Of a DNA stretch of 64,000 bases, positions 1 to 64,000 are shown piece after piece (the first letter of the stretch is position 1; each line of letters begins with the position of its first letter). Source of the stretch: Gammaproteobacteria bacterium (lineage in GTDB: Bacteria; Pseudomonadota; Gammaproteobacteria; Tenderiales; Tenderiaceae); contig JACQEP010000010.1 in NCBI GenBank assembly GCA_016200485.1, positions 351,644-415,643 of the forward strand, given 5' to 3'. The position numbers and the translations under genes are program-made. A model generated the notes under the pieces. The model did not search any database and was not told the origin of the DNA. It worked only from the letters and a program-made list of their open reading frames with translations.

Positions 1-9
1 TGGAAATAG

Positions 10-195
10 GTTTTTCCTGCAGTATCTTTAAGAGAACGCTGGAGAAATCCAGATGACTGCGCCACGTCAGTACAGGTCAAACCTGACGGACAGGTTGCAG
101 ACACCACGCCACTCGTCGCTGCCCAACCACCAAAACTGGTCGGCATTACCGCAGAGGAAACCACAGGCACACACAATGCCGCCCAACCAGCACTA
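10..195 (+). other. possible degraded coding remnant
   Basis: An open, GC-rich reading frame follows a stop codon at 7-9 and contains no ATG. Its translation (for example RERWRNPDDC and SVQVKPDGQV) reads like protein, while the same frame after about 195 turns AT-rich and low-complexity up to a stop at 403-405. There is no recognisable domain or ribosome binding site. It may be the decayed end of a gene that begins left of the window. The call rests only on composition and is weak. Confidence 0.2.
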
Positions 196-440
196 TTGAT
201 TAATCTAATACGCACTCCCCCTCCCCTTCGACACCCACCCGAGCGTCAGCTTGTTATTAGCTCTACCCTTAAAATTATTTTTTGCGCGATCTCTTTTCTC
301 TTTAATGTTGCTCGCGTCTTAAATTTAATAGTTCCGACAGCCTTCGTGGTTAGTCGCTTCGGAGCAACCTATTTCCTCTGTTCGGAAATTAGGATGGTGG
401 GATGATAGATTGAATATTAAGACCAACTAATGACGGGGGG
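196..440. other. non-coding stretch, nothing recognised
   Basis: AT-rich sequence between the possible gene remnant and the first supported gene. The short open frames here have no plausible start, ribosome binding site or domain. I see no repeat or RNA structure. Confidence 0.4.
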
Positions 441-456
441 ATGACCAACTGGTCAT
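441..456. repeat. inverted repeat ATGACCA/TGGTCAT
   Basis: Two perfect 7-base arms (ATGACCA and TGGTCAT) are separated by two bases. The same arm pair recurs at 3317-3343, in the control region of the neighbouring secreted-protein genes, with a longer spacer. It could be a protein-binding site shared by the locus. It lies downstream of the small secreted-protein gene, beyond that gene's terminator, so its role is unclear. Confidence 0.4.
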
Positions 457-513
457 CTTACGGTGGGTTTAGACTAAAATCATCACCCCCTGAAAATTTA
501 TCCCTACAACGTA

Positions 514-552
514 AAGGCCCCCGGCGACGTCATCGCCGAGAGCCTTGTTTTT
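514..552 (-). terminator. strong intrinsic terminator hairpin
   Basis: A 14-pair stem (arms 514-527 and 533-546, two G-U pairs when read on the minus strand) closes a five-base loop. It lies just after the stop codon of the small secreted-protein gene. On the plus strand the stem is followed by TTGTTTTT, on the minus strand by a weaker TTTACG, so it may stop transcripts from both sides. Confidence 0.75.
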
Positions 553-574
553 AAAACGCTAAATCAAATATTGC

Positions 575-868
575 TTAGGGCTGAGTCCCGAGACGAACTT
601 GATTAGCCTGATCCAGACCCGAACCCAATCCAACGGCGTTATCAGGCAAGCTCAGCACGGGCTTGCTCGCCTTGTCCTGACCGTAGGCATTGCCATTGGG
701 AACATTTGGAACGGTCGGGGCAGTATTCTGACCGTAAGCAAAGGCATTCGCCACCGGGAAATTGGTTTTAACACCGGTCACCGGATCCACCGTCGAAGCG
801 GCCGTTGCGATCTGGGCAACAGCAAACGACAGGGCAACACCGGCCCCAAGAATCATCAGTTTCTTCAT
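575..868 (-). CDS. small secreted protein, unknown function
   Basis: A 97-residue protein starting MKKLMILGAGVALSF with a classical signal peptide; cleavage is likely after ...ATAA near residue 24. The mature part is short, has no cysteine, is rich in Asn, Pro, Gly and Val, and carries two copies of a A-Y-G-Q-[ND] motif (AYGQN and AYGQD). I chose this ATG rather than an in-frame upstream start because GAGGTAGGAA sits just before it and the signal peptide begins there. It follows the 731-residue secreted protein on the same strand after about 135 bases and ends at a strong terminator, so the two may share a transcript. No family is recognised; a small exported structural or accessory protein is an inference only. 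Confidence 0.75.
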   Translation of the reverse strand: MKKLMILGAGVALSFAVAQIATAASTVDPVTGVKTNFPVANAFAYGQNTAPTVPNVPNGNAYGQDKASKPVLSLPDNAVGLGSGLDQANQVRLGTQP

Positions 869-1004
869 TTTTCCTACCTCTTCCGTTGTTGATAATCGCC
901 GAAACGAACTCGGCACTTTTACCACACTGGGATAATCCGACGGGTGAACCCCTCCCGACCCCCGGCATGGTGGTACACATCGCACTCTGTGCGAATACTT
1001 ACTT

Positions 1005-3200
1005 TTATTTAACCAAACTACCCGAGACCAGTCCCGATCCACCCGGCGTCCAGGAACCGCCTTTATTTTCGTCTATCGAATTCACACCAAGACTGGCCGT
1101 GGCCGAGGCCCCGGCGAATCCGCCCTGAGTAGAATCAACCCTGGCCTTCAGACTGCCGAAGGGGTTTTCGGTCCAGAAAATCCAGCCTGGTTTATCCTTG
1201 GGCGTGACCAGCCCTTCAGGTTGTTTATTGTCCGAATAGTTATCGTAGAACAGATATGAAATACGCCAGCCACCCCACCCCTGATTCCAATCGCGCCGGT
1301 CATTACCCGTCGGACCAGTTGTTGAATCCTTTGGATTACTCGGGTCCGCATAGCTTGTTGGATCGTTGCCGACGGTCATAAAGGTCACCCGCACATCATC
1401 CCCAGGCAGCCAGCTCACTACCTTGTTGCCAGGCAGTGTCGCTTTTCCAGCTGTGGTCAACATGTCGCCTGCGTATTCGCTATGGATGAAAATCTGTTCG
1501 TCGAGTTTTTCCTTAGAGTTTTTTGCGTGCTGGATCATGTCCAGCTTGGAGCCGGTGCGCGCACCAACATTGTTGTTATTGGCCAGGAAATCAAACTTGG
1601 TCCAGGACATGACCTGATGCACCTCAATATCCGGCGTCGCATCATTCGCGGCCCAACCGGTGCGCAACTGGGTTTCCATATCCATGACCTGACTGCTATT
1701 GGCCACCTTGGTACGGGCCGCAATGCCGGAGAATGTGGTTTGTTGAGCTTGCGGTAACTGCTTGATCGCTGCCTCATTATAGAAAGCAAGACTGCTGACA
1801 TTACCCGTCGCATTGGCTGCAGTACCAATCGTCTCGTAATAAGTCTCGCCAGTCGCGGTCTTCACCAATTTTACTTGTACAAAGCCTGCATCACGCGCCA
1901 GCGTCGAACAGCTAAATCCGGTTGGACAGACGATACCAATCTCACCGTTATTCACCGCCCAATTCAGCAGCTGACTCTGGCCATTGACCGATGGGGTAGG
2001 TGCTGGCATTTTGCGCGGCGTTGGTAACGGCGCCGCATTGCCGCCGACCAAAGGTCCTGGCACCACCAGCTGATCTTTCATGCTACCGTTGGCAACAGTA
2101 CCGTTGTACGTATACAAGCCCTTATCCGCCTCGCGACTGTGATGTCCCACCGCTGCCGTAAATGGCAACGGATCAAACGGTAATGAGGGCGCTGACAAGG
2201 TTTCGTGCTTGGAATAATCCTGACATTGATCACTATGACTAGTGCTGCGGCAACCAAACCACTGGCCACGCAGAGGTTTCATTTGGCGGCCATCCTCACC
2301 GGTCGACTGCCAGTGGTAAATCCATAGCGGATCACTGCTCGCCTTCATCGTGCCGCCGGATTGACGAACAAAAAACACTTGCCGCTCTTCGCTGTGAAAC
2401 AAGCCGCCGGTGGCGATCGTAATCTTGTTATTGCCCTCATCTTCAAGTGTCAACAATTTAGGATACCCCAGCCCAATGTTCTGGCTCAGCGCCAGGCGGT
2501 TACCTTGAACATTATCGAGACTGTCTTTCTTGTCCATGTAGTGGAAAACGGTATCGAATTCATTGCCGGGGGCCATGCCTGGATCTTTGACCCATTGCTG
2601 GATGTCAAGATCGCTGCGATCACGACCACCGATCGAGTTGCCGAAAATATCCAGTTTAAACCCTGCCGTAAAATCGCGCGGTGCAACCTGGGTTTCGGCA
2701 AAGTTCTGCTGCGTGGAGAACAGGGTCAAGCCTGGGCCCGATGCCCAGCCACTGTTGATCGTGGTCGTGGAATCAAAATCACGCACCACGGCAGGATCGG
2801 TGCTGCGCGCCTTGTTCACCTGATGATCGGCAAGCCCCTTGATCGAGGCGGACGGATTCGCCAGCCCGTGTTTGAGGACAAAATTTTCGTCGGAAAACCC
2901 CTTCTGCAGATCCGTGCCTAACGTAGCCGCGGCAGTGGCATCATTCGAGGTAATGATGGTTTGCAAATAACGTTTGTCAGTCGTGGGGTTGAAGATTTCG
3001 CGCTGAAAAAACCCGGCTCCAGTAATCGGATCTTTACAAGTAAACCCGGAAGGACAGGTGGAGCTAATCGAGCCGCCACTCAGCGCCCAGTTATTGAAGG
3101 CCACTGGCGCTGCCGCCCATACCGCCCCGCCACCAATGACAGAAATCAGCGCAACGCCAACCGCTCCGGCCACGCGGATGCGTTGAGGAAACTGCTTCAT
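1005..3200 (-). CDS. large secreted two-repeat protein, unknown
   Basis: 731 residues with an N-terminal signal peptide (about 1-31, MKQFPQRIRV then a hydrophobic core and WAAA). The mature protein has two similar halves joined by a proline-rich linker at about 387-407. Each half opens with a W-A-[LV] segment and a Cys pair in the pattern C-P-x-G-F-x-C (C49/C55 and C425/C431), then [AG]-G-F-[FV]-Q and a Y-x-[QE]-T-I strand, and later a T-x-[IL]-x-x-G-W-A motif. The spacing suggests a disulfide in each half. No catalytic motif or known domain is recognised. It precedes the small secreted protein and lies back to back with another secreted-protein gene across a 423-base control region. Export to periplasm or cell surface is well supported; function is not. 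Confidence 0.75.
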   Translation of the reverse strand: MKQFPQRIRVAGAVGVALISVIGGGAVWAAAPVAFNNWALSGGSISSTCPSGFTCKDPITGAGFFQREIFNPTTDKRYLQTIITSNDATAAATLGTDLQKGFSDENFVLKHGLANPSASIKGLADHQVNKARSTDPAVVRDFDSTTTINSGWASGPGLTLFSTQQNFAETQVAPRDFTAGFKLDIFGNSIGGRDRSDLDIQQWVKDPGMAPGNEFDTVFHYMDKKDSLDNVQGNRLALSQNIGLGYPKLLTLEDEGNNKITIATGGLFHSEERQVFFVRQSGGTMKASSDPLWIYHWQSTGEDGRQMKPLRGQWFGCRSTSHSDQCQDYSKHETLSAPSLPFDPLPFTAAVGHHSREADKGLYTYNGTVANGSMKDQLVVPGPLVGGNAAPLPTPRKMPAPTPSVNGQSQLLNWAVNNGEIGIVCPTGFSCSTLARDAGFVQVKLVKTATGETYYETIGTAANATGNVSSLAFYNEAAIKQLPQAQQTTFSGIAARTKVANSSQVMDMETQLRTGWAANDATPDIEVHQVMSWTKFDFLANNNNVGARTGSKLDMIQHAKNSKEKLDEQIFIHSEYAGDMLTTAGKATLPGNKVVSWLPGDDVRVTFMTVGNDPTSYADPSNPKDSTTGPTGNDRRDWNQGWGGWRISYLFYDNYSDNKQPEGLVTPKDKPGWIFWTENPFGSLKARVDSTQGGFAGASATASLGVNSIDENKGGSWTPGGSGLVSGSLVK

Positions 3201-3316
3201 TTCTCTTACCCCAAAGTCATAGGGTCATTGACCCCATTTTGTTTTTTTATAGGCCCGAGCCATGCACAGACAGTTCCCGGACCCTTGCAGGGTATAGGTA
3301 TAAAACAGACCACCAC

Positions 3317-3343
3317 ATGACCAAAGAATGACTATATGGTCAT
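3317..3343. promoter_or_regulatory. inverted repeat, possible operator
   Basis: ATGACCA and TGGTCAT arms (7 bases, perfect) separated by 13 bases, in the 423-base region between the divergently transcribed 731-residue and 446-residue secreted-protein genes. The same arms occur at 441-456. The position suits an operator upstream of the minus-strand gene. No regulator is assigned; the two-component system about 3 kb away is a candidate by proximity only. Confidence 0.4.
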
Positions 3344-3395
3344 ATTACAGACAAAAAACTCAATATAATATTAGTTTTAACTTGGGTTATTTGAG

Positions 3396-3418
3396 ATAAC
3401 CATATCATATATGGTTAT
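3396..3418. promoter_or_regulatory. perfect 10-bp inverted repeat, likely operator
   Basis: Arms ATAACCATAT and ATATGGTTAT (perfect) flank the three bases CAT in the AT-rich middle of the divergent control region. There is no T-run after the stem, so an operator is more likely than a terminator. The rest of the region (3201-3623) is AT-rich with no gene; a short GGGTCATTGACCC-like palindrome lies near 3222-3236. Confidence 0.5.
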
Positions 3419-3623
3419 TTTATAAAACATTATAAATCAATTGGATATGGCTCATCTTACCTTACCTGATTCAATTACCCAATGATTTATCTGATATTTT
3501 TTGCCCCCATCGCCTCAAATATTCCTCAAATATTCATTTTTAATGCCGATATATTAGATAGGTGCCCAGCTTATTCGCCGACATCTGTATTGACATCGGT
3601 AGTAGCGGCAATGAGCCGAAAAA

Positions 3624-4964
3624 ATGAAGCCACACCACCCAACCCATGAAGGACCGCCAGCCAAAAGGGAAAATTTCAGGAGACAGCACCTCTCCCGGTT
3701 GATGATTTGCGCCTGGCTTTTGGCAGGGGCTCTCCCCACCACCAGCGAGGCGGATTTTTCGCTGAATTTCAAGCCCAATACCACCAACACCACGAATGTC
3801 GGCAGCTCCGGCAGCCCTAACGGTGGCTATCTCGGCACCGGCGACAACGATCAAGGCAATTCCTGTAGTATCACCGGCTACACCGATACCGGCTGTTTTT
3901 GGTTCCGCAGTGCAGCGGGGACCAAATTCGGCATCATTGAACAACAACCTTTCCGTGAAGAAGCGGTGAGCGCATCCGATGGGTTTCTCTATTGGCACGT
4001 TCTGCTGGGCAATGTTAACGACGACTGGAAACAGGATGTCTGGATCCGCATGGGCACCAGCCAAACCTACATGACCGATCCCAGCGGCACAGCAGGCAAT
4101 TACCAGTGGAACCTGGCCGCCGGTACGACCCGCATCAGCGACAGCGGCGGCTTTACCGGGGCTTACAATAACCAGAAGAATGCCGTCAATGGCGGCAACT
4201 ATGGCCAGGTCAATCCTGCCGACCGGCTGGAGACCGAAATCTATGCTGGCACCGGTGCCGACGCATTGGGCAAATACAATGGCCGCGACAATACCTGGAC
4301 CGGTAATGGCACCGGCAATCCCACTCGCGTCATCATGCGCCAGGTCGACTATAGCCCGAGCCACGGCACCTATCAGGAATTCCTCAAGGACCAATTCGAC
4401 AGAAAGCCGTTGATCTATCAAAAAGTGGTAGATACGGCTGCCAGCATGACGGCCACCTTCCAGACCGATATGCGCGGGCTCACCTATACCGATACCCGAG
4501 CACTCACTATAGGCACCACAGCCGTGACCCCTAATTACACCACCCCCGGCAATGGGACAGGTAATGCCAACTATACCTACAATGCCGCTTCTGAGTTTGT
4601 GATGAAACAGGACTTCACCGGCAGCGATACCTACGGCTCCCACTTCGATGCCTCTGCCGGCCGACCTGTGGTCGGCGGCGCATTGCAGGAACAGAACGTC
4701 ACCTCTGGCCGCTATACCTTTACCGCTGGCGGGGGCTGGGTTGCATACACCGGTGGCGCGCAGCAAACCTACTACTCGCGCTATTATCAAGGTACGAGTC
4801 CGAATATTCCCAATTCGTCTGGTTTCACCCTGATGCCGATCTACCAGCCGGGCACCTATAGCTATATTGAGAACAACGGTCACATGGATCCAACCGCCGT
4901 CGTATATAGCAACTATCTCGACCCAACCCAGAGTCCCTGTCTGGCGAATCCGTTCTGCCCGTAA
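3624..4964 (+). CDS. secreted protein, unknown paralogous family
   Basis: 446 residues. A positively charged N-terminus (to about residue 25) precedes a hydrophobic core (MICAWLLAGALPTTSEA) and likely cleavage near residue 43. The mature protein starts with F-S-L-N-F-K-P (45-51) and is rich in Gly, Asn, Thr and Tyr. It shares several blocks with the convergent neighbour: Y-W-H-x3-G near 123, E-F-L-K-D-Q-F-D-R-K-P (252-262), T-D-M-R-x2-T-Y (281-288), and a Cys-x-x-x-x-F-C end. This makes the two paralogues. The start is uncertain: the ribosome binding site before the first ATG is weak, and a better AGGAGA lies inside the frame near 3677. No known domain is recognised. The stop lies 10 bases from the stop of the convergent paralogue. 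Confidence 0.7.
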   Translation: MKPHHPTHEGPPAKRENFRRQHLSRLMICAWLLAGALPTTSEADFSLNFKPNTTNTTNVGSSGSPNGGYLGTGDNDQGNSCSITGYTDTGCFWFRSAAGTKFGIIEQQPFREEAVSASDGFLYWHVLLGNVNDDWKQDVWIRMGTSQTYMTDPSGTAGNYQWNLAAGTTRISDSGGFTGAYNNQKNAVNGGNYGQVNPADRLETEIYAGTGADALGKYNGRDNTWTGNGTGNPTRVIMRQVDYSPSHGTYQEFLKDQFDRKPLIYQKVVDTAASMTATFQTDMRGLTYTDTRALTIGTTAVTPNYTTPGNGTGNANYTYNAASEFVMKQDFTGSDTYGSHFDASAGRPVVGGALQEQNVTSGRYTFTAGGGWVAYTGGAQQTYYSRYYQGTSPNIPNSSGFTLMPIYQPGTYSYIENNGHMDPTAVVYSNYLDPTQSPCLANPFCP

Positions 4965-4974
4965 ATCCTCAAAG

Positions 4975-6087
4975 TTACTGCTGGCAAAAATCGGCATTGA
5001 TCGCCGGATCACAGGGATATAAATCGCCCTGTTTCCAGGTGGAAGATCCGTTCCACCAATGCAGCCAGCCGGCCTTGAACACATCCCAATTACCGTCGGC
5101 GTAGGTGTATTTGACCTTGGACGGGTCTTCGATCTGGCCGTTCCAGGTGTACATGCCGCCGGTGGGGTGCACATCGGCCCCGGGATTGGCGTTTAACAGC
5201 GGTTTGAACTCATAGGCCTTGGCATTCCCCGCCGCAGGATCGGTCACCATTTTCACATTGGTAAAATCCATGGACTGCTTCGGAAAATTGGGATCATTGG
5301 CCAATTGATACTGCAACTGCCGAATCTCAAACGCCTGTGGTGCATAAGCGGTGAAATAGGTGTTGTTGCGCATGTCGATCATGAATTCGCTTTTTATTTC
5401 CCCCGGGAAATATTCGGTTTGGGTGATCTTGGGTTTGCGGTCAAACTCGCTCTTAAAAAAATCCAGTTCGACACCGCCGGTATTCATGTACATACGGATG
5501 GCGATCGTGGTCGGCCGGCCGCTACCATTGCCCGAGATGTAGGGATCTTTGTGCAGTGGTCGCATGGCATTATTACCCTTAATGTTACCGCCACCGGCAC
5601 CGCCGCTGGGCGACTGGATACCGCCCTGAGAACTGCCGGAACCATCATTCTTGTAATACACCTCCTGCGCCCAACCACTGGCCGGGGCACCCATGACCAT
5701 GTGCCAATACTTGTTGGAGCCGGTGTCGACAACCTCCACCAGATAAGGCGTGGCATCCGTGGCGGCAGTACCGCATTGAGGCGTGCGCGGGTTGCCGACC
5801 CGGTCGCAGAAACCGGGGTGTGGCTTTAAATCGCGCCCCCCCGCTTCAGCATCTTCATAACTCCACACTTTCTGTTCAGTACAGGGATTATTCGGATCAT
5901 TGGGATCGAGATTGGAGGCGCCTGGGCGACAATTGAAATACTGATTGGCCCCCGCCACCGGCTAAAATTGCAGGCCGAACTGCTCGCCGACGAAATTATG
6001 TGTAAAGGCAGCGAGGGAGGGCTGTGCCCCAAACACGCTTAGCCCGAGACAACACCGCAAAAACGAAAATTGAGATTTGACACCCAT
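4975..6087 (-). pseudogene. secreted paralogue interrupted by an amber codon
   Basis: An ATG at 6085-6087 with GGAG seven bases upstream begins a good signal peptide (MGVKSQFSFLRCCLGLSVFG, then AQPSLA). The same frame runs through A-F-T-H-N-F-V-G-E-Q-F-G-L-Q-F, then TAG (5962-5964), then P-V-A-G-A-N and 327 more codons to the stop. The convergent paralogue has F-S-L-N-F-K-P at this point with AAG for Lys, so one AAG-to-TAG change explains the stop. The body matches that paralogue: Y-W-H near the first third, F-F-K-S-E-F-D-R-K-P, I-D-M-R-N-N-T-Y, and a terminal C-x5-F-C. Without readthrough, only a signal-less product from the GTG at 5958 could be made. The two-component system ends 155 bases upstream on the same strand. 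A recent nonsense mutation, a sequencing error, or amber suppression are all possible. Confidence 0.7.
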
Positions 6088-6242
6088 CAGACGACTCCGG
6101 AATCGGGCGCCGTCCATGCGCATCACTTCCAACGAAAGTCGGAATCTTACATTTTATAGGGACATTAGTCAACAATCAATTGACTTTAAAAACAAAACGT
6201 TATACCAGAAACAACTCGTCATCGGCTTCCACCAGCCCGAAT

Positions 6243-7739
6243 TTACGCCACCTGCTCAAACTGTATTTTATGGTCATCTTTTCGGCGACGCGGCCCGGAA
6301 TACATCAACACCGCCAGTGCCGGAAACTTCAGGGTCACGCTCGTCCCACGACCGGGCTCGCTGTGAATCGACACCGTTCCGCCATGAAGCGTCATGATGG
6401 ATTTGACAATGGCCAGCCCCAGGCCCGTGCCTTTCCGCGAGCGCGCCTTGTCGCCACGGTAAAATCGATCAAACACCTGGGGCAACTGGTCAGCCGCGAT
6501 GCCCATGCCGGTATCCATCACCGTTACATCAACCTCGTGATCCATACGCTCTTTCCCCTCGACGACCACTCGCCCGCCGCTGGGCGTATAGCGCAAAGCG
6601 TTGGTAATAAGATTACTCAGCGCCCGCCGCAAGAGATTGGATTCCGCAAACACACTGCCCTCGCCACCGAACTCGAGTGTGATCTTTTTCTCATCAGCCA
6701 TGGCCTGATAAAAATCACATACTGCCTCAATCTCGTGCGCGATATCCAAAGGTTTTCTATTCAACATGGCATCCGGTTGTTCCGCGCGCGCCATAAACAA
6801 CAGTGACTCCACCATCTGACTAAGACGATGGTATTCCTCGGTCGCGGATTCAATACAAGCCCGATACTCTTCCTGGGTCTGCGCCGTGGTCAGCGCCATT
6901 TCCGCCTCGCCACAAAGAATATGCAGCGGGGTACGAAATTCATGCGCGATGTCGGCGGAGAATTGTTCGATACGACCAAATGAACTTTCTAACCGTGACA
7001 GGAGCTGATCAAAATTCTCGGCCAGTGGTTTTAATTCCTCAGGCCATGTTTCATTGCTGACCCGGCGGTGGAGATCCTTGGCACTGATCTCGGAAACGAC
7101 CGTGGCCAATTTCGCCAAAGGTTGTGTCGAACGCTTTGCAATCCGGCGCCCAAGGATAATGGAAACAAGCAAGGCACAGAGGGTTGCCAACACCAGCGTT
7201 CGCCAAAAAGTACTCGCAATCAGCGATTCTTCTTCTGACCGGTTTATCCCCACACTTAAGATAAAATCTCCATTTGGCGTGAATATCCGCTGCTGCATGA
7301 TTCGATATTTATCACCCTCATTCGCAGTCCAATCTTTCCCCAAATCTTTTTGAACTGAGTCATGCAGTCCATAGATCAAACGATTATTGAAACTACCGGC
7401 GGGTGCTTCCACAACCACCTTTCCATCCAGATCCATTAGCGCGATATGCAATCCAGCGAACGATTCCACTTCATGTTTAAGTTCATTCTGGACTACCTGG
7501 CTATTGTATGGATATTCGTTCAAATTATTGCGGAATTCATTGAACATACTTTTGATCAGATGGTCGTCTTTCTCGCGCAAACGTTCTTCCAATGCCACAT
7601 ACAGAACAGCACTGACGGACACTATCAGGATCACACTCAGCAGCGTGAACCAAAACGCGAGCCGCGTGGCGATGGATCCCTTTTTGAATCCAAAGTCGGA
7701 GTAATATGTTGCAACATCAGTTTCGAACTTCGAGGACAT
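6243..7739 (-). CDS. sensor histidine kinase, heavy-metal (CusS-like) type
   Basis: 498 residues. A first membrane segment (about 27-49) and a second (about 178-196) enclose a periplasmic sensor domain of about 125 residues that has no obvious metal-binding cluster. These are followed by HAMP (about 197-250), the dimerisation/phosphoacceptor helix with His266 in F-S-A-D-I-A-H-E-F-R-T-P-L, and a HATPase domain with the N box (S-N-L-I-T-N-A-L-R-Y-T), D-T-G-M-G-I and G-T-G-L-G-L-A-I-V. It autophosphorylates and passes phosphate to the response regulator encoded just upstream, whose gene it overlaps by 23 bases. The family often senses Cu/Ag, but the ligand here cannot be read from sequence. The next gene downstream on this strand is the amber-interrupted secreted protein, a possible target. 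Confidence 0.93.
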   Translation of the reverse strand: MSSKFETDVATYYSDFGFKKGSIATRLAFWFTLLSVILIVSVSAVLYVALEERLREKDDHLIKSMFNEFRNNLNEYPYNSQVVQNELKHEVESFAGLHIALMDLDGKVVVEAPAGSFNNRLIYGLHDSVQKDLGKDWTANEGDKYRIMQQRIFTPNGDFILSVGINRSEEESLIASTFWRTLVLATLCALLVSIILGRRIAKRSTQPLAKLATVVSEISAKDLHRRVSNETWPEELKPLAENFDQLLSRLESSFGRIEQFSADIAHEFRTPLHILCGEAEMALTTAQTQEEYRACIESATEEYHRLSQMVESLLFMARAEQPDAMLNRKPLDIAHEIEAVCDFYQAMADEKKITLEFGGEGSVFAESNLLRRALSNLITNALRYTPSGGRVVVEGKERMDHEVDVTVMDTGMGIAADQLPQVFDRFYRGDKARSRKGTGLGLAIVKSIMTLHGGTVSIHSEPGRGTSVTLKFPALAVLMYSGPRRRKDDHKIQFEQVA

Positions 7740-8391
7740 ATCCCACCCCGCGAATGGTGTGTATCAGTTTCAGATCAAAAGGATCGTCCACTTTTCTCCG
7801 CACTCGACGCACAGCGGCATCCACAACATTGCTATCGCCATCGAAATTAATGTCCCACACCTGTTCAGCGATCCGAGTCCGGGTCAAGACCTGGCTGGCG
7901 TGGCGCAGGAAAAATTCCAACAGCCGGTATTCCTGAGGCGCGAGGTCAATCTCACTTTCAGCCCGGAATACCTTGTGCCGCAACAAATCCATTTTCAGGT
8001 CTGCAAACTGTAGAATTTCCGCCGGGCGTATCTGTCCGCGACGCAGCACATTCCGCGCGCGTGCATTTAATTCAGAAAATGCGAAGGGTTTGACCAGATA
8101 ATCATCAGCGCCTAACTCCAGCCCCTTGACCCGGTGGGCGACCGAATCCAAGGCGGTCAGTATAATGACAGGTTGATGCTGGTCGCGCTTCCGGATTTCC
8201 TGGAGCACCGCCCAACCGTCCTGCCTGGGCAGTTGGATGTCGAGCACAACGACGTCATAACTACCGGTCGTAGCCATATGCAGCCCATCCACGCCATCCT
8301 GGGCGACCTCAGCGATGTAGCCTTCCTCGGTAAAGCCCTTTTTGAGGAAGGTTACGGTCTTGGGTTCGTCTTCAATGATCAGGACTTTCAT
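7717..8391 (-). CDS. OmpR-family response regulator
   Basis: 224 residues: a receiver domain with the acidic pocket E7-D8 and phosphoacceptor Asp51 (V-V-V-L-D-I-Q-L-P), Lys near 101 (Y-L-V-K-P-F), and a C-terminal winged-helix DNA-binding domain (L-A-P-Q-E-Y-R-L-L-E-F-F ... I-R-G-V-G-Y-V-L). The length and motifs are those of the CusR/heavy-metal subgroup. The 3' end overlaps the kinase start, so the pair is translationally coupled. The likely regulon is its own operon and nearby secreted-protein genes; the latter is inference from position only. Confidence 0.95.
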   Translation of the reverse strand: MKVLIIEDEPKTVTFLKKGFTEEGYIAEVAQDGVDGLHMATTGSYDVVVLDIQLPRQDGWAVLQEIRKRDQHQPVIILTALDSVAHRVKGLELGADDYLVKPFAFSELNARARNVLRRGQIRPAEILQFADLKMDLLRHKVFRAESEIDLAPQEYRLLEFFLRHASQVLTRTRIAEQVWDINFDGDSNVVDAAVRRVRRKVDDPFDLKLIHTIRGVGYVLEVRN

Positions 8392-8798
8392 AGACCGCCT
8401 CCCCGCACCGGGTGATTCTGACGACCCAAGGCCCGAATTACGATGTCGCTATTTCGCGTTGCCCACCACAAACCAATAAAACGCTCACGATAGAACCTCA
8501 TCTTGCCACCCCTTTCCCACACTCACAGGACTTATTCTGCCTTTGTTTTACTTTAGCAAAACAAAGACTTAGAAAACTATATGGATTTTTTACAACCCAT
8601 TGTTTTATATAATTATTTATTTTTGTTTGGGAAATACTATCGCCTTCGCCATAAAAAAGCAATGCCCTTAATAAATACCGTGGTATCAAGAGCCTACTGG
8701 CAGCGGCTATTCGCCTATATGGCTATGCCGGAGGCAGGGAAGATAGGAAGAGGTGATGATGAACCATCCCCTGTTTTGTGATTTTCTGATGTGATTTC
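8392..8798. other. intergenic region with one inverted repeat
   Basis: Upstream of the two-component operon and downstream of the orphan regulator. It is AT-rich around 8571-8640. A perfect 9-base inverted repeat (CTTTGTTTT at 8541-8549, AAAACAAAG at 8558-8566, eight-base spacer) could be an operator for the two-component promoter or a weak terminator. The small open frames here have no ribosome binding site or recognisable product. Confidence 0.4.
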
Positions 8799-9515
8799 TT
8801 AATTTTGGTTGGCTGATTCTTCGCCACCATCACCCGCCGGTTCCAGACGATAACCGTAGTGATAGATGGATGTTAAGCGCCAACCCTTTTCTGAATTCAG
8901 ATTCAGTTTTTTGCGCAAGCGACTGACATGCGTATCCAAGGTCCGGGTATTGATATCGCTGCTACGGCCCCACACGTTTTCAAGCAAATGGGCGCGAGAT
9001 AATAAGCGGCCCGAGTTTTTGAAGAAAAGTAGCGATAACTCGAATTCTTTTTGGGTAAGAGAAACGTCCTCTCCCTCCACCGCCAACTCGCGCCGATCAA
9101 GATCAAAACGATACGGCGCAAATTCGAGCACCCGTTGCACAGGTTCTGCGCCCGTTACCCGCCGCCCCAGCACCTGGATTCTGGCAATCAATTCCTTGGG
9201 GCGTATCGGTTTGGTAATGTAATCATCCGCCCCCTGATTCAAGGCAAAGGCAATGTCTTCTTCGGTATTGCGGGCGGTGACAAAAATGACGGGGATCGAC
9301 CAACCAAGATTACTGCGAATCCATTTCAGCACTTCGTCGCCATTGATGTCGGGCAACATCCAATCCAACAATATAAGATCGAAGCTGTCCCGCTGCAGCT
9401 GCCGGATGGCGGCATTTCCCGAATCGATCAGATGACAGTCATGCCCGGCCTCGTTCAACCATATCTCAACCAGCTGGGCCAAATCATTGTCATCTTCGAT
9501 GATTGCAATCCGCAT
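8799..9515 (-). CDS. orphan OmpR-family response regulator
   Basis: 238 residues from the chosen ATG (MRIAIIEDDNDLAQLV). An in-frame start 17 codons earlier would add a tail unlike the family. The receiver domain has E7, D8, D9, phosphoacceptor Asp51 (L-I-L-L-D-W-M-L-P-D) and the Lys of Y-I-T-K-P-I. A winged-helix output domain follows (V-S-L-T-Q-K-E-F-E-L ... D-T-H-V-S-R-L-R-K-K-L), ending in a poorly conserved acidic tail. No histidine kinase gene adjoins it, so its partner must be elsewhere. Target genes cannot be inferred. Confidence 0.92.
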   Translation of the reverse strand: MRIAIIEDDNDLAQLVEIWLNEAGHDCHLIDSGNAAIRQLQRDSFDLILLDWMLPDINGDEVLKWIRSNLGWSIPVIFVTARNTEEDIAFALNQGADDYITKPIRPKELIARIQVLGRRVTGAEPVQRVLEFAPYRFDLDRRELAVEGEDVSLTQKEFELSLLFFKNSGRLLSRAHLLENVWGRSSDINTRTLDTHVSRLRKKLNLNSEKGWRLTSIYHYGYRLEPAGDGGEESANQN

Positions 9516-9662
9516 GACGTTTGTTGTATCTGCTCCGGTTATACGCGACTCAACTCGTCTGAACATGTGAAAATCTTACATTCACATTATTGGAGTATCA
9601 ACACAAAAACGGGCTTTGTAAACCGGTTTTCTTGTCCATATATAAGCAACTTCTAAATCCAG

Positions 9663-10094
9663 TTATACATCACTTTCAACAATCCCGCGCGCCCAGCTCA
9701 ACACCGGCTGCACCCGGGCTGAAACCAATGCCTGCGCCTCGTCAAACGTCATCCAGCAGTATTCTTCGTGCTCAGGGTGTCCCAATTCTTCGGTCACCGG
9801 CAACATGACGTCTCCCGCCAGCGATTCCGCGATGTAGTAACGCGCCACCTTACGCAACTGGCCATAAGGTGGCGTTTCACGAAACTCATAGCCCCAGGTG
9901 AACTGCAATTCGATCAAGGTGGTTTCTTCTTCCACTTCGCGGACGGCTGCCGCCAAGGGTTCTTCTCCTGCTTCCATTAACCCTTTGGGAAAATCCCAAT
10001 ATTGGTAGGCGCGCAACAAGAGATAACGAATTCCGGATTCGCCACGACGCACGACCACAACGCCGCAGGACAGGGGATTTGGGGCATCGCTCAT
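9663..10094 (-). CDS. NUDIX hydrolase, Ap4A-hydrolase-like
   Basis: 143 residues with a full NUDIX box, G-L-M-E-A-G-E-E-P-L-A-A-A-V-R-E-V-E-E-E followed by T-T-L, preceded by W-D-F-P-K-G as in bis(5'-nucleosyl)-tetraphosphatases. The enzyme would hydrolyse a nucleoside diphosphate linked to another moiety, most likely diadenosine tetraphosphate, in the cytoplasm; exact substrate is inferred. The gene is preceded with only two bases between by one end of a 274-base MITE-like element, so its ribosome binding region and probably its promoter lie in that element. The convergent region downstream is unremarkable. Confidence 0.85.
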   Translation of the reverse strand: MSDAPNPLSCGVVVVRRGESGIRYLLLRAYQYWDFPKGLMEAGEEPLAAAVREVEEETTLIELQFTWGYEFRETPPYGQLRKVARYYIAESLAGDVMLPVTEELGHPEHEEYCWMTFDEAQALVSARVQPVLSWARGIVESDV

Positions 10095-10096
10095 AA

Positions 10097-10370
10097 GGGC
10101 CTGTTAACGCTTATGACAACGCATCGACGGAGGGAGGCCATTGCCGGACACGGCGCGGAACGAGTGAGATGCAACGCCGATCGGCAAAAATGGCTCCGCC
10201 CCTCCGGGTTGCGCCCCAAAACGGGCCATGCCGCGGCTCGTGCCCACAACACTCGCTGCGCTCGCGGGACAGGCTCTCGTTCATCTGGAGTCACCAAACT
10301 TCTCTCCTCGCGCCTTGCCTGGCCCGTTTTGGGACAGCAACGCTGCATTGTCATAAGCGTTAACGGGCCC
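10097..10370. mobile_element. 274-bp MITE-like element with 30-bp ends
   Basis: Imperfect terminal inverted repeats of 30 bases (10097-10126 and 10341-10370) differ at three positions; both begin GGGCC[TC]GTTAACGCTTATG read inwards. Inside is a second, perfect 14-base inverted repeat, CCCAAAACGGGCCA at 10215-10228 against 10320-10333. There is no gene inside and no transposase in the window, as expected for a non-autonomous element. A target-site duplication is not clear: left flank TCATAA, right flank TAGCAC. It fills almost the whole gap between the NUDIX gene and ppiB and supplies sequence up to two bases before the NUDIX start codon. Confidence 0.7.
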
Positions 10371-10399
10371 TAGCACTATATCAGCTGATGATGCGGCAA

Positions 10400-10888
10400 T
10401 CACTCTTCAACCCGGCGCGCAGCGGTCACCACTACCGGCTCTAACGGCACATTCTGGTGATGACCGCGATCGCCGGTACGCACCTTGGCAATCTGATCCA
10501 CCACGTCCATGCCTTCCACTACGCGGCCAAAGACGGCATAACCAAAATCGCGGTCGCCATGGTTCAGAAAACTATTGTTGGTCAAATTGATAAAAAATTG
10601 CGAGGTCGCGCTATCCACGACCTGAGTCCGGGCCATGGCAAGGGTACCCCGTTCATTTTTCAACCCATTATCGGCTTCGTTCTTGATCGGTTTGTGAGGG
10701 GCTTTTTGCTCCATTTCCGCCGAAAAACCACCCCCCTGGATCATAAACCCCGGAATCACCCGGTGAAAAATGGTGCCTTCAAAATAACCGTCGTCGACAT
10801 AACGCAGAAAATTGGCCACCGAAATCGGCGCCTGCTCCGCAAACAGTTCAATCTTGATATCCCCCAGCGAGGTAGAAAACACAACCAT
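10400..10888 (-). CDS. ppiB: peptidyl-prolyl cis-trans isomerase, cyclophilin type
   Basis: 162 residues, the usual size of the cytoplasmic cyclophilin PpiB, with no signal peptide. Family motifs are present: [13 protein letters not shown] (catalytic Arg), S-A-T-S-Q-F-F-I-N and [16 protein letters not shown]. It catalyses cis-trans isomerisation of X-Pro bonds during folding. A strong AAGGAG lies seven bases before the start. It is divergent from cheV. The C-terminus ([11 protein letters not shown]) is normal. Confidence 0.95.
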
Positions 10889-11037
10889 CCAAATTCTCCT
10901 TGTAACTCTTTGATTAACCGATTAACCCATTGAATACAGCAAAGATATATTTTACCCCACCCCACTTCCTGGCACCTTATTATTTCGCGGCAGCGGCCGA
11001 TAATTACAGGTACGGCAATCAATCTACTGGCATTGCA

Positions 11038-11976
11038 ATGAAACCCCTGGCATCCACTCAGAATCATACGACAAATCACACCCACAACCGCCTTGAGCTG
11101 TTGCTGTTTCGCTTGGACAGCCGCCAGGTGTTTGGAATAAATGTTTTAAAAATCAATGAAATAATCCCTTTCCCCACGCTGACCCAGCTCCCACAATCTC
11201 ACCCCCACGTAAAAGGGATCGCTGAACTGCGCGGCCAGGCCGTGCCGGTGGTTGACCTGAGTCAGGCGATCGGGCGTTCTCCACTCCCCTATGGCAAAAA
11301 TAGCGAAAGCAAGGTCATCATCACTGAATTTAATCGCAAGCACCAAGGCTTCATCATCTCCGGTGTTGATCGCATCCTGGAACAGGAATGGAAGGATGTC
11401 CTGCCACCGCCTCACGGGGCATCACACAGCTATATCACCGGCGTAATCAATACCCCGAATGGCCTGGTGCAGATCATCGATGTCGAGCGAGTGCTAGGTG
11501 AAATCGACCCCGATGCGCATCCTGATGGCAACCTTGATCCGGTCAATGATGAAATTCTTGGCTACATGAGTAATCGCCACATTTTGGTGGTCGATGATTC
11601 ATCGGTGGCGCGTGCGCAAACCGCTAAAGCACTGGAACAAATGAAGCTGCCATTCGTCATGGCGAAAGACGGGCGTGAGGCGCTGGATCTGATCCACAAG
11701 CATTGTGAGAATGACAACAATATTCTGAACACTCTTCCTATGCTGATTTCCGACATTGAGATGCCGGAAATGGATGGTTATCAACTCACGCGCGAAGTGC
11801 GTGTCGATTCAAAACTACACGACATGTTTGTGTTGTTGCATACCTCTCTCGATGGCCGAGTAAATGCGGAGCAAGCCAAACAAGCTGGCGCGAATGCCAC
11901 ATTGACCAAGTTCATTCCAAGACTGCTGGCCGATGAAATCCTCAAGGGGTTCGAACATTTGCTGCATGATAAGTGA
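11038..11976 (+). CDS. cheV: chemotaxis coupling protein CheV
   Basis: 312 residues from the chosen ATG (MKPLASTQNHTT). A longer in-frame start 36 codons upstream would add a tail foreign to the family. A CheW-like domain (about 15-160) with F-G-I-N-V-L-K-I-N-E-I and G-I-A-E-L-R-G-Q-A-V-P-V-V-D-L couples receptors to CheA. A receiver domain (about 180-305) has H-I-L-V-V-D-D-S-S-V-A-R and the phosphoacceptor in L-I-S-D-I-E-M-P-E-M-D-G-Y. It modulates kinase coupling and acts as a phosphate sink. No other chemotaxis gene is near, so it is a detached member of that system. Confidence 0.93.
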   Translation: MKPLASTQNHTTNHTHNRLELLLFRLDSRQVFGINVLKINEIIPFPTLTQLPQSHPHVKGIAELRGQAVPVVDLSQAIGRSPLPYGKNSESKVIITEFNRKHQGFIISGVDRILEQEWKDVLPPPHGASHSYITGVINTPNGLVQIIDVERVLGEIDPDAHPDGNLDPVNDEILGYMSNRHILVVDDSSVARAQTAKALEQMKLPFVMAKDGREALDLIHKHCENDNNILNTLPMLISDIEMPEMDGYQLTREVRVDSKLHDMFVLLHTSLDGRVNAEQAKQAGANATLTKFIPRLLADEILKGFEHLLHDK

Positions 11977-12033
11977 CATGCGCTAATTATTGAACGCATG
12001 TTATGATTCGGGTTTTAGACGTTTGGTTTAGCC

Positions 12034-12588
12034 ATGCACCGCATTATCCTTAAAAACAAGCTTTCCGCACATCGCCCCTTCGATACGACAGAAGAACAAA
12101 TGCTCGACCGGATCATGCAATTCGTGAATGCACAGCCGGATTGTTTTGAGCGCCATCTGAATGTGGGGCATATTACGGGCTCGGCCTGGATCATCGATCG
12201 CGAGCGTAGTCACGCACTACTTACTCATCATCGCAAACTTGATCGCTGGCTACAACTCGGTGGCCACTCCGACGGGGATCCGGACACGCTTGCTGTTTCA
12301 CTGCGCGAAGGCCGGGAAGAATCGGGACTGGAATCTATTTGTCCAGTCAGCGATGCCATTTTCGATGTCGATGTACATTTGATTCCGGCGCGCAAATCGG
12401 AACCGGATCATTTCCATTATGATGTTCGTTTTTTGCTGGAAGCAGACCGGAAACTACCCTTGGTCATCAGCAGCGAGTCCAATGATCTGGCCTGGGTGCC
12501 GTTGGACAAAGTGGCCGCGCTGGCGCCGGATGCCTCTATTTTACGGATGCTGGCCAAGTCTTTGAGCTTATGCACCACAAAAACATAA
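12034..12588 (+). CDS. NUDIX hydrolase of the GGHSDG type
   Basis: 184 residues. The NUDIX motif is degenerate at its start, G-G-H-S-D-G-D-P-D-T-L-A-V-S-L-R-E-G-R-E followed by E-S-G-L: the metal-binding R-E-x2-E-E core is intact, but the first conserved Glu of the box is replaced (Pro or Asp, depending on alignment). A W-L-Q-L-G-G-H[AS]DGD sequence defines a known proteobacterial subfamily whose substrate is not established. It would act in the cytoplasm on a nucleoside diphosphate derivative. The gene follows cheV on the same strand after 57 bases. Confidence 0.85.
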   Translation: MHRIILKNKLSAHRPFDTTEEQMLDRIMQFVNAQPDCFERHLNVGHITGSAWIIDRERSHALLTHHRKLDRWLQLGGHSDGDPDTLAVSLREGREESGLESICPVSDAIFDVDVHLIPARKSEPDHFHYDVRFLLEADRKLPLVISSESNDLAWVPLDKVAALAPDASILRMLAKSLSLCTTKT

Positions 12589-12598
12589 AATATAAAAA

Positions 12599-12887
12599 CC
12601 CAACGCGGAGACGCAAAGACGCGGAGAAAACCGAAATAAAATGGTTAGCCGGCTGTTATAGACCCGGCGACTAACAACATCGGGTTAAAACTCCTTCCCC
12701 CTTTTAGGGGGAAGGCTGGGATGGGGGTGAAATGGTTGGAAATACTCAGCGTTCTACCCCCACCCTAACCCTCCCCCTTGCAGGGGGAGGGGACTTGATC
12801 TTTAGATATATTTTATTGCCGGGTTAATAAGATCTCATAATTGTATTCATCCCCTATTACCTTTGCGTCTTTGCGCCTTTGCGTTGG
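12599..12887. repeat. inverted CGCGGAGACGC-type repeat, outer copy
   Basis: The left arm (12599-12627) begins CCAACGCGGAGACGC; the right arm (12861-12887) is its degenerate reverse complement, built of CTTTGCG units. Related arms occur at 20931-21094. A 174-base MITE-like element sits between the arms, so one repeat is nested in the other. The rest of this 312-base gap between the NUDIX and selO genes is AT-rich and carries no gene. The element lies at the convergent 3' ends of both genes. Confidence 0.6.
12656..12829. mobile_element. 174-bp MITE-like repeat, copy A
   Basis: Degenerate terminal inverted repeats (TTATAGACCCGGCGACTAA at the left; GCCGGGTTAATAA at the right) enclose two stable G/C-rich hairpins (CCTTCCCCC/GGGGGAAGG at 12693-12715 and CCTCCCCCT/AGGGGGAGG near 12770-12790). 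A second full copy of almost the same length is at 24541-24713 and a half copy at 61173-61230. There is no coding capacity. Such elements often form bidirectional terminators; here it lies between convergent genes. Confidence 0.65.
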
Positions 12888-12900
12888 ATTTTTAGATCTT

Positions 12901-14385
12901 TCAAGACGAACAACTAACTTCAATGCGTTGCGCCCATTCCGGCGGCGCGGCGGCATACTTTTCCCGTTCGGGCTGTTCGGCATACGGGGCGCGCAACAAA
13001 TCGAGCAAAGTTTCTATTTCACTGTAATCATGCTTATCGGCAGCGGCGCGTATCGCCTGCTCGGCCAGATAATTGCGCAAAATATATTTTGGATTAGCCT
13101 GCTTCATTCGCTGGCACCGTTCCTGATCGTTGCTTTGCTCCGCCTGCAACCGCTGCCGGTAGCGTTCCGCCCAAGCATCAAATGCGGCGCGATCAAGCAC
13201 CCGATCACGCAACGGCGTATTCGCCGCACCCGTCGTCGAATCAAAATCACAAAGCATGCGCAGGAAAATTGTGTAGTCTGCCTGTTGCTGCAACAAATTC
13301 AATAAATCATGCCACAACAATTCATCACCCGGTTGCTGCTCCCGCAAACCGAGTTTACGCCGGGCAATCACATGATAAGCATCCAGAAATCTCTGCTGAT
13401 ATTCACCCAACAAGGCACGTGCTTGCTCTGCCGCCTGCTCAGGTTCAACAGCCAACAATGGCAACAATGCCTGCGCCAGACACGTCAGATTAAACAGCCC
13501 TATCTCCGGTTGCCGATCAAAGGCATAACGACCGTGATGATCGGAGTGATTACAAATGAACCCGGCGTCAAAGGTATCAATAAACCCAAACGGGCCATAA
13601 TCCAGCGTCAGCCCCAGCAATGACATGTTATCGCTATTCATCACACCATGGGCAAAGCCCACGCCCTGCCACTGCGCAATTAATCGGGCGGTGCGGCTGA
13701 TCACGTCATCGAGCAATGCCAGATAACGATCCTCACGCCCGGTCAACTCCGGCCAGTGGGTCGTAATCGCATAATCGGCCAACGTCTTGAGATGGTGATG
13801 CTGGTTGGTGTAATAAAAATACTCGAAATGGCCGAAACGGATGTGACTCGGCGCCATGCGCAACACCATGGCGCCAGCTTCAACCGTTTCACGATATACC
13901 GGCTCGTCACTGCCAATCAGACATAAGGCGCGCGTGGTGGGAATTCCCAGACTATGCATCGCCTCACTGCACAAATATTCACGAATACTGGAACGCAATA
14001 CCGCCCGTCCATCGGCCCCGCGTGAATAAAGCGTTGGGCCGCTGCCTTTCAAGTGTAAATCCCAGGATTGCCCCTTGGAGTTTTTTAGTTGCCCCAGCAA
14101 AATTGCACGACCATCGCCTAGTCGTGGCACATAGACACCAAACTGATGCCCCGAATAACACATCGCCAGTGGTTCCATGCCAGGATGTCGTTTAGTGCCC
14201 AGCAAATATTCCAGGAATTCAGGCCGTGACGCCTGATCCGGCGCCAATTCGATTAATTCGGCCAGCGCCGGATTGAAGCTAATCAAATGCGCGTTATGCA
14301 GCGGGATGGGAGTGACACGATTGAAAAACTCATCCGGCAGGCGCGCATAGGTATTGTGAAACTGCAATTCTTCAAGCGACTTCAT
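12901..14385 (-). CDS. selO: protein adenylyltransferase SelO (YdiU)
   Basis: 494 residues of the SelO pseudokinase family, which transfers AMP from ATP to Ser/Thr/Tyr of target proteins and protects against oxidative stress. All residues known to matter are at the expected numbers: Lys113 (L-H-L-K-G-S-G-P-T), Glu136 (R-S-S-I-R-E-Y-L), Arg176 (V-L-R-M-A-P), Arg183 (H-I-R-F-G-H-F-E), Asn253 (N-S-D-N-M-S) and Asp262 (L-D-Y-G-P). The C-terminus is V-S-C-S-S, with the Cys at the position of selenocysteine in eukaryotic SelO. A very divergent relative lies at 55077-56933. Divergent from mnmC with 96 bases between. Confidence 0.96.
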   Translation of the reverse strand: MKSLEELQFHNTYARLPDEFFNRVTPIPLHNAHLISFNPALAELIELAPDQASRPEFLEYLLGTKRHPGMEPLAMCYSGHQFGVYVPRLGDGRAILLGQLKNSKGQSWDLHLKGSGPTLYSRGADGRAVLRSSIREYLCSEAMHSLGIPTTRALCLIGSDEPVYRETVEAGAMVLRMAPSHIRFGHFEYFYYTNQHHHLKTLADYAITTHWPELTGREDRYLALLDDVISRTARLIAQWQGVGFAHGVMNSDNMSLLGLTLDYGPFGFIDTFDAGFICNHSDHHGRYAFDRQPEIGLFNLTCLAQALLPLLAVEPEQAAEQARALLGEYQQRFLDAYHVIARRKLGLREQQPGDELLWHDLLNLLQQQADYTIFLRMLCDFDSTTGAANTPLRDRVLDRAAFDAWAERYRQRLQAEQSNDQERCQRMKQANPKYILRNYLAEQAIRAAADKHDYSEIETLLDLLRAPYAEQPEREKYAAAPPEWAQRIEVSCSS

Positions 14386-14481
14386 ATGACTATCATCGAT
14401 AACTTTTATTTATCCATCAAGACGATAAGATTCCGGTAATATCTTTTTTCGTACGCTATTCGGGGTATACTGTCACCGCCT

Positions 14482-16425
14482 ATGCCTCGCTACACCCCCA
14501 TAGAACAGGCCAAACTGCACTGGCAAGACGATTCTGCAATCAGCGATCGTTTTGATGATATCTATTTTTCCCGCAGCGATGCCCTGGCCGAAACCCGCTA
14601 TGTTTTCCTGGAGGGGAACGCGTTACCCGAGCGCTGGCGCGGCCGCGAGCAATTCGTTATCGGCGAGACCGGTTTTGGCACGGCCCTGAATTTCCTGGTG
14701 ACTGCCGCTGAGTGGCTGGAGCACTCGTCACCGTCGGCCTGCCTCCATTACATCTCGACAGAAAAATACCCTCTGAATCAGGAAGACCTGAAGCTGGCCT
14801 GTCAGCATTGGCCACAGTTTCGGGCCATTGCCGATGAACTGATGAGCCATTACCCGCCACTTTGTTTTGGCTATCACTCACGCAGTCTGTTTGGCGGCCG
14901 CATCCGGTTGTTATTGTTATTCGGCGATGCCAATGAATTGTTGGCACAGCTTGAGGCAGCGGTTGATGCCTGGTTCCTAGACGGGTTCGCGCCTAGCAAG
15001 AACCCGCAAATGTGGGATGAGTCTTTATTACGACGCATTGCAGCACTTACTGCCAACAATGGTACTTTCAGTACCTTTACAGCGGCTGGATATGTGCGCC
15101 GCAGCCTGGAGACGACGGGGTTCATCGTAGAAAAACGTGCCGGTTTCGGTGTTAAGCGTGAGATGCTGCATGGAACTTTAGGTACGACACCCGCCCGTAA
15201 CAGCACGACCCCTTGGTATGAAACAGGTAATTATACTGGCGCCAAAACCGCCATCATCATCGGGGCTGGTCTGGCGGGCGCCAGTGTCGCCGCTGCGCTT
15301 GCGGAGCGTGGTTGGCAAATCACTTTAATCGAGCGCAACCAACAACCGGCGCAAGAGGCTTCGGGCAATCTTGCCGGCGTGGTGTCACCGCGCCTCAGTG
15401 CCGACATGGACAACGGAGCTCAATTTTATCTCAACGCCTTTTTGCACAGCGTTGATTATCTGCAGACATTACAACAAGATCGGCCTCGACTTGCCTGGCA
15501 TGCAACAGGGGCGTTGCAATTGTTGCCAGCGACGCAACGGGAACGCTTGCGCGTCTTGAACTTGCCGCCAGAAATTCTTGATTTTTGCACCGCTGCGGAA
15601 GCAACGCTGGCCAGTGGCGCCACACTCAATGATGCGGCAGTACTGTTTCGACACGGCGGCTGGCTTAGTCCGCCACAATTATGTGAAATCCTGCTTGAAC
15701 GGGCTCACGCACGTGTTTTGACTTACTATGACCGGACCGCATTGCGTCTGAGCCAAAATAACGCGCTGTGGGAAGTCAGAAGTTCCGCTGGCATCATTGC
15801 CAAGGCGCCGGTTGTGATCCTCGCCAATGGCGTAAAGGCTCAAGACATGAGCCACGCACCATTACAATTACAGGCCTGTCGTGGCCAATTGGCCTATGTA
15901 CACGCTACCGAGAACAGTCGCAAACTGAAAATGCCAGTTTCCTATGAAGGCTATGTCATCCCGGCGTATCAGGATCAACATACCATTGGCGCCAGTTATG
16001 ATTGGCAGGATCTCGACAGCGAGCCTCGTCCTGATGAACGACAGCAGCTACTAGACACTTTAGCGCAGCGTTTACCTGATTTTTCACCTGGCACGATTAC
16101 GCAGGATCGTGTTGCCTTTCGCACCACCAGCCAGGATCATTTACCGGTTGTTGGGCCGATACCCGATATCGATTTTTATCAGCAGTCTTATGCCGATCTG
16201 CGTCATGGCAAGCCTGCAGCGCACTATACGAGCGCCCGTTATCAGCCGGGATTATTCGTCAGCAGCGGTCACGGCTCACGCGGTTTGACGTCATGCTTAT
16301 TATCGGCAGAGTTGATTGCGGCGATGCTTAACAACGAGCCATCGCCTTTGCCGCAGGATATCGTTCATGCACTGCATCCGGCACGGTTTTTGATTCGGCA
16401 GTTGAAGCGTGGGATATCGCTTTAG
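14482..16425 (+). CDS. mnmC: bifunctional tRNA 5-methylaminomethyl-2-thiouridine enzyme
   Basis: 647 residues in two domains. The N-terminal methyltransferase (about 1-240; Y-I-S-T-E-K-Y-P-L, W-F-L-D-G-F-A-P-S-K-N-P-Q-M-W) makes mnm5s2U from nm5s2U. The C-terminal FAD-dependent oxidase (about 255-640; dinucleotide-binding A-I-I-I-G-A-G-L-A-G-A-S, later S-S-G-H-G-S-R-G-L-T) converts cmnm5s2U to nm5s2U. Together they finish the wobble uridine of tRNAs for Lys, Glu and Gln. This fused form is typical of gammaproteobacteria and of normal length. It is convergent with the sulfurtransferase gene, nine bases away. Confidence 0.96.
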   Translation: MPRYTPIEQAKLHWQDDSAISDRFDDIYFSRSDALAETRYVFLEGNALPERWRGREQFVIGETGFGTALNFLVTAAEWLEHSSPSACLHYISTEKYPLNQEDLKLACQHWPQFRAIADELMSHYPPLCFGYHSRSLFGGRIRLLLLFGDANELLAQLEAAVDAWFLDGFAPSKNPQMWDESLLRRIAALTANNGTFSTFTAAGYVRRSLETTGFIVEKRAGFGVKREMLHGTLGTTPARNSTTPWYETGNYTGAKTAIIIGAGLAGASVAAALAERGWQITLIERNQQPAQEASGNLAGVVSPRLSADMDNGAQFYLNAFLHSVDYLQTLQQDRPRLAWHATGALQLLPATQRERLRVLNLPPEILDFCTAAEATLASGATLNDAAVLFRHGGWLSPPQLCEILLERAHARVLTYYDRTALRLSQNNALWEVRSSAGIIAKAPVVILANGVKAQDMSHAPLQLQACRGQLAYVHATENSRKLKMPVSYEGYVIPAYQDQHTIGASYDWQDLDSEPRPDERQQLLDTLAQRLPDFSPGTITQDRVAFRTTSQDHLPVVGPIPDIDFYQQSYADLRHGKPAAHYTSARYQPGLFVSSGHGSRGLTSCLLSAELIAAMLNNEPSPLPQDIVHALHPARFLIRQLKRGISL

Positions 16426-16434
16426 CCCTTCGCT

Positions 16435-17280
16435 CTATTCTCCGCGCGCTACCGGCCGCATCGGATCTCTAATCCACTCACTCCACGAACCCGGATATAA
16501 TTTTGATCCGCTATATCCCGCAATCTCCATCGCCAGCAGATTATGGCAAGCCGTGACGCCGGAACCACACATGTGCACCAGATGCGGTGTGTCGCGCGCA
16601 AGGGGATCGAATGCCTCACGTAATTGCATCGGTGATAGAAAACAACCATCGGCACCCAGATTCAAATTAAAGGGTCGATTTTCAGCGCCAGGAATATGCC
16701 CAGCCACGAGATCAATCGGCTCAACCTCACCACGAAACCGTTCCGGCGCACGGGCGTCCAGCAAGCTGATCTCCTCCATCGCCAAGCCGTCTTTCACCTG
16801 GCCAGTACTGAGCCACAATTCGCGTCGCGGCTGCGCCACAAACTGTTCCGTCATCGCTGGCGCTGGCAACTCGGCCGTCACCGACAGACCTTGCGCCTGC
16901 CATGCCTGCCAACCGCCGTCGAGCACTGCCACCTGCATGTGCCCCAACCACCGCAGCAGCCACCATGCGCGCGCCGCGAACACGCCGCCAGCATCGTCAT
17001 AGGTCACCACCTGTGTCCGCGGACCAATCCCCCATGCCGCAAAACGATGCGTCAATGGGTGCGGCTCCGGCAACGGATGGCGCCCGGTCTCTGGCGTGAT
17101 CGGCCCGGCCAAATCGCGGTCGAGATGGGCATAACGCGCCCCCGGAATATGCGCCGCCGCATATTGCCGCTCCCCCGCTGTCGTGTCGGCCAATGAAAAT
17201 CGACAATCGAGCACCACCCAATCGGGTCGTCCCAAGTGCCCCGCCAGTTCGGCGGCCTGAATCAATGTATTGAAGGACAT
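16435..17280 (-). CDS. sseA: 3-mercaptopyruvate/thiosulfate sulfurtransferase
   Basis: 281 residues with two rhodanese domains. The second holds the active-site loop H-M-C-G-S-G-V-T-A-C; the C-G-S-G-V-T-A form is typical of 3-mercaptopyruvate sulfurtransferases, the Cys being near residue 238. It moves sulfane sulfur to acceptors such as cyanide or thioredoxin. I start at ATG 17278-17280 because AGAGAGG lies five bases before it; a GTG two codons earlier would abut that site. Divergent from the P-loop protein gene. Confidence 0.93.
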   Translation of the reverse strand: MSFNTLIQAAELAGHLGRPDWVVLDCRFSLADTTAGERQYAAAHIPGARYAHLDRDLAGPITPETGRHPLPEPHPLTHRFAAWGIGPRTQVVTYDDAGGVFAARAWWLLRWLGHMQVAVLDGGWQAWQAQGLSVTAELPAPAMTEQFVAQPRRELWLSTGQVKDGLAMEEISLLDARAPERFRGEVEPIDLVAGHIPGAENRPFNLNLGADGCFLSPMQLREAFDPLARDTPHLVHMCGSGVTACHNLLAMEIAGYSGSKLYPGSWSEWIRDPMRPVARGE

Positions 17281-17334
17281 AAACACCTCTCTGGCTTACA
17301 ATAGTGCAAGAATCAATGATCACGGAGCAACCCT

Positions 17335-18180
17335 GTGAAGTTATCAGTAGAACAATTTCGGGCCTGGGAACACAAATCCATTACCCTGCTCGGCATGTCC
17401 GGCGTCGGCAAGACCCGGCTTTCGGCCATGCTGCGTCAACGCCACTGGTTCCATTATTCGGGCGACTATCGCATCGGCACCCGTTATCTCGACGAGCCGA
17501 TCCTCGACAATATCAAACAACAGGCGATGCAGATTCCCTTCCTGCGTGATTTGTTGCGCACAGATTCAATTTACATCGAGAACAACATCTCGGTCGATAA
17601 TCTTAAACCGGTATCGAGTTTTCTCGGCAAGCTGGGCAATCCGGAACAGGGCGGACTGGCACTGACCGAATTCAAGCGTCGCCAGGCACTGCATCACAAG
17701 GCGGAAGTTGCCGCCATGCGCGATGTCCCGGAGTTCATCCGCAAGGCACAAGAAATATATGGCTACGAACATTTTATCAACGATGCCGGTGGCAGCGTTT
17801 GCGAACTCGACGATCCCGAGACACTGGAAATTCTGGCGCAACATACCTTAATCCTGTACATCAAAGCGACGCAGACCGATGAACAGGCGTTGATCACGCG
17901 CGCCGAATCCGATCCCAAGCCGCTGTATTATCGCGAGGCGTTTTTGGATGAGCAGTTGCAGCATTATCTGGTCGACCGCGGCCTGGCTTATGTCGCTCAA
18001 ATCGACCCGAATGATTTTGTGCGCTGGATGTTCCCACGCCTGTTTTATTCGCGCATCCCGCGTTATGAAGCGATCGCCAGCCGTTATGGCTACACCATCA
18101 GCACCGATGAACTCGCCCGCGTCAACAATGAGGCGGATTTCATCGCGCTGGTGGAACACGCCATCACTCGTCAGCCTTAA
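17335..18180 (+). CDS. conserved P-loop ATPase-like protein, role unknown
   Basis: 281 residues starting at GTG, with GGAG seven bases upstream. A Walker A motif, G-M-S-G-V-G-K-T (20-27), is close to the N-terminus, followed by H-Y-S-G-D-Y-R-I-G-T-R-Y-L and a likely Walker B region near H-F-I-N-D-A-G-G-S. It is of the kind annotated as an ATPase of unknown role, not a kinase I can name. It ends 20 bases before metA on the same strand, so the two are probably cotranscribed, hinting at a link to methionine or sulfur metabolism (inference only). No membrane segments. Confidence 0.8.
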   Translation: MKLSVEQFRAWEHKSITLLGMSGVGKTRLSAMLRQRHWFHYSGDYRIGTRYLDEPILDNIKQQAMQIPFLRDLLRTDSIYIENNISVDNLKPVSSFLGKLGNPEQGGLALTEFKRRQALHHKAEVAAMRDVPEFIRKAQEIYGYEHFINDAGGSVCELDDPETLEILAQHTLILYIKATQTDEQALITRAESDPKPLYYREAFLDEQLQHYLVDRGLAYVAQIDPNDFVRWMFPRLFYSRIPRYEAIASRYGYTISTDELARVNNEADFIALVEHAITRQP

Positions 18181-18200
18181 CATATCCGGAGAAGCTTGCG

Positions 18201-19268
18201 ATGCCTTTGGTCGCCAATTCCAATCTACCCGCCTTTAAACGCCTGGAAGAAGAAGGTGAAACCATCATCCCTGGCGATGATGCGATTCATCAGGACATCC
18301 GCGAGCTGCATATCGGCCTCCTCAACATGATGCCGGACTCAGCATTGGCCGCCACTGAGCGCCAGTTCTTTCGTCTTGTCGGTGAGGCAAATCAAATCGC
18401 GCAGTTTTACATGCATCCGTTCACCTTGGATGCGCTACAGCGTGGCCCCGAAGGACAAGCCCATGTCCGGCAGTATTACGAAACCTTCGACCAGATCAAG
18501 GCGAAAGGCCTCGATGCATTGATCATTACCGGCGCCAATGTCAGCCAACCTGATCTAGCGCTGGAACCCTTCTGGGATCCTTTGATTGAAGTCATCGATT
18601 GGGCCTACGAAAACGTCACATCGACATTGTGCTCCTGTCTCGCCACGCATGCAGTGATGCAATTCCGTTATGGCCAGAAGCGCCGCTCGCTCGGTTTCAA
18701 GCGCTGGGGTGTGTATTCACACAAGGTCATCGACCGCATGCATCCACTGGTGATCGGTGCCAACACCCGTTTCGATGTCCCTCATTCGCGCTTCAATCAA
18801 GTGGATCGTTCCCAGTTTGAGGCGGCGGGCGTGCATGTACTCGCGGAAAGCGAAGATGCCAGTGTCCACCTAGCGGTGAGTGAAGATCTGTTCCGGCTGG
18901 TTTTTTTCCAGGGTCATCCGGAATACGACATCATCAGCCTGCTCAAAGAATACAAACGCGAGGTCACGCGTTTTAGTCGCGGTGAATGCCTCGACTATCC
19001 GCCAATACCCGAGAATTACTTTCCGCTCAAAACCGCCGCCATCCTCGAAGAGCACCGGGAACATGTGCTGCGCGCCCTGGCCAAAGGCAAAACACCACCG
19101 GAACTGCCCGAGTCCTTGATTATTCCCGAACTCGACAACACCTGGCATGACAGCGCCGAGGCGGTGATCAATAACTGGATCGGCAAGGTCTACCAAATCA
19201 CCAACAGCGACCGCCGCCTGCCGTTTATGGAAGGTGTCGATCCGAATGATCCGCTCGGACTGAAGTAG
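18201..19268 (+). CDS. metA: homoserine O-acyltransferase (MetA family)
   Basis: 355 residues of the MetA fold (class I glutamine-amidotransferase-like). It acylates L-homoserine with succinyl- or acetyl-CoA in the first dedicated step to methionine. The catalytic Cys146 (T-S-T-L-C-S-C-L-A-T-H) and the His239/Glu241 pair (F-F-Q-G-H-P-E-Y-D) are present; a neighbouring Cys144 is unusual but outside the triad. Slightly longer than the E. coli enzyme (about 309) through N- and C-terminal extensions. Whether succinyl or acetyl is used cannot be told from these motifs. A GGAG-type site precedes the ATG. Confidence 0.9.
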   Translation: MPLVANSNLPAFKRLEEEGETIIPGDDAIHQDIRELHIGLLNMMPDSALAATERQFFRLVGEANQIAQFYMHPFTLDALQRGPEGQAHVRQYYETFDQIKAKGLDALIITGANVSQPDLALEPFWDPLIEVIDWAYENVTSTLCSCLATHAVMQFRYGQKRRSLGFKRWGVYSHKVIDRMHPLVIGANTRFDVPHSRFNQVDRSQFEAAGVHVLAESEDASVHLAVSEDLFRLVFFQGHPEYDIISLLKEYKREVTRFSRGECLDYPPIPENYFPLKTAAILEEHREHVLRALAKGKTPPELPESLIIPELDNTWHDSAEAVINNWIGKVYQITNSDRRLPFMEGVDPNDPLGLK

Positions 19269-19345
19269 CCCCCTCCCATTTTTGAGAAAGGGTCGGCTAT
19301 AATCGGTTCGCTGGCGACTTGCCGCTTAGGTGAATCTCCTTATTT

Positions 19346-19735
19346 ATGCCCACCCCCTGTCTGACGTGCGGTGCCTGCTGCGCTCACTACCGGGTATCCT
19401 TTTATTGGTCTGAAGCCGAACCGTCTCTCGGCGGTACAGTACCAAGCGAACTCACACATTCGGTCTGTAGATCATTGGCCGCCATGAATGGCACCAATCA
19501 ACCTCAGCCACGCTGTGTTGCCCTGGAAGGAAAAGTCGGTGACTTCGTAGACTGCTCGATTTATGAGCAGCGCCCCTCACCCTGCCGCGAATTGCAACCT
19601 GCATGGCTCAACGGCGAACCCAGCCCGCAATGTGACAGGGCACGAATTGCGCATGGCCTACTACCGTTAACTCCAGATACTTTCGATGAGCCAGAACAGC
19701 CTCAGCCGGATGCAATGATGCCGGAGCTGGCGTGA
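19346..19735 (+). CDS. YkgJ-family cysteine cluster protein
   Basis: 129 residues. The N-terminus has the cluster C5-x2-C8-x2-C11-C12, followed by a central R-C-V-A-L-E-G (near 57), [13 protein letters not shown] and a late C-D-R-A-R. This is the pattern of the YkgJ/UPF0153 family, thought to bind zinc or an iron-sulfur cluster. No biochemical role is established. Follows metA by 77 bases and is convergent with hisC. Confidence 0.88.
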
Positions 19736-19756
19736 CTTTGATTTAATGCCGGGATT

Positions 19757-19784
19757 TTAATACGGGTTTTCACGCCCGCATTAA
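19757..19784. terminator. hairpin between convergent genes
   Basis: TTAATACGGG and CCCGCATTAA pair with one mismatch around an eight-base loop containing TTTT. A shorter direct copy of the left arm, TTAATGCCGGG, precedes it at about 19743. Position between the convergent ykgJ-like and hisC stop codons suits a bidirectional terminator. Confidence 0.55.
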
Positions 19785-19793
19785 ACGAACTGA

Positions 19794-20903
19794 TTACAAA
19801 GACTTCTTCAACGCCGCAATAAACTTCGCATTCTGTTCCGGTAAGCCAACACTCACCCGCAAATGTTTCGGCATCGCGTAATTCGCGACCGGCCGCACAA
19901 TCACGCCCTGCTTCAATAAGGCCTGATATAACGGCGCCGCCTCGCGGCCGACATCCACACAAATAAAATTGCCTACAGAAGGAATATAACTCAAGCCCAT
20001 TTCATCAAAAGCCTGCGTCAGCTGTTGCAACCCAACGGCATTCAATTCAACTGTCTTGCGCAAATGCACTTCATCACTTAATGCCGCCTCGGCCGCCGCC
20101 AGCGCGAGCAAATTGACATTGAATGGCGGCCTTACCCGATTGAGCAGATCGGCAACTTCAGGACTGGAAATCGCATAGCCGACACGCAATCCAGCCAGAC
20201 CATAGGACTTGGAAAAGGTGCGCGTCACGACAACATTGGGATAACGTTTGATCCACGGCACAGTATCAGGATATCGCTCATTGCCAATCAAATGCCGGGC
20301 GTAGTCATAATAGGCCTCATCCAGCACGATCAAAATATCCTTCGGCACGTCATGGACAAAGGCATCTAATGCTTTGCCATCTACCCAGGTACCGGTTGGA
20401 TTATTGGGATTGGCGATGAAAATGACGCGGGTTTTAGCAGTGATGCAACGCTGCAAGGCGTCAAGATCGTAGCCCCAATCCTTGGCCGGTGCTTCAACAC
20501 CAATGCCACCGGCGGCCTGGGTGACGATCGGATAAATCGCGAACGAATGTTGCGAATACAATACTTCATCGCCCGCCTGCACAAACACGCGCACGGCAAA
20601 TTCCAGCAGATCGCTGGAGCCGTTACCCAAGGTAATTTGCGACATCTCGACCTGATGCAACTCGGTCAACGCCCGCTTCAAGGCAAAACCGCCACCATCG
20701 GGGTATAACCAGACATCGTGACTGGCAGCGGCAATGGCACGCAACGCCGCGGGGCTGGCGCCGAGTGGATTTTCATTGGAGGCGAGCTTAATGATTCCCT
20801 TCAATCCCAGCTCACGCTCTAATTCTGAAATCGGTTTGCCAGGCTGATAAGGATGCAGGGCACGCACGCCGGGGGCTGCACGTTCGATTAGTGTTTTACT
20901 CAT
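19794..20903 (-). CDS. hisC: histidinol-phosphate aminotransferase
   Basis: 369 residues of class I/II PLP aminotransferase. L-A-S-N-E-N-P-L-G (40-48) opens the domain; N-P-N-N-P-T-G (165-171), D195 in V-L-D-E-A-Y-Y-D and Lys232 (T-F-S-K-S-Y-G-L-A-G-L-R) bind PLP. The enzyme transfers the amino group between glutamate and imidazole acetol-phosphate in histidine synthesis. A role on aromatic or prephenate substrates is possible for such paralogues but motifs favour HisC. It stands alone, not in a his operon. Upstream is the repeat at 20931-21094. Confidence 0.93.
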   Translation of the reverse strand: MSKTLIERAAPGVRALHPYQPGKPISELERELGLKGIIKLASNENPLGASPAALRAIAAASHDVWLYPDGGGFALKRALTELHQVEMSQITLGNGSSDLLEFAVRVFVQAGDEVLYSQHSFAIYPIVTQAAGGIGVEAPAKDWGYDLDALQRCITAKTRVIFIANPNNPTGTWVDGKALDAFVHDVPKDILIVLDEAYYDYARHLIGNERYPDTVPWIKRYPNVVVTRTFSKSYGLAGLRVGYAISSPEVADLLNRVRPPFNVNLLALAAAEAALSDEVHLRKTVELNAVGLQQLTQAFDEMGLSYIPSVGNFICVDVGREAAPLYQALLKQGVIVRPVANYAMPKHLRVSVGLPEQNAKFIAALKKSL

Positions 20904-20930
20904 ACAGCTGCCTCAACTCAAAATAATTAA

Positions 20931-21094
20931 GATCCAACGCGGAGACGCAGAGGCGCGGAGAAATACAAAAGCTTTTAACCGCCAAGTCCGCCAAGGACGC
21001 AAAGAAAGCAAAATGTTTACAGGAAACCGGGGTTACGATTTCTCATGCGCTTTTCTCCGCGTCTCTGCGTCTCTGGGTCTCCGCGTTGGATTTT
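20931..21094. repeat. inverted CGCGGAGACGC-type repeat
   Basis: The left arm (20931-20963) begins GATCCAACGCGGAGACGC; the right arm (21051-21094) is its reverse complement with an extra repeat unit. Between them lies another short motif, ACCGCCAAGTCCGCCAAGG, near 20978. Related arms flank 12599-12887. No coding capacity. It separates the hisC start from the rmlD stop. Confidence 0.6.
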
Positions 21095-21107
21095 CGAATT
21101 ACCAACT

Positions 21108-21995
21108 CTACAATTCCAGCGCCAACGCCAGCGCCTGTTCCCACGCCGGAAGTCCAATCCCAAAAACCGCATTCAATTTGGAACCGTCCAGCACGGAATA
21201 CAACGGCCGCGCCGCGGGCAAACCATATTCCGCCGTAGTAATCGCCCGCACCCGCTGTAACTTGCGCGGCTCGCGGCCTTCGCTCATCCGTAGCAATGTA
21301 TTGGCAAAGTCATACCAGGTGGTTTGGCCCTGATTGGTCAGGTGATAAGTTCCGCCGACGGTTTGCAAGATCTCATTCAATGTTTGACCAGAACCATTAC
21401 ACCACGCAACGATCTGTGCTGTAGCTTCAGCGATATTACGCGACCAGGTCGGAGCACCCACCTGGTCATTCACAATCGCCAGCTCCTCACGCTCACGCGC
21501 CAGGCGCTGGATAGTGAGCAGGAAATTCTTGCCGCGCATGCCGTAGACCCAACTGGTGCGCAAAATCAGATGACTGGCGCCGCTAGCGCGCACCGCCTGT
21601 TCGCCGCGCAATTTGCTGGCGCCATAAACGCTCTGCGGATTATGCACATCATCTTCTCGATAAGGCTGCGTTGCCGTGCCATCAAAAACATAATCGGTGG
21701 AATAATGAACCAAAGCAGCATTGAGCTTACCGCACTCTTCGGCCATCACCGCTGGCGCAGTCGCATTAATCGCCTCGGCCAGCTCCGGTTCGGTCTCTGC
21801 CTTATCTACCGCCGTATAGGCTGCCGCATTCACTAGCAGATGCGGTTTCACCGCACGAACCTTGTCGCGGATCTGCATTTGCTGGCTCAAGTCAAGCTCA
21901 CGCCGGTCGCACGCGATTACTTCACCGAGCGTTGCCAAGGTACGGCGTAATTCGTAACCCACCTGACCTTGGGCACCGGTCAACAAAATACGCAT
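21108..21995 (-). CDS. rmlD: dTDP-4-dehydrorhamnose reductase
   Basis: 295 residues, short-chain dehydrogenase fold. L-L-T-G-A-Q-G-Q-V-G-Y-E-L (4-16) binds NADPH, and Y-G-A-S-K-L-R-G-E holds the catalytic Tyr and Lys. It makes the last step of dTDP-L-rhamnose synthesis. Last gene of rmlBACD; its start overlaps the rmlC stop by one base (TGATG). Confidence 0.96.
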   Translation of the reverse strand: MRILLTGAQGQVGYELRRTLATLGEVIACDRRELDLSQQMQIRDKVRAVKPHLLVNAAAYTAVDKAETEPELAEAINATAPAVMAEECGKLNAALVHYSTDYVFDGTATQPYREDDVHNPQSVYGASKLRGEQAVRASGASHLILRTSWVYGMRGKNFLLTIQRLAREREELAIVNDQVGAPTWSRNIAEATAQIVAWCNGSGQTLNEILQTVGGTYHLTNQGQTTWYDFANTLLRMSEGREPRKLQRVRAITTAEYGLPAARPLYSVLDGSKLNAVFGIGLPAWEQALALALEL

Positions 21996-22540
21996 CAGCC
22001 GTACAACTCCGCCTGCGCCAAAGGCACACCCGCTTGATCCTTGGCCGACAGAATCGGCTCGTCAATCAAGGGCCAATCAATGGCAAGCCGTGGATCATTC
22101 CAGGCGATACTCCGCTCATACTGCGGCGCCCAATAGTCCGTGGTTTTATAGAGCACTTCCGCATAATCACTCACTACCAGAAAACCATGGGCAAAACCCG
22201 CAGGTACCCACAACTGGCGCTTGTTGGCTGACGAAAGATAAATTCCATCCCACCGCCCAAAAGTAGGTGAACCACGGCGGATATCGACCACGACATCGTA
22301 GATCTCACCCATCACCGCTCGCACCAGCTTGCCCTGCGGCTGTTGAATCTGATAATGCAGCCCACGCAGGACATTGGTGGCGGAACGTGAATGGTTATCC
22401 TGGACAAAGTCGGTATCGATGCCCGTGAGTTCCCGGAAAACGGCACGATTGTAACTCTCGTAGAAAAACCCGCGTTCGTCACCGAATACCTTCGGCTCAA
22501 GAATCAACACATCAGGAATTTTGGTTGCAATTGCTTTCAT
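21995..22540 (-). CDS. rmlC: dTDP-4-dehydrorhamnose 3,5-epimerase
   Basis: 181 residues, the usual cupin length. [16 protein letters not shown] (His of the active site), L-R-G-L-H-Y-Q and P-A-G-F-A-H-G-F are family signatures. It epimerises dTDP-4-keto-6-deoxyglucose at C3 and C5. Start overlaps the rmlA stop by four bases. Confidence 0.97.
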
Positions 22541-23427
22541 AAAAACATCGGCTCATTCAACATACGTAACAAATATTCACCATAACCACTTTTCAATAAT
22601 GGCCGCGCCAGCGCTTCCAGCTGTTCAGCGCTGATATACCCCATGCGGTAGGCAATCTCTTCCGGACAAGCAATCTTCAATCCCTGGCGCTTTTCCAACG
22701 TTTCAATAAAATGTCCCGCCTCAAGCAAGGAACCGTGCGTACCTGCATCCAGCCAGGCCATACCGCGACTCAGGCACCGTACTTGCAATTGATCAGCACA
22801 CAAATAATGATTATTGACATCGGTAATTTCCAACTCGCCACGGGGCGATGGTTTCAGATTACTTGCGATATCGACGACTTGCCGATCGTAAAAATAAAGT
22901 CCGGTGACGGCGTAATGTGACTTGGGGTTTTTCGGCTTTTCCTCGATTGACAAGGCCCGACCGCTTTTATCAAACTCCACCACGCCATAGCGCTCCGGAT
23001 CACTCACCGGATAGGCAAAAACCGTCGCGCCAACAGGCTCGATATGCTGTAGCGCATGCGACAAGTCATGACCGTAAAGGATGTTATCACCCAGCACCAA
23101 GGCCGAAGGCTGGCCATTCAAAAAGTCGCGGCCAATGATAAAGGCTTCGGCCAGGCCATTGGGTTCTGGTTGCCCGGCATAGCTAAAATCCAATCCCCAT
23201 TGACTACCATCCCCCAGCAAATGCTGGAACCGCGGCAATTCCTGCGGTGTGGAAATAATCAGAATCTCCCGAATCCCGGCCAGCATCAGCACTGACAGCG
23301 GATAATAAATCATCGGCTTGTCATACACCGGCAGCAGCTGCTTGGAAACCACCTGCGTCAACGGATATAGCCGCGTACCAGATCCCCCGGCGAGAATAAT
23401 GCCCTTGCGCGTAGCTTGAGCCTTCAT
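22537..23427 (-). CDS. rmlA: glucose-1-phosphate thymidylyltransferase
   Basis: 296 residues (E. coli RmlA 293). The nucleotide-binding signature [11 protein letters not shown] is near the N-terminus, followed by [17 protein letters not shown] and L-G-D-N-I-L-Y-G. It joins dTTP and glucose-1-phosphate to give dTDP-glucose; typically feedback-inhibited by dTDP-rhamnose. Start overlaps the rmlB stop by four bases. Confidence 0.97.
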
Positions 23428-24518
23428 TGTTTTGTCTCCTGCAAACCGAGGCGTTGACGCTGATAGTTCTGATCGATACTACTCAACCACCACTGTGCGT
23501 TATCCAGATACCAGCGCACGGTGTTGCGCAATCCGGATTCAAAGGTTTCTTGCGGCCGCCAGCCCAACTCTGCCTCGATCTTCGAGGCATCAATAGCATA
23601 ACGCTGATCATGACCCGGCCGATCCTGCACAAACGTAATCAGGCGTCGATAAGATTGTCCTTGGGTCTCCGGCCGTAATTCATCAAGCAAGGCACAAATG
23701 GTGTTCACGACTTCGAGATTGGTTTTTTCGTTATGGCCGCCGATGTTATAGACCTCGCCCACTCGGCCTTGCGCCAACACCAGACACAATGCACGCGCAT
23801 GATCTTCCACATAAAGCCAATCACGGATATTGCTGCCCGTGCCGTACACCGGCAATGGCTTGCCATCAAGCGCATTGAAGATCATCAACGGAATCAGTTT
23901 TTCCGGATATTGATACGGACCGTAGTTATTGGAACAATTGGTGGTCAGCACTGGGAAACCATAAGTGTGACACCAGGCGCGCACCAGGTGATCGGAACCA
24001 GCCTTGCTCGCCGAATAAGGCGAATTTGGTTGATAGGGCGAAGTCTCGGTGAAATAACCTTCCGCCCCCAGCGAACCATAGACTTCATCGGTCGAGATAT
24101 GAAGAAAACGAAACGCCTTCGCTTGCTCGACGGATAAATCGCGCCAATAACTACGCGCTGCTTCTAACAGCATATAGGTACCCATCACATTGGTTTCAAT
24201 AAACGCCTTCGGGCCATCGATGGAACGATCGACATGCGTCTCGGCCGCGAGGTGCATCACGGCATCGGGCCGGTATTGATCAAACACGCGTTTCAGCGCG
24301 ACAGCATCGCAGACATCGACCTTCTCGAAATGGTAACGCGGGCTATCGGCCACCTCGCACACCGTCGCGAGATTGCCGGCATAGGTCAGCTTGTCGAGGT
24401 TCACTACCCGCACGCCGCCGCAAGCGATGAGCTGTCGCACCACTGCCGAGCCGATAAACCCGGCCCCGCCGGTCACCAGAATTGTCTTGTTCGCCAGAAG
24501 ATTCGTCACACCACACAC
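23424..24518 (-). CDS. rmlB: dTDP-glucose 4,6-dehydratase
   Basis: 364 residues. NAD-binding T-G-G-A-G-F-I-G-S (16-24), catalytic T143-D144-E145 (H-I-S-T-D-E-V-Y-G) and Y168/K172 (S-P-Y-S-A-S-K). It converts dTDP-glucose to dTDP-4-keto-6-deoxyglucose. First gene of the rmlBACD operon. The start is one of two GTG codons (24516-24518 or three codons on), both near TAGG. Rhamnose made here may feed the LPS genes at 41.6-63 kb. MITE copy B lies just upstream, so its end is near the operon promoter. Confidence 0.96.
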
Positions 24519-24540
24519 CTACCAGGATAAAAATGCCTGC

Positions 24541-24713
24541 TATTAACCGGGCGACTAAATACATCGTACCATCCCAGCCTTCCCCCTTTTAAGGGGAAGG
24601 CTGGGATGGGGGTGAACTGTCTGCAACTTCCAACGTTCTACCCCCACCCTAACCCTCCCCCTGCAAGGGGGAGGGAAGTTAATCATCAGATGTCACTAAT
24701 CGCCGAATTAATA
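24541..24713. mobile_element. 173-bp MITE-like repeat, copy B
   Basis: Terminal inverted repeats of 25 bases: 24541-24565 (TATTAACCGGGCGACTAAAT...) and 24689-24713, imperfect. The internal hairpins match copy A (CCTTCCCC/GGGGAAGG and CTCCCCC/GGGGGAG). It lies between recQ (stop) and rmlB (start), both on the minus strand. Confidence 0.65.
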
Positions 24714-24754
24714 AATGTCGCCATAATAACATAGGCATGGCAATGATTTACTGC

Positions 24755-26596
24755 TCATGACGCAGACGCGTGTTCCCGAATCAGCTCGATAAACGCCTCG
24801 CCATAAGCCTCAAGTTTACGCTCACCGACACCGGAAATACGCGCCAGTTGGCGCAGGGTCTGCGGCCGGGATTCGACCATTTCCATCAACGTGGCGTCAT
24901 GGAAGACTACGTAGGGCGGCACGCCTTGCTCATCGGCCAGTTCCCGCCGCAACAAGCGCAAGTCTTCCCACAATCGGCTATCCGCCTCATGTTTGAAGAC
25001 AATGCGATTGCGGGCAACCGCCTTGGTCTTTTCCTGCTTCACATGACGCCGCAGCATCAGGCGTTCCTCACCACGCAACACAGCGCGACAGCCATCGGTG
25101 AGCCGCAAGGCGCCGTGCCCTTCAAGATCAACGGCAAGCAGTCCGCGGGCGATGAGCTGGCGGAATAGACCGCGCCAGGCATCGGCATCCAGTTCCTTGC
25201 CAATACCAAATGTGCTCTGCACATCGTGTCCGAAATTGCGGATACGCTCATTATCCTTACCGAGCAAGACATCAATCAAATAGTTCACACCAAACCGCTG
25301 CCCGGTGCGATGCACACAAGACAGGGCTTTTTGGGCCTGGACACTGGCATCCCAGGTCTCGGGGGCGACAAGACAGTTATCACAGTTGCCGCAGGGCACG
25401 GACAATGTCTCGCTAAAATACTTCAACAATGTCTGACGACGGCAGGTGGTGAGCTCACACAAACCGAGCATGGCATCGAGTTTGTGGCGCTCGACACGCT
25501 TGTGTGCATCGTCAGCTTCGGAGGACTCCAGCATCTGACGCAAGGTAATGACATCCTTCAGGCCATAGCTCATCCAAGCGGTCGCAGGCAGTCCATCGCG
25601 ACCGGCGCGGCCAGTCTCCTGATAATAGGCCTCGACACTCTTGGGCAGATTAAGATGTGCCACGAAACGGACGTTGGGTTTATCGATGCCCATGCCAAAG
25701 GCAATGGTGGCGACAATGATCACGCCTTCTTCCTTGAGAAAGCGCGCCTGATGGGTGGAACGTACCGTGGCATTCAACCCGGCATGATACGGCAACGCCG
25801 TGAGCCCCTTGGCGGCGAGCCACTCAGCCACTTCATCGACACGCTTGCGTGACAAACAATACACAATACCCGCATCACCTTTGTGCTCGTCATGTATCAG
25901 GCGCAGCAACTGTTCACGGGCATTACTGCCGTTACTCTCGGCAATGCGATAACGGATATTGGGCCGATCGAAACTGCTGATGAAGACACGCGCTTCTTCC
26001 AGCCCAAGGCGCGCAATGATCTCACGTCGCGTCGGTTCATCGGCGGTAGCGGTAAGCGCGATGCGCGGCACTGCGGGAAACCGTTGATGCAACACCGAAA
26101 GCTGAATGTATTCAGGCCGAAAATCGTGCCCCCACTGCGAGACGCAGTGCGCCTCATCAATGGCAAACAATGCTATTTTGGCCCGCGCAACTAAATTGAG
26201 CGTGCGCTCCAACATCAAACGTTCGGGGGAAACATAAAGCAGATCAAGCTCACCGCGCAGCAACTGCTGCTCAATCGCGCGCGCCTGCGTGGCATCAAGC
26301 GTGGAATTGAGATAAGCCGCCCGCACACCGGCCTGCGTCATCGCCGCCACCTGATCCTGCATCAACGCAATGAGCGGCGAAACAACTATCCCCGTCCCTG
26401 GCCGGGCAATGGCGGGAATCTGATAACACAAAGATTTTCCGCCGCCGGTGGGCATGAGCACCAACGCATCGCTCCCCGCCATCAGCGTGGCGATCACCTC
26501 ATCCTGCGGCGAACGGAAACGCTCATAACCGAAGACACTACGGAGAATTTTCAGCGGCAGCGGGTCATCCACCGGCAAGGTCATCATGGCTTTCAC
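24755..26596 (-). CDS. recQ: ATP-dependent DNA helicase RecQ
   Basis: 613 residues. Helicase core with P-T-G-G-G-K-S (49-55), [15 protein letters not shown] (motif II, aromatic-rich loop) and [12 protein letters not shown] (motif VI). The zinc-binding cysteines follow (C-R-R-Q-T-L-L ... P-C-G-N-C-D-N-C), then an RQC winged helix and a single HRDC domain at the C-terminus ([14 protein letters not shown]). It unwinds DNA 3'-5' in RecF-pathway repair. All parts are intact. Confidence 0.97.
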
Positions 26597-26643
26597 GCCT
26601 TGAAATTCAGCATTGCAATCACGGTGATGGAGTCATGCAACCC

Positions 26644-28554
<1,911 letters not shown>

Positions 28555-28635
28555 TTAAACTTGCACCTGATTAAGGTATGCGTTGGGCGAGGAAGGAAGA
28601 ACCAAACCGCCCATCGGCGGTGGAGATGGGTGAAT

Positions 28636-28712
28636 GCGCTTCCCTACGCCGGCACAACCCGGATCAGGTGAAAGGGTTTGATCTCAGCTCGTTTGTCACG
28701 AGCACCCCTAGC
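28636..28712 (-). promoter_or_regulatory. TPP riboswitch of thiC
   Basis: Read on the minus strand it has the THI-box series GGGGTGC, GCTGAGA, ACCCTTTCACCTGATC, GGGTT, and GCCGGCGTAGGGAAG, spaced as in TPP riboswitches. The first and last blocks form P1/P5-side helices. It represses thiC when thiamine diphosphate is abundant. About 100 bases separate it from the thiC start, enough for a translational or transcriptional expression platform. Confidence 0.96.
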
Positions 28713-28723
28713 TACAGGTTGGA

Positions 28724-28752
28724 AAGATAGCCCAATGCGCCATTTTTAACAA
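28724..28752 (-). promoter_or_regulatory. sigma70-type promoter of thiC
   Basis: On the minus strand TTGTTA (28747-28752) and TATCTT (28724-28729) are separated by exactly 17 bases. The first transcribed base would fall a few bases before the riboswitch. The rest of the 368-base gap, up to pcm, has no gene I can recognise. Confidence 0.65.
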
Positions 28753-28901
28753 GCCGTAACCCCGCGTCATCCTTACAAAAATTCCTATTTATCAACCAAA
28801 TAGCAGCCAGCCGGCACCGAACCGACTTGCTTCAGCTGGGCAATGTGCTTTATCTTCATCTATTCATAGCAATAAATAATTCCGAATTTAGGGAACCAAG
28901 C

Positions 28902-29558
28902 ATGAACAATATCACTCTGGCCCGTTTTAATATGATTGAGCAACAGATCCGCCCTTGGGACGTGCTCGACCAACGGGTGCTCGATTTGATCCACACCACA
29001 CCGCGCGAGGCCTTTGTCCCCCAACGTTTTCAGGGCCTGGCCTTTGCCGACACCGAGATTCCGCTGGGCCATGGCGAAGCCATGCTTGCCCCGAAAATTG
29101 TGGGCCGGATGCTGCAGGCCCTGAACATTGATTCGAGCGACACTATCCTGGAAATTGGTACCGGCAGCGGTTATGTCACCGCGCTTCTGGCCCGCGCTGG
29201 GCGCCAAGTCTATAGCGTTGATATTCATCCTGATTTTATCCAGAACGCGGCTATGTTACTGCACGCCCAGGGCATCAACAACGTCACCCTGAAAACCGGT
29301 GATGCCACCCATGGGTGGCCATTGCACCAACCCTATGATGTCATCCTCATTACGGGTTCGTTGCCGATACTACCGCTGAGTTTTCAACAATCCCTACAAC
29401 GGGGTGGCCGCTTGGTCGCCGTGGTGGGCGATGCGCCAGTAATGGAAGCGATCTTGATTACCCGCACCGGGGACAATGAATGGAGCCGGGAATCGCTGTT
29501 TGAAACCTCGATCAAACCGCTGACCAATGCCCCGCAACCTTCCAGGTTTACTTTCTGA
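28902..29558 (+). CDS. pcm: protein-L-isoaspartate O-methyltransferase family
   Basis: 218 residues from ATG 28902 (MNNITLARFNMIEQQIRPW). The SAM-binding motif I, I-L-E-I-G-T-G-S-G-Y-V-T-A-L-L-A, and the upstream P-L-G-H-G-E-A-M-L-A-P are present; the usual T-I-S-[QA]-P substrate loop is changed to G-H-G-E-A-M-L-A-P. It is the Pcm-like form found upstream of tolC in gammaproteobacteria, which may methylate another substrate. First gene of a pcm-rhodanese-tolC run. Confidence 0.85.
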   Translation: MNNITLARFNMIEQQIRPWDVLDQRVLDLIHTTPREAFVPQRFQGLAFADTEIPLGHGEAMLAPKIVGRMLQALNIDSSDTILEIGTGSGYVTALLARAGRQVYSVDIHPDFIQNAAMLLHAQGINNVTLKTGDATHGWPLHQPYDVILITGSLPILPLSFQQSLQRGGRLVAVVGDAPVMEAILITRTGDNEWSRESLFETSIKPLTNAPQPSRFTF

Positions 29559-29603
29559 ATCCCCGGCAATATATTAGCCGTAACTAATATTGAGACCAAC
29601 ACC

Positions 29604-29924
29604 ATGCGCCAACTTAACGCCAAACAGGTTCATCACCACTTGCAGCACGCTGAAAAACAGCCTTTCTTGCTCGACGTACGCGAACCTTTTGAGGTGCAGA
29701 TCTGCGTCATCCCCAACTCGGTCAACATTCCATTGGCACAGTTACCGCGCGCGCTACCCCAACTGCCACAGGACAAAGAGATCATTTTGATCTGTCACCA
29801 TGGTAATCGTAGCCAGCGGGCCGGCATGTATCTGCGCAGCAATGGTTATGAGAATCTGATCAATCTCGTGGGCGGCATCGATGCCTGGGCCTGCGACATC
29901 GCCGCCGACATGCCTCGCTACTAA
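29604..29924 (+). CDS. single-domain rhodanese-like protein
   Basis: 106 residues. Active-site loop C64-H-H-G-N-R-S with L-L-D-V-R-E-P-F-E earlier and G-G-I-D-A-W near the end. It would carry sulfane sulfur. Lies between pcm and tolC, a gene order common in gammaproteobacteria. No signal peptide; cytoplasmic. Confidence 0.9.
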   Translation: MRQLNAKQVHHHLQHAEKQPFLLDVREPFEVQICVIPNSVNIPLAQLPRALPQLPQDKEIILICHHGNRSQRAGMYLRSNGYENLINLVGGIDAWACDIAADMPRY

Positions 29925-29940
29925 ACAACGACCACACCCT

Positions 29941-31269
29941 ATGCGCCGTCCAATATTACCTTTCATTGGAGCCCTCTCGCTCCTGGCCAGCAGTCCGTCG
30001 ATATTGGCCGAGGACTTGGTACAGATATACCACCAGGCACAAGAGAGCGATCCACAATTGCGCGCCGCCACTGCAGCACGAGAAGGTAGCGACGCCGGCC
30101 GCCGAAAAAATGCAGCGCTATATCTGCCCAATATTGATGTGAGCGCGAATTCAACACATACCAATCAAAAAACCGAAAACTCTACCGGCTCCATCCCCAA
30201 TGGTGAAGTAAGTTATAACACCAAGGGCTATTCGGTAAATTTACGCCAGGCGCTTTATCGCCGCGATTTCATCACCCAATATCGTCAGGCGGATGCACTC
30301 TACGCGCAAGCGCAGGCCAACTATGATGCCGCATCTCAAAACCTGGTGCTACGTGTCGCCGAAAGCTATTTTAATGCACTCGCCGCCCAGGACAATCTCA
30401 GCTTCAGCCAGGCCGAGAAAGAGTCCATTGCGCGGCAACTGGAACAAACCAAACAGCGCTTTCAGGTAGGCTTGATCGCAATCACCGACGTTCACGAATC
30501 ACAGGCCGCGTATGACACTGCGCTAGCCACTGAAATCGCCGCCGACAGCCAACTTAAAACCAGCATGCAGGCATTACTGGAGATCACCGGCAAGCTCCCG
30601 GCCAACCTCAATTCATTGAGCGAAAATATCTCACTCATCGAGCCCGATCCGAACTCTGTCGATCGTTGGATCGAGAACGCCTTGCAGCAAAATGCAAAAT
30701 TGCTGGCCGCCGAAGCCGCTGTCGCTGCCGCGCGTCATGGCCTGGACCAACGCCGTGCGGGCCGACACCCGGAATTGGATTTCGTCGCCAGCCACAGTTA
30801 CACCGATCTGGGTGGCGGCACGTTCGGTGGCCGCGAAAGTACTGAAAATTCTGTCGGCGTACAGCTTACAATGCCGCTATTCCATGGCGGCGGCATCTCT
30901 GCCGGGATTAGTGAAGGTCAGGCCCAGCTCACTCAATCCAAGGAAGGACTGGAACAACAACGCCGCGCCGTGGTGCGCGAAACCAGTGACGCCTATCTCG
31001 GCGTGTTGACTGAAATTGGCCGCGTCAAAGCCTTGCAACAAGCCGTTGTTTCGTCACAAAGCGCACTTGATGCCACCGAAGCCGGTTACCAGGTCGGCAC
31101 CCGCACGACGGTCGATGTACTCACTTCGCGCCGCAACCTCTTCCTCGCCAAGCGCAACCACTCCCGCGCCCGCTATGACTACATCCTCTCCACGTTACGA
31201 CTGAAACAAGCCTCGGGAATTTTGGCTGGCACCGACCTGGAACAGATCAACAACTGGCTGGTACATTAA
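29941..31269 (+). CDS. tolC: TolC-family outer membrane efflux protein
   Basis: 442 residues from MRRPILPFIGAL, with a signal peptide (cleavage near ...SILA|EDL, residue 23). The mature protein has two tandem repeats of coiled-coil and beta-strand (Y-F-N-A-L-A-A-Q-D-N-L; later V-D-V-L-T-S-R-R-N-L-F). It forms a trimeric outer-membrane channel for type I secretion and drug efflux. An earlier in-frame start would overlap the rhodanese gene and disrupt the signal peptide. Confidence 0.94.
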   Translation: MRRPILPFIGALSLLASSPSILAEDLVQIYHQAQESDPQLRAATAAREGSDAGRRKNAALYLPNIDVSANSTHTNQKTENSTGSIPNGEVSYNTKGYSVNLRQALYRRDFITQYRQADALYAQAQANYDAASQNLVLRVAESYFNALAAQDNLSFSQAEKESIARQLEQTKQRFQVGLIAITDVHESQAAYDTALATEIAADSQLKTSMQALLEITGKLPANLNSLSENISLIEPDPNSVDRWIENALQQNAKLLAAEAAVAAARHGLDQRRAGRHPELDFVASHSYTDLGGGTFGGRESTENSVGVQLTMPLFHGGGISAGISEGQAQLTQSKEGLEQQRRAVVRETSDAYLGVLTEIGRVKALQQAVVSSQSALDATEAGYQVGTRTTVDVLTSRRNLFLAKRNHSRARYDYILSTLRLKQASGILAGTDLEQINNWLVH

Positions 31270-31329
31270 CTACTGTGGATCATATCGCGGTAAACTGACC
31301 GCTTTATTTTTATAGAGCGTCATCGGACT

Positions 31330-32262
31330 TTGAGCGACCAATCTGGCACCTCTTTCAATCCCCTCTCGTTTCTCGGCCCTCGCTATTGGCTGTTGTGGCT
31401 CGGCCTTGGTCTGTTGCGGCTGAGCTGTTTCCTGCCCTATCGCGGCCTGCTGTTACTTGGCTCAGTCACCGGCGACCTCATGTATTGGCTATTGCCCCGG
31501 CGGCGCCACATCGCTGCCACCAATCTGCTGCTCTGTTTTCCGGAACTAAGCCTATCGGAACGGCAAGCATTGCTGCGACAGAATTTTCGCTCAACGGGTA
31601 TCTCGCTATTCGAAATTGCCTGGTGCTGGTGGGGGCCGCAACAAAAACTCGAGCCACTCTGTCATATACAGGGACTGGAGCATCTGCACGCTGCCCAAGC
31701 TCAAGGCAAAGGTGTGCTGTTATTCAGCGCCCATTTCACTTGCCTGGAAATCGGTGGCCGACTATTGGCGCTGCATGTCCCATTTTATGTGATGTACAAA
31801 CCACATCGTAACCCGTTATTCGAAGCCGTGATGCGTGGCAGCCGCGAACGTCAATTTGAACGCGCTATCGATCGTAATGACATCCGTGATCTTATCCGCA
31901 CCCTGAAGCAAGGTCACACCTGCTGGTATGCACTGGACCAGGACTTCGGTACTATCAACGCAGTGTTTGCACCTTTTTTCAACATCCCTGCCGCCACCCT
32001 GACGGCCACGACACGCATCGCCAGAATGACCGGCTGCGCGATAGTCCCTTTTTTTGTTCACCGCTTGGACGATGGCTCCGGCTATCAACTGACGATTCAA
32101 CCACCATTGGAGCACTTCCCTTCCGGTGATGATCTTACTGACACGACTCGTACCAATGCCTTGATCGAAAAGGAAGTACGCAAAGCGCCCGCCCAGTATC
32201 TCTGGACACACCGCCGCTTCAAGAACCGTCCTGCTGGAGAAGTCAATGCCTACCAGCGCTAA
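31330..32262 (+). CDS. lpxL: lipid A lauroyl-type acyltransferase
   Basis: 310 residues starting at TTG. A membrane segment at about 20-50 is followed by the LPLAT catalytic motif H-F-T-C-L-E (H-x4-E, A-H-F-T-C-L-E-I-G-G) and Y-K-P-H-R-N-P-L-F. It adds a secondary acyl chain to Kdo2-lipid IVA. Its end overlaps waaA by 17 bases, so the two are cotranslated. Whether it is LpxL or LpxM in function is not decided by these motifs. Confidence 0.9.
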   Translation: MSDQSGTSFNPLSFLGPRYWLLWLGLGLLRLSCFLPYRGLLLLGSVTGDLMYWLLPRRRHIAATNLLLCFPELSLSERQALLRQNFRSTGISLFEIAWCWWGPQQKLEPLCHIQGLEHLHAAQAQGKGVLLFSAHFTCLEIGGRLLALHVPFYVMYKPHRNPLFEAVMRGSRERQFERAIDRNDIRDLIRTLKQGHTCWYALDQDFGTINAVFAPFFNIPAATLTATTRIARMTGCAIVPFFVHRLDDGSGYQLTIQPPLEHFPSGDDLTDTTRTNALIEKEVRKAPAQYLWTHRRFKNRPAGEVNAYQR

Positions 32263-33496
32263 ACCTGACTGGCGTTACCGGTTTATTTTTACCGCATTAT
32301 CTCCGCTGCTGGCAGCGCACAGCATTTGGCAAGGATTGCGCAGCGACAACATGCGCCTTTCCAAACAGCGTTTAGGCAAGCAGTTACCATTACGCAACGA
32401 TCATCCGCTCTGGCTGCACATGGCCTCCGTCGGCGAGGTTAATGCGGCGCGACCGTTGATTGATGCCTTGCGTCATCATCATCCGCAGTTACCGTTGATC
32501 GTATCCACGATCACCGCCAGTGGCGCCGAAACTTGTGCCCGTCGCTTGCCCGCTGGCATCGGACATTTTTTCTTGCCACTGGATTTTCAATCTGCGGTAC
32601 AACATTGTTTGGATCACATCCAGCCCCGTGCATTAATCGTTTTGGAAACCGAAATCTGGCCGCGGCTCTACGCCGAATGTCTTCAACGCAATATACCGTT
32701 GATTATCATCAATGGGCGGCTATCGCGCCGCACGTTAAACAAGCCGGCCTGGATACGTGCCATTTACCAGCAGGCTTTGCGCAATGTCACTCAGGTTTTG
32801 GCTCGCTCCGCTGCCGATGGACAACATTTTCAAGCGCTGGGAGTGCCATCTGAACACATTGAAACCCTTGGCAATCTCAAATTCTCTCAACCCGCGAATA
32901 ATACATCAATGCCGACGATTTCTCTGTCCCGTCCCTGGGTGCTCGCCGCCTCCACTCACGCCGATGAAGAATTACAAATCAGTCGCGCCTGGTTCAAGGC
33001 TGGCCTGGATCGTGATTATTTATTGGTGATCGTGCCACGCCACCCACATCGTGGTGAAACACTGGTCAAACAATTCAGGGACTTGGGGATGAACTGCGCC
33101 TTACGCAGTCTTGAGCAACCGGTGACCCGCGACACACAGATTTACTTCGCCGATACCTTTGGCGAGCTTCCGTCTTTTATCGCCGGGGCTTCTCTGGTTT
33201 TTGTCGGCGGCTCGTTAATTCCACGTGGTGGCCAGAATATTCTAGAGGTGGCACAACTCGGCAAGGTTGCGATCTTTGGCCCGCACATGGACAACTTCCG
33301 TGACGAAAGCGAGTTATTACTGCACAATCAAGCCGCTGTTCAGGTCAATAATTACGATGAACTCATCGAAAAGATCCGCGAACTGCTCGTCAGCCCCGAC
33401 AAACTCGTGACCATGGGACAAGCGGCACAACATGCATTAAGTAAAAACTATGACGTAACCGAGCGTTATCTTCATGCCCTCGAAAAATATTTGTAG
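32246..33496 (+). CDS. waaA: 3-deoxy-D-manno-octulosonate transferase
   Basis: 416 residues of GT30. S-V-G-E-V-N-A-A-R-P-L (catalytic Glu near 63) and L-E-T-E-I-W-P-R-L-Y are signature motifs, as is N-G-R-L-S-R-R; the C-terminal half has G-G-S-L-I-P-R-G-G-Q-N-I-L-E. It transfers Kdo from CMP-Kdo to lipid IVA on the inner membrane; an N-terminal hydrophobic segment is seen. The stop codon lies inside a 28-base palindrome shared with the convergent Rieske gene. Confidence 0.95.
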   Translation: MPTSAKPDWRYRFIFTALSPLLAAHSIWQGLRSDNMRLSKQRLGKQLPLRNDHPLWLHMASVGEVNAARPLIDALRHHHPQLPLIVSTITASGAETCARRLPAGIGHFFLPLDFQSAVQHCLDHIQPRALIVLETEIWPRLYAECLQRNIPLIIINGRLSRRTLNKPAWIRAIYQQALRNVTQVLARSAADGQHFQALGVPSEHIETLGNLKFSQPANNTSMPTISLSRPWVLAASTHADEELQISRAWFKAGLDRDYLLVIVPRHPHRGETLVKQFRDLGMNCALRSLEQPVTRDTQIYFADTFGELPSFIAGASLVFVGGSLIPRGGQNILEVAQLGKVAIFGPHMDNFRDESELLLHNQAAVQVNNYDELIEKIRELLVSPDKLVTMGQAAQHALSKNYDVTERYLHALEKYL

Positions 33497-33520
33497 GGGC
33501 GATTCATGAATCGCCCCTAC
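33493..33520. repeat. perfect 28-bp palindrome, REP-like
   Basis: A perfect 28-base palindrome of which each half begins GTAGGGGCGATTCA. It contains the TAG stop codons of both convergent neighbours, waaA (33494-33496) and the Rieske gene (33517-33519, minus). It will form a bidirectional terminator-like hairpin. The same unit recurs at 46900-46965. Confidence 0.85.
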
Positions 33521-33840
33521 TGGTCCCAACGATCATCCTTGACCTGAACCACACCATTCAACACCTGTACCGGGAAGATATCGACAGGCTGAGTCGCGGG
33601 CGGTGCTTTGACTTCCCCCGTTTTGATGCAAAAGCGGGCACCATGGCGGGGACAGATGACATCGTCACCGACAAGCTCGCCACTGGCTAACTCGCCGCCA
33701 TCATGAGTACAGACATCTTCAATAGCGTAATATTTTCCTTGGAGATTAAAGACGGCAATGATGGCGCCTTCGACATCAACAACGCGCCGTTCCCCGGCTG
33801 GAAAATCAGTAACGCGAGCCACCGCTACCCAATCCGACAT
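33517..33840 (-). CDS. Rieske [2Fe-2S] ferredoxin-like protein
   Basis: 107 residues. The Rieske ligands C-x-H (V-C-T-H-D-G-G) and C-P-R-H-G-A-R-F bind a 2Fe-2S cluster; length suits the small ferredoxin subunits of NirD/BphF type. It is the last gene of the suf operon, 26 bases after the SufT-like gene. It may donate electrons, or serve as a target, in cluster assembly (inference). No transmembrane part. Confidence 0.92.
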   Translation of the reverse strand: MSDWVAVARVTDFPAGERRVVDVEGAIIAVFNLQGKYYAIEDVCTHDGGELASGELVGDDVICPRHGARFCIKTGEVKAPPATQPVDIFPVQVLNGVVQVKDDRWDQ

Positions 33841-33866
33841 GGACTACCTCATTAGTTTGTGCTGCA

Positions 33867-34256
33867 TCAATAGATTCCAAGCTGCAACCTGGCAGCATCC
33901 GACATCCGCTCACGGCTCCAGGGCGGCTCCCACACAATCTCGACATTGGTTTCCGTGACCCCTGCCACTGTCATGATATGTGCCTGCACCACACCTGGAA
34001 AACTCTGCGCCACCGGACAACCGGTGGTGGTGAGTGTCATTTTGATATTGACGCAGCCGTAATTCGACGCATGAATCTCGTATATCAAGCCGAGATCATA
34101 AATATTCACTGGGATTTCCGGGTCATAAATCGTGCGCAGCATTTCAATCACGCGCTGTTTCAGCGCTTCATCTTCTGCTGGGCGCTGCGCTTCAGGTACC
34201 ACATCGGCACCTGAAGCTCCTTGATTTTCCGATTGTCCCCACCATTTATCAAACAC
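33867..34256 (-). CDS. sufT: SufT-like MIP18 family protein
   Basis: 129 residues starting at GTG. The MIP18/DUF59 core reads Y-D-P-E-I-P-V-N-I-Y-D-L-G-L-I-Y, later T-T-T-G-C-P-V-A-Q-S-F-P (conserved Cys) and V-W-E-P-P-W. It is the SufT-type accessory of Fe-S maturation. A disordered, charged tail of about 30 residues precedes the core. Sixteen bases after sufU. Confidence 0.92.
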   Translation of the reverse strand: MFDKWWGQSENQGASGADVVPEAQRPAEDEALKQRVIEMLRTIYDPEIPVNIYDLGLIYEIHASNYGCVNIKMTLTTTGCPVAQSFPGVVQAHIMTVAGVTETNVEIVWEPPWSRERMSDAARLQLGIY

Positions 34257-34272
34257 GGTGTACCTGCCTTAT

Positions 34273-34722
34273 CTATTCAGTGGAAGTGGACTTTTCACCA
34301 TGCAGCGCCGCATGCATGGTATGCCAAGCCAAAGTAGCGCATTTAACGCGCGCGGGGAATTCGTGTACGCCGGCCAATACTTTCAGTTTGCCGAGACCGC
34401 TCAAATCCGACGCCACACCATTTTCCCGCGTCAACAGATGGTGCATGTGACTGAACAGTTCCTCAGCTTCTGCGACGGTTTTGCCCTTGAGTGCCTCCGT
34501 CATCAACGAGGCAGAGGCGGTCGAGATAGCGCATCCCTGGCCGCTAAAGCCGACATCTTTGATCATGCCGTTCTCCACTGTAAGATAGACTGTAATATCA
34601 TCGCCGCACAAGGGATTAATCCCGTGCGACTGGTAATTGCATCCCACCGGTTTCCCGAAATTACGCGGCTGACGGTTATGATCCAAAATCAACGCTTCAT
34701 AAAGATCGCGGACATCATTCAT
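34273..34722 (-). CDS. sufU: iron-sulfur cluster scaffold/zinc protein SufU
   Basis: 149 residues of the IscU/SufU fold. Conserved Cys39 (L-C-G-D-D), Cys64 (G-Q-G-C-A-I-S) and Cys128 (R-V-K-C-A-T). No HscA-binding L-P-P-V-K motif, and a longer region between Cys64 and Cys128 marks SufU. It accepts sulfur from SufS. Start overlaps the sufS stop by four bases. It takes the place of SufE in this operon. Confidence 0.94.
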   Translation of the reverse strand: MNDVRDLYEALILDHNRQPRNFGKPVGCNYQSHGINPLCGDDITVYLTVENGMIKDVGFSGQGCAISTASASLMTEALKGKTVAEAEELFSHMHHLLTRENGVASDLSGLGKLKVLAGVHEFPARVKCATLAWHTMHAALHGEKSTSTE

Positions 34723-35987
34723 ACGCCGAATAACTCCTGCGCTTTATGCAACGCATTGACCAGGCTGTCTATTTCCTCAAGCGTGTTATAAATTCCAAAC
34801 GAAGCGCGTGCCGTCGCCGGCAATCCATAACGTTGCATCAGCGGCATCGCGCAATGATGACCGGCGCGGATGGCGATTCCTTCACGATCGACGATGGTGC
34901 CGATGTCGTGCGGATGAATACCTTCGATGGTAAATGAGACAATGCTCGCTTTCTCTCGCGCCTGACCGATGATCCGCAAACCGCGTATCTCGCTCAGCAC
35001 AGCGCTGGCATAATCAAGCAACGTTTTCTCGTGCTGCGCTACCGCCGCCAGACCAATACCCGTTAAGTAATCAACCGCCTCGCCCAGACCGATGACACCG
35101 GCAATATGGGGCGTGCCGGCCTCGAATTTGTATGGCAGCACATTGTATTCGGTCTTCTCGAAACTGACGCTGCGGATCATGTCGCCGCCGCCATGATAGG
35201 GCGGCATCTCTTCCAGCAATTCTTGCTTGCCGTACAACACGCCGATTCCGCTGGGACCATACATCTTGTGACCAGAGAAGGCGTAAAAATCACAATCAAG
35301 CGCCTGCACGTCCACGGCCATGTGCGGCACGGCCTGGGCACCATCCACTAGCACGGGAATATCCATGCTGTGGGCGGCTTGGATTATCCGCTGCAGCGGG
35401 TTAATCGTCCCCAGCACATTGGAGATATGCGTCAACGCTACCAGCCGGGTGCGTGGTGTCATCAGGCGCAGCGCTTGCTCCATCTCCAGCTCGCCATCAT
35501 CGGTGATCGGTACCACGCGTAAAATCGCGCCGGTTTGTTCACAGACGATTTGCCACGGTACGATATTGGAATGGTGCTCCATGCCAGTGATCAAAATCTC
35601 ATCACCTGATTTCAGGCGCGGCCGGACATAGCTCTGCGCCACCAGGTTGATCGCCTCGGTGGTGCCACGGACAAAAATGATCTCCTTTTCATCGCGGGCA
35701 TTGATGAATGACTTGAGCTTACCGCGCGCGCCTTCATAGGCCTGCGTTGCACGTTCGCCCAGTGCGTGCACTGCGCGATGAACATTGGCGTAATCGTGCG
35801 CGTAACACTGAGTGATCGCATCGATGACACATTGCGGCTTCTGGCTGCTGGCACCATTGTCGAGATAGACCAGCGGCTTGCCATACACCTCTTGCTGCAG
35901 AATCGGAAAATCGTGGCGGATTTTTTCGACATCAAAGCCGGTCTCGGCTGAGGCGGCTGGCCGGACATCACATGCGGTCGTATTCAT
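34719..35987 (-). CDS. sufS: cysteine desulfurase SufS
   Basis: 422 residues, class V PLP enzyme. Lys241 (F-S-G-H-K-M-Y-G-P-S) binds PLP and Cys379 (I-R-A-G-H-H-C-A-M-P) is the persulfide carrier on the short loop of group II desulfurases. T-H-I-S-N-V-L-G and D-G-A-Q-A-V-P-H are conserved. It releases sulfur from cysteine to SufU. Overlaps sufD and sufU by four bases each. Confidence 0.97.
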   Translation of the reverse strand: MNTTACDVRPAASAETGFDVEKIRHDFPILQQEVYGKPLVYLDNGASSQKPQCVIDAITQCYAHDYANVHRAVHALGERATQAYEGARGKLKSFINARDEKEIIFVRGTTEAINLVAQSYVRPRLKSGDEILITGMEHHSNIVPWQIVCEQTGAILRVVPITDDGELEMEQALRLMTPRTRLVALTHISNVLGTINPLQRIIQAAHSMDIPVLVDGAQAVPHMAVDVQALDCDFYAFSGHKMYGPSGIGVLYGKQELLEEMPPYHGGGDMIRSVSFEKTEYNVLPYKFEAGTPHIAGVIGLGEAVDYLTGIGLAAVAQHEKTLLDYASAVLSEIRGLRIIGQAREKASIVSFTIEGIHPHDIGTIVDREGIAIRAGHHCAMPLMQRYGLPATARASFGIYNTLEEIDSLVNALHKAQELFGV

Positions 35988-37324
35988 AGCAGCCCCCTGA
36001 CATGCAGCGCCTGTGGCATGTGGGTCAAGACGCGCTGCTGAAAACTGTCACGCAGTACCCCCTTAGGCACGCGACCGATAATATCGGCGGCAAAGGCATA
36101 GGTCATCAAGGTACGGGCAGTTGTTTCGTCCAGGCCACGTGAACGCAAATAAAACAGGGCGTTATCATCCAATTGTCCGACCGTAGCAGCGTGGCCACAT
36201 TTGACATCATCGGCATAAATTTCGAGCTGCGGCTTGACGTCCATTTCCGCATGGTGCGAAAGCAACAGATTGTTGCTCACCAGGCGCGCATCCGTCTTTT
36301 GCGCCTGCGGCTGAACGATCACCTTACCATCCAGCACACCGCGCGCCCGCTCGTCGAGAATGGCACGCACGTACTCGCGGCTGGCGCAGTGGGACACGGC
36401 GTGCTCGACATGAGTATGGAGATCGATGTGTTGCCGTCCCTGACCCAGCAGCAAGGCGTTGACCAAACATTCCGCGCCTTCGGCCGCCAGGACAGTTTTA
36501 AAATCTTGTCGCGCCAGCTGGCCACCCAGCAAAAAGCAGTGATAGGCGAAGCGGCTATCGGCCTGCTGTACGACGTTCAATCCAGCAACGTGAACCGCTT
36601 TATTTCCCTGTTGCTGCAGCGTGTAATAATCGAGCCGAGCATTTTCGCCCACCATGACTTCAGTTTGGCTGTTAGTGAAGTAGCTGTTGTCACCAAGGCC
36701 AATATAGGTCTCAGTAATACTCGCCTGACTGCCAGGCTCCAGAGTTATCAAGTGGCGCAGATAGGTACCACTGTTTTCGCGTCCCTGGTTAATGAATACC
36801 AAATTGACCGGTGCCGGTATCACAGTATTTTTGGCAATCCGCAGGCTGACACCATCGGACAGATAGGCCATGTTCAGGGCGGTGAAACCGTTGCTTAGGT
36901 TCTCGTTCACCTGCTCCAGAGCCTGCATGACGACGTCATCTTCCTGTTCCAATGCCCGGCCCAGCGAGATCATAGAAATCCCATCCGGTAACTGATCGCC
37001 TGCGGAAACGTGCGGTGCATAATAGCCGTCGATAAATACCAGTGTGTACCCTGGCAAATCATGACTTTTCGCCAATGCCTGCAACACAGCGTCGCCAAGC
37101 TTGATTTCATTTTTAGCGACGATTTTAAATTGCTGCTTTTCAAATGAAGTAAGGCGGGTATATTTCCATGCCTCGTCACGAACGCCTGGAAAACCCAACG
37201 TTGTAAAGCGAGCCAGCGCGGCGAGGCGCAAGCGTTGCACGCGGGTGGAATTACGGGCCGGTAATTTAGCCGTGGCGTCGTTAAACTCCTGCTGATAAAA
37301 CTCTATGGCACTTGCGGTATTCAT
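35984..37324 (-). CDS. sufD: SufD subunit of the SufBCD complex
   Basis: 446 residues. The C-terminal beta-helix portion has V-D-V-K-P-Q-L-E-I-Y-A-D-D-V-K-C-G-H-A-A and F-Y-L-R-S-R-G-L, and lacks the extra Fe-S ligands of SufB. It forms the SufBC2D scaffold. It is 5 bases from sufC and overlaps sufS by four bases. Confidence 0.96.
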   Translation of the reverse strand: MNTASAIEFYQQEFNDATAKLPARNSTRVQRLRLAALARFTTLGFPGVRDEAWKYTRLTSFEKQQFKIVAKNEIKLGDAVLQALAKSHDLPGYTLVFIDGYYAPHVSAGDQLPDGISMISLGRALEQEDDVVMQALEQVNENLSNGFTALNMAYLSDGVSLRIAKNTVIPAPVNLVFINQGRENSGTYLRHLITLEPGSQASITETYIGLGDNSYFTNSQTEVMVGENARLDYYTLQQQGNKAVHVAGLNVVQQADSRFAYHCFLLGGQLARQDFKTVLAAEGAECLVNALLLGQGRQHIDLHTHVEHAVSHCASREYVRAILDERARGVLDGKVIVQPQAQKTDARLVSNNLLLSHHAEMDVKPQLEIYADDVKCGHAATVGQLDDNALFYLRSRGLDETTARTLMTYAFAADIIGRVPKGVLRDSFQQRVLTHMPQALHVRGLL

Positions 37325-37329
37325 AACGT

Positions 37330-38136
37330 TCAGACTCCCGCCGCTGCCCGTGCCACCGCATTTGGCGTTTGCACCTCAATCCACTCGTAACCCCTTTTTT
37401 CCAGTTCCAACGCCAGCTCCTTACCACCCGATTTAACCAGACGGCCGCCACTCATGACGTGGACAAAATCAGGCTCGATGTAATCAAGCAGGCGTTGGTA
37501 GTGCGTCACCATTATCATGGCCCGCTCAGGACTGCGCATGGCATTGACACCATTGGCGATGGTCCGGAGCGCATCGATATCGAGTCCCGAATCGGTTTCA
37601 TCAAGGATCGCCAGCGTTGGCTCCAGCAGCGCCATTTGCAATATCTCGTTGCGTTTTTTTTCGCCGCCCGAAAAACCTTCGTTCACATTGCGCTGTAGAA
37701 AATCCGGCTTCATATCGATTTTGGCCATCTTTTCCTGTACCCGCTCGAGAAACTCCACGGCATCCAACGCCTCCAGCCCCCGTTCCAGCCGGATCGCGTT
37801 GAGCGCGGATTTCAGCAAATAGACGTTCGCCACACCGGGGATTTCCACCGGATACTGAAAAGCGAGAAAGATACCTTGCCTTGCGCGTTGTTCCGGCACC
37901 AGCTGAGTTAAGTCCTCGCCGCGATAGCGGATTGTGCCTTCAGTGATCTGATAACCTTCACGGCCGGCCAGAATGTACGCGAGCGTACTTTTGCCAGAGC
38001 CATTCGGCCCCATGATGGCATGCACTTCACCTGTCCTGACGGTCAGGTCGATGCCGCGCAAAATCGGCTTGCCACCAACACTGACATGCAGGTTGTCGAT
38101 CTGTAATATCACTTCGTGCTTGCTGATCACGCTCAT
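37330..38136 (-). CDS. sufC: SufC ATPase of the SufBCD complex
   Basis: 268 residues. Walker [10 protein letters not shown] (43-51), ABC signature F-S-G-G-E-K-K-R-N, Walker [13 protein letters not shown] and the H-loop V-T-H. ATP binding drives SufBD rearrangement during cluster assembly. Start overlaps the sufB stop by four bases; it has no membrane-domain partner. Confidence 0.97.
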
Positions 38137-39581
38137 CCCACTGCTCCTTCCAGACTGACATTCATCAGTTTCTGCGCTTCGACCGCAAACTCCATCGGCA
38201 ACTCGCGAAACACCTGCTTACAGAAACCATTAACGATCATCGAAACCGCGTCTTCCTGCGACATGCCGCGCTGTCTGCAGTAGAACAACTGATCCTCGCC
38301 GATTTTCGAGGTGGAAGCCTCATGCTCAACCTTTGCCGTGGCATTTTTGACCTCAATATAGGGAAAGGTGTGGGCACCGCATTGATCACCCAGCAACAGC
38401 GAATCGCATTGGGTGTAATTACGCGCATGCTCGGCATCCTTGTGAATTTTCACCAGTCCACGATAAGCATTTTGGCCATGGCCGGCGGAGATACCCTTGG
38501 CAAGAATAGTGCTACGCGTATTTTTGCCGATGTGAATCATCTTGGTACCGGTATCCGCCTGCTGATACTTGCTGGTCAGCGCGACGGAATAGAATTCGCC
38601 GACCGAATTATCACCGCGCAAGATGCAACTGGGATATTTCCAGGTGATGGCCGAGCCTGTCTCTACCTGAGTCCAGGAGATCTTTGAGTTTACACCACGG
38701 CAATCACCGCGCTTGGTAACAAAGTTGTAGATGCCGCCTTTTCCTTGTTCATCACCGGGATACCAGTTTTGAACCGTCGCATATTTGATCTGTGCATTGT
38801 CGAGCGCAATCAGCTCCACTACCGCGGCGTGCAACTGATTTTCGTCGCGCATCGGTGCCGTGCAGCCTTCCAGATAGCTGACATAACTACCTTCATCGGC
38901 GATAATCAGCGTGCGTTCAAACTGACCGGTGGTGGCGGCGTTGATACGAAAATAGGTCGACAGCTCCATCGGGCAGTGCACACCTTTGGGGATGTAGCAG
39001 AACGAACCGTCGCTGAAAACCGCTGAATTCAGCGCGGCAAAGAAATTGTCACCTGGCGGAACAACCGTACCGAGATAGCGCTGCACCAGCTCAGGATGTT
39101 TCTGCACGGCCTCGGAAAAAGAGCAGAAAATGATACCTTGTTTGGCCAGTGTCTCCTTAAAGGTAGTCGCCACCGAAACGCTGTCGAAAACGGCATCGAC
39201 CGCTATCACACCAGCCAGCATCTCTTGCTCCCTTAGCGGGATACCAAGTTTTTCATAGGTGCGAAGTAATTCAGGGTCAACCTCATCCAGACTCATGGGG
39301 CGAGCCTGTTGCTTAGGCGCTGAATAATAGCTGATCGCCTGATAGTCGATTAGCGGATGCTTGATATGCGCCCAGCTTGGCTCTCGCATGGTCAGCCAGT
39401 GACGATAGGCATCAAGGCGCCACTGCAGCATGAACTCGGGTTCATTCTTCTTGGCAGAAATGGTGCGAATAACCTCTTCATTCAATTCGCGCGGCAGCGT
39501 ATCGCTTTCAATCTCGGTGACAAATCCCGCCTGATAATCCTTGGCGATGATTTGACTAATATTAAGCGCTTCTTTTGACAT
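38133..39581 (-). CDS. sufB: SufB scaffold subunit
   Basis: 482 residues. The family signature [12 protein letters not shown] and later [20 protein letters not shown] and [12 protein letters not shown] are present, with conserved Cys and Glu proposed as cluster ligands. It receives sulfur and builds the Fe-S cluster with SufC/D. It lies 47 bases after the Rrf2 regulator gene, first of the structural genes. Confidence 0.97.
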
Positions 39582-39628
39582 AAGTTCTCCAGATTAATCA
39601 GAGGTTCCCTCGGTTAGTGTCTTGCACG

Positions 39629-40051
39629 CTAGCGCAGCGAGCTGGCGCTGATAGTGCCGTTCATTTGTGCCAGACGGATGCCGTCCAGGGTGTCATGTAT
39701 CACCTGATTGATCCGCAACCAGTTTTGGCGCACTGAACAGCTGCGTTCCTGTTGGCACATACCTTTGGCGTAACTACATTCAGTCAGCGCAATTGGACCT
39801 TCCAGGGCATCAACCAGATCAGCAATCGAAATCTCGTCTGCCGAAAACGCCAGCGAGTAACCGCCTTTCAAGCCACGCTGGGAGGTTAAAAATCCCTCCC
39901 GCGTCAGGATTTTCAGGATCTTGCTCACTGTCGGCAGCGCAACCCCGACATTGACTGCAATCTCGGTGGCAGACTGCATTTGCTGCGGGGTTTTTGCCAG
40001 ATAACTCATAATGACGATGCCATAGTCCGTCAGCTTGCTCATTCGCAACAT
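39629..40051 (-). CDS. Rrf2-family Fe-S regulator of the suf operon
   Basis: 140 residues. Winged helix-turn-helix (L-T-D-Y-G-I-V-I-M-S-Y-L ... L-K-G-G-Y-S-L) with three C-terminal cysteines in C-x6-C-x5-C (E-C-S-Y-A-K-G-M-C then Q-Q-E-R-S-C), which would hold a 2Fe-2S cluster as in IscR/SufR-type regulators. I use the ATG preceded by GAGG six bases upstream; an in-frame start 20 codons earlier lies inside the operator. A palindrome at 40068-40096 sits over its promoter, so it probably represses itself and the operon. Confidence 0.92.
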   Translation of the reverse strand: MLRMSKLTDYGIVIMSYLAKTPQQMQSATEIAVNVGVALPTVSKILKILTREGFLTSQRGLKGGYSLAFSADEISIADLVDALEGPIALTECSYAKGMCQQERSCSVRQNWLRINQVIHDTLDGIRLAQMNGTISASSLR

Positions 40052-40067
40052 GCTACACCTCAATATG

Positions 40068-40096
40068 CTATATAGGACAATTGTAGTCCTATATAG
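40068..40096. promoter_or_regulatory. palindromic operator of the suf operon
   Basis: Perfect 11-base arms CTATATAGGAC and GTCCTATATAG are separated by AATTGTA. The centre holds the proposed -10 element, so a bound regulator would block RNA polymerase. The symmetry and spacing suit a homodimeric Rrf2 protein, and the regulator gene begins 17 bases away. Confidence 0.8.
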
Positions 40097-40107
40097 TTCC
40101 GATGCAA
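40080..40107 (-). promoter_or_regulatory. sigma70-type promoter of the suf operon
   Basis: On the minus strand TTGCAT (40102-40107) and TACAAT (40080-40085) lie 16 bases apart. The -10 falls in the middle of the palindromic operator. It would drive the regulator and the seven suf genes. Confidence 0.6.
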
Positions 40108-40221
40108 CCACTTACAGAGAATGGTTTGCAATCGTCAACAGGTCAAAAGTGCTTTGCATGAAGAACTGACCTAATGAATTGGGTTATATGTAAATTTGCA
40201 GCAAGCCAAATAAACGCAACG

Positions 40222-40402
40222 AGCCGCGGGGAATTACACCCGCAGAGATTAAAAGCAGTTTCTACATTATTAGTAGATGATCCTCACCGGCTCATATCAT
40301 AATCGGGAAGATTTGCTATTATTGAAAAGTCACTGGACGACACACCACGCAAGTAATCCATCATTTTTCGTATGATGAAACAGCGTTCGACACAAACGCT
40401 GT
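40222..40402 (+). promoter_or_regulatory. possible structured leader of wrbA
   Basis: GAGCCG (40222-40227) pairs with CGGCTC (near 40289-40294), closing two hairpins: GCGGG/CCCGC around GAATTACA, and TCTAC/GTAGA around ATTATTA. Two further hairpins follow: CATCAT/ATGATG near 40359-40377 and a perfect ACAGCGTT/AACGCTGT (40380-40402). A very strong AAGGAGG precedes the wrbA start. It resembles no riboswitch I know; it could be a leader RNA, or part of it a chance fold. It fills the 392-base gap between the suf regulator and wrbA. Confidence 0.4.
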
Positions 40403-40443
40403 AAACAAACTCCATTATTGGTCACTTACCAAGGAGGACGGCC

Positions 40444-41055
40444 ATGAAAATTCTTGTCGTTTATTATTCTATGTACGGACACATTTTAAAAATGGCAGAG
40501 GCTGTTGCCGAAGGTGCCAAAGAAATTTCAGGTATAAATGCCGAACTTCGCAGAGTACCCGAAACCCTGCCTAATAACGTTCTAGATAAAATGGGCGCCT
40601 TACAGTCTGCTGAGCAACAAGCACACATTCCTGTCTGCACAGTTGAAGAACTTGGTGCGGCAGATGCGTTGGTATTCGGCACTCCGACTCGCTTTGGCAA
40701 CATGTGCGGCCAAATGCGTCAGCTCCTGGATGCCACTGGCAAGCTTTGGTTAAGCGGCGACCTTGTCGGCAAGGCAGGCAGTGTTTTTACCAGTTCGGCG
40801 ACACAACACGGCGGACAGGAATCCACCATTCTGAGCTTTCATACAACACTTTTACATCTCGGCATGGTTGTCGTTGGCCTGCCCTACAGCTTTCAGGGTC
40901 AGATGCGCACTGACGAAATTACCGGCGGTTCACCGTATGGCGCGTCCACCATTGCTGGAGGTAAAGGCGAACGCATGCCCAGCGATAACGAATTAGCGGC
41001 CGCGAGATATCAGGGCAAGCATGTAGCGACAATTGCCTCGCGACTCCGTGGCTGA
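40444..41055 (+). CDS. wrbA: WrbA-type NAD(P)H:quinone oxidoreductase
   Basis: 203 residues of flavodoxin fold. FMN-binding [19 protein letters not shown] (insertion typical of WrbA) and [12 protein letters not shown] are present. It reduces quinones by two electrons and helps in oxidative stress. AAGGAGGACGGCC before the ATG is an unusually strong ribosome binding site. It is followed by phhB after 68 bases on the same strand. Confidence 0.95.
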
Positions 41056-41123
41056 AGTGGTCGATGACTGAGCCCTAAGCTCTCCGGGTTTGGCGCGGAC
41101 AGACAAAACTTAAGGAGCCAACC

Positions 41124-41459
41124 ATGAATACTCTACGCAAACTAAAATGTGAGGCCTGTCAGATCGGCGCTCCCTTGGCAACGCCAAAGGAGATCGATGA
41201 ATATATGCAACAAATTCCTGATTGGACAATTGTTGAAATTGACGGCGTTAAGCGTTTACGCCGGACATTCACCTTTAAAGATTTCAAAACAGCACTGGCA
41301 TTTACCAACAAACTCGGAGAACTCGCCGACCAGGAAGACCATCACCCTGCGATATTGACGGAATGGGGCAAGGTGACGGTCTCATGGTGGAGCCACAAGA
41401 TAAAGGGGCTGCATAAAAATGATTTTATTATGGCGGCCAAGACTGATGCACTTGTGTGA
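41124..41459 (+). CDS. phhB: 4a-hydroxytetrahydrobiopterin dehydratase
   Basis: 111 residues. The PCD/DCoH signature with E-D-H-H-P-A-I and [11 protein letters not shown] is intact, and W-T-I-V-E opens the domain. It dehydrates 4a-hydroxy-tetrahydrobiopterin. A small extra N-terminus has C-E-A-C. No phenylalanine hydroxylase gene adjoins it; a role with a molybdopterin or other pterin is possible. Confidence 0.93.
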
Positions 41460-41507
41460 ATACAGTTTTACAAAATCGTGAAGCACCCGGCTATAGCCGT
41501 AGTTAAT

Positions 41508-41524
41508 GGTGCATGCGGCGCACC
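41508..41524. repeat. GGTGC...GCACC hairpin
   Basis: Arms GGTGC and GCACC separated by seven bases lie after phhB. The motif GGTGCATGCGGCGCACC resembles short dispersed intergenic repeats of gammaproteobacteria. It adjoins the REP at 41548 and may help end transcription. Confidence 0.45.
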
Positions 41525-41547
41525 CTACGACCTGCAAACATAACCAC

Positions 41548-41589
41548 AGGAGCGGCTTTGCCGCGATGATCGCGCCAGAGGCGCTCCTA
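41548..41589. repeat. REP-like palindrome carrying the kdkA stop
   Basis: AGGAGCG (41548-41554) and CGCTCCT (41582-41588) enclose GGCTTTGCCGCG and GATCGCGCC, the usual REP arrangement. Read on the minus strand its first bases are TAGGAGCG, and that TAG (41587-41589) is the stop codon of kdkA. Confidence 0.7.
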
Positions 41590-42306
41590 TTTCAGATATC
41601 CTTTCATCAGCCGCTGCATCGCCGTTTCATCGAAGTTAAAATCGGCTGTAATCGCTTTAATCTTGTTTAATGAACGTTGCAGGCGTTGCAAATTTTCCCG
41701 TTGCCAGCTTGAATCCGGCACACGCCGCTCGCCTTTATCAAAATCTATCAAGAAGACTTGCCCGGCCTCAGCCAGCAAAATATTCCGCGCGTTCAAATCG
41801 GCGTGAAAGATACCCGCGTCATGAAAGCGTCGAATCGTGCGCCCAACAATTTTCCACTGCGATTCAGGCAAAGCGGTTTGCGCCAATCGATCTGCCAAGG
41901 TCTCAACGTTCGGTAGCCGCAAGGTAATCAGATCGGCGCTATAGCACAGACCATGACGCCGCACCCGCGTCGCGACTGGCCGCGGCACCGGCAAACCTTG
42001 CTGATACATCTCTGCCAACAGATGCCATTCGCACCAGGCGCGGGTTTGTTCCAAACCAGTCCAAAGATAACGATCGGCACTGAGTTTAGCCATCCAGCCG
42101 CCACGCCGATAACGACGCAATACATACTCATGATCTTGGTAGCGAAAGATGCATGCCGCAGCGCGTCCTTGGGCGCTGCTCACCATAGCGTTCGAATTTC
42201 GCCAATATTCCAGCTCAAAGAAGTCAGCCGCTGGAGCCGCAATCATCGCCGCATCGAACAGGATGAAGCTGTCACCTTGCTTAATTTCTTGGGCGTCGAT
42301 ATTCAT
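41587..42306 (-). CDS. kdkA: Kdo kinase (KdkA)
   Basis: 239 residues of lipopolysaccharide-kinase fold. The catalytic loop H-A-D-L-N-A-R-N-I-L-L (168-178) and L-I-D-F-D-K-G (186-192) are intact, and V-L-R-R-Y-R-R-G-G is the glycine-rich/Lys region. It phosphorylates Kdo at position 4 in LPS having a single Kdo, as in Haemophilus and Vibrio. It overlaps the upstream heptosyltransferase gene by four bases. Confidence 0.93.
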   Translation of the reverse strand: MNIDAQEIKQGDSFILFDAAMIAAPAADFFELEYWRNSNAMVSSAQGRAAACIFRYQDHEYVLRRYRRGGWMAKLSADRYLWTGLEQTRAWCEWHLLAEMYQQGLPVPRPVATRVRRHGLCYSADLITLRLPNVETLADRLAQTALPESQWKIVGRTIRRFHDAGIFHADLNARNILLAEAGQVFLIDFDKGERRVPDSSWQRENLQRLQRSLNKIKAITADFNFDETAMQRLMKGYLK

Positions 42307-43286
42307 GAATTGGGTAGAAACCTCTGACAGGCGTCAAAAACCTGCGCTGGGGTGATATCGGCAATCAGTTTAGTCGGTGATTGCACGATTTGATAACGCT
42401 CAGCAGGCACATAAGCACCGCTGTCTTCCGGATTAGTGCCACCGAACAAGGCGACCAGTGGTGTCCCCACTGCGCCGCCGATATGCATCGGCCCGGTATC
42501 GGTGGTGATCAACAGATTCATACGCTGCAGGATAGCTTTATAACGCTGAAAATCCAGCGGTGGGGTAAGCATGGTGATTTTACCTCCGCTCGACTGCACG
42601 ATTTCTTCACCAACAGCTGCTTCTTCTGGCATCAGATCCATAATAATGCGCAATTTCAGCTTATGTTCTTCCCCATGGGCAACAAGCAACTTGGCCAACT
42701 CGGCAAAGGCGATTGCTGGCCAGCGGCGACCGGTATCCATGTTTCGCCGCCATGCCACCTTTTTCAGGCCGCTATAAGTGGGATGCATTCCGATCACAAA
42801 CGTTTGGTCGTCAATCCCAGCGTCAGCCAGTATTCCTCGTGCCTTGGCGCGCGCCTCCTCGGTAACCGGCAGAGTCAGCCAATATCCATCCATCGGCTTA
42901 TTAACTGCATGGGCAACGACATCCAGACAGCGACGGGCATAGTGAGCCTCGGGCTGGCTCATGTCGATGCAATGGCCACCGTCATCAGCGGCCTGATAAA
43001 ACGGTGCAAAACTGGGATTAAGCTCAAAACAAAAGGCACTGTCGTAGCCCGTCGCCTGCACCTGTTTCAACAACCGCTTCAGATGTAACCCGGCCAACAG
43101 CGCCTTGCGATCATGGAGGAGGAAAGTCGTCAGTCGCGGCGAAAAACCCTTAAACACCCGCTGGCCATCGGCGCTGGTCAACAAGTGCAGCTCAGCCTCG
43201 GGATATTGGTCCAACAGCGCCCTTACAGCGGGCGTGATCATCAGCATATCGCCCACTCGGCCCACTCGAATCACCAGCATTTTCAA
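42303..43286 (-). CDS. family-9 glycosyltransferase (heptosyltransferase-like)
   Basis: 327 residues. The N-terminal L-V-I-R-V-G-R-V-G-D-M-L-M-I-T-P-A matches GT9, and the C-terminal nucleotide-sugar site reads T-D-T-G-P-M-H-I-G-G-A-V-G-T-P-L-V-A-L-F-G-G-T. It would transfer ADP-heptose to the LPS core; the acceptor position is not known. Coupled to kdkA, upstream of it on the same strand. Ribosome binding site GAGAGG is ahead of the start. Confidence 0.9.
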   Translation of the reverse strand: MKMLVIRVGRVGDMLMITPAVRALLDQYPEAELHLLTSADGQRVFKGFSPRLTTFLLHDRKALLAGLHLKRLLKQVQATGYDSAFCFELNPSFAPFYQAADDGGHCIDMSQPEAHYARRCLDVVAHAVNKPMDGYWLTLPVTEEARAKARGILADAGIDDQTFVIGMHPTYSGLKKVAWRRNMDTGRRWPAIAFAELAKLLVAHGEEHKLKLRIIMDLMPEEAAVGEEIVQSSGGKITMLTPPLDFQRYKAILQRMNLLITTDTGPMHIGGAVGTPLVALFGGTNPEDSGAYVPAERYQIVQSPTKLIADITPAQVFDACQRFLPNS

Positions 43287-43319
43287 ACGATTAGTTTCCT
43301 CTCTGAAGTCCGGCCAGTC

Positions 43320-43450
43320 ATCGGCGACGCCCTAGCCCCTGACGGCACCGTCCCACCGAGGGTGGCTCACCCGAGGCGCAGAGCAGGGGCCCCTCCTCCA
43401 CCTCTCGGGGCGGCTGGTGGCCTTTTCAGCGACCATCCAGTAACATTGCG
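43320..43450. other. GC-rich intergenic block, unexplained
   Basis: Lies between two divergent genes of the LPS locus. It has palindromes GGGTG/CACCC (43360-43372) and AGGGGCCCCT (43385-43394), and GACGGCACCGTC near 43341. Composition is much more G/C-rich than the flanks. It might be a leader RNA or a repeat not otherwise present in this window; I cannot say which. Confidence 0.35.
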
Positions 43451-43488
43451 CCCTATTATCACCTATATATCTACGAAATAAAGACACC

Positions 43489-43887
43489 ATGAATCTAACC
43501 ACTGAAATTTCGGTTGGGGAATTCCTCGACAAAATTACCATCCTCGAAATCAAGGCCGAACGCATCAGCGATCCCGCCAAACTCAAAAACATCCATACCG
43601 AACTCAACACCTTGCGCCAGACCTGGGCCAAGTCGCCATTTTCAAAACACAACATCGCCGCCGAAATCGCTCAGCTTAAGGCCATCAATGAAAAACTGTG
43701 GATCATCGAAGATGACATCCGCGATAAAGAGCGTGATGGCACCTTTGATCAGCAATTTATCGAGCTGGCACGCGCCGTGTATGTGACCAATGACGAGCGC
43801 GCGGCGGTCAAGCGTACGATCAACGTCAAGGTCGGTTCGGCATTGGTGGAAGAAAAATCCTATGCCGATTATCGGCGCAAGAGTTAA
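43489..43887 (+). CDS. DUF6165 family protein
   Basis: 132 residues: I-S-V-G-E-F-L-D-K-I-T-I-L-E-I-K at the N-terminus, a helical charged body, and K-V-G-S-A-L-V-E-E-K-S-Y-A-D-Y near the end. These features match a family without known function often placed near LPS core genes. It starts a plus-strand run with the next two genes, 12 bases before the glycosyltransferase. No membrane segment or signal. Confidence 0.8.
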   Translation: MNLTTEISVGEFLDKITILEIKAERISDPAKLKNIHTELNTLRQTWAKSPFSKHNIAAEIAQLKAINEKLWIIEDDIRDKERDGTFDQQFIELARAVYVTNDERAAVKRTINVKVGSALVEEKSYADYRRKS

Positions 43888-43899
43888 TCCCGTCATATC

Positions 43900-44988
43900 A
43901 TGAAACTACCGTTGGCTGCAGCGCCAAAAAATATTTGCCTGCTGCGTCTCTCTGCCCTTGGCGATATCAGCCATACGTTGCCCATCGTCCGCACGCTGCA
44001 AAAACACTGGCCACAGACCAAGATTACCTGGGTGATAGGCAAGCTGGAGCATCAACTTGTTTCTGATATTCCTGACGTTGAATTCATTGTCTTTGACAAG
44101 AATGCAGGACTCTGCGCTTACACACAACTGCGCCAGCAAATGAGTGGCCGCCGCTTTGACGTGTTACTGCACATGCAAATGTCTTTGCGCGCCAGCCTGG
44201 CCAGTCTCTTGATTTCGGCTGACATTCGACTCGGGTTCGACCGCAGTCGCGCCAAGGATTTGCAATGGCTATTCACCAATCGACGCATCGCGACCAAGCC
44301 GCGGCAACATGTGATCGACAGTTTCTTCGCTTTCACCGAGGCCCTCGGCATCGAAGAACATGTTTTGGAGTGGAAGATCCCGATCCCGGCAGTGGCCTGC
44401 GAGTTTGCCCATCACTGCCTGCCGGATAACGGGCCAACCCTGGTCATCAGCCCCTGTTCCAGCATGAGTTACCGCAACTGGACCGCCAAGGGTTACGCTG
44501 CCGTCGCCGACCATGCAGCCAGCGTTTATGGCATGCAGGTGGTCCTGTGCGGCGGCCCAAGTGCCATTGAACACGATTATGGTGCCCAGATTTGCGCCAC
44601 CACCAAGGCGCCGGTAGTGAACTTAATCGGTCAAACCGGGATCAAAGAGCTATTGGCCGTACTGGCGGCTGCCGATTTGGTGATCGCCCCAGACTCCGGC
44701 CCGGCCCACCTGGCCACTGCCGTTGGCACCCCGGTGATCGGTCTGTACGCCACCACCAATCCGGACCGGGCCCGTCCCTACTTGAATCCCGATCTCGTGG
44801 TCTCCAGGTACCCGGAGGCGGTTCAGGCAAAATACGGCAAACCGGTGGCCGAACTACCCTGGGGTATCCGGGTTCGAGATCCGGGCACTATGGAACGCAT
44901 TCAGGTGGCAGATGTATGTGCCGCCATCGATCGGGCCGTAAACAAATATTTATCAAGAGCAAAATCAGAACATGCCTCTCATTCATAG
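43900..44988 (+). CDS. family-9 glycosyltransferase, WaaC-like
   Basis: 362 residues. I-C-L-L-R-L-S-A-L-G-D-I-S-H-T-L-P-I-V at the N-terminus and I-A-P-D-S-G-P-A-H-L-A-T-A-V-G-T-P-V-I at the C-terminus are hallmarks of heptosyltransferase I/GT9. It would add heptose or a similar sugar to Kdo or an inner-core residue. Overlaps the next gene by 17 bases. Confidence 0.9.
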   Translation: MKLPLAAAPKNICLLRLSALGDISHTLPIVRTLQKHWPQTKITWVIGKLEHQLVSDIPDVEFIVFDKNAGLCAYTQLRQQMSGRRFDVLLHMQMSLRASLASLLISADIRLGFDRSRAKDLQWLFTNRRIATKPRQHVIDSFFAFTEALGIEEHVLEWKIPIPAVACEFAHHCLPDNGPTLVISPCSSMSYRNWTAKGYAAVADHAASVYGMQVVLCGGPSAIEHDYGAQICATTKAPVVNLIGQTGIKELLAVLAAADLVIAPDSGPAHLATAVGTPVIGLYATTNPDRARPYLNPDLVVSRYPEAVQAKYGKPVAELPWGIRVRDPGTMERIQVADVCAAIDRAVNKYLSRAKSEHASHS

Positions 44989-46903
44989 TCTCAAATCCCT
45001 GCGCCTGATCCTGGCGCCGATGCTGGCCATCATCGCCGTCCTGACGTTGTCGCGTCTCGGTCTCACGCTATGGCAATTTGGCCGGGTGAACGATACCGGT
45101 AATTTTTCCTTTATCTTCATTCAGGGGCTACGTTTTGATCTGATCATGCTGGCCATGATCCTGATCATTCCGGCCTCGCTGACACCGCTGTTCACAACAC
45201 GCATCAGCCTGTTCAACTTCTGGAAAAAGTTCTTCGTAATTTATATCACCGCATGGTTCACCTTCATCATCTTCATGGAGCTTTCCACGCCATCGTTCAT
45301 CAATCAATACGACTCGCGCCCAAATCACATTTTTGTCGAATACCTCAATCACTACAAAGAAGTATCCTCGACACTGTTGGCGCAATATCCTTTGCAACTA
45401 TTGATCGCCGCCATTCTGATACCGCTTAGCACCCGTTATTTTTTCCGCTTCATGCACAAACAATGGCGCCTGGAGCACCCGACCCGGATTCTGCCGTCGC
45501 TGCTGCTGGTTCCAGCACTGTTTTTCAGTTTCGTCGCCCTCGGACGCTCCAGCCTTGACCATCGCGCCGCGGGACCCGCCACGGTCTATCTCACCCAGGA
45601 TTCAATGGTCAACGAGCTACCACTGAACTCTGCGTACACTGTGCTGTATTCAATTTATTTGGCCAATTTCGAGGCCGAAGGCGGCTTCAAATTTGGCCAT
45701 ATGCCTGCCGAGCAGGCCATCAAAATCGTCAAGGCAGAAACCGGCTTCCCTGAAAGCGCATTCATCAACCCGGCGCTACCAATGCTGCACAAACAACAGG
45801 CCACGGTAACACGCGCCCGGCCACTGAATTTGGTCATTGTACTGGAAGAAAGTCTGGGCGCTGAATTCGTCGGCCGTCTCGGCGGCCTGCCACTCACGCC
45901 CAATCTCGACAAGCTTGGCGATGAAGGCCTGTGGTTTGAAAACCTCTATGCCACCGGTACCCGTTCCATTCGCGGCATCGAAGCCGTCAGCGCCGGCTTT
46001 CCTCCCCTCCCGGCGGGCGGCGTTGTTAAACTCAACAACTCGCAAAAAGATTTCTTTACCATCGCCCAAGCATTAAAGGAACAAGGTTACGACACCGGCT
46101 TCATCTACGGCGGCGACGCCAACTTCGACAACATGCGCCGTTTCTTCATGAGCAATGGCTTTAAACATGTCACCGATCAGAACGACTATCCGAACCCTGT
46201 ATTCAGGGGATCGTGGGGCGTGTCTGATGAAGATTTATTCAACAAAGCTCACGAACAGTTCTTGCAACAAGGCGATAAACCATTCTTCAGTTTGGTATTC
46301 ACCTCATCCAATCACTCGCCGTTCCAGTTTCCAGATGGCCGGATCGAGCTTTACGAACCAGAGAAAAACACCGTCAACAACGCCGTCAAATATGCCGACT
46401 ATGCGCTCGGTCAGTTCATCGCCCAGGCGCGCAAAGCGCCCTACTGGAATAACACACTATTTTTGATCGTCGCCGACCATAACTCCCGCGTCTACGGTAA
46501 CTCACTGGTGCCTATCGAGCGTTTCCATATCCCTGCGCTGGTTCTCGGGGCCGATATCAAGCCGGAAAAATACACCAATATCGCCAGCCAGATTGATCTA
46601 GACCCGACGATATTGTCGTTACTCGGCGTTTCCACCATCAATCCGATGCCCGGCCGCGATCTGACCCGCGCCGAGGCGCGCGCCCTGCCTGGCCGCGCTA
46701 TTATGCTGTTCAATACGCTACAGGCATATATGGAAAGTGACCGTGTCGTGATCTTGCAGAAAGATCTGGCCCCGAAGAGTTTCTTCTATCGAGATGGGAA
46801 ATTGACTGAGACTGAACAGTTCAACGAGCTGGTCGACAAAGCGCTCGCTTATCCGACCTTTGCGCAGACGGCGTATACGGAACGGCAGTATCGTTTACGG
46901 TAG
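44972..46903 (+). CDS. LTA-synthase-family membrane phosphotransferase
   Basis: 643 residues. Five membrane segments in about the first 190, then an extracytoplasmic sulfatase-type domain: I-V-L-E-E-S (Glu292 near the metal), Y-A-T-G-T-R-S-I-R-G (Thr330 the likely nucleophile), and A-D-H-N-S-R near 475. Relatives add phosphoglycerol or phosphoethanolamine to glycans. Sited in an LPS-core run it likely decorates the core. Last gene of the plus-strand run; its stop codon lies in a palindromic repeat. Confidence 0.88.
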   Translation: MPLIHSLKSLRLILAPMLAIIAVLTLSRLGLTLWQFGRVNDTGNFSFIFIQGLRFDLIMLAMILIIPASLTPLFTTRISLFNFWKKFFVIYITAWFTFIIFMELSTPSFINQYDSRPNHIFVEYLNHYKEVSSTLLAQYPLQLLIAAILIPLSTRYFFRFMHKQWRLEHPTRILPSLLLVPALFFSFVALGRSSLDHRAAGPATVYLTQDSMVNELPLNSAYTVLYSIYLANFEAEGGFKFGHMPAEQAIKIVKAETGFPESAFINPALPMLHKQQATVTRARPLNLVIVLEESLGAEFVGRLGGLPLTPNLDKLGDEGLWFENLYATGTRSIRGIEAVSAGFPPLPAGGVVKLNNSQKDFFTIAQALKEQGYDTGFIYGGDANFDNMRRFFMSNGFKHVTDQNDYPNPVFRGSWGVSDEDLFNKAHEQFLQQGDKPFFSLVFTSSNHSPFQFPDGRIELYEPEKNTVNNAVKYADYALGQFIAQARKAPYWNNTLFLIVADHNSRVYGNSLVPIERFHIPALVLGADIKPEKYTNIASQIDLDPTILSLLGVSTINPMPGRDLTRAEARALPGRAIMLFNTLQAYMESDRVVILQKDLAPKSFFYRDGKLTETEQFNELVDKALAYPTFAQTAYTERQYRLR

Positions 46904-46965
46904 GGGCGATTCACGAATCGCCCCGCGTTAAACCCATATAAGGGCGATTCGTGAATCGCCTCTAC
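46900..46965. repeat. two inverted GGGGCGATTC palindrome units
   Basis: Two units, 46900-46924 and 46941-46965, in opposite orientation and 16 bases apart, each an almost perfect palindrome beginning GTAG[GA]GGCGATTCACGAATCG when read from its outer end. They hold the TAG stops of both convergent neighbours (46901-46903 and, on the minus strand, 46962-46964). The same unit as at 33493-33520. Confidence 0.8.
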
Positions 46966-47744
46966 TTGCGTAACACCGCAACAAAATTCCCGTCCGCCTC
47001 TTCAAAAGGTTTCTGAACGGCTTGGACATCACGAAAACCAACACGCCGCGCCATCATCTCCAAACTTTTTTGATTAAACAGGTGCAAATGCTCCAAAGGC
47101 TTTAATGCGCCCCAATGGCAACCACCACGCTTGGCCTGTTCGCAGGCCGCATCTGGCGTTTGGATCACAAAGGCACCCCCCGGCTTGAGAATGTCAAAAA
47201 TCCCGCGCATATCAGCAACCACATCCTCAAAATGTTCGATTACATCGATTGCTGTAATTAGTTCGAAGGTATTGTTTTCAAATTTTGGACGAACATCAAC
47301 AAAACGGCCGCAATAAATATGCTCACGATACTGTTTGTAGGAATTACGAAATGGCGCCGACAACTCCGGCACCAACTCACAGCCATATACATCCCAGCCC
47401 TGTTTGATGCCATGGGCTAACAAGTAACATTTGTTACAGCCAATATCCAAATACTTGCCAACGGAATTCACCTGCTGGGCAGCAAAACCAAAAATCGTCT
47501 CCGCCCGTGCCATCGACTGAGTAAAACTGCGATCATGATGAAAGCGCCGAAATGGCGAAATCAATTTACGGCGCAGAGACTTTAACAAGCCGCCGCTATA
47601 AGCCTTGTAGATTTTATCGGTGCGCTCCAGTTCGTCGATATACACCAATCCACAGAAACCACACTTAAGATAATGATAGCCCTTCATGTCACAATAACTA
47701 CGTACATGATCACAGCTCTGACAAACAACACACGCCCTAAACAC
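46962..47744 (-). CDS. SAM methyltransferase with N-terminal zinc ribbon
   Basis: 260 residues. An N-terminal Cys set, C-V-V-C-Q-S-C and Y-L-K-C-G-F-C-G, may bind zinc. Then class I methyltransferase motifs: Y-L-D-I-G-C-N-K-C (motif I), D-V-I-E-H-F-E-D-V, G-G-A-F-V-I-Q-T-P-D. Substrate unknown; neighbours are glycosyltransferases, so a glycan or glycolipid methylation is inferred. Confidence 0.85.
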   Translation of the reverse strand: MFRACVVCQSCDHVRSYCDMKGYHYLKCGFCGLVYIDELERTDKIYKAYSGGLLKSLRRKLISPFRRFHHDRSFTQSMARAETIFGFAAQQVNSVGKYLDIGCNKCYLLAHGIKQGWDVYGCELVPELSAPFRNSYKQYREHIYCGRFVDVRPKFENNTFELITAIDVIEHFEDVVADMRGIFDILKPGGAFVIQTPDAACEQAKRGGCHWGALKPLEHLHLFNQKSLEMMARRVGFRDVQAVQKPFEEADGNFVAVLRK

Positions 47745-47860
47745 TATAAAACCCCTTAACTATCATATTGTTGAGCAATTATTAAAATTATTGGATTCGA
47801 CCTTCGAACGCAGCACAAGTATAATACCAGCATCAACATTGCACACTGCTTCCGTCTCAA

Positions 47861-48694
47861 ATGCAAGATCACACCCCCCCTAAAGCGAGCGTAATTATCG
47901 CTGTCTATAAAGATGTCGAGGCGCTTCACTGCATCCTCCTGGCGCTAACCCGCCAGACGGAATCCCATTTTGAGGTGATCGTTACCGAGGATGGAGGCTG
48001 TCCAGCCATGGCCGACTACATCGCCAACCAGGCACCACGCTCACTTAATTTACGGCATCTGACCCAGGAAGATAAAGGCTTTCGCAAAACCCGGGCCGTT
48101 AACCAGGCTATCGCTAACGCTCAAGCTCCCTATTTAATCTTTATTGATGGCGACTGCATCCCCCACTCGCGCTTGATAGAAATGCACCTGCGCCACGCCG
48201 AGTCCGCCCGTATCTGTACCGCGCGCCGAGTCTATCTTGGCCCCAAAGAATCCACCAAAATCAGAAAATCACCAAATCTCGCTCAGCAATATGAAAATAG
48301 AATGTGGTTTTTCTTACACACCATACCATTGCATCGGGATGGCATCCGCGACTATGAGGTCGGATTTGCTTCAGCTTTTCTACATAACCTTGCCAAGAAC
48401 CGCCAACTGGGCATCATGGGTTGCAACTTTTCCTGCTACAAATCCGACATCGAGAAAATTAACGGTTACAATGAAGACTTACCGGGTATCGGCGGCGAAG
48501 ATGACGATCTGGAATGGCGATTCAATGGCCTCGGCATGTTCACCAAGAACATCAAGTTCCAGGCCGTAACCTACCATCTCTATCACGAGAGTCGGCGGCA
48601 GGATGCCGAAGTCAATATGGCCATCAGTCGCCGTAACCGGGAAAACAAGGAGTTTGTTTGCAAGAATGGGATTGTAAAGCTTGCCACTTCTTAA
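47861..48694 (+). CDS. family-2 glycosyltransferase
   Basis: 277 residues. A GT-A fold with S-V-I-I-A-V-Y-K-D-V at the N-terminus, E-D-K-G-F-R-K-T-R-A-V-N-Q-A-I, D-G-D-C-I-P-H (the DXD-like metal site) and a C-terminal G-G-E-D-D-D-L-E-W-R. The order resembles GT2 enzymes with a galactosyltransferase-type C-terminal part. It is convergent with the next methyltransferase gene, overlapping by four bases. Confidence 0.9.
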   Translation: MQDHTPPKASVIIAVYKDVEALHCILLALTRQTESHFEVIVTEDGGCPAMADYIANQAPRSLNLRHLTQEDKGFRKTRAVNQAIANAQAPYLIFIDGDCIPHSRLIEMHLRHAESARICTARRVYLGPKESTKIRKSPNLAQQYENRMWFFLHTIPLHRDGIRDYEVGFASAFLHNLAKNRQLGIMGCNFSCYKSDIEKINGYNEDLPGIGGEDDDLEWRFNGLGMFTKNIKFQAVTYHLYHESRRQDAEVNMAISRRNRENKEFVCKNGIVKLATS

Positions 48695-49533
48695 ACCTTT
48701 TTACGCGCAATCACAAAGAAAGAAGAGCTAGAATATATTAAATTCTGCAACCGATAAAGCCAGTACCGAACCCCACGGGCATTACCCACCGTCGATTTTG
48801 CACCATTCATCGACAGCACCATCTCAAACCCACAAAGCTCGAGCAAACGACGCATTGACTGCGGTGAATAATAAAACACATGGTGATCTGAGTCATAGTA
48901 CTTGCCCACTCTGCCACGCTTCAGACCCAATTTTTCCATTAGATACTTAACTCTGGCAGACCAAGCGTGAATATTGGGGACACCAATATAAATGTAACCG
49001 CCGGGCACCAATAGATTCGCCAGAATCTTAAGATCACGCACCGGATGTTTGAGATGCTCGACCACATGATGCGCATGTATTAAATCGAATTTTTGATCCT
49101 GCCAATCCACGCCATCCAATGGACCGCACGCAATATTAATCTTTAGACGATCACTAACTCGTGCCATGGCGTCACAATCCACGTCATAACCAACCACTTG
49201 CCAACCATGACGCATTGCAAAATCCGCAAAATTTCCATTGCCACACCCGAAATCGAGCACTCTGCCAGGACGCTCAAAATACCGGTCAATAAAAACCTGC
49301 TTTGCCCGGTTGGTTCGCTCCTGTGAAGCAGCGATATCTTGCCCAGATTCTCCACCACCATAGTATCCGGCGTAATAATCTGCCAGATATGCATCCGCAT
49401 ATACCGGATTCATAAACTGGACGCTGCACGCACGGCAGCGAAAAATTTGGTTGCCTCTGAAGTCCTTTATCAATAACTGGATTTGCTTATCGCCACACGC
49501 GGGACACGCCGTATAGGTATTCTCATATTTCAT
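48691..49533 (-). CDS. SAM methyltransferase with N-terminal Cys pairs
   Basis: 280 residues. N-terminal C-P-A-C-G and C-R-A-C (zinc-ribbon type), then V-L-D-F-G-C-G-N-G-N-F-A (motif I), H-H-V-V-E-H-L-K-H-P and G-G-Y-I-Y-I-G-V-P-N. Similar in design to the gene at 46962, suggesting related substrates. In the LPS locus it is likely to modify a sugar or a glycan end. Confidence 0.85.
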   Translation of the reverse strand: MKYENTYTACPACGDKQIQLLIKDFRGNQIFRCRACSVQFMNPVYADAYLADYYAGYYGGGESGQDIAASQERTNRAKQVFIDRYFERPGRVLDFGCGNGNFADFAMRHGWQVVGYDVDCDAMARVSDRLKINIACGPLDGVDWQDQKFDLIHAHHVVEHLKHPVRDLKILANLLVPGGYIYIGVPNIHAWSARVKYLMEKLGLKRGRVGKYYDSDHHVFYYSPQSMRRLLELCGFEMVLSMNGAKSTVGNARGVRYWLYRLQNLIYSSSSFFVIARKKV

Positions 49534-49604
49534 CAGTCACTCCAGCATGCGGCACTATTAAAATTTGTATATAATACACATAATTTATTCTTATCCATAC
49601 AGCC

Positions 49605-50558
49605 ATGGCATCTCCGCTAATCTCCGTCGTACTTATCACCTACAACGGCCAAAAACATCTGCGACAGCAGATTGATTCTATTTTTGGACAAACGTATAAA
49701 AAGATTGAGATTATCGTTTGTGACGATTGTTCTACCGATGAAACTCCTTTAATTCTCAGCGAATACCGACACAACCAAAACTTCAAAGTCTGGATCAATA
49801 ACTCAAACCTGGGGTTCCGTAAAAACTTCGAACAGGCCTGCTGCAAAGCCAGCGGACTATTTATTGCTCCAGCCGATCAGGACGATATCTGGCTACCTAA
49901 CAAACTCGAAGCTATGATCAGCAAAATTGATGATAACACCCTCATCTATTCTAACTCACGCCTAATGAGTGAAGACGGCCAACTTCTCGATACCACACTT
50001 GATCAACGTTACTCGATAAAGTTTGTCGACGGGCACTGTCCTCGGTCTTTTTATCTTGGCAATTGCGTGGCAGCGCATACCATGCTATTCAGGCGCGAGA
50101 TCGTTGAATATATTTCGCCTATTCCTGATACCTTATTTCACGACCAATGGGTGGCTTTTATTGCTGCAACACTTGGCACAATCAAATTCCTGGATCAACC
50201 ACTGATACATTATCGCCAACATGCTCAGAGTGTAACGGGGAAAGCAAGTGAGCCCACCACCATCAACTTCCACCAGCGTTATAAAAATAAATATCAACGC
50301 CAGAAGCAACGTCTAGACAATAAAATATCATATCTTCAACAGATGCTAGATCTGCAAATCAGGCTAGAACAACCCGATCCATTGCTCCAAAAGTTAATTG
50401 GCTATTACAAAAAACATGAAAAGCACATCATCAATTGGCCCATACTCAGACTATTAATCGCCAATCGAGACCAGCTCTTTGCAACATCTCCACGTAACCC
50501 AATTCAGCTCGCCATAAAAGAAGCTGCGGGACTACGCCTTTACAAATCGTTACCTTAA
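49605..50558 (+). CDS. family-2 glycosyltransferase
   Basis: 317 residues. I-S-V-V-L-I-T-Y-N-G-Q-K-H-L and D-D-C-S-T-D-E-T form the nucleotide site, and A-P-A-D-Q-D-D-I-W (DXD) the metal site, as in rhamnosyltransferase-like GT2 enzymes. The C-terminal third (T-I-N-F-H-Q-R-Y-K-N onward) is positively charged. It may transfer rhamnose made by RmlBACD (inference). Convergent with the next gene, four bases apart. Confidence 0.88.
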   Translation: MASPLISVVLITYNGQKHLRQQIDSIFGQTYKKIEIIVCDDCSTDETPLILSEYRHNQNFKVWINNSNLGFRKNFEQACCKASGLFIAPADQDDIWLPNKLEAMISKIDDNTLIYSNSRLMSEDGQLLDTTLDQRYSIKFVDGHCPRSFYLGNCVAAHTMLFRREIVEYISPIPDTLFHDQWVAFIAATLGTIKFLDQPLIHYRQHAQSVTGKASEPTTINFHQRYKNKYQRQKQRLDNKISYLQQMLDLQIRLEQPDPLLQKLIGYYKKHEKHIINWPILRLLIANRDQLFATSPRNPIQLAIKEAAGLRLYKSLP

Positions 50559-50562
50559 AACT

Positions 50563-51225
50563 CTAGCGAGGACTCACACGACAACCAAATTGTAGAAACA
50601 TGGCATCTGACAACCAGCCAAGGGTTAACGCATTCACAACTCTCGGCGTCCGATGAGTAGTCCGATTTATTCCCTTTAATATCTGAACATTAAACCCTAG
50701 CCTCACAAACATCTCGCGTATGCTCTTTTCAGTAAAAAATCGGAGATGGGTTCTATCCAAAATCCCAGCGTCCTCATAACGCCACTGCTTCTTGAAAAGC
50801 ATGTTATATAGATTTGTATAATGTCTAACATTCGGAATCGAACATACAATGACGCCACCAGATACAAGCTTCTCTTTGAGCCGCGTCAGACACTCTTCTG
50901 GATCAATGAGATGCTCGATCACATCGTTCATCACAATACAATCGAAATATTGATCTGGCAGATTATCCATTTGCGAGATCACATCGCCAAGCAACAACTG
51001 ATCTAATCTCTCAGCCGCCACACCAGCGGCTAGCTGATTGAGCTCAAGCCCCCAAGCTTCTGCGCCGGTCAATCTCTTCACTGCTTCGGCAAAGCCGGCC
51101 TCACCACAGCCGATCTCAAGAATTCTCTCTAGCTTCTTAGGCAAGAACTCCAACATCTCACCACGCACACCTTCGTAGTAGCGTCCTAGCTCATATTGCC
51201 CTGACGACTCGACCGTTCTGACCAT
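50563..51225 (-). CDS. class I SAM methyltransferase
   Basis: 220 residues. I-L-E-I-G-C-G-E-A-G (motif I), F-D-C-I-V-M-N-D-V-I-E-H-L-I-D-P, and G-G-V-I-V-C-S-I-P-N. No N-terminal zinc part. Substrate unknown. It is two bases downstream of the deacetylase gene on the minus strand, so part of the same operon. Confidence 0.88.
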   Translation of the reverse strand: MVRTVESSGQYELGRYYEGVRGEMLEFLPKKLERILEIGCGEAGFAEAVKRLTGAEAWGLELNQLAAGVAAERLDQLLLGDVISQMDNLPDQYFDCIVMNDVIEHLIDPEECLTRLKEKLVSGGVIVCSIPNVRHYTNLYNMLFKKQWRYEDAGILDRTHLRFFTEKSIREMFVRLGFNVQILKGINRTTHRTPRVVNALTLGWLSDAMFLQFGCRVSPR

Positions 51226-51227
51226 AT

Positions 51228-52499
51228 TTAGAAATCCTTACCCTTCAGCTTGCAATACCGCAAATACCAACCTGACGTTTTCTTCCTGAACTGCATGGGT
51301 GTCGTGCCGGGAAACATTGTTATCCGTCGAACTCGCATCCGATCATCTACCATAGCCACCGGCCCGGAAACAGTCCCCACGCCAAAGGCATAACCGGTCT
51401 CTCTGACCGAGATCACGTTTCGTGGACCATATTCACCATAAGGATAGGCAAAAGAGACCACCTCCGCCCCTAATAACTTCTCCAATACCTGTCTCGATTC
51501 GCGAATCTCATAATCTGCGAGGACGTCACTCAATTCGGAAAGGCGAGCGTGCGTCATTCCATGAGAGGCAATCTCGACTAAGCCACTATGATGGCATGCG
51601 AGAACCTCAGCATCATTCATCAGTGGCGCCTCCGGCTCACCATCGGCCATATCCCAATAGTTATTGCGAATACCACGATCCCCGAGCACATAAATCACTG
51701 CGCGGGCGCCATAACGCTCAAGCAATGGCAGCAGGTTTTCGAAATTGTCTTTGTACCCATCATCAAATGTCAGAATGACTGGTTTTTTCGGGTGAGCGCC
51801 ATGGACAATATCCTTGAATGTCACAAACTCAAATCCACGCCGCTTCAGGCTGATAATTTGCGCCTCAAGCTCATCGACAGTGACATAAATATTATGCCTG
51901 GACCCCGCGGGCGGCAGCTTCAGCACTCGGTGATAAGTAAGAACAGGAATTTCTCTAAAGCGAGCCAAATAATCATCGATAATCGCTTCTCGATAAACTG
52001 CAATCACTTGTGGATATACCCGGTCAATTGCATAATCACTCAGGTAGTCACGATAGTGTTCCAGTGGAACGCTCAACTGGCCATTAAGCATTTTTTCTAA
52101 ATCCCGCAACAGCTCTGCACCAGTCCATGTGTGTAGCAAATCACAATCACCAAAGTTGGTCGCTTTCGCGATAGCGATGGTCTGTTCATTAACGGGACCG
52201 ATATAGCGGTTCTCACCGACAGCAATCACCGGATAGCCAGCACGCATCGCCTCTACAGCAACCCGACCAGCACCGATGATGACATCATTCTCGCGGAAGA
52301 CCTTATTTACATCCGGCACAAACCCCAGCATTTTGACATTACCACCCGGATGCAACTGCGGCGAGGTCTCCACAGGACCGCCCACAATCGTGAATTCGAC
52401 GTCCGGCATCTGCGGCGCCACTTCATTCACAATCCTGGTGGCGATTTCCCCCTTCGGCCCCGTAAGCCGACCAATCCATGCAACCCTACTCAAAGCCAT
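51228..52499 (-). CDS. GT4 C-terminal half fused to polysaccharide deacetylase
   Basis: 423 residues in two parts. Residues 1-175 are the nucleotide-sugar half of a family-4 glycosyltransferase (V-A-W-I-G-R-L-T-G-P-K-G, A-V-E-A-M-R-A-G-Y-P-V-I-A-V-G). Residues about 185-423 are a NodB-type deacetylase: V-L-T-Y-H-R-V, T-F-D-D-G (244-248) and H-G-M-T-H (313-317). The missing N-terminal half of the transferase is the next upstream frame, overlapping by 14 bases. Either a natural two-subunit arrangement or a gene split by a frameshift. It may build and then deacetylate an amino-sugar chain. Confidence 0.82.
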   Translation of the reverse strand: MALSRVAWIGRLTGPKGEIATRIVNEVAPQMPDVEFTIVGGPVETSPQLHPGGNVKMLGFVPDVNKVFRENDVIIGAGRVAVEAMRAGYPVIAVGENRYIGPVNEQTIAIAKATNFGDCDLLHTWTGAELLRDLEKMLNGQLSVPLEHYRDYLSDYAIDRVYPQVIAVYREAIIDDYLARFREIPVLTYHRVLKLPPAGSRHNIYVTVDELEAQIISLKRRGFEFVTFKDIVHGAHPKKPVILTFDDGYKDNFENLLPLLERYGARAVIYVLGDRGIRNNYWDMADGEPEAPLMNDAEVLACHHSGLVEIASHGMTHARLSELSDVLADYEIRESRQVLEKLLGAEVVSFAYPYGEYGPRNVISVRETGYAFGVGTVSGPVAMVDDRMRVRRITMFPGTTPMQFRKKTSGWYLRYCKLKGKDF

Positions 52500-52956
52500 T
52501 ACGGATTACTCTGATATCGGCATCAGTGATATTGAGTTCCTGCCGCAAATGATCGGCAAGATGTTCACAGACGACGATGATATGACGGCCATAGATATTC
52601 GTTTTACGCTTTGCCGCATGCCGACTTTGCCGCCCATGCACGGTGGACACATACCCCACGCCCGCAATTTTGGCGACGATATTCGCCAACCAGCTTGCCG
52701 CCCGTGAATGCGCATGAATCAGATCAATGTTTCGACTGCGGCAGAGTTTGACCAGGCAAACGATATTACGCAGCCGATTGAGTAACGAACGATTGTGTAT
52801 CGACATCGGAATATATTCCGCCTCAGCCTGCACGGTCAGTGTATCGGAGACGATGTAATTGTGATGTCCGTCGGCGACGAGTTTACGACATAGCGTTGCC
52901 ACATAGACCTCGGGGCCGGTCAGATGTGTTTGCGACATGAGGTGTAAAATATTCAT
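52486..52956 (-). CDS. GT4 N-terminal half, separate frame
   Basis: 156 residues: M-N-I-L-H-L-M-S-Q-T, G-P-E-V-Y-V-A-T-L-C-R, D-L-I-H-A-H-S-R-A-A-S-W and V-I-R-N-G-F-E, the acceptor half of a GT-B glycosyltransferase, ending abruptly with TAG exactly where the linker to the second half is expected. The following frame begins at an ATG overlapping its last codons. Alone it cannot be a working transferase; together with the next protein it may be. Confidence 0.78.
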   Translation of the reverse strand: MNILHLMSQTHLTGPEVYVATLCRKLVADGHHNYIVSDTLTVQAEAEYIPMSIHNRSLLNRLRNIVCLVKLCRSRNIDLIHAHSRAASWLANIVAKIAGVGYVSTVHGRQSRHAAKRKTNIYGRHIIVVCEHLADHLRQELNITDADIRVIRNGFE

Positions 52957-52961
52957 TCAAC

Positions 52962-53966
52962 TTACCCTGCCAACACGCGTTGCGCAGCAGCGTACACACG
53001 CTCCACAGCAGGCACGCTGCCATCTGCGTTAAAGGCGACTTCGTGCCCGCCATAGCGCGGCCAATAGCGGAATACGGGTGTCACAAAGAATATGCCAACC
53101 GTCGGTGTCTCGCAGGCGATGGCGATGTTGCGAATGCCAGTGTCATTACTGATGAGCAAATTAGCGCCTTTGACTAGCGATACTGTGGCCGGAAAATCGT
53201 CCAGCCGCATACCCGTCACATTACTGCGTCCCGCCTGTGGCGCCATAATTCGACCAATGGATTCCCACTCCGCTATCCCTTCCAGCACAATGTGCTCATA
53301 TGTGGGATAGGTATCGGCCATACGCCCGACCAATTCTGCAAAACGTTCATCCGGCCAGCATTTCTCGCGTGTCGATGCACTTGGAAAATACAATGCATAG
53401 GGGCACGCACGCTGCGCAGGCTCCACCGACATTCCGAAGCGGGGCGGATATTGATAACAATGACCAAAGACACTCAGCATCTCCAGCATGTTTTCCGCCT
53501 CAAAACGTAAGTCTGAGCGCGGAATCGTGACATCATAAAAAAGGTGACGCTGAATTTCATGATAGGGAAATCCTACTTTAAGCTTAGCCCTCGTCAGCTT
53601 ACACAACCAGAATGAGCGCGCTGTCGCTGCCAGATCGAAAATAATATCCTGCTCACCCAACTCCCGCGCTCGCGCAATCTGAGTCTTGAGCGACGCCTGG
53701 CGCTGGTCATTTCCATACACCACATGAATTCGATCTACAAGATCCTCCGGCGCACCACGGGTGTAGTTGCTACATAAGCTTAGGGTCAATTGCGCATTAG
53801 GAAATAATCGCCGCAACTCAAGCAGAAAGGGCCTGGTCAACACCATATCGCCAACCGCGGCGTGCCGGATCACAGCCACATGGCGAACATCCTCAGGGCA
53901 TACGCTTGCCGCCCATGCCACCGCCCGCTGTCGGCACCATGCCCCACTCTTAAACCAGAATTTCAT
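52962..53966 (-). CDS. family-9 glycosyltransferase
   Basis: 334 residues from ATG 53966, preceded by GAGGTAGGG; an upstream in-frame start would run into the opposite gene. V-A-V-I-R-H-A-A-V-G-D-M-V-L-T-R-P-F is the N-terminal GT9 motif and L-L-I-S-N-D-T-G-I-R-N-I-A-I-A the C-terminal one; the usual H of the second is changed to R-N, as in divergent members. Likely transfers a heptose-like sugar. Divergent from the next gene with 64 bases between. Confidence 0.87.
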   Translation of the reverse strand: MKFWFKSGAWCRQRAVAWAASVCPEDVRHVAVIRHAAVGDMVLTRPFLLELRRLFPNAQLTLSLCSNYTRGAPEDLVDRIHVVYGNDQRQASLKTQIARARELGEQDIIFDLAATARSFWLCKLTRAKLKVGFPYHEIQRHLFYDVTIPRSDLRFEAENMLEMLSVFGHCYQYPPRFGMSVEPAQRACPYALYFPSASTREKCWPDERFAELVGRMADTYPTYEHIVLEGIAEWESIGRIMAPQAGRSNVTGMRLDDFPATVSLVKGANLLISNDTGIRNIAIACETPTVGIFFVTPVFRYWPRYGGHEVAFNADGSVPAVERVYAAAQRVLAG

Positions 53967-54030
53967 CCCTACCTCATTTAACAATGGCGCATAGGCGCCG
54001 ACCGCAGCACCACGTATAATCTTCTCGATA

Positions 54031-55074
54031 ATGTGCACCGATCTCAAAAAAATCCTTGTCATCCGCAACGACAAACTGGGTGATTTCATGCTCAGTTGGC
54101 CAGCCTTGGCACTACTGCGCCAGGCTTTGCCTCATTGCGAAATTCACGTCCTGGTGAACAGCTATACTGCCGATATGGCGCGGCTGTGCCCATCAATCAA
54201 TCAGACAATCATTGATCCCGGCCCGCAGGCTCCCTGGCTCACCCAGTGGGCTCTGGCACGATCTCTTCGCGACGAAGGCTATGATGCCGCCGTAACCCTG
54301 TTTTCTACTACTCGCATCGGGGCAATCCTGGCGCTGGCAGGTATCCCTTACCGCCTGGCCCCTGCCACCAAAATCGCGCAGATATTCTATCATGTGCGAC
54401 TGACCCAACGGCGCTCACGCTCGGAAAAACCCGAATTCGCATACAACCAGGACCTGGCGCTACGCTTACTTGGCGATTTTGGCATCACCTCCGGGTCGCC
54501 ACCTACCCCGCCCTATTTACGCTTTGCGGAAGAAGAGCTGACACAGTTGCGAAATGATTTTTGCCTTAAGCATAGATTGGATTCAGACAAACTGCTGGTC
54601 TTTATCCATCCAGGCAGTGGCGGTTCGGCCAACAACCTGAGCCTTGAACAATATGCTCAGCTGGCACAAACCTTACACTCCTCGCAGGGACATCAGATCA
54701 TTATCAGCACTGGTCCCAGTGAACTCGCGCCGGCTCAACAACTCGCCGCCAAGATTGGCGATATGGCCGCTTCAATTTACCACTCCACTGCCGGGCTCGA
54801 ACAATTCGCGCGCCACATTGCGATTGCCGATTTGTTTATTAGTGGCTCCACGGGCCCCTTGCATATCGCGGGGGCACTTGACCGGCCAACAGCTGCGTTT
54901 TATCCCCGGCGCCGCTCGGCTACTGCACTACGCTGGCAAACCACCAACAGAGAATCGCGACGATTAACTTTCTCACCACCTGAATCGGCGGCGAAAGAAG
55001 ATATGAGCAGCATTGACATCAAGGCTGCCGCACATGAGATTAGCAATAAGTTACTGAGCGTCGGCCAACCATAA
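54031..55074 (+). CDS. family-9 glycosyltransferase
   Basis: 347 residues. K-I-L-V-I-R-N-D-K-L-G-D-F-M-L-S-W-P and L-F-I-S-G-S-T-G-P-L-H-I-A-G-A-L are the GT9 signatures; G-S-G-G-S-A-N-N-L-S replaces the more usual G-S-x-x-K. It may be a heptosyltransferase of the outer core. Convergent with the SelO-like gene, two bases apart. Confidence 0.9.
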   Translation: MCTDLKKILVIRNDKLGDFMLSWPALALLRQALPHCEIHVLVNSYTADMARLCPSINQTIIDPGPQAPWLTQWALARSLRDEGYDAAVTLFSTTRIGAILALAGIPYRLAPATKIAQIFYHVRLTQRRSRSEKPEFAYNQDLALRLLGDFGITSGSPPTPPYLRFAEEELTQLRNDFCLKHRLDSDKLLVFIHPGSGGSANNLSLEQYAQLAQTLHSSQGHQIIISTGPSELAPAQQLAAKIGDMAASIYHSTAGLEQFARHIAIADLFISGSTGPLHIAGALDRPTAAFYPRRRSATALRWQTTNRESRRLTFSPPESAAKEDMSSIDIKAAAHEISNKLLSVGQP

Positions 55075-55076
55075 AT

Positions 55077-56933
55077 TCAGAGTCCCTCTCTACAATCTCT
55101 GACAATAGCCAGAAGCTCATTCAATACATCCTTGGCATTTCGATTACTAAACTTTTCGCTCGAATCAAGGTAACGTCTTTTATTTTCAGGCCGCAGAACC
55201 TGCAACTCCACAAATTCAGAGAACACCTTATGCCTGGTCTTTGGCGCCATACTATCGCTCCCCTTCGCCAACGCTTCAGAGGCATAAATGATGGAATCGC
55301 CTGTTATCCGCTCATAGCGATTAATTAAACTGGATCGCTTCACTATCTCACGCAGCATGCTTTTTTCTGACACTCCATCACACTCGGCTGCACGCGCGAC
55401 AAGAGCCTTGTATAACCTCTGAAAACGCCTTATTTTCTCATTGCGACTGATTGTCGGCTTCAAATCATCTTTTGTCGCATAATTTGATTTCAAAATATCA
55501 ACAAACATCTGACAACTCATATCTTTATTATTTGACAGATAATAAGCAGGCAACTCTCTCAATATATCGCGCACACAAAATACCGCATCCCAAGTCACCC
55601 CGTCTTTAATGTTATACAACCCCTTTGACGATTTAACCTTTTCAAAATATGAATACACCTCAACAAACTCCATAAGAATATTATTTATCTCTTTGTCTTT
55701 CTGGATTTTTGAAACCACATTCATGTTGAACCCAATCCTGTACAGGATCAATTCATGCTTTTTACTTAGATAAGTCTCTTCAAATAATTTTAGCGCCTCA
55801 TGATCTTTATAATGCTTAATATTCTCTTTTTTCCCCGATATAAGATACTCGGTAATCTGTGCAAAATTCTGCACGATGTATTTTGCCTTGTTTTTCTGCT
55901 CGGTAATAGTTGTAGACATCCTATCAACATCGTCATAACGATATTCATGGTGATATAAACCAAACTGCCGTACTGAGCCATAATCTATGATGCCACCATC
56001 CGTTAGAATGTTATCTCCGTCCCAATCCATCCAGCAGAATATATATTCCACTTCAAAACAGGCAGCCGCTTCCGCAAAGGAAATAGCGAATTTTTTAAGA
56101 ATATCCTGATATTTTCTTTTGTCACCAGAAAGCCTCTCGCACTCACCGTTAGCGATCTGTCTCTCTATAAAATAATCCATCATCCCCTTTAACCGAGGAT
56201 AATCATCTTGCTTCAAGTAGCGGAAAAAGTGGGCTGGCCGCAATAGGTTTTTACCCGCCCTGACATTGATCGATGTATCGTCAGCGAAGGAAATCACCGC
56301 CAGCGTCCGTTCTGTAGATATCCCGTTTTTGTGCATAATCTCGCTCATCATGGCCGCACAAAGACCATCGATAAAATCCGAACGGCCTGAACCATAGGAG
56401 ACATTGGGGTCGCCTGTTTTAACCAGTTTGTTTCCCAACACTACCGCAGGACTAAGACAAGTCGTCCCTGTCCCGCAACTTGTCACGTCCCAGATGCCAT
56501 CCTTACTTTCAAAACAACCATTCCAAATACTACGCCCATCACCAGACGTGTATCCCTTGGTGCTTGGATGTTGTAGTTGTAAATAGCGCGTCGCCATGTA
56601 TTTATAGGGACGGATATCCTTTTCGGCAATCGGTGTTTTATGAGCGATGTCATACTCATTTATGATCTGCAGCGAAAAAGTGTAGAGAATTGCTTCTTTC
56701 AGTTCTTTATTGAGCTCATGAGGATGCGATTTGGTAATTAATCCCATTTCCTTGGCCAAATCGAAATTGAAATAAAACACCTCGCCGCCGGGCCTGGTAT
56801 ACGCTGCATAATCAACATACCCATCCGGCACTGCATCTCGATAGGGGTGACGCCCGTCGATTTTCAAAAAGCGGGAGTACACACCAAAATCCTTCGCATT
56901 ACCGGTAGCCATAATATTAAGCCCACCCAACAA
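55077..56933 (-). CDS. divergent SelO-like protein, catalytic Lys lost
   Basis: 618 residues, clearly AT-richer than its neighbours. By eye the order of SelO elements is kept: E-V-F-Y-F-N-F-D-L-A-K-E-M-G-L (51-65), S-G-D-G-R-S (130-135), W-D-V-T-S-C-G-T-G-T-T (148-158), S-G-R-S-D (182-186), S-E-I-M-H-K-N-G-I (197-205), R225 and R232 (V-R-A-G-K-N-L-L-R-P-A-H-F), D-G-D-N-I-L (305-310) and I-I-D-Y-G-S (315-320). The canonical SelO Lys113 falls at Cys153 and Glu136 at Ala193, while the Asn/Asp metal ligands (N308, D317) and both arginines stay. A helical C-terminal half of about 280 residues has no SelO counterpart I can align. It may be an adenylyl- or phosphotransferase-like protein, or a pseudoenzyme, acting in surface glycan biology. 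I know no named family. Confidence 0.65.
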   Translation of the reverse strand: MLGGLNIMATGNAKDFGVYSRFLKIDGRHPYRDAVPDGYVDYAAYTRPGGEVFYFNFDLAKEMGLITKSHPHELNKELKEAILYTFSLQIINEYDIAHKTPIAEKDIRPYKYMATRYLQLQHPSTKGYTSGDGRSIWNGCFESKDGIWDVTSCGTGTTCLSPAVVLGNKLVKTGDPNVSYGSGRSDFIDGLCAAMMSEIMHKNGISTERTLAVISFADDTSINVRAGKNLLRPAHFFRYLKQDDYPRLKGMMDYFIERQIANGECERLSGDKRKYQDILKKFAISFAEAAACFEVEYIFCWMDWDGDNILTDGGIIDYGSVRQFGLYHHEYRYDDVDRMSTTITEQKNKAKYIVQNFAQITEYLISGKKENIKHYKDHEALKLFEETYLSKKHELILYRIGFNMNVVSKIQKDKEINNILMEFVEVYSYFEKVKSSKGLYNIKDGVTWDAVFCVRDILRELPAYYLSNNKDMSCQMFVDILKSNYATKDDLKPTISRNEKIRRFQRLYKALVARAAECDGVSEKSMLREIVKRSSLINRYERITGDSIIYASEALAKGSDSMAPKTRHKVFSEFVELQVLRPENKRRYLDSSEKFSNRNAKDVLNELLAIVRDCREGL

Positions 56934-57177
56934 CCTCAGATGTTATTTATATCGTTCATCTAAGCATTTGACTTTAATGGACAAAGACCACCCAACAAGC
57001 CTCCTCCAAACAAAAGTAGCGTATATATTTCAACCAGCGCTTAACTCGCCACCAACAGTGGAGCTAACTCATTGTATTTTATTAGCTTATTGAATGAAGA
57101 AATGGATTAACGCATCTGGCGTGGGAGATCGACAATGAGACCGGATCCGAGAACATCTCAAGAGTGGAGGATCGCAA

Positions 57178-57954
57178 TCAGGAAATGCGCGTCGCTTTAG
57201 AAGGTTGCTGCCGCGACCACAAATCAGCATATTTGACGAAGGTCGAATGCGCCGATAACAGGGCCATCAACAGCCCCTGTTTCCCGTCGAGAAAACCGAC
57301 CTTGATAAAGTACATGCGCATGAAACAACCGATTCCGTGCAACACGCCTGTCAGCAGCGAAGTGCTTTTGCCACGCTGCTGTCTTTGCGTAGCAAACTCG
57401 GCCGCATAGCGCGCCGATTTGACGAGATAGTGCTCGAGATCGCGGTACGTGAAATGCAATAAATCACCTTTCAATTGTTCAAATTTAACGTCAGCGTCAA
57501 AATACAACTTCTCATGCACCCGTTCTTCACCATAGCGCGCCTTTTTACGCGCATACAGGCGCACCTTCGGAGCAGGATACCAGCCGCCATGCCGCAAGAA
57601 GCGGCCAAAACACCAAGGCAAAATTGCCATCGAGTAGGCGACATTACGCTGATCGCCTTCTACCGCCGAGCGTATGCTGGCCTCCAATTCTGGAGTAACT
57701 CGCTCGTCAGCATCGATCATCAATATCCAATCACCAGTAGCTGCGTTCTGAGCCCGCTGCCGCTGCATGCCGTAACCCTGCCAATCGGCATTGACAATGA
57801 TCTTGTCGGTATAGCGCCGCGCAATTTCTACCGTTCCGTCGCTACTACCACCATCCAGCACAACAATTTCATCGACGAATGACAAGCTGGCGAGGCATTC
57901 GCCGAGCATCAAGGCCTCATTCTTGACGATCAACACTGCTGACAGCCGCGCCAC
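57178..57954 (-). CDS. family-2 glycosyltransferase, WaaE/KdtX-like
   Basis: 258 residues beginning at GTG directly after the waaL stop. L-S-A-V-L-I-V-K-N-E-A, D-G-G-S-S-D-G-T-V-E-I-A and I-D-A-D-E-R-V (metal site) match LPS-core beta-1,4-glucosyltransferases. C-terminal hydrophobic region L-T-G-V-L-H-G-I-G-C-F resembles a membrane-associated helix. The last gene of the hldE-hldD-waaF-waaL run. Confidence 0.9.
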   Translation of the reverse strand: MARLSAVLIVKNEALMLGECLASLSFVDEIVVLDGGSSDGTVEIARRYTDKIIVNADWQGYGMQRQRAQNAATGDWILMIDADERVTPELEASIRSAVEGDQRNVAYSMAILPWCFGRFLRHGGWYPAPKVRLYARKKARYGEERVHEKLYFDADVKFEQLKGDLLHFTYRDLEHYLVKSARYAAEFATQRQQRGKSTSLLTGVLHGIGCFMRMYFIKVGFLDGKQGLLMALLSAHSTFVKYADLWSRQQPSKATRIS

Positions 57955-59202
57955 TTAATTCTTCGCTCCCTGGAACCGGCTGACATGCCAGGTCATGAAT
58001 ATCGCCATGCATAAGAGAAAGATCGAGGTGAAATTTCCCATAATGAACGTCGAGGCATCGGTCAGGGAAAATACGATAAATCCCACAACATGTGTCATCC
58101 CAATTAAAGCCGTTGCAGGCGATTGGCGATGGGTTTTGATGAAAAAATAAAGTGGATAACACAGCATGCCCGCGAAAAATATAAAGCCAATCAACCCCCG
58201 AGACATTAGCGTCTCCAAAAATGCATTATGGGGATGCCCATGATCGAGTACCGCCGGATTAACTTGTCCGGCCTCAACATATTTCTGCGCATATATCTTG
58301 AAATGCTTATTCCCCACGCCTACCACAGGTGACTCCATAAACGCGCGCAACCCCACCTGCCATAATTCGAAACGCGCCCCGGCGCTACCCATGATGCGAT
58401 CCGACGGCTTGTCTGCCTCTACATAAATAGCCGTTTCGTTAGTCGCCTCGTCCACCCGTTGCTTAACATAAGCTGACTCGTAATAAACGCCTGCCGCACC
58501 CGACAACACTAAGCCAACCATCAACATCCGCCAGCTGCGCTTTACCGCCAATGCAGCCCACAGTAGCGCCATCGCCAACAGACCGAGATACGCCCCGCGT
58601 GACCCTGACATCATCACCGCATATAGCGCCGCCAACAGCAATATCGGTACACCCCACTTCATGCGCGGCCATATGCTGACACTGCACAAAATCCATACCG
58701 CTGCCAGCGCTGCCACCGGCCCCAGCAGATTAGGACTGTAGAAACCTTGCGCTCGATAAAGATGCAAAATATTCATGTCATAGTACGATTGCACCGCCAA
58801 TGTGATCGCCGCTAACGCCACGCCCCCTAAAAGATATTTTCCCGCCTCTGGAAAACGACGTAGCATCAGATAGAGCGGTACGGCGAAGAGATAACGAATA
58901 TCGACTTCGATGGATTTTGTCTGCCCCTCATCCCAACCATTTGCCAGCGCTGAAAGCAAAAATGACCCAAAAAATCCGACGCAGCAGATCAACCAGATCT
59001 TTTCATCTTTCAACAAAGGCGCCCTCTCGCGGGAACGAAAGACATCCCATAACGCGGTAAACGCCAGCAAGGCGAAAATCGTCGTATACCAATGGCTAAC
59101 GCTCACCCCTGCAATCGGAAACAAAAACACCAGCGCATAAATCCAGCGCGCCTTCCATGCTGAAATTCCGCTACGATCACCCGCAAACATCACTACCGAC
59201 AT
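57955..59202 (-). CDS. waaL: O-antigen ligase family protein
   Basis: 415 residues, about ten to twelve membrane segments. The Wzy_C-type loop has S-G-S-R-G-A-Y-L-G-L and later, in the large periplasmic loop, G-V-G-N-K-H-F-K and H-P-H-N-A-F-L-E (the catalytic His region). It would join O-chain or another glycan to lipid A-core on the outer face of the inner membrane. Start overlaps the waaF stop by ten bases. Confidence 0.88.
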   Translation of the reverse strand: MSVVMFAGDRSGISAWKARWIYALVFLFPIAGVSVSHWYTTIFALLAFTALWDVFRSRERAPLLKDEKIWLICCVGFFGSFLLSALANGWDEGQTKSIEVDIRYLFAVPLYLMLRRFPEAGKYLLGGVALAAITLAVQSYYDMNILHLYRAQGFYSPNLLGPVAALAAVWILCSVSIWPRMKWGVPILLLAALYAVMMSGSRGAYLGLLAMALLWAALAVKRSWRMLMVGLVLSGAAGVYYESAYVKQRVDEATNETAIYVEADKPSDRIMGSAGARFELWQVGLRAFMESPVVGVGNKHFKIYAQKYVEAGQVNPAVLDHGHPHNAFLETLMSRGLIGFIFFAGMLCYPLYFFIKTHRQSPATALIGMTHVVGFIVFSLTDASTFIMGNFTSIFLLCMAIFMTWHVSRFQGAKN

Positions 59203-60206
59203 CGTTGTTTACACTCATCAAATACTTGTTCTACTGTAATCTCGCGCAGACAACGATAATGCCCCAATGGGCATTCCCGCTCGAAGCAGGGACTACACTC
59301 CAGATTTAAATAAATTACCTTTGCCCGTCCCGTTAATGGCGGCGTGTATCCGGGCGAGGATGAACCATATACCGCAATCAGTTCCCGTTCCATAGCTGCT
59401 GCGATGTGCATCAAACCCGAGTCATTGGTCACAACCAGCCGCGTCAACGCAATCAGATCAATGGCATCTTCCAAACGCGTCTTGCCTGCCAGATTGATCA
59501 CCCCTGGCGCAACTGCCTGGATTTCATCGCACACCGCCAGGTCCTTGCTCGAACCAAACAACCAGACCTGACACCCAAGCCCTGCTAATTTTTCGGCAAG
59601 TCGCGCAAAATACTCTGTCGGCCAGCGCTTCGCCGGACCGTATTCCGCTCCCGGCACAAAACCCACCACTGGCCGCTCCAGGTTCAACCCCAGTTGCTCA
59701 AGCAGGCGTTGCTGGTTTACCGCATCGACCGTCAATCGCGGCGACTCGACCGCTGGCGGCAAGGGTGCTCCCACGTCCAGCCCCAACGCGACATAACGCT
59801 GCACGGTTTGGGTCAAGATACACTTGTCCAGCGGCCGCATATCGTTGATTAAGCCATAACGCCATTCGCCGCGATAGCCTATACGGCGGGGAATTCGCGC
59901 AAAAAACGGGACTAAAGCGGCCTTAAAGGAACGGGGTAAAATAATCGCCCGGCTGTATTTCTCGCCTCGCAATGAATGTCCTATGCGTCGTCGCACTCCC
60001 CAGCCAAACTCGCCATGCCCCACCGCTAACTCAATATGCTGCCGCACCTCGGGCATGCGCCTCAACAGGGGCGCCGACCAAGCTGGGGCCAGGACGTCGA
60101 TGACCGCACCGGGGGCTCGCCGCTGTAGCGTTTTGAACAGGCTCTGCGCCATCACCATGTCGCCGACCCAGGCGGGGCCAACGATCAGGAATTTTTCGAC
60201 AGCCAT
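59193..60206 (-). CDS. waaF: ADP-heptose:LPS heptosyltransferase II
   Basis: 337 residues. [15 protein letters not shown] at the N-terminus and [11 protein letters not shown] at the C-terminus with [11 protein letters not shown] are WaaF hallmarks, as are [13 protein letters not shown] near the end. It adds heptose II to heptose I. Start overlaps the hldD stop by 22 bases. Confidence 0.95.
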
Positions 60207-61135
60207 TGCATGTATTCGGCAACGCCTTCTTCCACCGTTTTGAACGGTGCCGTATAACCTGCGGCGCGTAATGCCGCCATATCGGCCTCGGTGAAACTCT
60301 GATAGCGGCCTTTAAGGTGATCCGGGAAGGGGATGTATTCGATTTCACCACGCTGATGATGCGCAATCACCGCGCGCGCGACATCATTAAAACTCTGACA
60401 ACGGCCGGTACCCAGATTGAAGATACCGGACTTATCCGGATGTTCCAGGAACCACAAATTCACCGCGACAACATCGCCGACATAAATAAAATCGCGCTGC
60501 TGTTCGCCATCGCCATAACCATCGCACCCAGCGAATAAACGCGCCTTGCCTTCCCTGATAATCTGATTATTCAAATGAAAGGCGACGCTCGCCATGCTGC
60601 CCTTGTGCTGTTCGCGCGGGCCGTAGACATTGAAATAACGAAAGCCGGCGACTTGCGTCAGCGCGCGCGGCAGCTGACGGCGCACATACTGATCGAATTG
60701 GAATTTGGAATAGCCATAGACGTTCAGCGGCTGCTCGTGCTCGGGCGATTCTTTAAAGATAGGACCTGCACCATACACCGAAGCCGAGGACGCATACAAA
60801 TAGGGAATCTGCCGTTCCAGGCAATAATGCAACAAGGCCTTGGAATAATCGTAATTAATCTTCATCATGTAGCGACCATCCCACTCGGTGGTAGCGGAAC
60901 ACGCGCCCTGATGCAGAATCGCATCTACCGGTTTGCCGAAAGAGCGACCGGATTGAATATGCGTTAGAAAATCGTCTTTATCCCAATAGTCGGCAATATC
61001 GCAATCGGCGATATTGCGAAACTTGGTGCCATCCGTCAGATCGTCAACGACCAGGATATCATTGCGACCGCGTTCATTCAGCCCTTTGACGATATTGCTG
61101 CCGATGAAGCCGGCACCGCCGGTGACGATAATCAT
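60185..61135 (-). CDS. hldD: ADP-L-glycero-D-manno-heptose 6-epimerase
   Basis: 316 residues from ATG 61135, preceded by AGAGGA at seven bases. NADP-binding [13 protein letters not shown] and the catalytic Y-G-Y-S-K (Tyr/Lys) are present, with S-S-A-S-V-Y-G before it. It converts ADP-D- to ADP-L-glycero-manno-heptose. In-frame ATG 12 codons earlier would be inconsistent with family length. Confidence 0.96.
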
Positions 61136-61172
61136 TTGGTTATCCTCTGTTACCTGATTTCTTGGTGACATC

Positions 61173-61230
61173 CCTTCCCCCTCTTAGGGGGAAGGAGTTT
61201 AAGTACTACGTATTTAGCCACCAATTAATA
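61173..61230. mobile_element. half copy of the 174-bp MITE-like repeat
   Basis: A hairpin CCTTCCCCC/GGGGGAAGG and then GGAGTTTAAGT...TATTTAGCCACC...ATTAATA resemble one end of copies A and B, ending in the TATTAA-type terminal repeat. The TAA stop of hldE (61225-61227 on the minus strand) is inside it. The other half is missing. Confidence 0.5.
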
Positions 61231-62652
61231 GTTTCCACGAATCACATCAATGATCTTCGTGGTCGAACACCCTTCGATGTAATCCAACACAATCACTTCG
61301 CCACCACTGTCCTTCACGCACTTACCTCCGGCGATCGCGTCCGGCTGATAATCGCCGCCCTTCACCAGCACGCTCGGCCGCACCCGGCAAATCAACCGCT
61401 CTGGCGTGTCTTCGCCAAACGGCACCACCCAGTCGACGCTGCCCAGTGCCGCCAGCACCGCCATTCGTTGCGGCAGGCTATTCACTGGCCGCTCCGAGCC
61501 CTTGAGCCGCTTGACCGAGGCATCGTCATTCACCGCCACGATCAACCGATCACCGAGGCGCCGCGCCTGATCGAGATAAGTAACATGCCCGGCATGGAGG
61601 ATATCGAAACAACCATTCGTCATCACTACGCGCTCACCATGCGCCTTGGCGTCTTCGACCAACTGCACCAAGGTTTCTTCATCGACGACGCCACCTTCAA
61701 TCTGATCATGCTCACTCAGTGCGCGCCGCAACTCGGGCACCGACACGCTGGCCGTACCCAGCTTGCCGACCACTACACCGGCAGCGACATTGGCCAGCGC
61801 CGTCGCCTCGGCCAAATCCTCACCCGCGGCCAGCGCTGCCGCCAGCGCTGAGATGACGGTATCGCCAGCACCGGTGACGTCATACACTTCCTGCGCTCGG
61901 GTCGGCAGATGCAGGGCCGGCTCGCCACGGCGCAACAGAGTCATCCCCTTCTCGCTACGCGTCACCAATAAGGCATCCAGCGCCAGCGAATCACGCAATG
62001 CCTCGCCACGAGCGACGATCTCAGTATCGTTACGGCAATGGCCGACAACGGTTTCGAATTCCGACAGATTCGGCGTGATCAAGGTCGCGCCACGATAAAT
62101 CGTATAGTCCTTGCCCTTGGGATCGACCAGCACCGGCTTACCGGCGGCCCGCGCCTGGGCGATCAGTTCCTTGACGCCACTGAGCGTGCCCTTGCCGTAA
62201 TCCGACAGCACCACCACATCGCAGCTTGCAAGCAACTTGCTAAACCGCTGCTGCAGGCCAGCGCCATCCACTTCATGAAACCCACTCTCGAAATCCACGC
62301 GCAGCAACTGCTGATGGCGACTCACCACCCGCAGCTTGGTAATGGTCGGCAACCCGGCCACCGGCTCGAAATGGCATTCGACCCCCGCACCCTCCAAGCG
62401 CCGCTGCAGGGCATCGGCCGCCTCATCCTGGCCAGTCAGTCCCAGCAAATCGACGTGGCTACCCAGCGCCGCGATATTGAGCGCCACGTTGCCCGCGCCA
62501 CCCGGCCGCTCCTCGGATTCACCGACATGCACCACCGGCACCGGCGCCTCGGGCGAAATGCGCGAGGTAGTGCCGTACCAATAACGGTCCAGCATCAGAT
62601 CCCCGACCACCAGGACCCGCGCGCGCTCAAAATTCGGGATACGGATTTTCAT
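61225..62652 (-). CDS. hldE: bifunctional heptose kinase/adenylyltransferase HldE
   Basis: 475 residues from ATG 62652. A ribokinase-type kinase (about 1-330; [10 protein letters not shown] and D-V-T-G-A-G-D-T) is followed by a nucleotidyltransferase (about 345-475; [12 protein letters not shown]). It makes ADP-D-glycero-beta-D-manno-heptose. E. coli HldE has 477 residues. An earlier in-frame start nine codons upstream is less likely. The stop codon comes from the repeat half copy. Confidence 0.96.
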
Positions 62653-62797
62653 TATCGACAAACGCCTGATTATGGCCACTTTAAAAACCCGAAATCATAC
62701 CATATGTCCGAGGGATAGCCTGATCCTCCAGGGTATCTATGATAGGATTATCGACCATGCGTTTTTCCTACATCCTCATAATTCTCCATAGACCTGA

Positions 62798-64000
62798 ATG
62801 AGCTCCGATCGCCACCTCTACCGCCGCCTGCTGAGCTACGTCCGCCCCTACTGGAAGCTGTTTGCGCTCTCTATTATTGCCACGATCGTGCTTGGGGTTA
62901 GCGAACCCGCAGTCCCTGCCATCATGGGGCCGCTGCTCGACGGCAGTTTCGTCGACAAGAACACCTCATCAGCCCTGCACTACTCGCTCTTGCTCGTGGG
63001 ATTATTCCTGATTCGCGGCATCGCCCAATACATCAGCACCGTCGCCATGGCCTGGGTCGGCCATAAAGTCGTCATGGATATACGCCAAAATATGTTCGAC
63101 CGGCTGTTGCTAGCCCCCACAGGCTTTTATGATCAACGTAGCGCGGGGGGATTATTATCGAAACTGGCCTACGACGTCACCCAGGTTTATGAGGCCACCA
63201 CCGCCGCCATCGTCATCCTGGTCCGCGACTCGGTCACCGTCGTCGGTTTGCTCGGCTTCATGCTCTACACCGATTGGCGCCTGACCATCATCCTCTTTCT
63301 GGTTGCCCCCGTTGTCACCGTGATCGTCAAGGTGATTTCCAAACGCCTGCGCACTATCAATCGCTCGTTGTTACAGAGCATGAGTGAAATGAACGACACC
63401 GCCGAAGAGTCCATCCTCGGCCACAAGGAAATCAAACTCTTTGGCGGTCAGGCGTATGAACAGCAGCGGTTTAATGACAAGATCAACTGGGTGCGGCGTT
63501 ATTTCATGAAGTCCGTCATCACCGCCACCTCCAGCGTCCCCATCGTCCAATTGCTTACCGTCATGGCCCTCGCCGTCATTGTGAATCTGGCGGCAGGACG
63601 TCAACCGCCGATGTCTGTCGGCACCTTTGTCGCCTTTTTCGGCGCCATGGGTCTGATGTTCTCGCCGATCAAACGCCTGACCAGCGTCAACGACCCACTG
63701 CAACGCGGCCTGGCCGCTGCGCGCACGGTGTTTGAAGTCATCGACATTCCCGGCGAAACCGACACTGGCTCCCGCACCCTGGCCCGCGCCCAGGGCAAAA
63801 TCGAATTCCGCGATATCAATCTGCGCTACCCCAACGCCGAACACAACGCGCTCACCAGCATCAACCTGACGATTGCCCCCGGCGAGACCATCGCCCTCGT
63901 TGGCCAATCTGGCGGCGGCAAAACCACACTGGTCAGTCTGATCCCGCGTTTTTATCAAGCCAGCAGCGGCCAGATTCTGATCGACGACATCGACATTCAG
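62798..64000 (+). CDS. msbA: lipid A export ABC transporter MsbA (5' part)
   Basis: 401 codons to the window edge without a stop. M-S-S-D-R-H-L-Y-R-R-L-L-S-Y-V-R-P-Y-W starts an ABC exporter membrane domain (about 1-320, six segments expected), followed by the ATPase domain with Walker A G-Q-S-G-G-G-K-T-T (369-377). It flips lipid A-core across the inner membrane. It is divergent from hldE with 145 bases between. The C-terminal 180 or so residues lie outside. Confidence 0.94.
   Translation, partial: MSSDRHLYRRLLSYVRPYWKLFALSIIATIVLGVSEPAVPAIMGPLLDGSFVDKNTSSALHYSLLLVGLFLIRGIAQYISTVAMAWVGHKVVMDIRQNMFDRLLLAPTGFYDQRSAGGLLSKLAYDVTQVYEATTAAIVILVRDSVTVVGLLGFMLYTDWRLTIILFLVAPVVTVIVKVISKRLRTINRSLLQSMSEMNDTAEESILGHKEIKLFGGQAYEQQRFNDKINWVRRYFMKSVITATSSVPIVQLLTVMALAVIVNLAAGRQPPMSVGTFVAFFGAMGLMFSPIKRLTSVNDPLQRGLAAARTVFEVIDIPGETDTGSRTLARAQGKIEFRDINLRYPNAEHNALTSINLTIAPGETIALVGQSGGGKTTLVSLIPRFYQASSGQILIDDIDIQ

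Follow-up and report, generated by a model that had tools for sequence, protein, structure and literature searches.

A Remote SelO-Like Protein Family with an Apparently Reversed Pseudokinase Signature in Gammaproteobacteria and Bdellovibrionota

1. Introduction

SelO serves as a model for kinase-fold enzymes that carry out other chemistry. In the passages of PMC8097203 that deal with its active site, Lys113 is described as contacting the gamma-phosphate of the flipped ATP and Glu136 as supporting Lys113; Arg176 and Arg183 are also gamma-phosphate ligands, while Asn253 and Asp262 are metal ligands. The same passages state that SelO has no HRD Asp and name the loss of this residue as the pseudokinase mark of SelO. 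In addition, it has been reported that the CSS tail of SelO is located at the active site and is required for NAD hydrolysis (PMC13391479). Review passages on SelO, including those of PMC8097203, describe canonical SelO alone. A search of the open-access literature for work joining SelO or YdiU with Bdellovibrio found none, and earlier notice elsewhere is possible.

Here, a divergent SelO-like gene is analyzed that lies in a 64,000-nucleotide stretch of DNA from a gammaproteobacterium of the family Tenderiaceae; this whole stretch is referred to as the window. The window also carries an ordinary SelO gene at 12901–14385, a typical member with its catalytic residues numbered as in the P. syringae enzyme.

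2. The Gene and Its Relationship to SelO

As shown in Table 1, the SelO-like gene is encoded on the minus strand. The open reading frame spans 55077–56933, and its start codon is not settled, as the starts of relatives are spread over 18 alignment columns and are too variable to fix it; ATG 56912 has been adopted. All residue numbers used here are counted from this ATG, and those of the preliminary description, counted from TTG 56933, are 7 higher.

Table 1. Coordinates of the SelO-like gene and its features in the window.
Feature	Coordinates	Strand	Basis
Divergent SelO-fold protein, 611 aa from ATG 56912	55077..56912	minus	Profile, profile–profile and fold matches
Region with SelO sequence homology, residues 44–431	55620..56783	minus	hhalign against 11 canonical SelOs, probability 98.9, E 2.4e-17
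C-terminal helical module, residues 432–611, unmatched by SelO sequences and by solved folds	55080..55619	minus	Sequence and separate model
C-terminal tail R-E-G-L-COOH, fixed	55080..55091	minus	72/72 homologues end in one column with Ile, Leu or Val
Codon of Cys146, place of SelO Lys113 (VAIK lysine)	56475..56477	minus	Cys 46/72, Arg 18/72, Lys 0/72
Codon of Ala186, place of SelO Glu136	56355..56357	minus	Ala/Thr/Ser 71/72, Asp 1/72, Glu 0/72
Arg218 to Arg225, SelO Arg176 and Arg183 (gamma-phosphate ligands of flipped ATP)	56238..56261	minus	Both Arg 72/72
Catalytic loop M-D-W-D-G-D-N, residues 295–301; Asp296 at HRD position, Asp300/Asn301 equivalent to SelO Asp252/Asn253	56010..56030	minus	D298, D300, N301 72/72
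Asp310-Tyr311-Gly312, DFG-type motif, SelO Asp262	55977..55985	minus	Asp 72/72
Segment missing at the same site in relatives, between two convergent LPS genes	55075..57177		Flanks abut in L172, L173, L174

The landmarks of SelO occur in order along this frame, as the preliminary description had claimed. The Pfam SelO profile (PF02696) matches the protein weakly but above its cut-off (26.5 bits against 22.8; E 3.4e-6). The NCBIfam YdiU subfamily model gives E 2.2e-11 at a score far under its curated cut-offs, and the canonical-SelO equivalog model gives 22.6 bits against a cut-off of 900, a value that the ordinary SelO of the window likewise does not reach (568.8). Profile–profile alignment also joins the protein to canonical SelOs (Table 1), and the SelO-like family shares 26 fixed positions with SelO, each with the identical residue.

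The AlphaFold2 model, calculated with 21 homologues as input, has a mean pLDDT of 84.7 and a pTM of 0.88. When this model was compared with the PDB by Foldseek, significant matches were obtained only to SelO/YdiU structures, which account for all nine matches under E 0.001 (E 3e-12 to 3e-10; entry 6iii, listed as uncharacterized, is YdiU by its name elsewhere), with a TM-score by target length of about 0.7; ordinary kinases trail at E 0.1 or worse. Profiles and model together indicate that the gene encodes a remote relative of SelO.

3. Distribution and Phylogeny of the Family

A first scan identified 27 loci, distributed over Gammaproteobacteria, Bdellovibrionota and a single “Nitrospirota” metagenome-assembled genome (MAG) that is possibly mis-binned. 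Among 369 genomes drawn evenly from the class of the window, 13 had true members, including the window’s own genome and one with a fragmented copy containing stops, and in a draw of 299 genomes from its phylum the window’s genome was the only one with a member. Bdellovibrionota, the phylum of locus L019, is a phylum of predatory bacteria, and here the family was found in 120 of the 241 genomes sampled. Canonical SelO is also present alongside 34 of the 40 Bdellovibrionota members checked, as well as in the genome of the window; the SelO-like gene is thus an extra paralogue and not a replacement.

In a quick tree calculated without bootstraps, the 72-member SelO-like family is split from canonical SelO by a single branch (SH-aLRT 100), and group B2 falls outside a clade (99) consisting of group B1 (Bdellovibrionota) and the gammaproteobacterial members. 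The family is read as a second, ancient branch within the SelO fold, far from canonical SelO.

Decayed, split and partial copies were also observed. A decayed SelO-like copy lies in three pieces, one of them with three internal stops, at G071:C21:40792-42275 (L042, L152), and in one Thiotrichaceae MAG the SelO-like frame is split in two (L025, 9947-11958), with a second partial copy on another contig (L026, 9971-11089).

4. Active Site and Proposed Catalytic Mechanism

Residue equivalences were taken from the profile alignment with 11 canonical SelOs, and conservation was counted over 72 non-redundant homologues. The SelO residues Lys113, Glu136, Arg176, Arg183, Asp252, Asn253 and Asp262 correspond to Cys146, Ala186, Arg218, Arg225, Asp300, Asn301 and Asp310, respectively. 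The hand alignment of the preliminary description (K113=C153, E136=A193, R176/R183=R225/R232, N253=N308 and D262=D317 in its own numbering) agrees exactly with this result. A shifted Lys/Glu pair was sought in the insertion, where K165 is the only candidate, and this residue is not conserved among the 72 homologues; a pair merely displaced in the alignment was therefore rejected. K234 is the sole Lys that at least 98% of the family retains.

The catalytic loop has the consensus W-[ML]-D-W-D-G-D-N in most members. At the HRD position, five residues before the metal-binding Asn301, 71 of the 72 sequences have Asp (Asp296 in the window) and one has Glu, where SelO has Val248; the first letter of this HRD-like motif is Trp and not His. 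Judging from the alignment, the pseudokinase signature of SelO is reversed in this family: the Lys/Glu pair is gone and the HRD-position Asp is present. The suggestion made earlier of a new subfamily with altered chemistry gains support from the family-wide loss of the pair, with no shifted Lys or Glu, and from the single separate branch.

The reading favored by a modest balance of probability is that the protein is an active, Mg- or Mn-nucleotide-dependent transferase of a separate SelO-fold branch, with altered phosphate binding and presumably transferring AMP. In this mechanism, ATP would still bind as in SelO, its gamma-phosphate buried by Arg218 and Arg225; invariant Lys234 or Arg127 would perhaps substitute for Lys113; Asp296, Asp298, Asp300, Asn301 and Asp310 would form a metal and base cluster; and AMP would be transferred to a protein or small-molecule acceptor. 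AMP transfer is favored over phosphate transfer because the two Arg ligands of the flipped ATP never vary in the family. Against the favored reading, loss of the Lys that binds the gamma-phosphate may alter the nucleotide or its orientation.

The Asp at the HRD position is also compatible with phosphoryl transfer, that is, a true kinase with ATP in the usual orientation and transfer of the gamma-phosphate, since Asp296 occupies the place of PKA Asp166, the residue whose loss is SelO’s pseudokinase mark in the passages of PMC8097203. The two invariant Arg residues that bind the gamma-phosphate of flipped ATP, and a fold that is that of SelO and not of ordinary kinases, make such a kinase unlikely. 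Kinases also usually retain the VAIK Lys, which is absent here. With Lys/Glu lost and the Asp present, the SelO-like family would provide a natural test of the residues that decide between AMP and phosphate transfer.

5. The S51 Peptidase Operon and Further Alternatives

In group B1, all 40 genomes examined have a Peptidase_S51 gene directly downstream of the SelO-like gene and on its strand, and in 31 of them the stop codon of the SelO-like gene overlaps the S51 start by 4 bp ([AG]TGA). The three partner proteins scanned exceed the PF03575 cut-off (E 4e-25 to 7e-38), and Ser122 and His165 of the S51 site, like the G-x-S-A-G nucleophile motif and the P-H motif, are kept in all 40. An S51 gene is also present at L138, a sequence of the phylum Bdellovibrionota that the tree puts, with weak support, within the mainly gammaproteobacterial clade; the pairing may accordingly predate the split between B1 and the gammaproteobacterial members. 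No linked S51 gene was found among the gammaproteobacterial or B2 members examined, nor in the genome of the window, so the peptidase is not an obligatory partner; strong as the association is, it is confined to one branch, plus the genome of L138. Three B2 genomes (G526, G440 and G453; loci L156, L158 and L159) carry a strong homologue of the partner, but not next to the SelO-like gene. Within the branch that has the operon, the strict association provides a first handle on the substrate, and under the AMP-transfer mechanism the peptidase would share a pathway with the SelO-like enzyme and may serve there as an eraser or a processing enzyme.

The operon can also be read as pointing to an amide ligase, which would join a carboxylate to an amine through an acyl-adenylate in the way that SidJ does with glutamate, with the S51 enzyme cleaving the bond or processing the product. 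This reading draws on the strictness of the pairing with a peptidase of the dipeptidase E/cyanophycinase class and on SidJ, whose kinase fold auto-AMPylates and glutamylates (PMC6858067). It is, however, fairly improbable, as an S51 gene is not linked in the gammaproteobacterial and B2 members and SidJ is not among the Foldseek matches listed. The narrower proposal of a reversible amide-modification system in Bdellovibrionota, in which a SelO-like ligase is coupled by the operon to an S51 reverser, would be a long shot.

Loss of the Lys/Glu pair used by canonical SelO might also indicate a catalytically dead pseudoenzyme acting as a nucleotide- or partner-binding scaffold, as had been considered before. 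This is distinctly improbable: none of the metal, base and phosphate-binding residues varies in the 72 sequences, although identity between their groups is only 34–51%, and there is an extra Asp at the HRD position, whereas dead enzymes tend to lose such residues. An active AMP-transferring enzyme remains the preferred reading.

6. C-Terminal Module and Tail

The preliminary description had noted a helical C-terminus of about 280 residues without a SelO match. Such a module does exist, but its length is about 180 residues, since the SelO match ends at residue 431 of 611 and no sequence match to SelO was found beyond this point. A separate model of the module (pLDDT 83.7, pTM 0.61) was itself searched against solved structures, and no known fold was matched.

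The extreme C-terminus is fixed in position (Table 1). In the gammaproteobacterial and B1 members it is mostly R-E-G-[IL], and in B2 mostly E-x-I; by a rough comparison, the S51 partner proteins end in eight different alignment columns. The canonical SelOs compared here end in CSS or CGT, and the C-x-[ST] tail of canonical SelO, associated with a redox switch and NADase activity, is absent from the SelO-like family. Because the SelO-like end is fixed and the CSS tail of SelO lies at the active site, it is a fair guess by analogy that the SelO-like tail probably reaches the cleft in the same way, with other chemistry. The fixed C-terminal end, the HRD-position Asp and the S51 operon of one branch are features that go beyond the preliminary description.

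7. Genomic Context and Origin in the Window

In the window, the SelO-like gene is surrounded by genes for heptosyltransferases, glycosyltransferases, an epimerase and an O-antigen ligase. It is flanked by a GT2 gene (57178–57954) and a heptosyltransferase gene (54031–55074), whose homologues abut within about 4 bases in three genomes that belong to the taxonomic family of the window’s genome (L172, L173 and L174). The GC content of the SelO-like gene is 42.4% compared with 52.5% for the window, with 35% at 55500–55999, so the AT-richness noted earlier is confirmed, and the transfer suggested from it is supported by both composition and the empty site. Because of this empty site, the presence of the gene in only 2 of 11 genomes of the taxonomic family and the difference in GC, the gene is most simply explained as an insertion of some 2.1 kb acquired by horizontal transfer. 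Its place in the LPS locus would be incidental, because the flanking LPS genes abut without it in three relatives.

A role in LPS assembly or phage defense in the window genome had been proposed earlier, and the position of the gene among heptosyltransferase, glycosyltransferase and O-antigen ligase genes speaks for it. Such a role is nevertheless very improbable and can be dismissed, since LPS genes are intact around the empty site in three relatives, members elsewhere have neighbors that bear no relation to LPS or vary from place to place, and the protein matches no PADLOC family, no phage, no plasmid and no viral contig and has no significant viral fold match. Carriage on plasmids, for which no match was found, was likewise set aside.

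Two further observations concern the surroundings of these genes. A small GIY-YIG nuclease gene lies convergently just downstream of the SelO-like gene, on the opposite strand, at L007, L008, L010, L013 and L025; as a general partner it was rejected, these being only a cluster of similar marine gammaproteobacterial MAG loci. In the window itself, a group-1-type glycosyltransferase on the minus strand at 51228–52956 is apparently split into two overlapping open reading frames, the first half at 52486–52956 and the second, fused with a polysaccharide deacetylase, at 51228–52499. The overlap is kept in two relatives (L172, 7247–8951; L173, 7241–8966), which points to a fixed split or frameshift and not to a sequencing error.

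8. Comparison with Known Systems

The S51 partner shares PF03575, the G-x-S-A-G motif and the P-H motif with the known S51 peptidases (dipeptidase E, Lmo0363 and cyanophycinase), but it scores under the curated cut-offs for PepE and cyanophycinase, so its substrate is not predictable. The glutamylase SidJ, a kinase fold that uses ATP for non-kinase chemistry, resembles the SelO-like family by function only, no sequence relation between the two having been found here; SidJ retains an active-site Lys (K367), with Gln486 at the position of the HRD Asp, which is the opposite pattern (PMC6858067). Compared with canonical protein kinases, the family lacks the VAIK Lys and the alpha-C Glu and has an Asp at the HRD position in 71 of 72 sequences.

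The closest system is the SelO/YdiU protein adenylyltransferase (PF02696; PDB 6EAC, 6LNA and 6K20). Unlike it, the SelO-like family is without Lys113 and Glu136, has Asp in place of Val248, a W-x-D-W-D-G-D-N catalytic loop and no C-x-[ST] tail, and the protein exceeds it in length by about 120 residues and carries a C-terminal module without a match. In common with SelO/YdiU are the fold, the G-D-G-R loop, the equivalents of Arg176/Arg183, Asp252, Asn253 and Asp262, and a C-terminal end at a fixed position.
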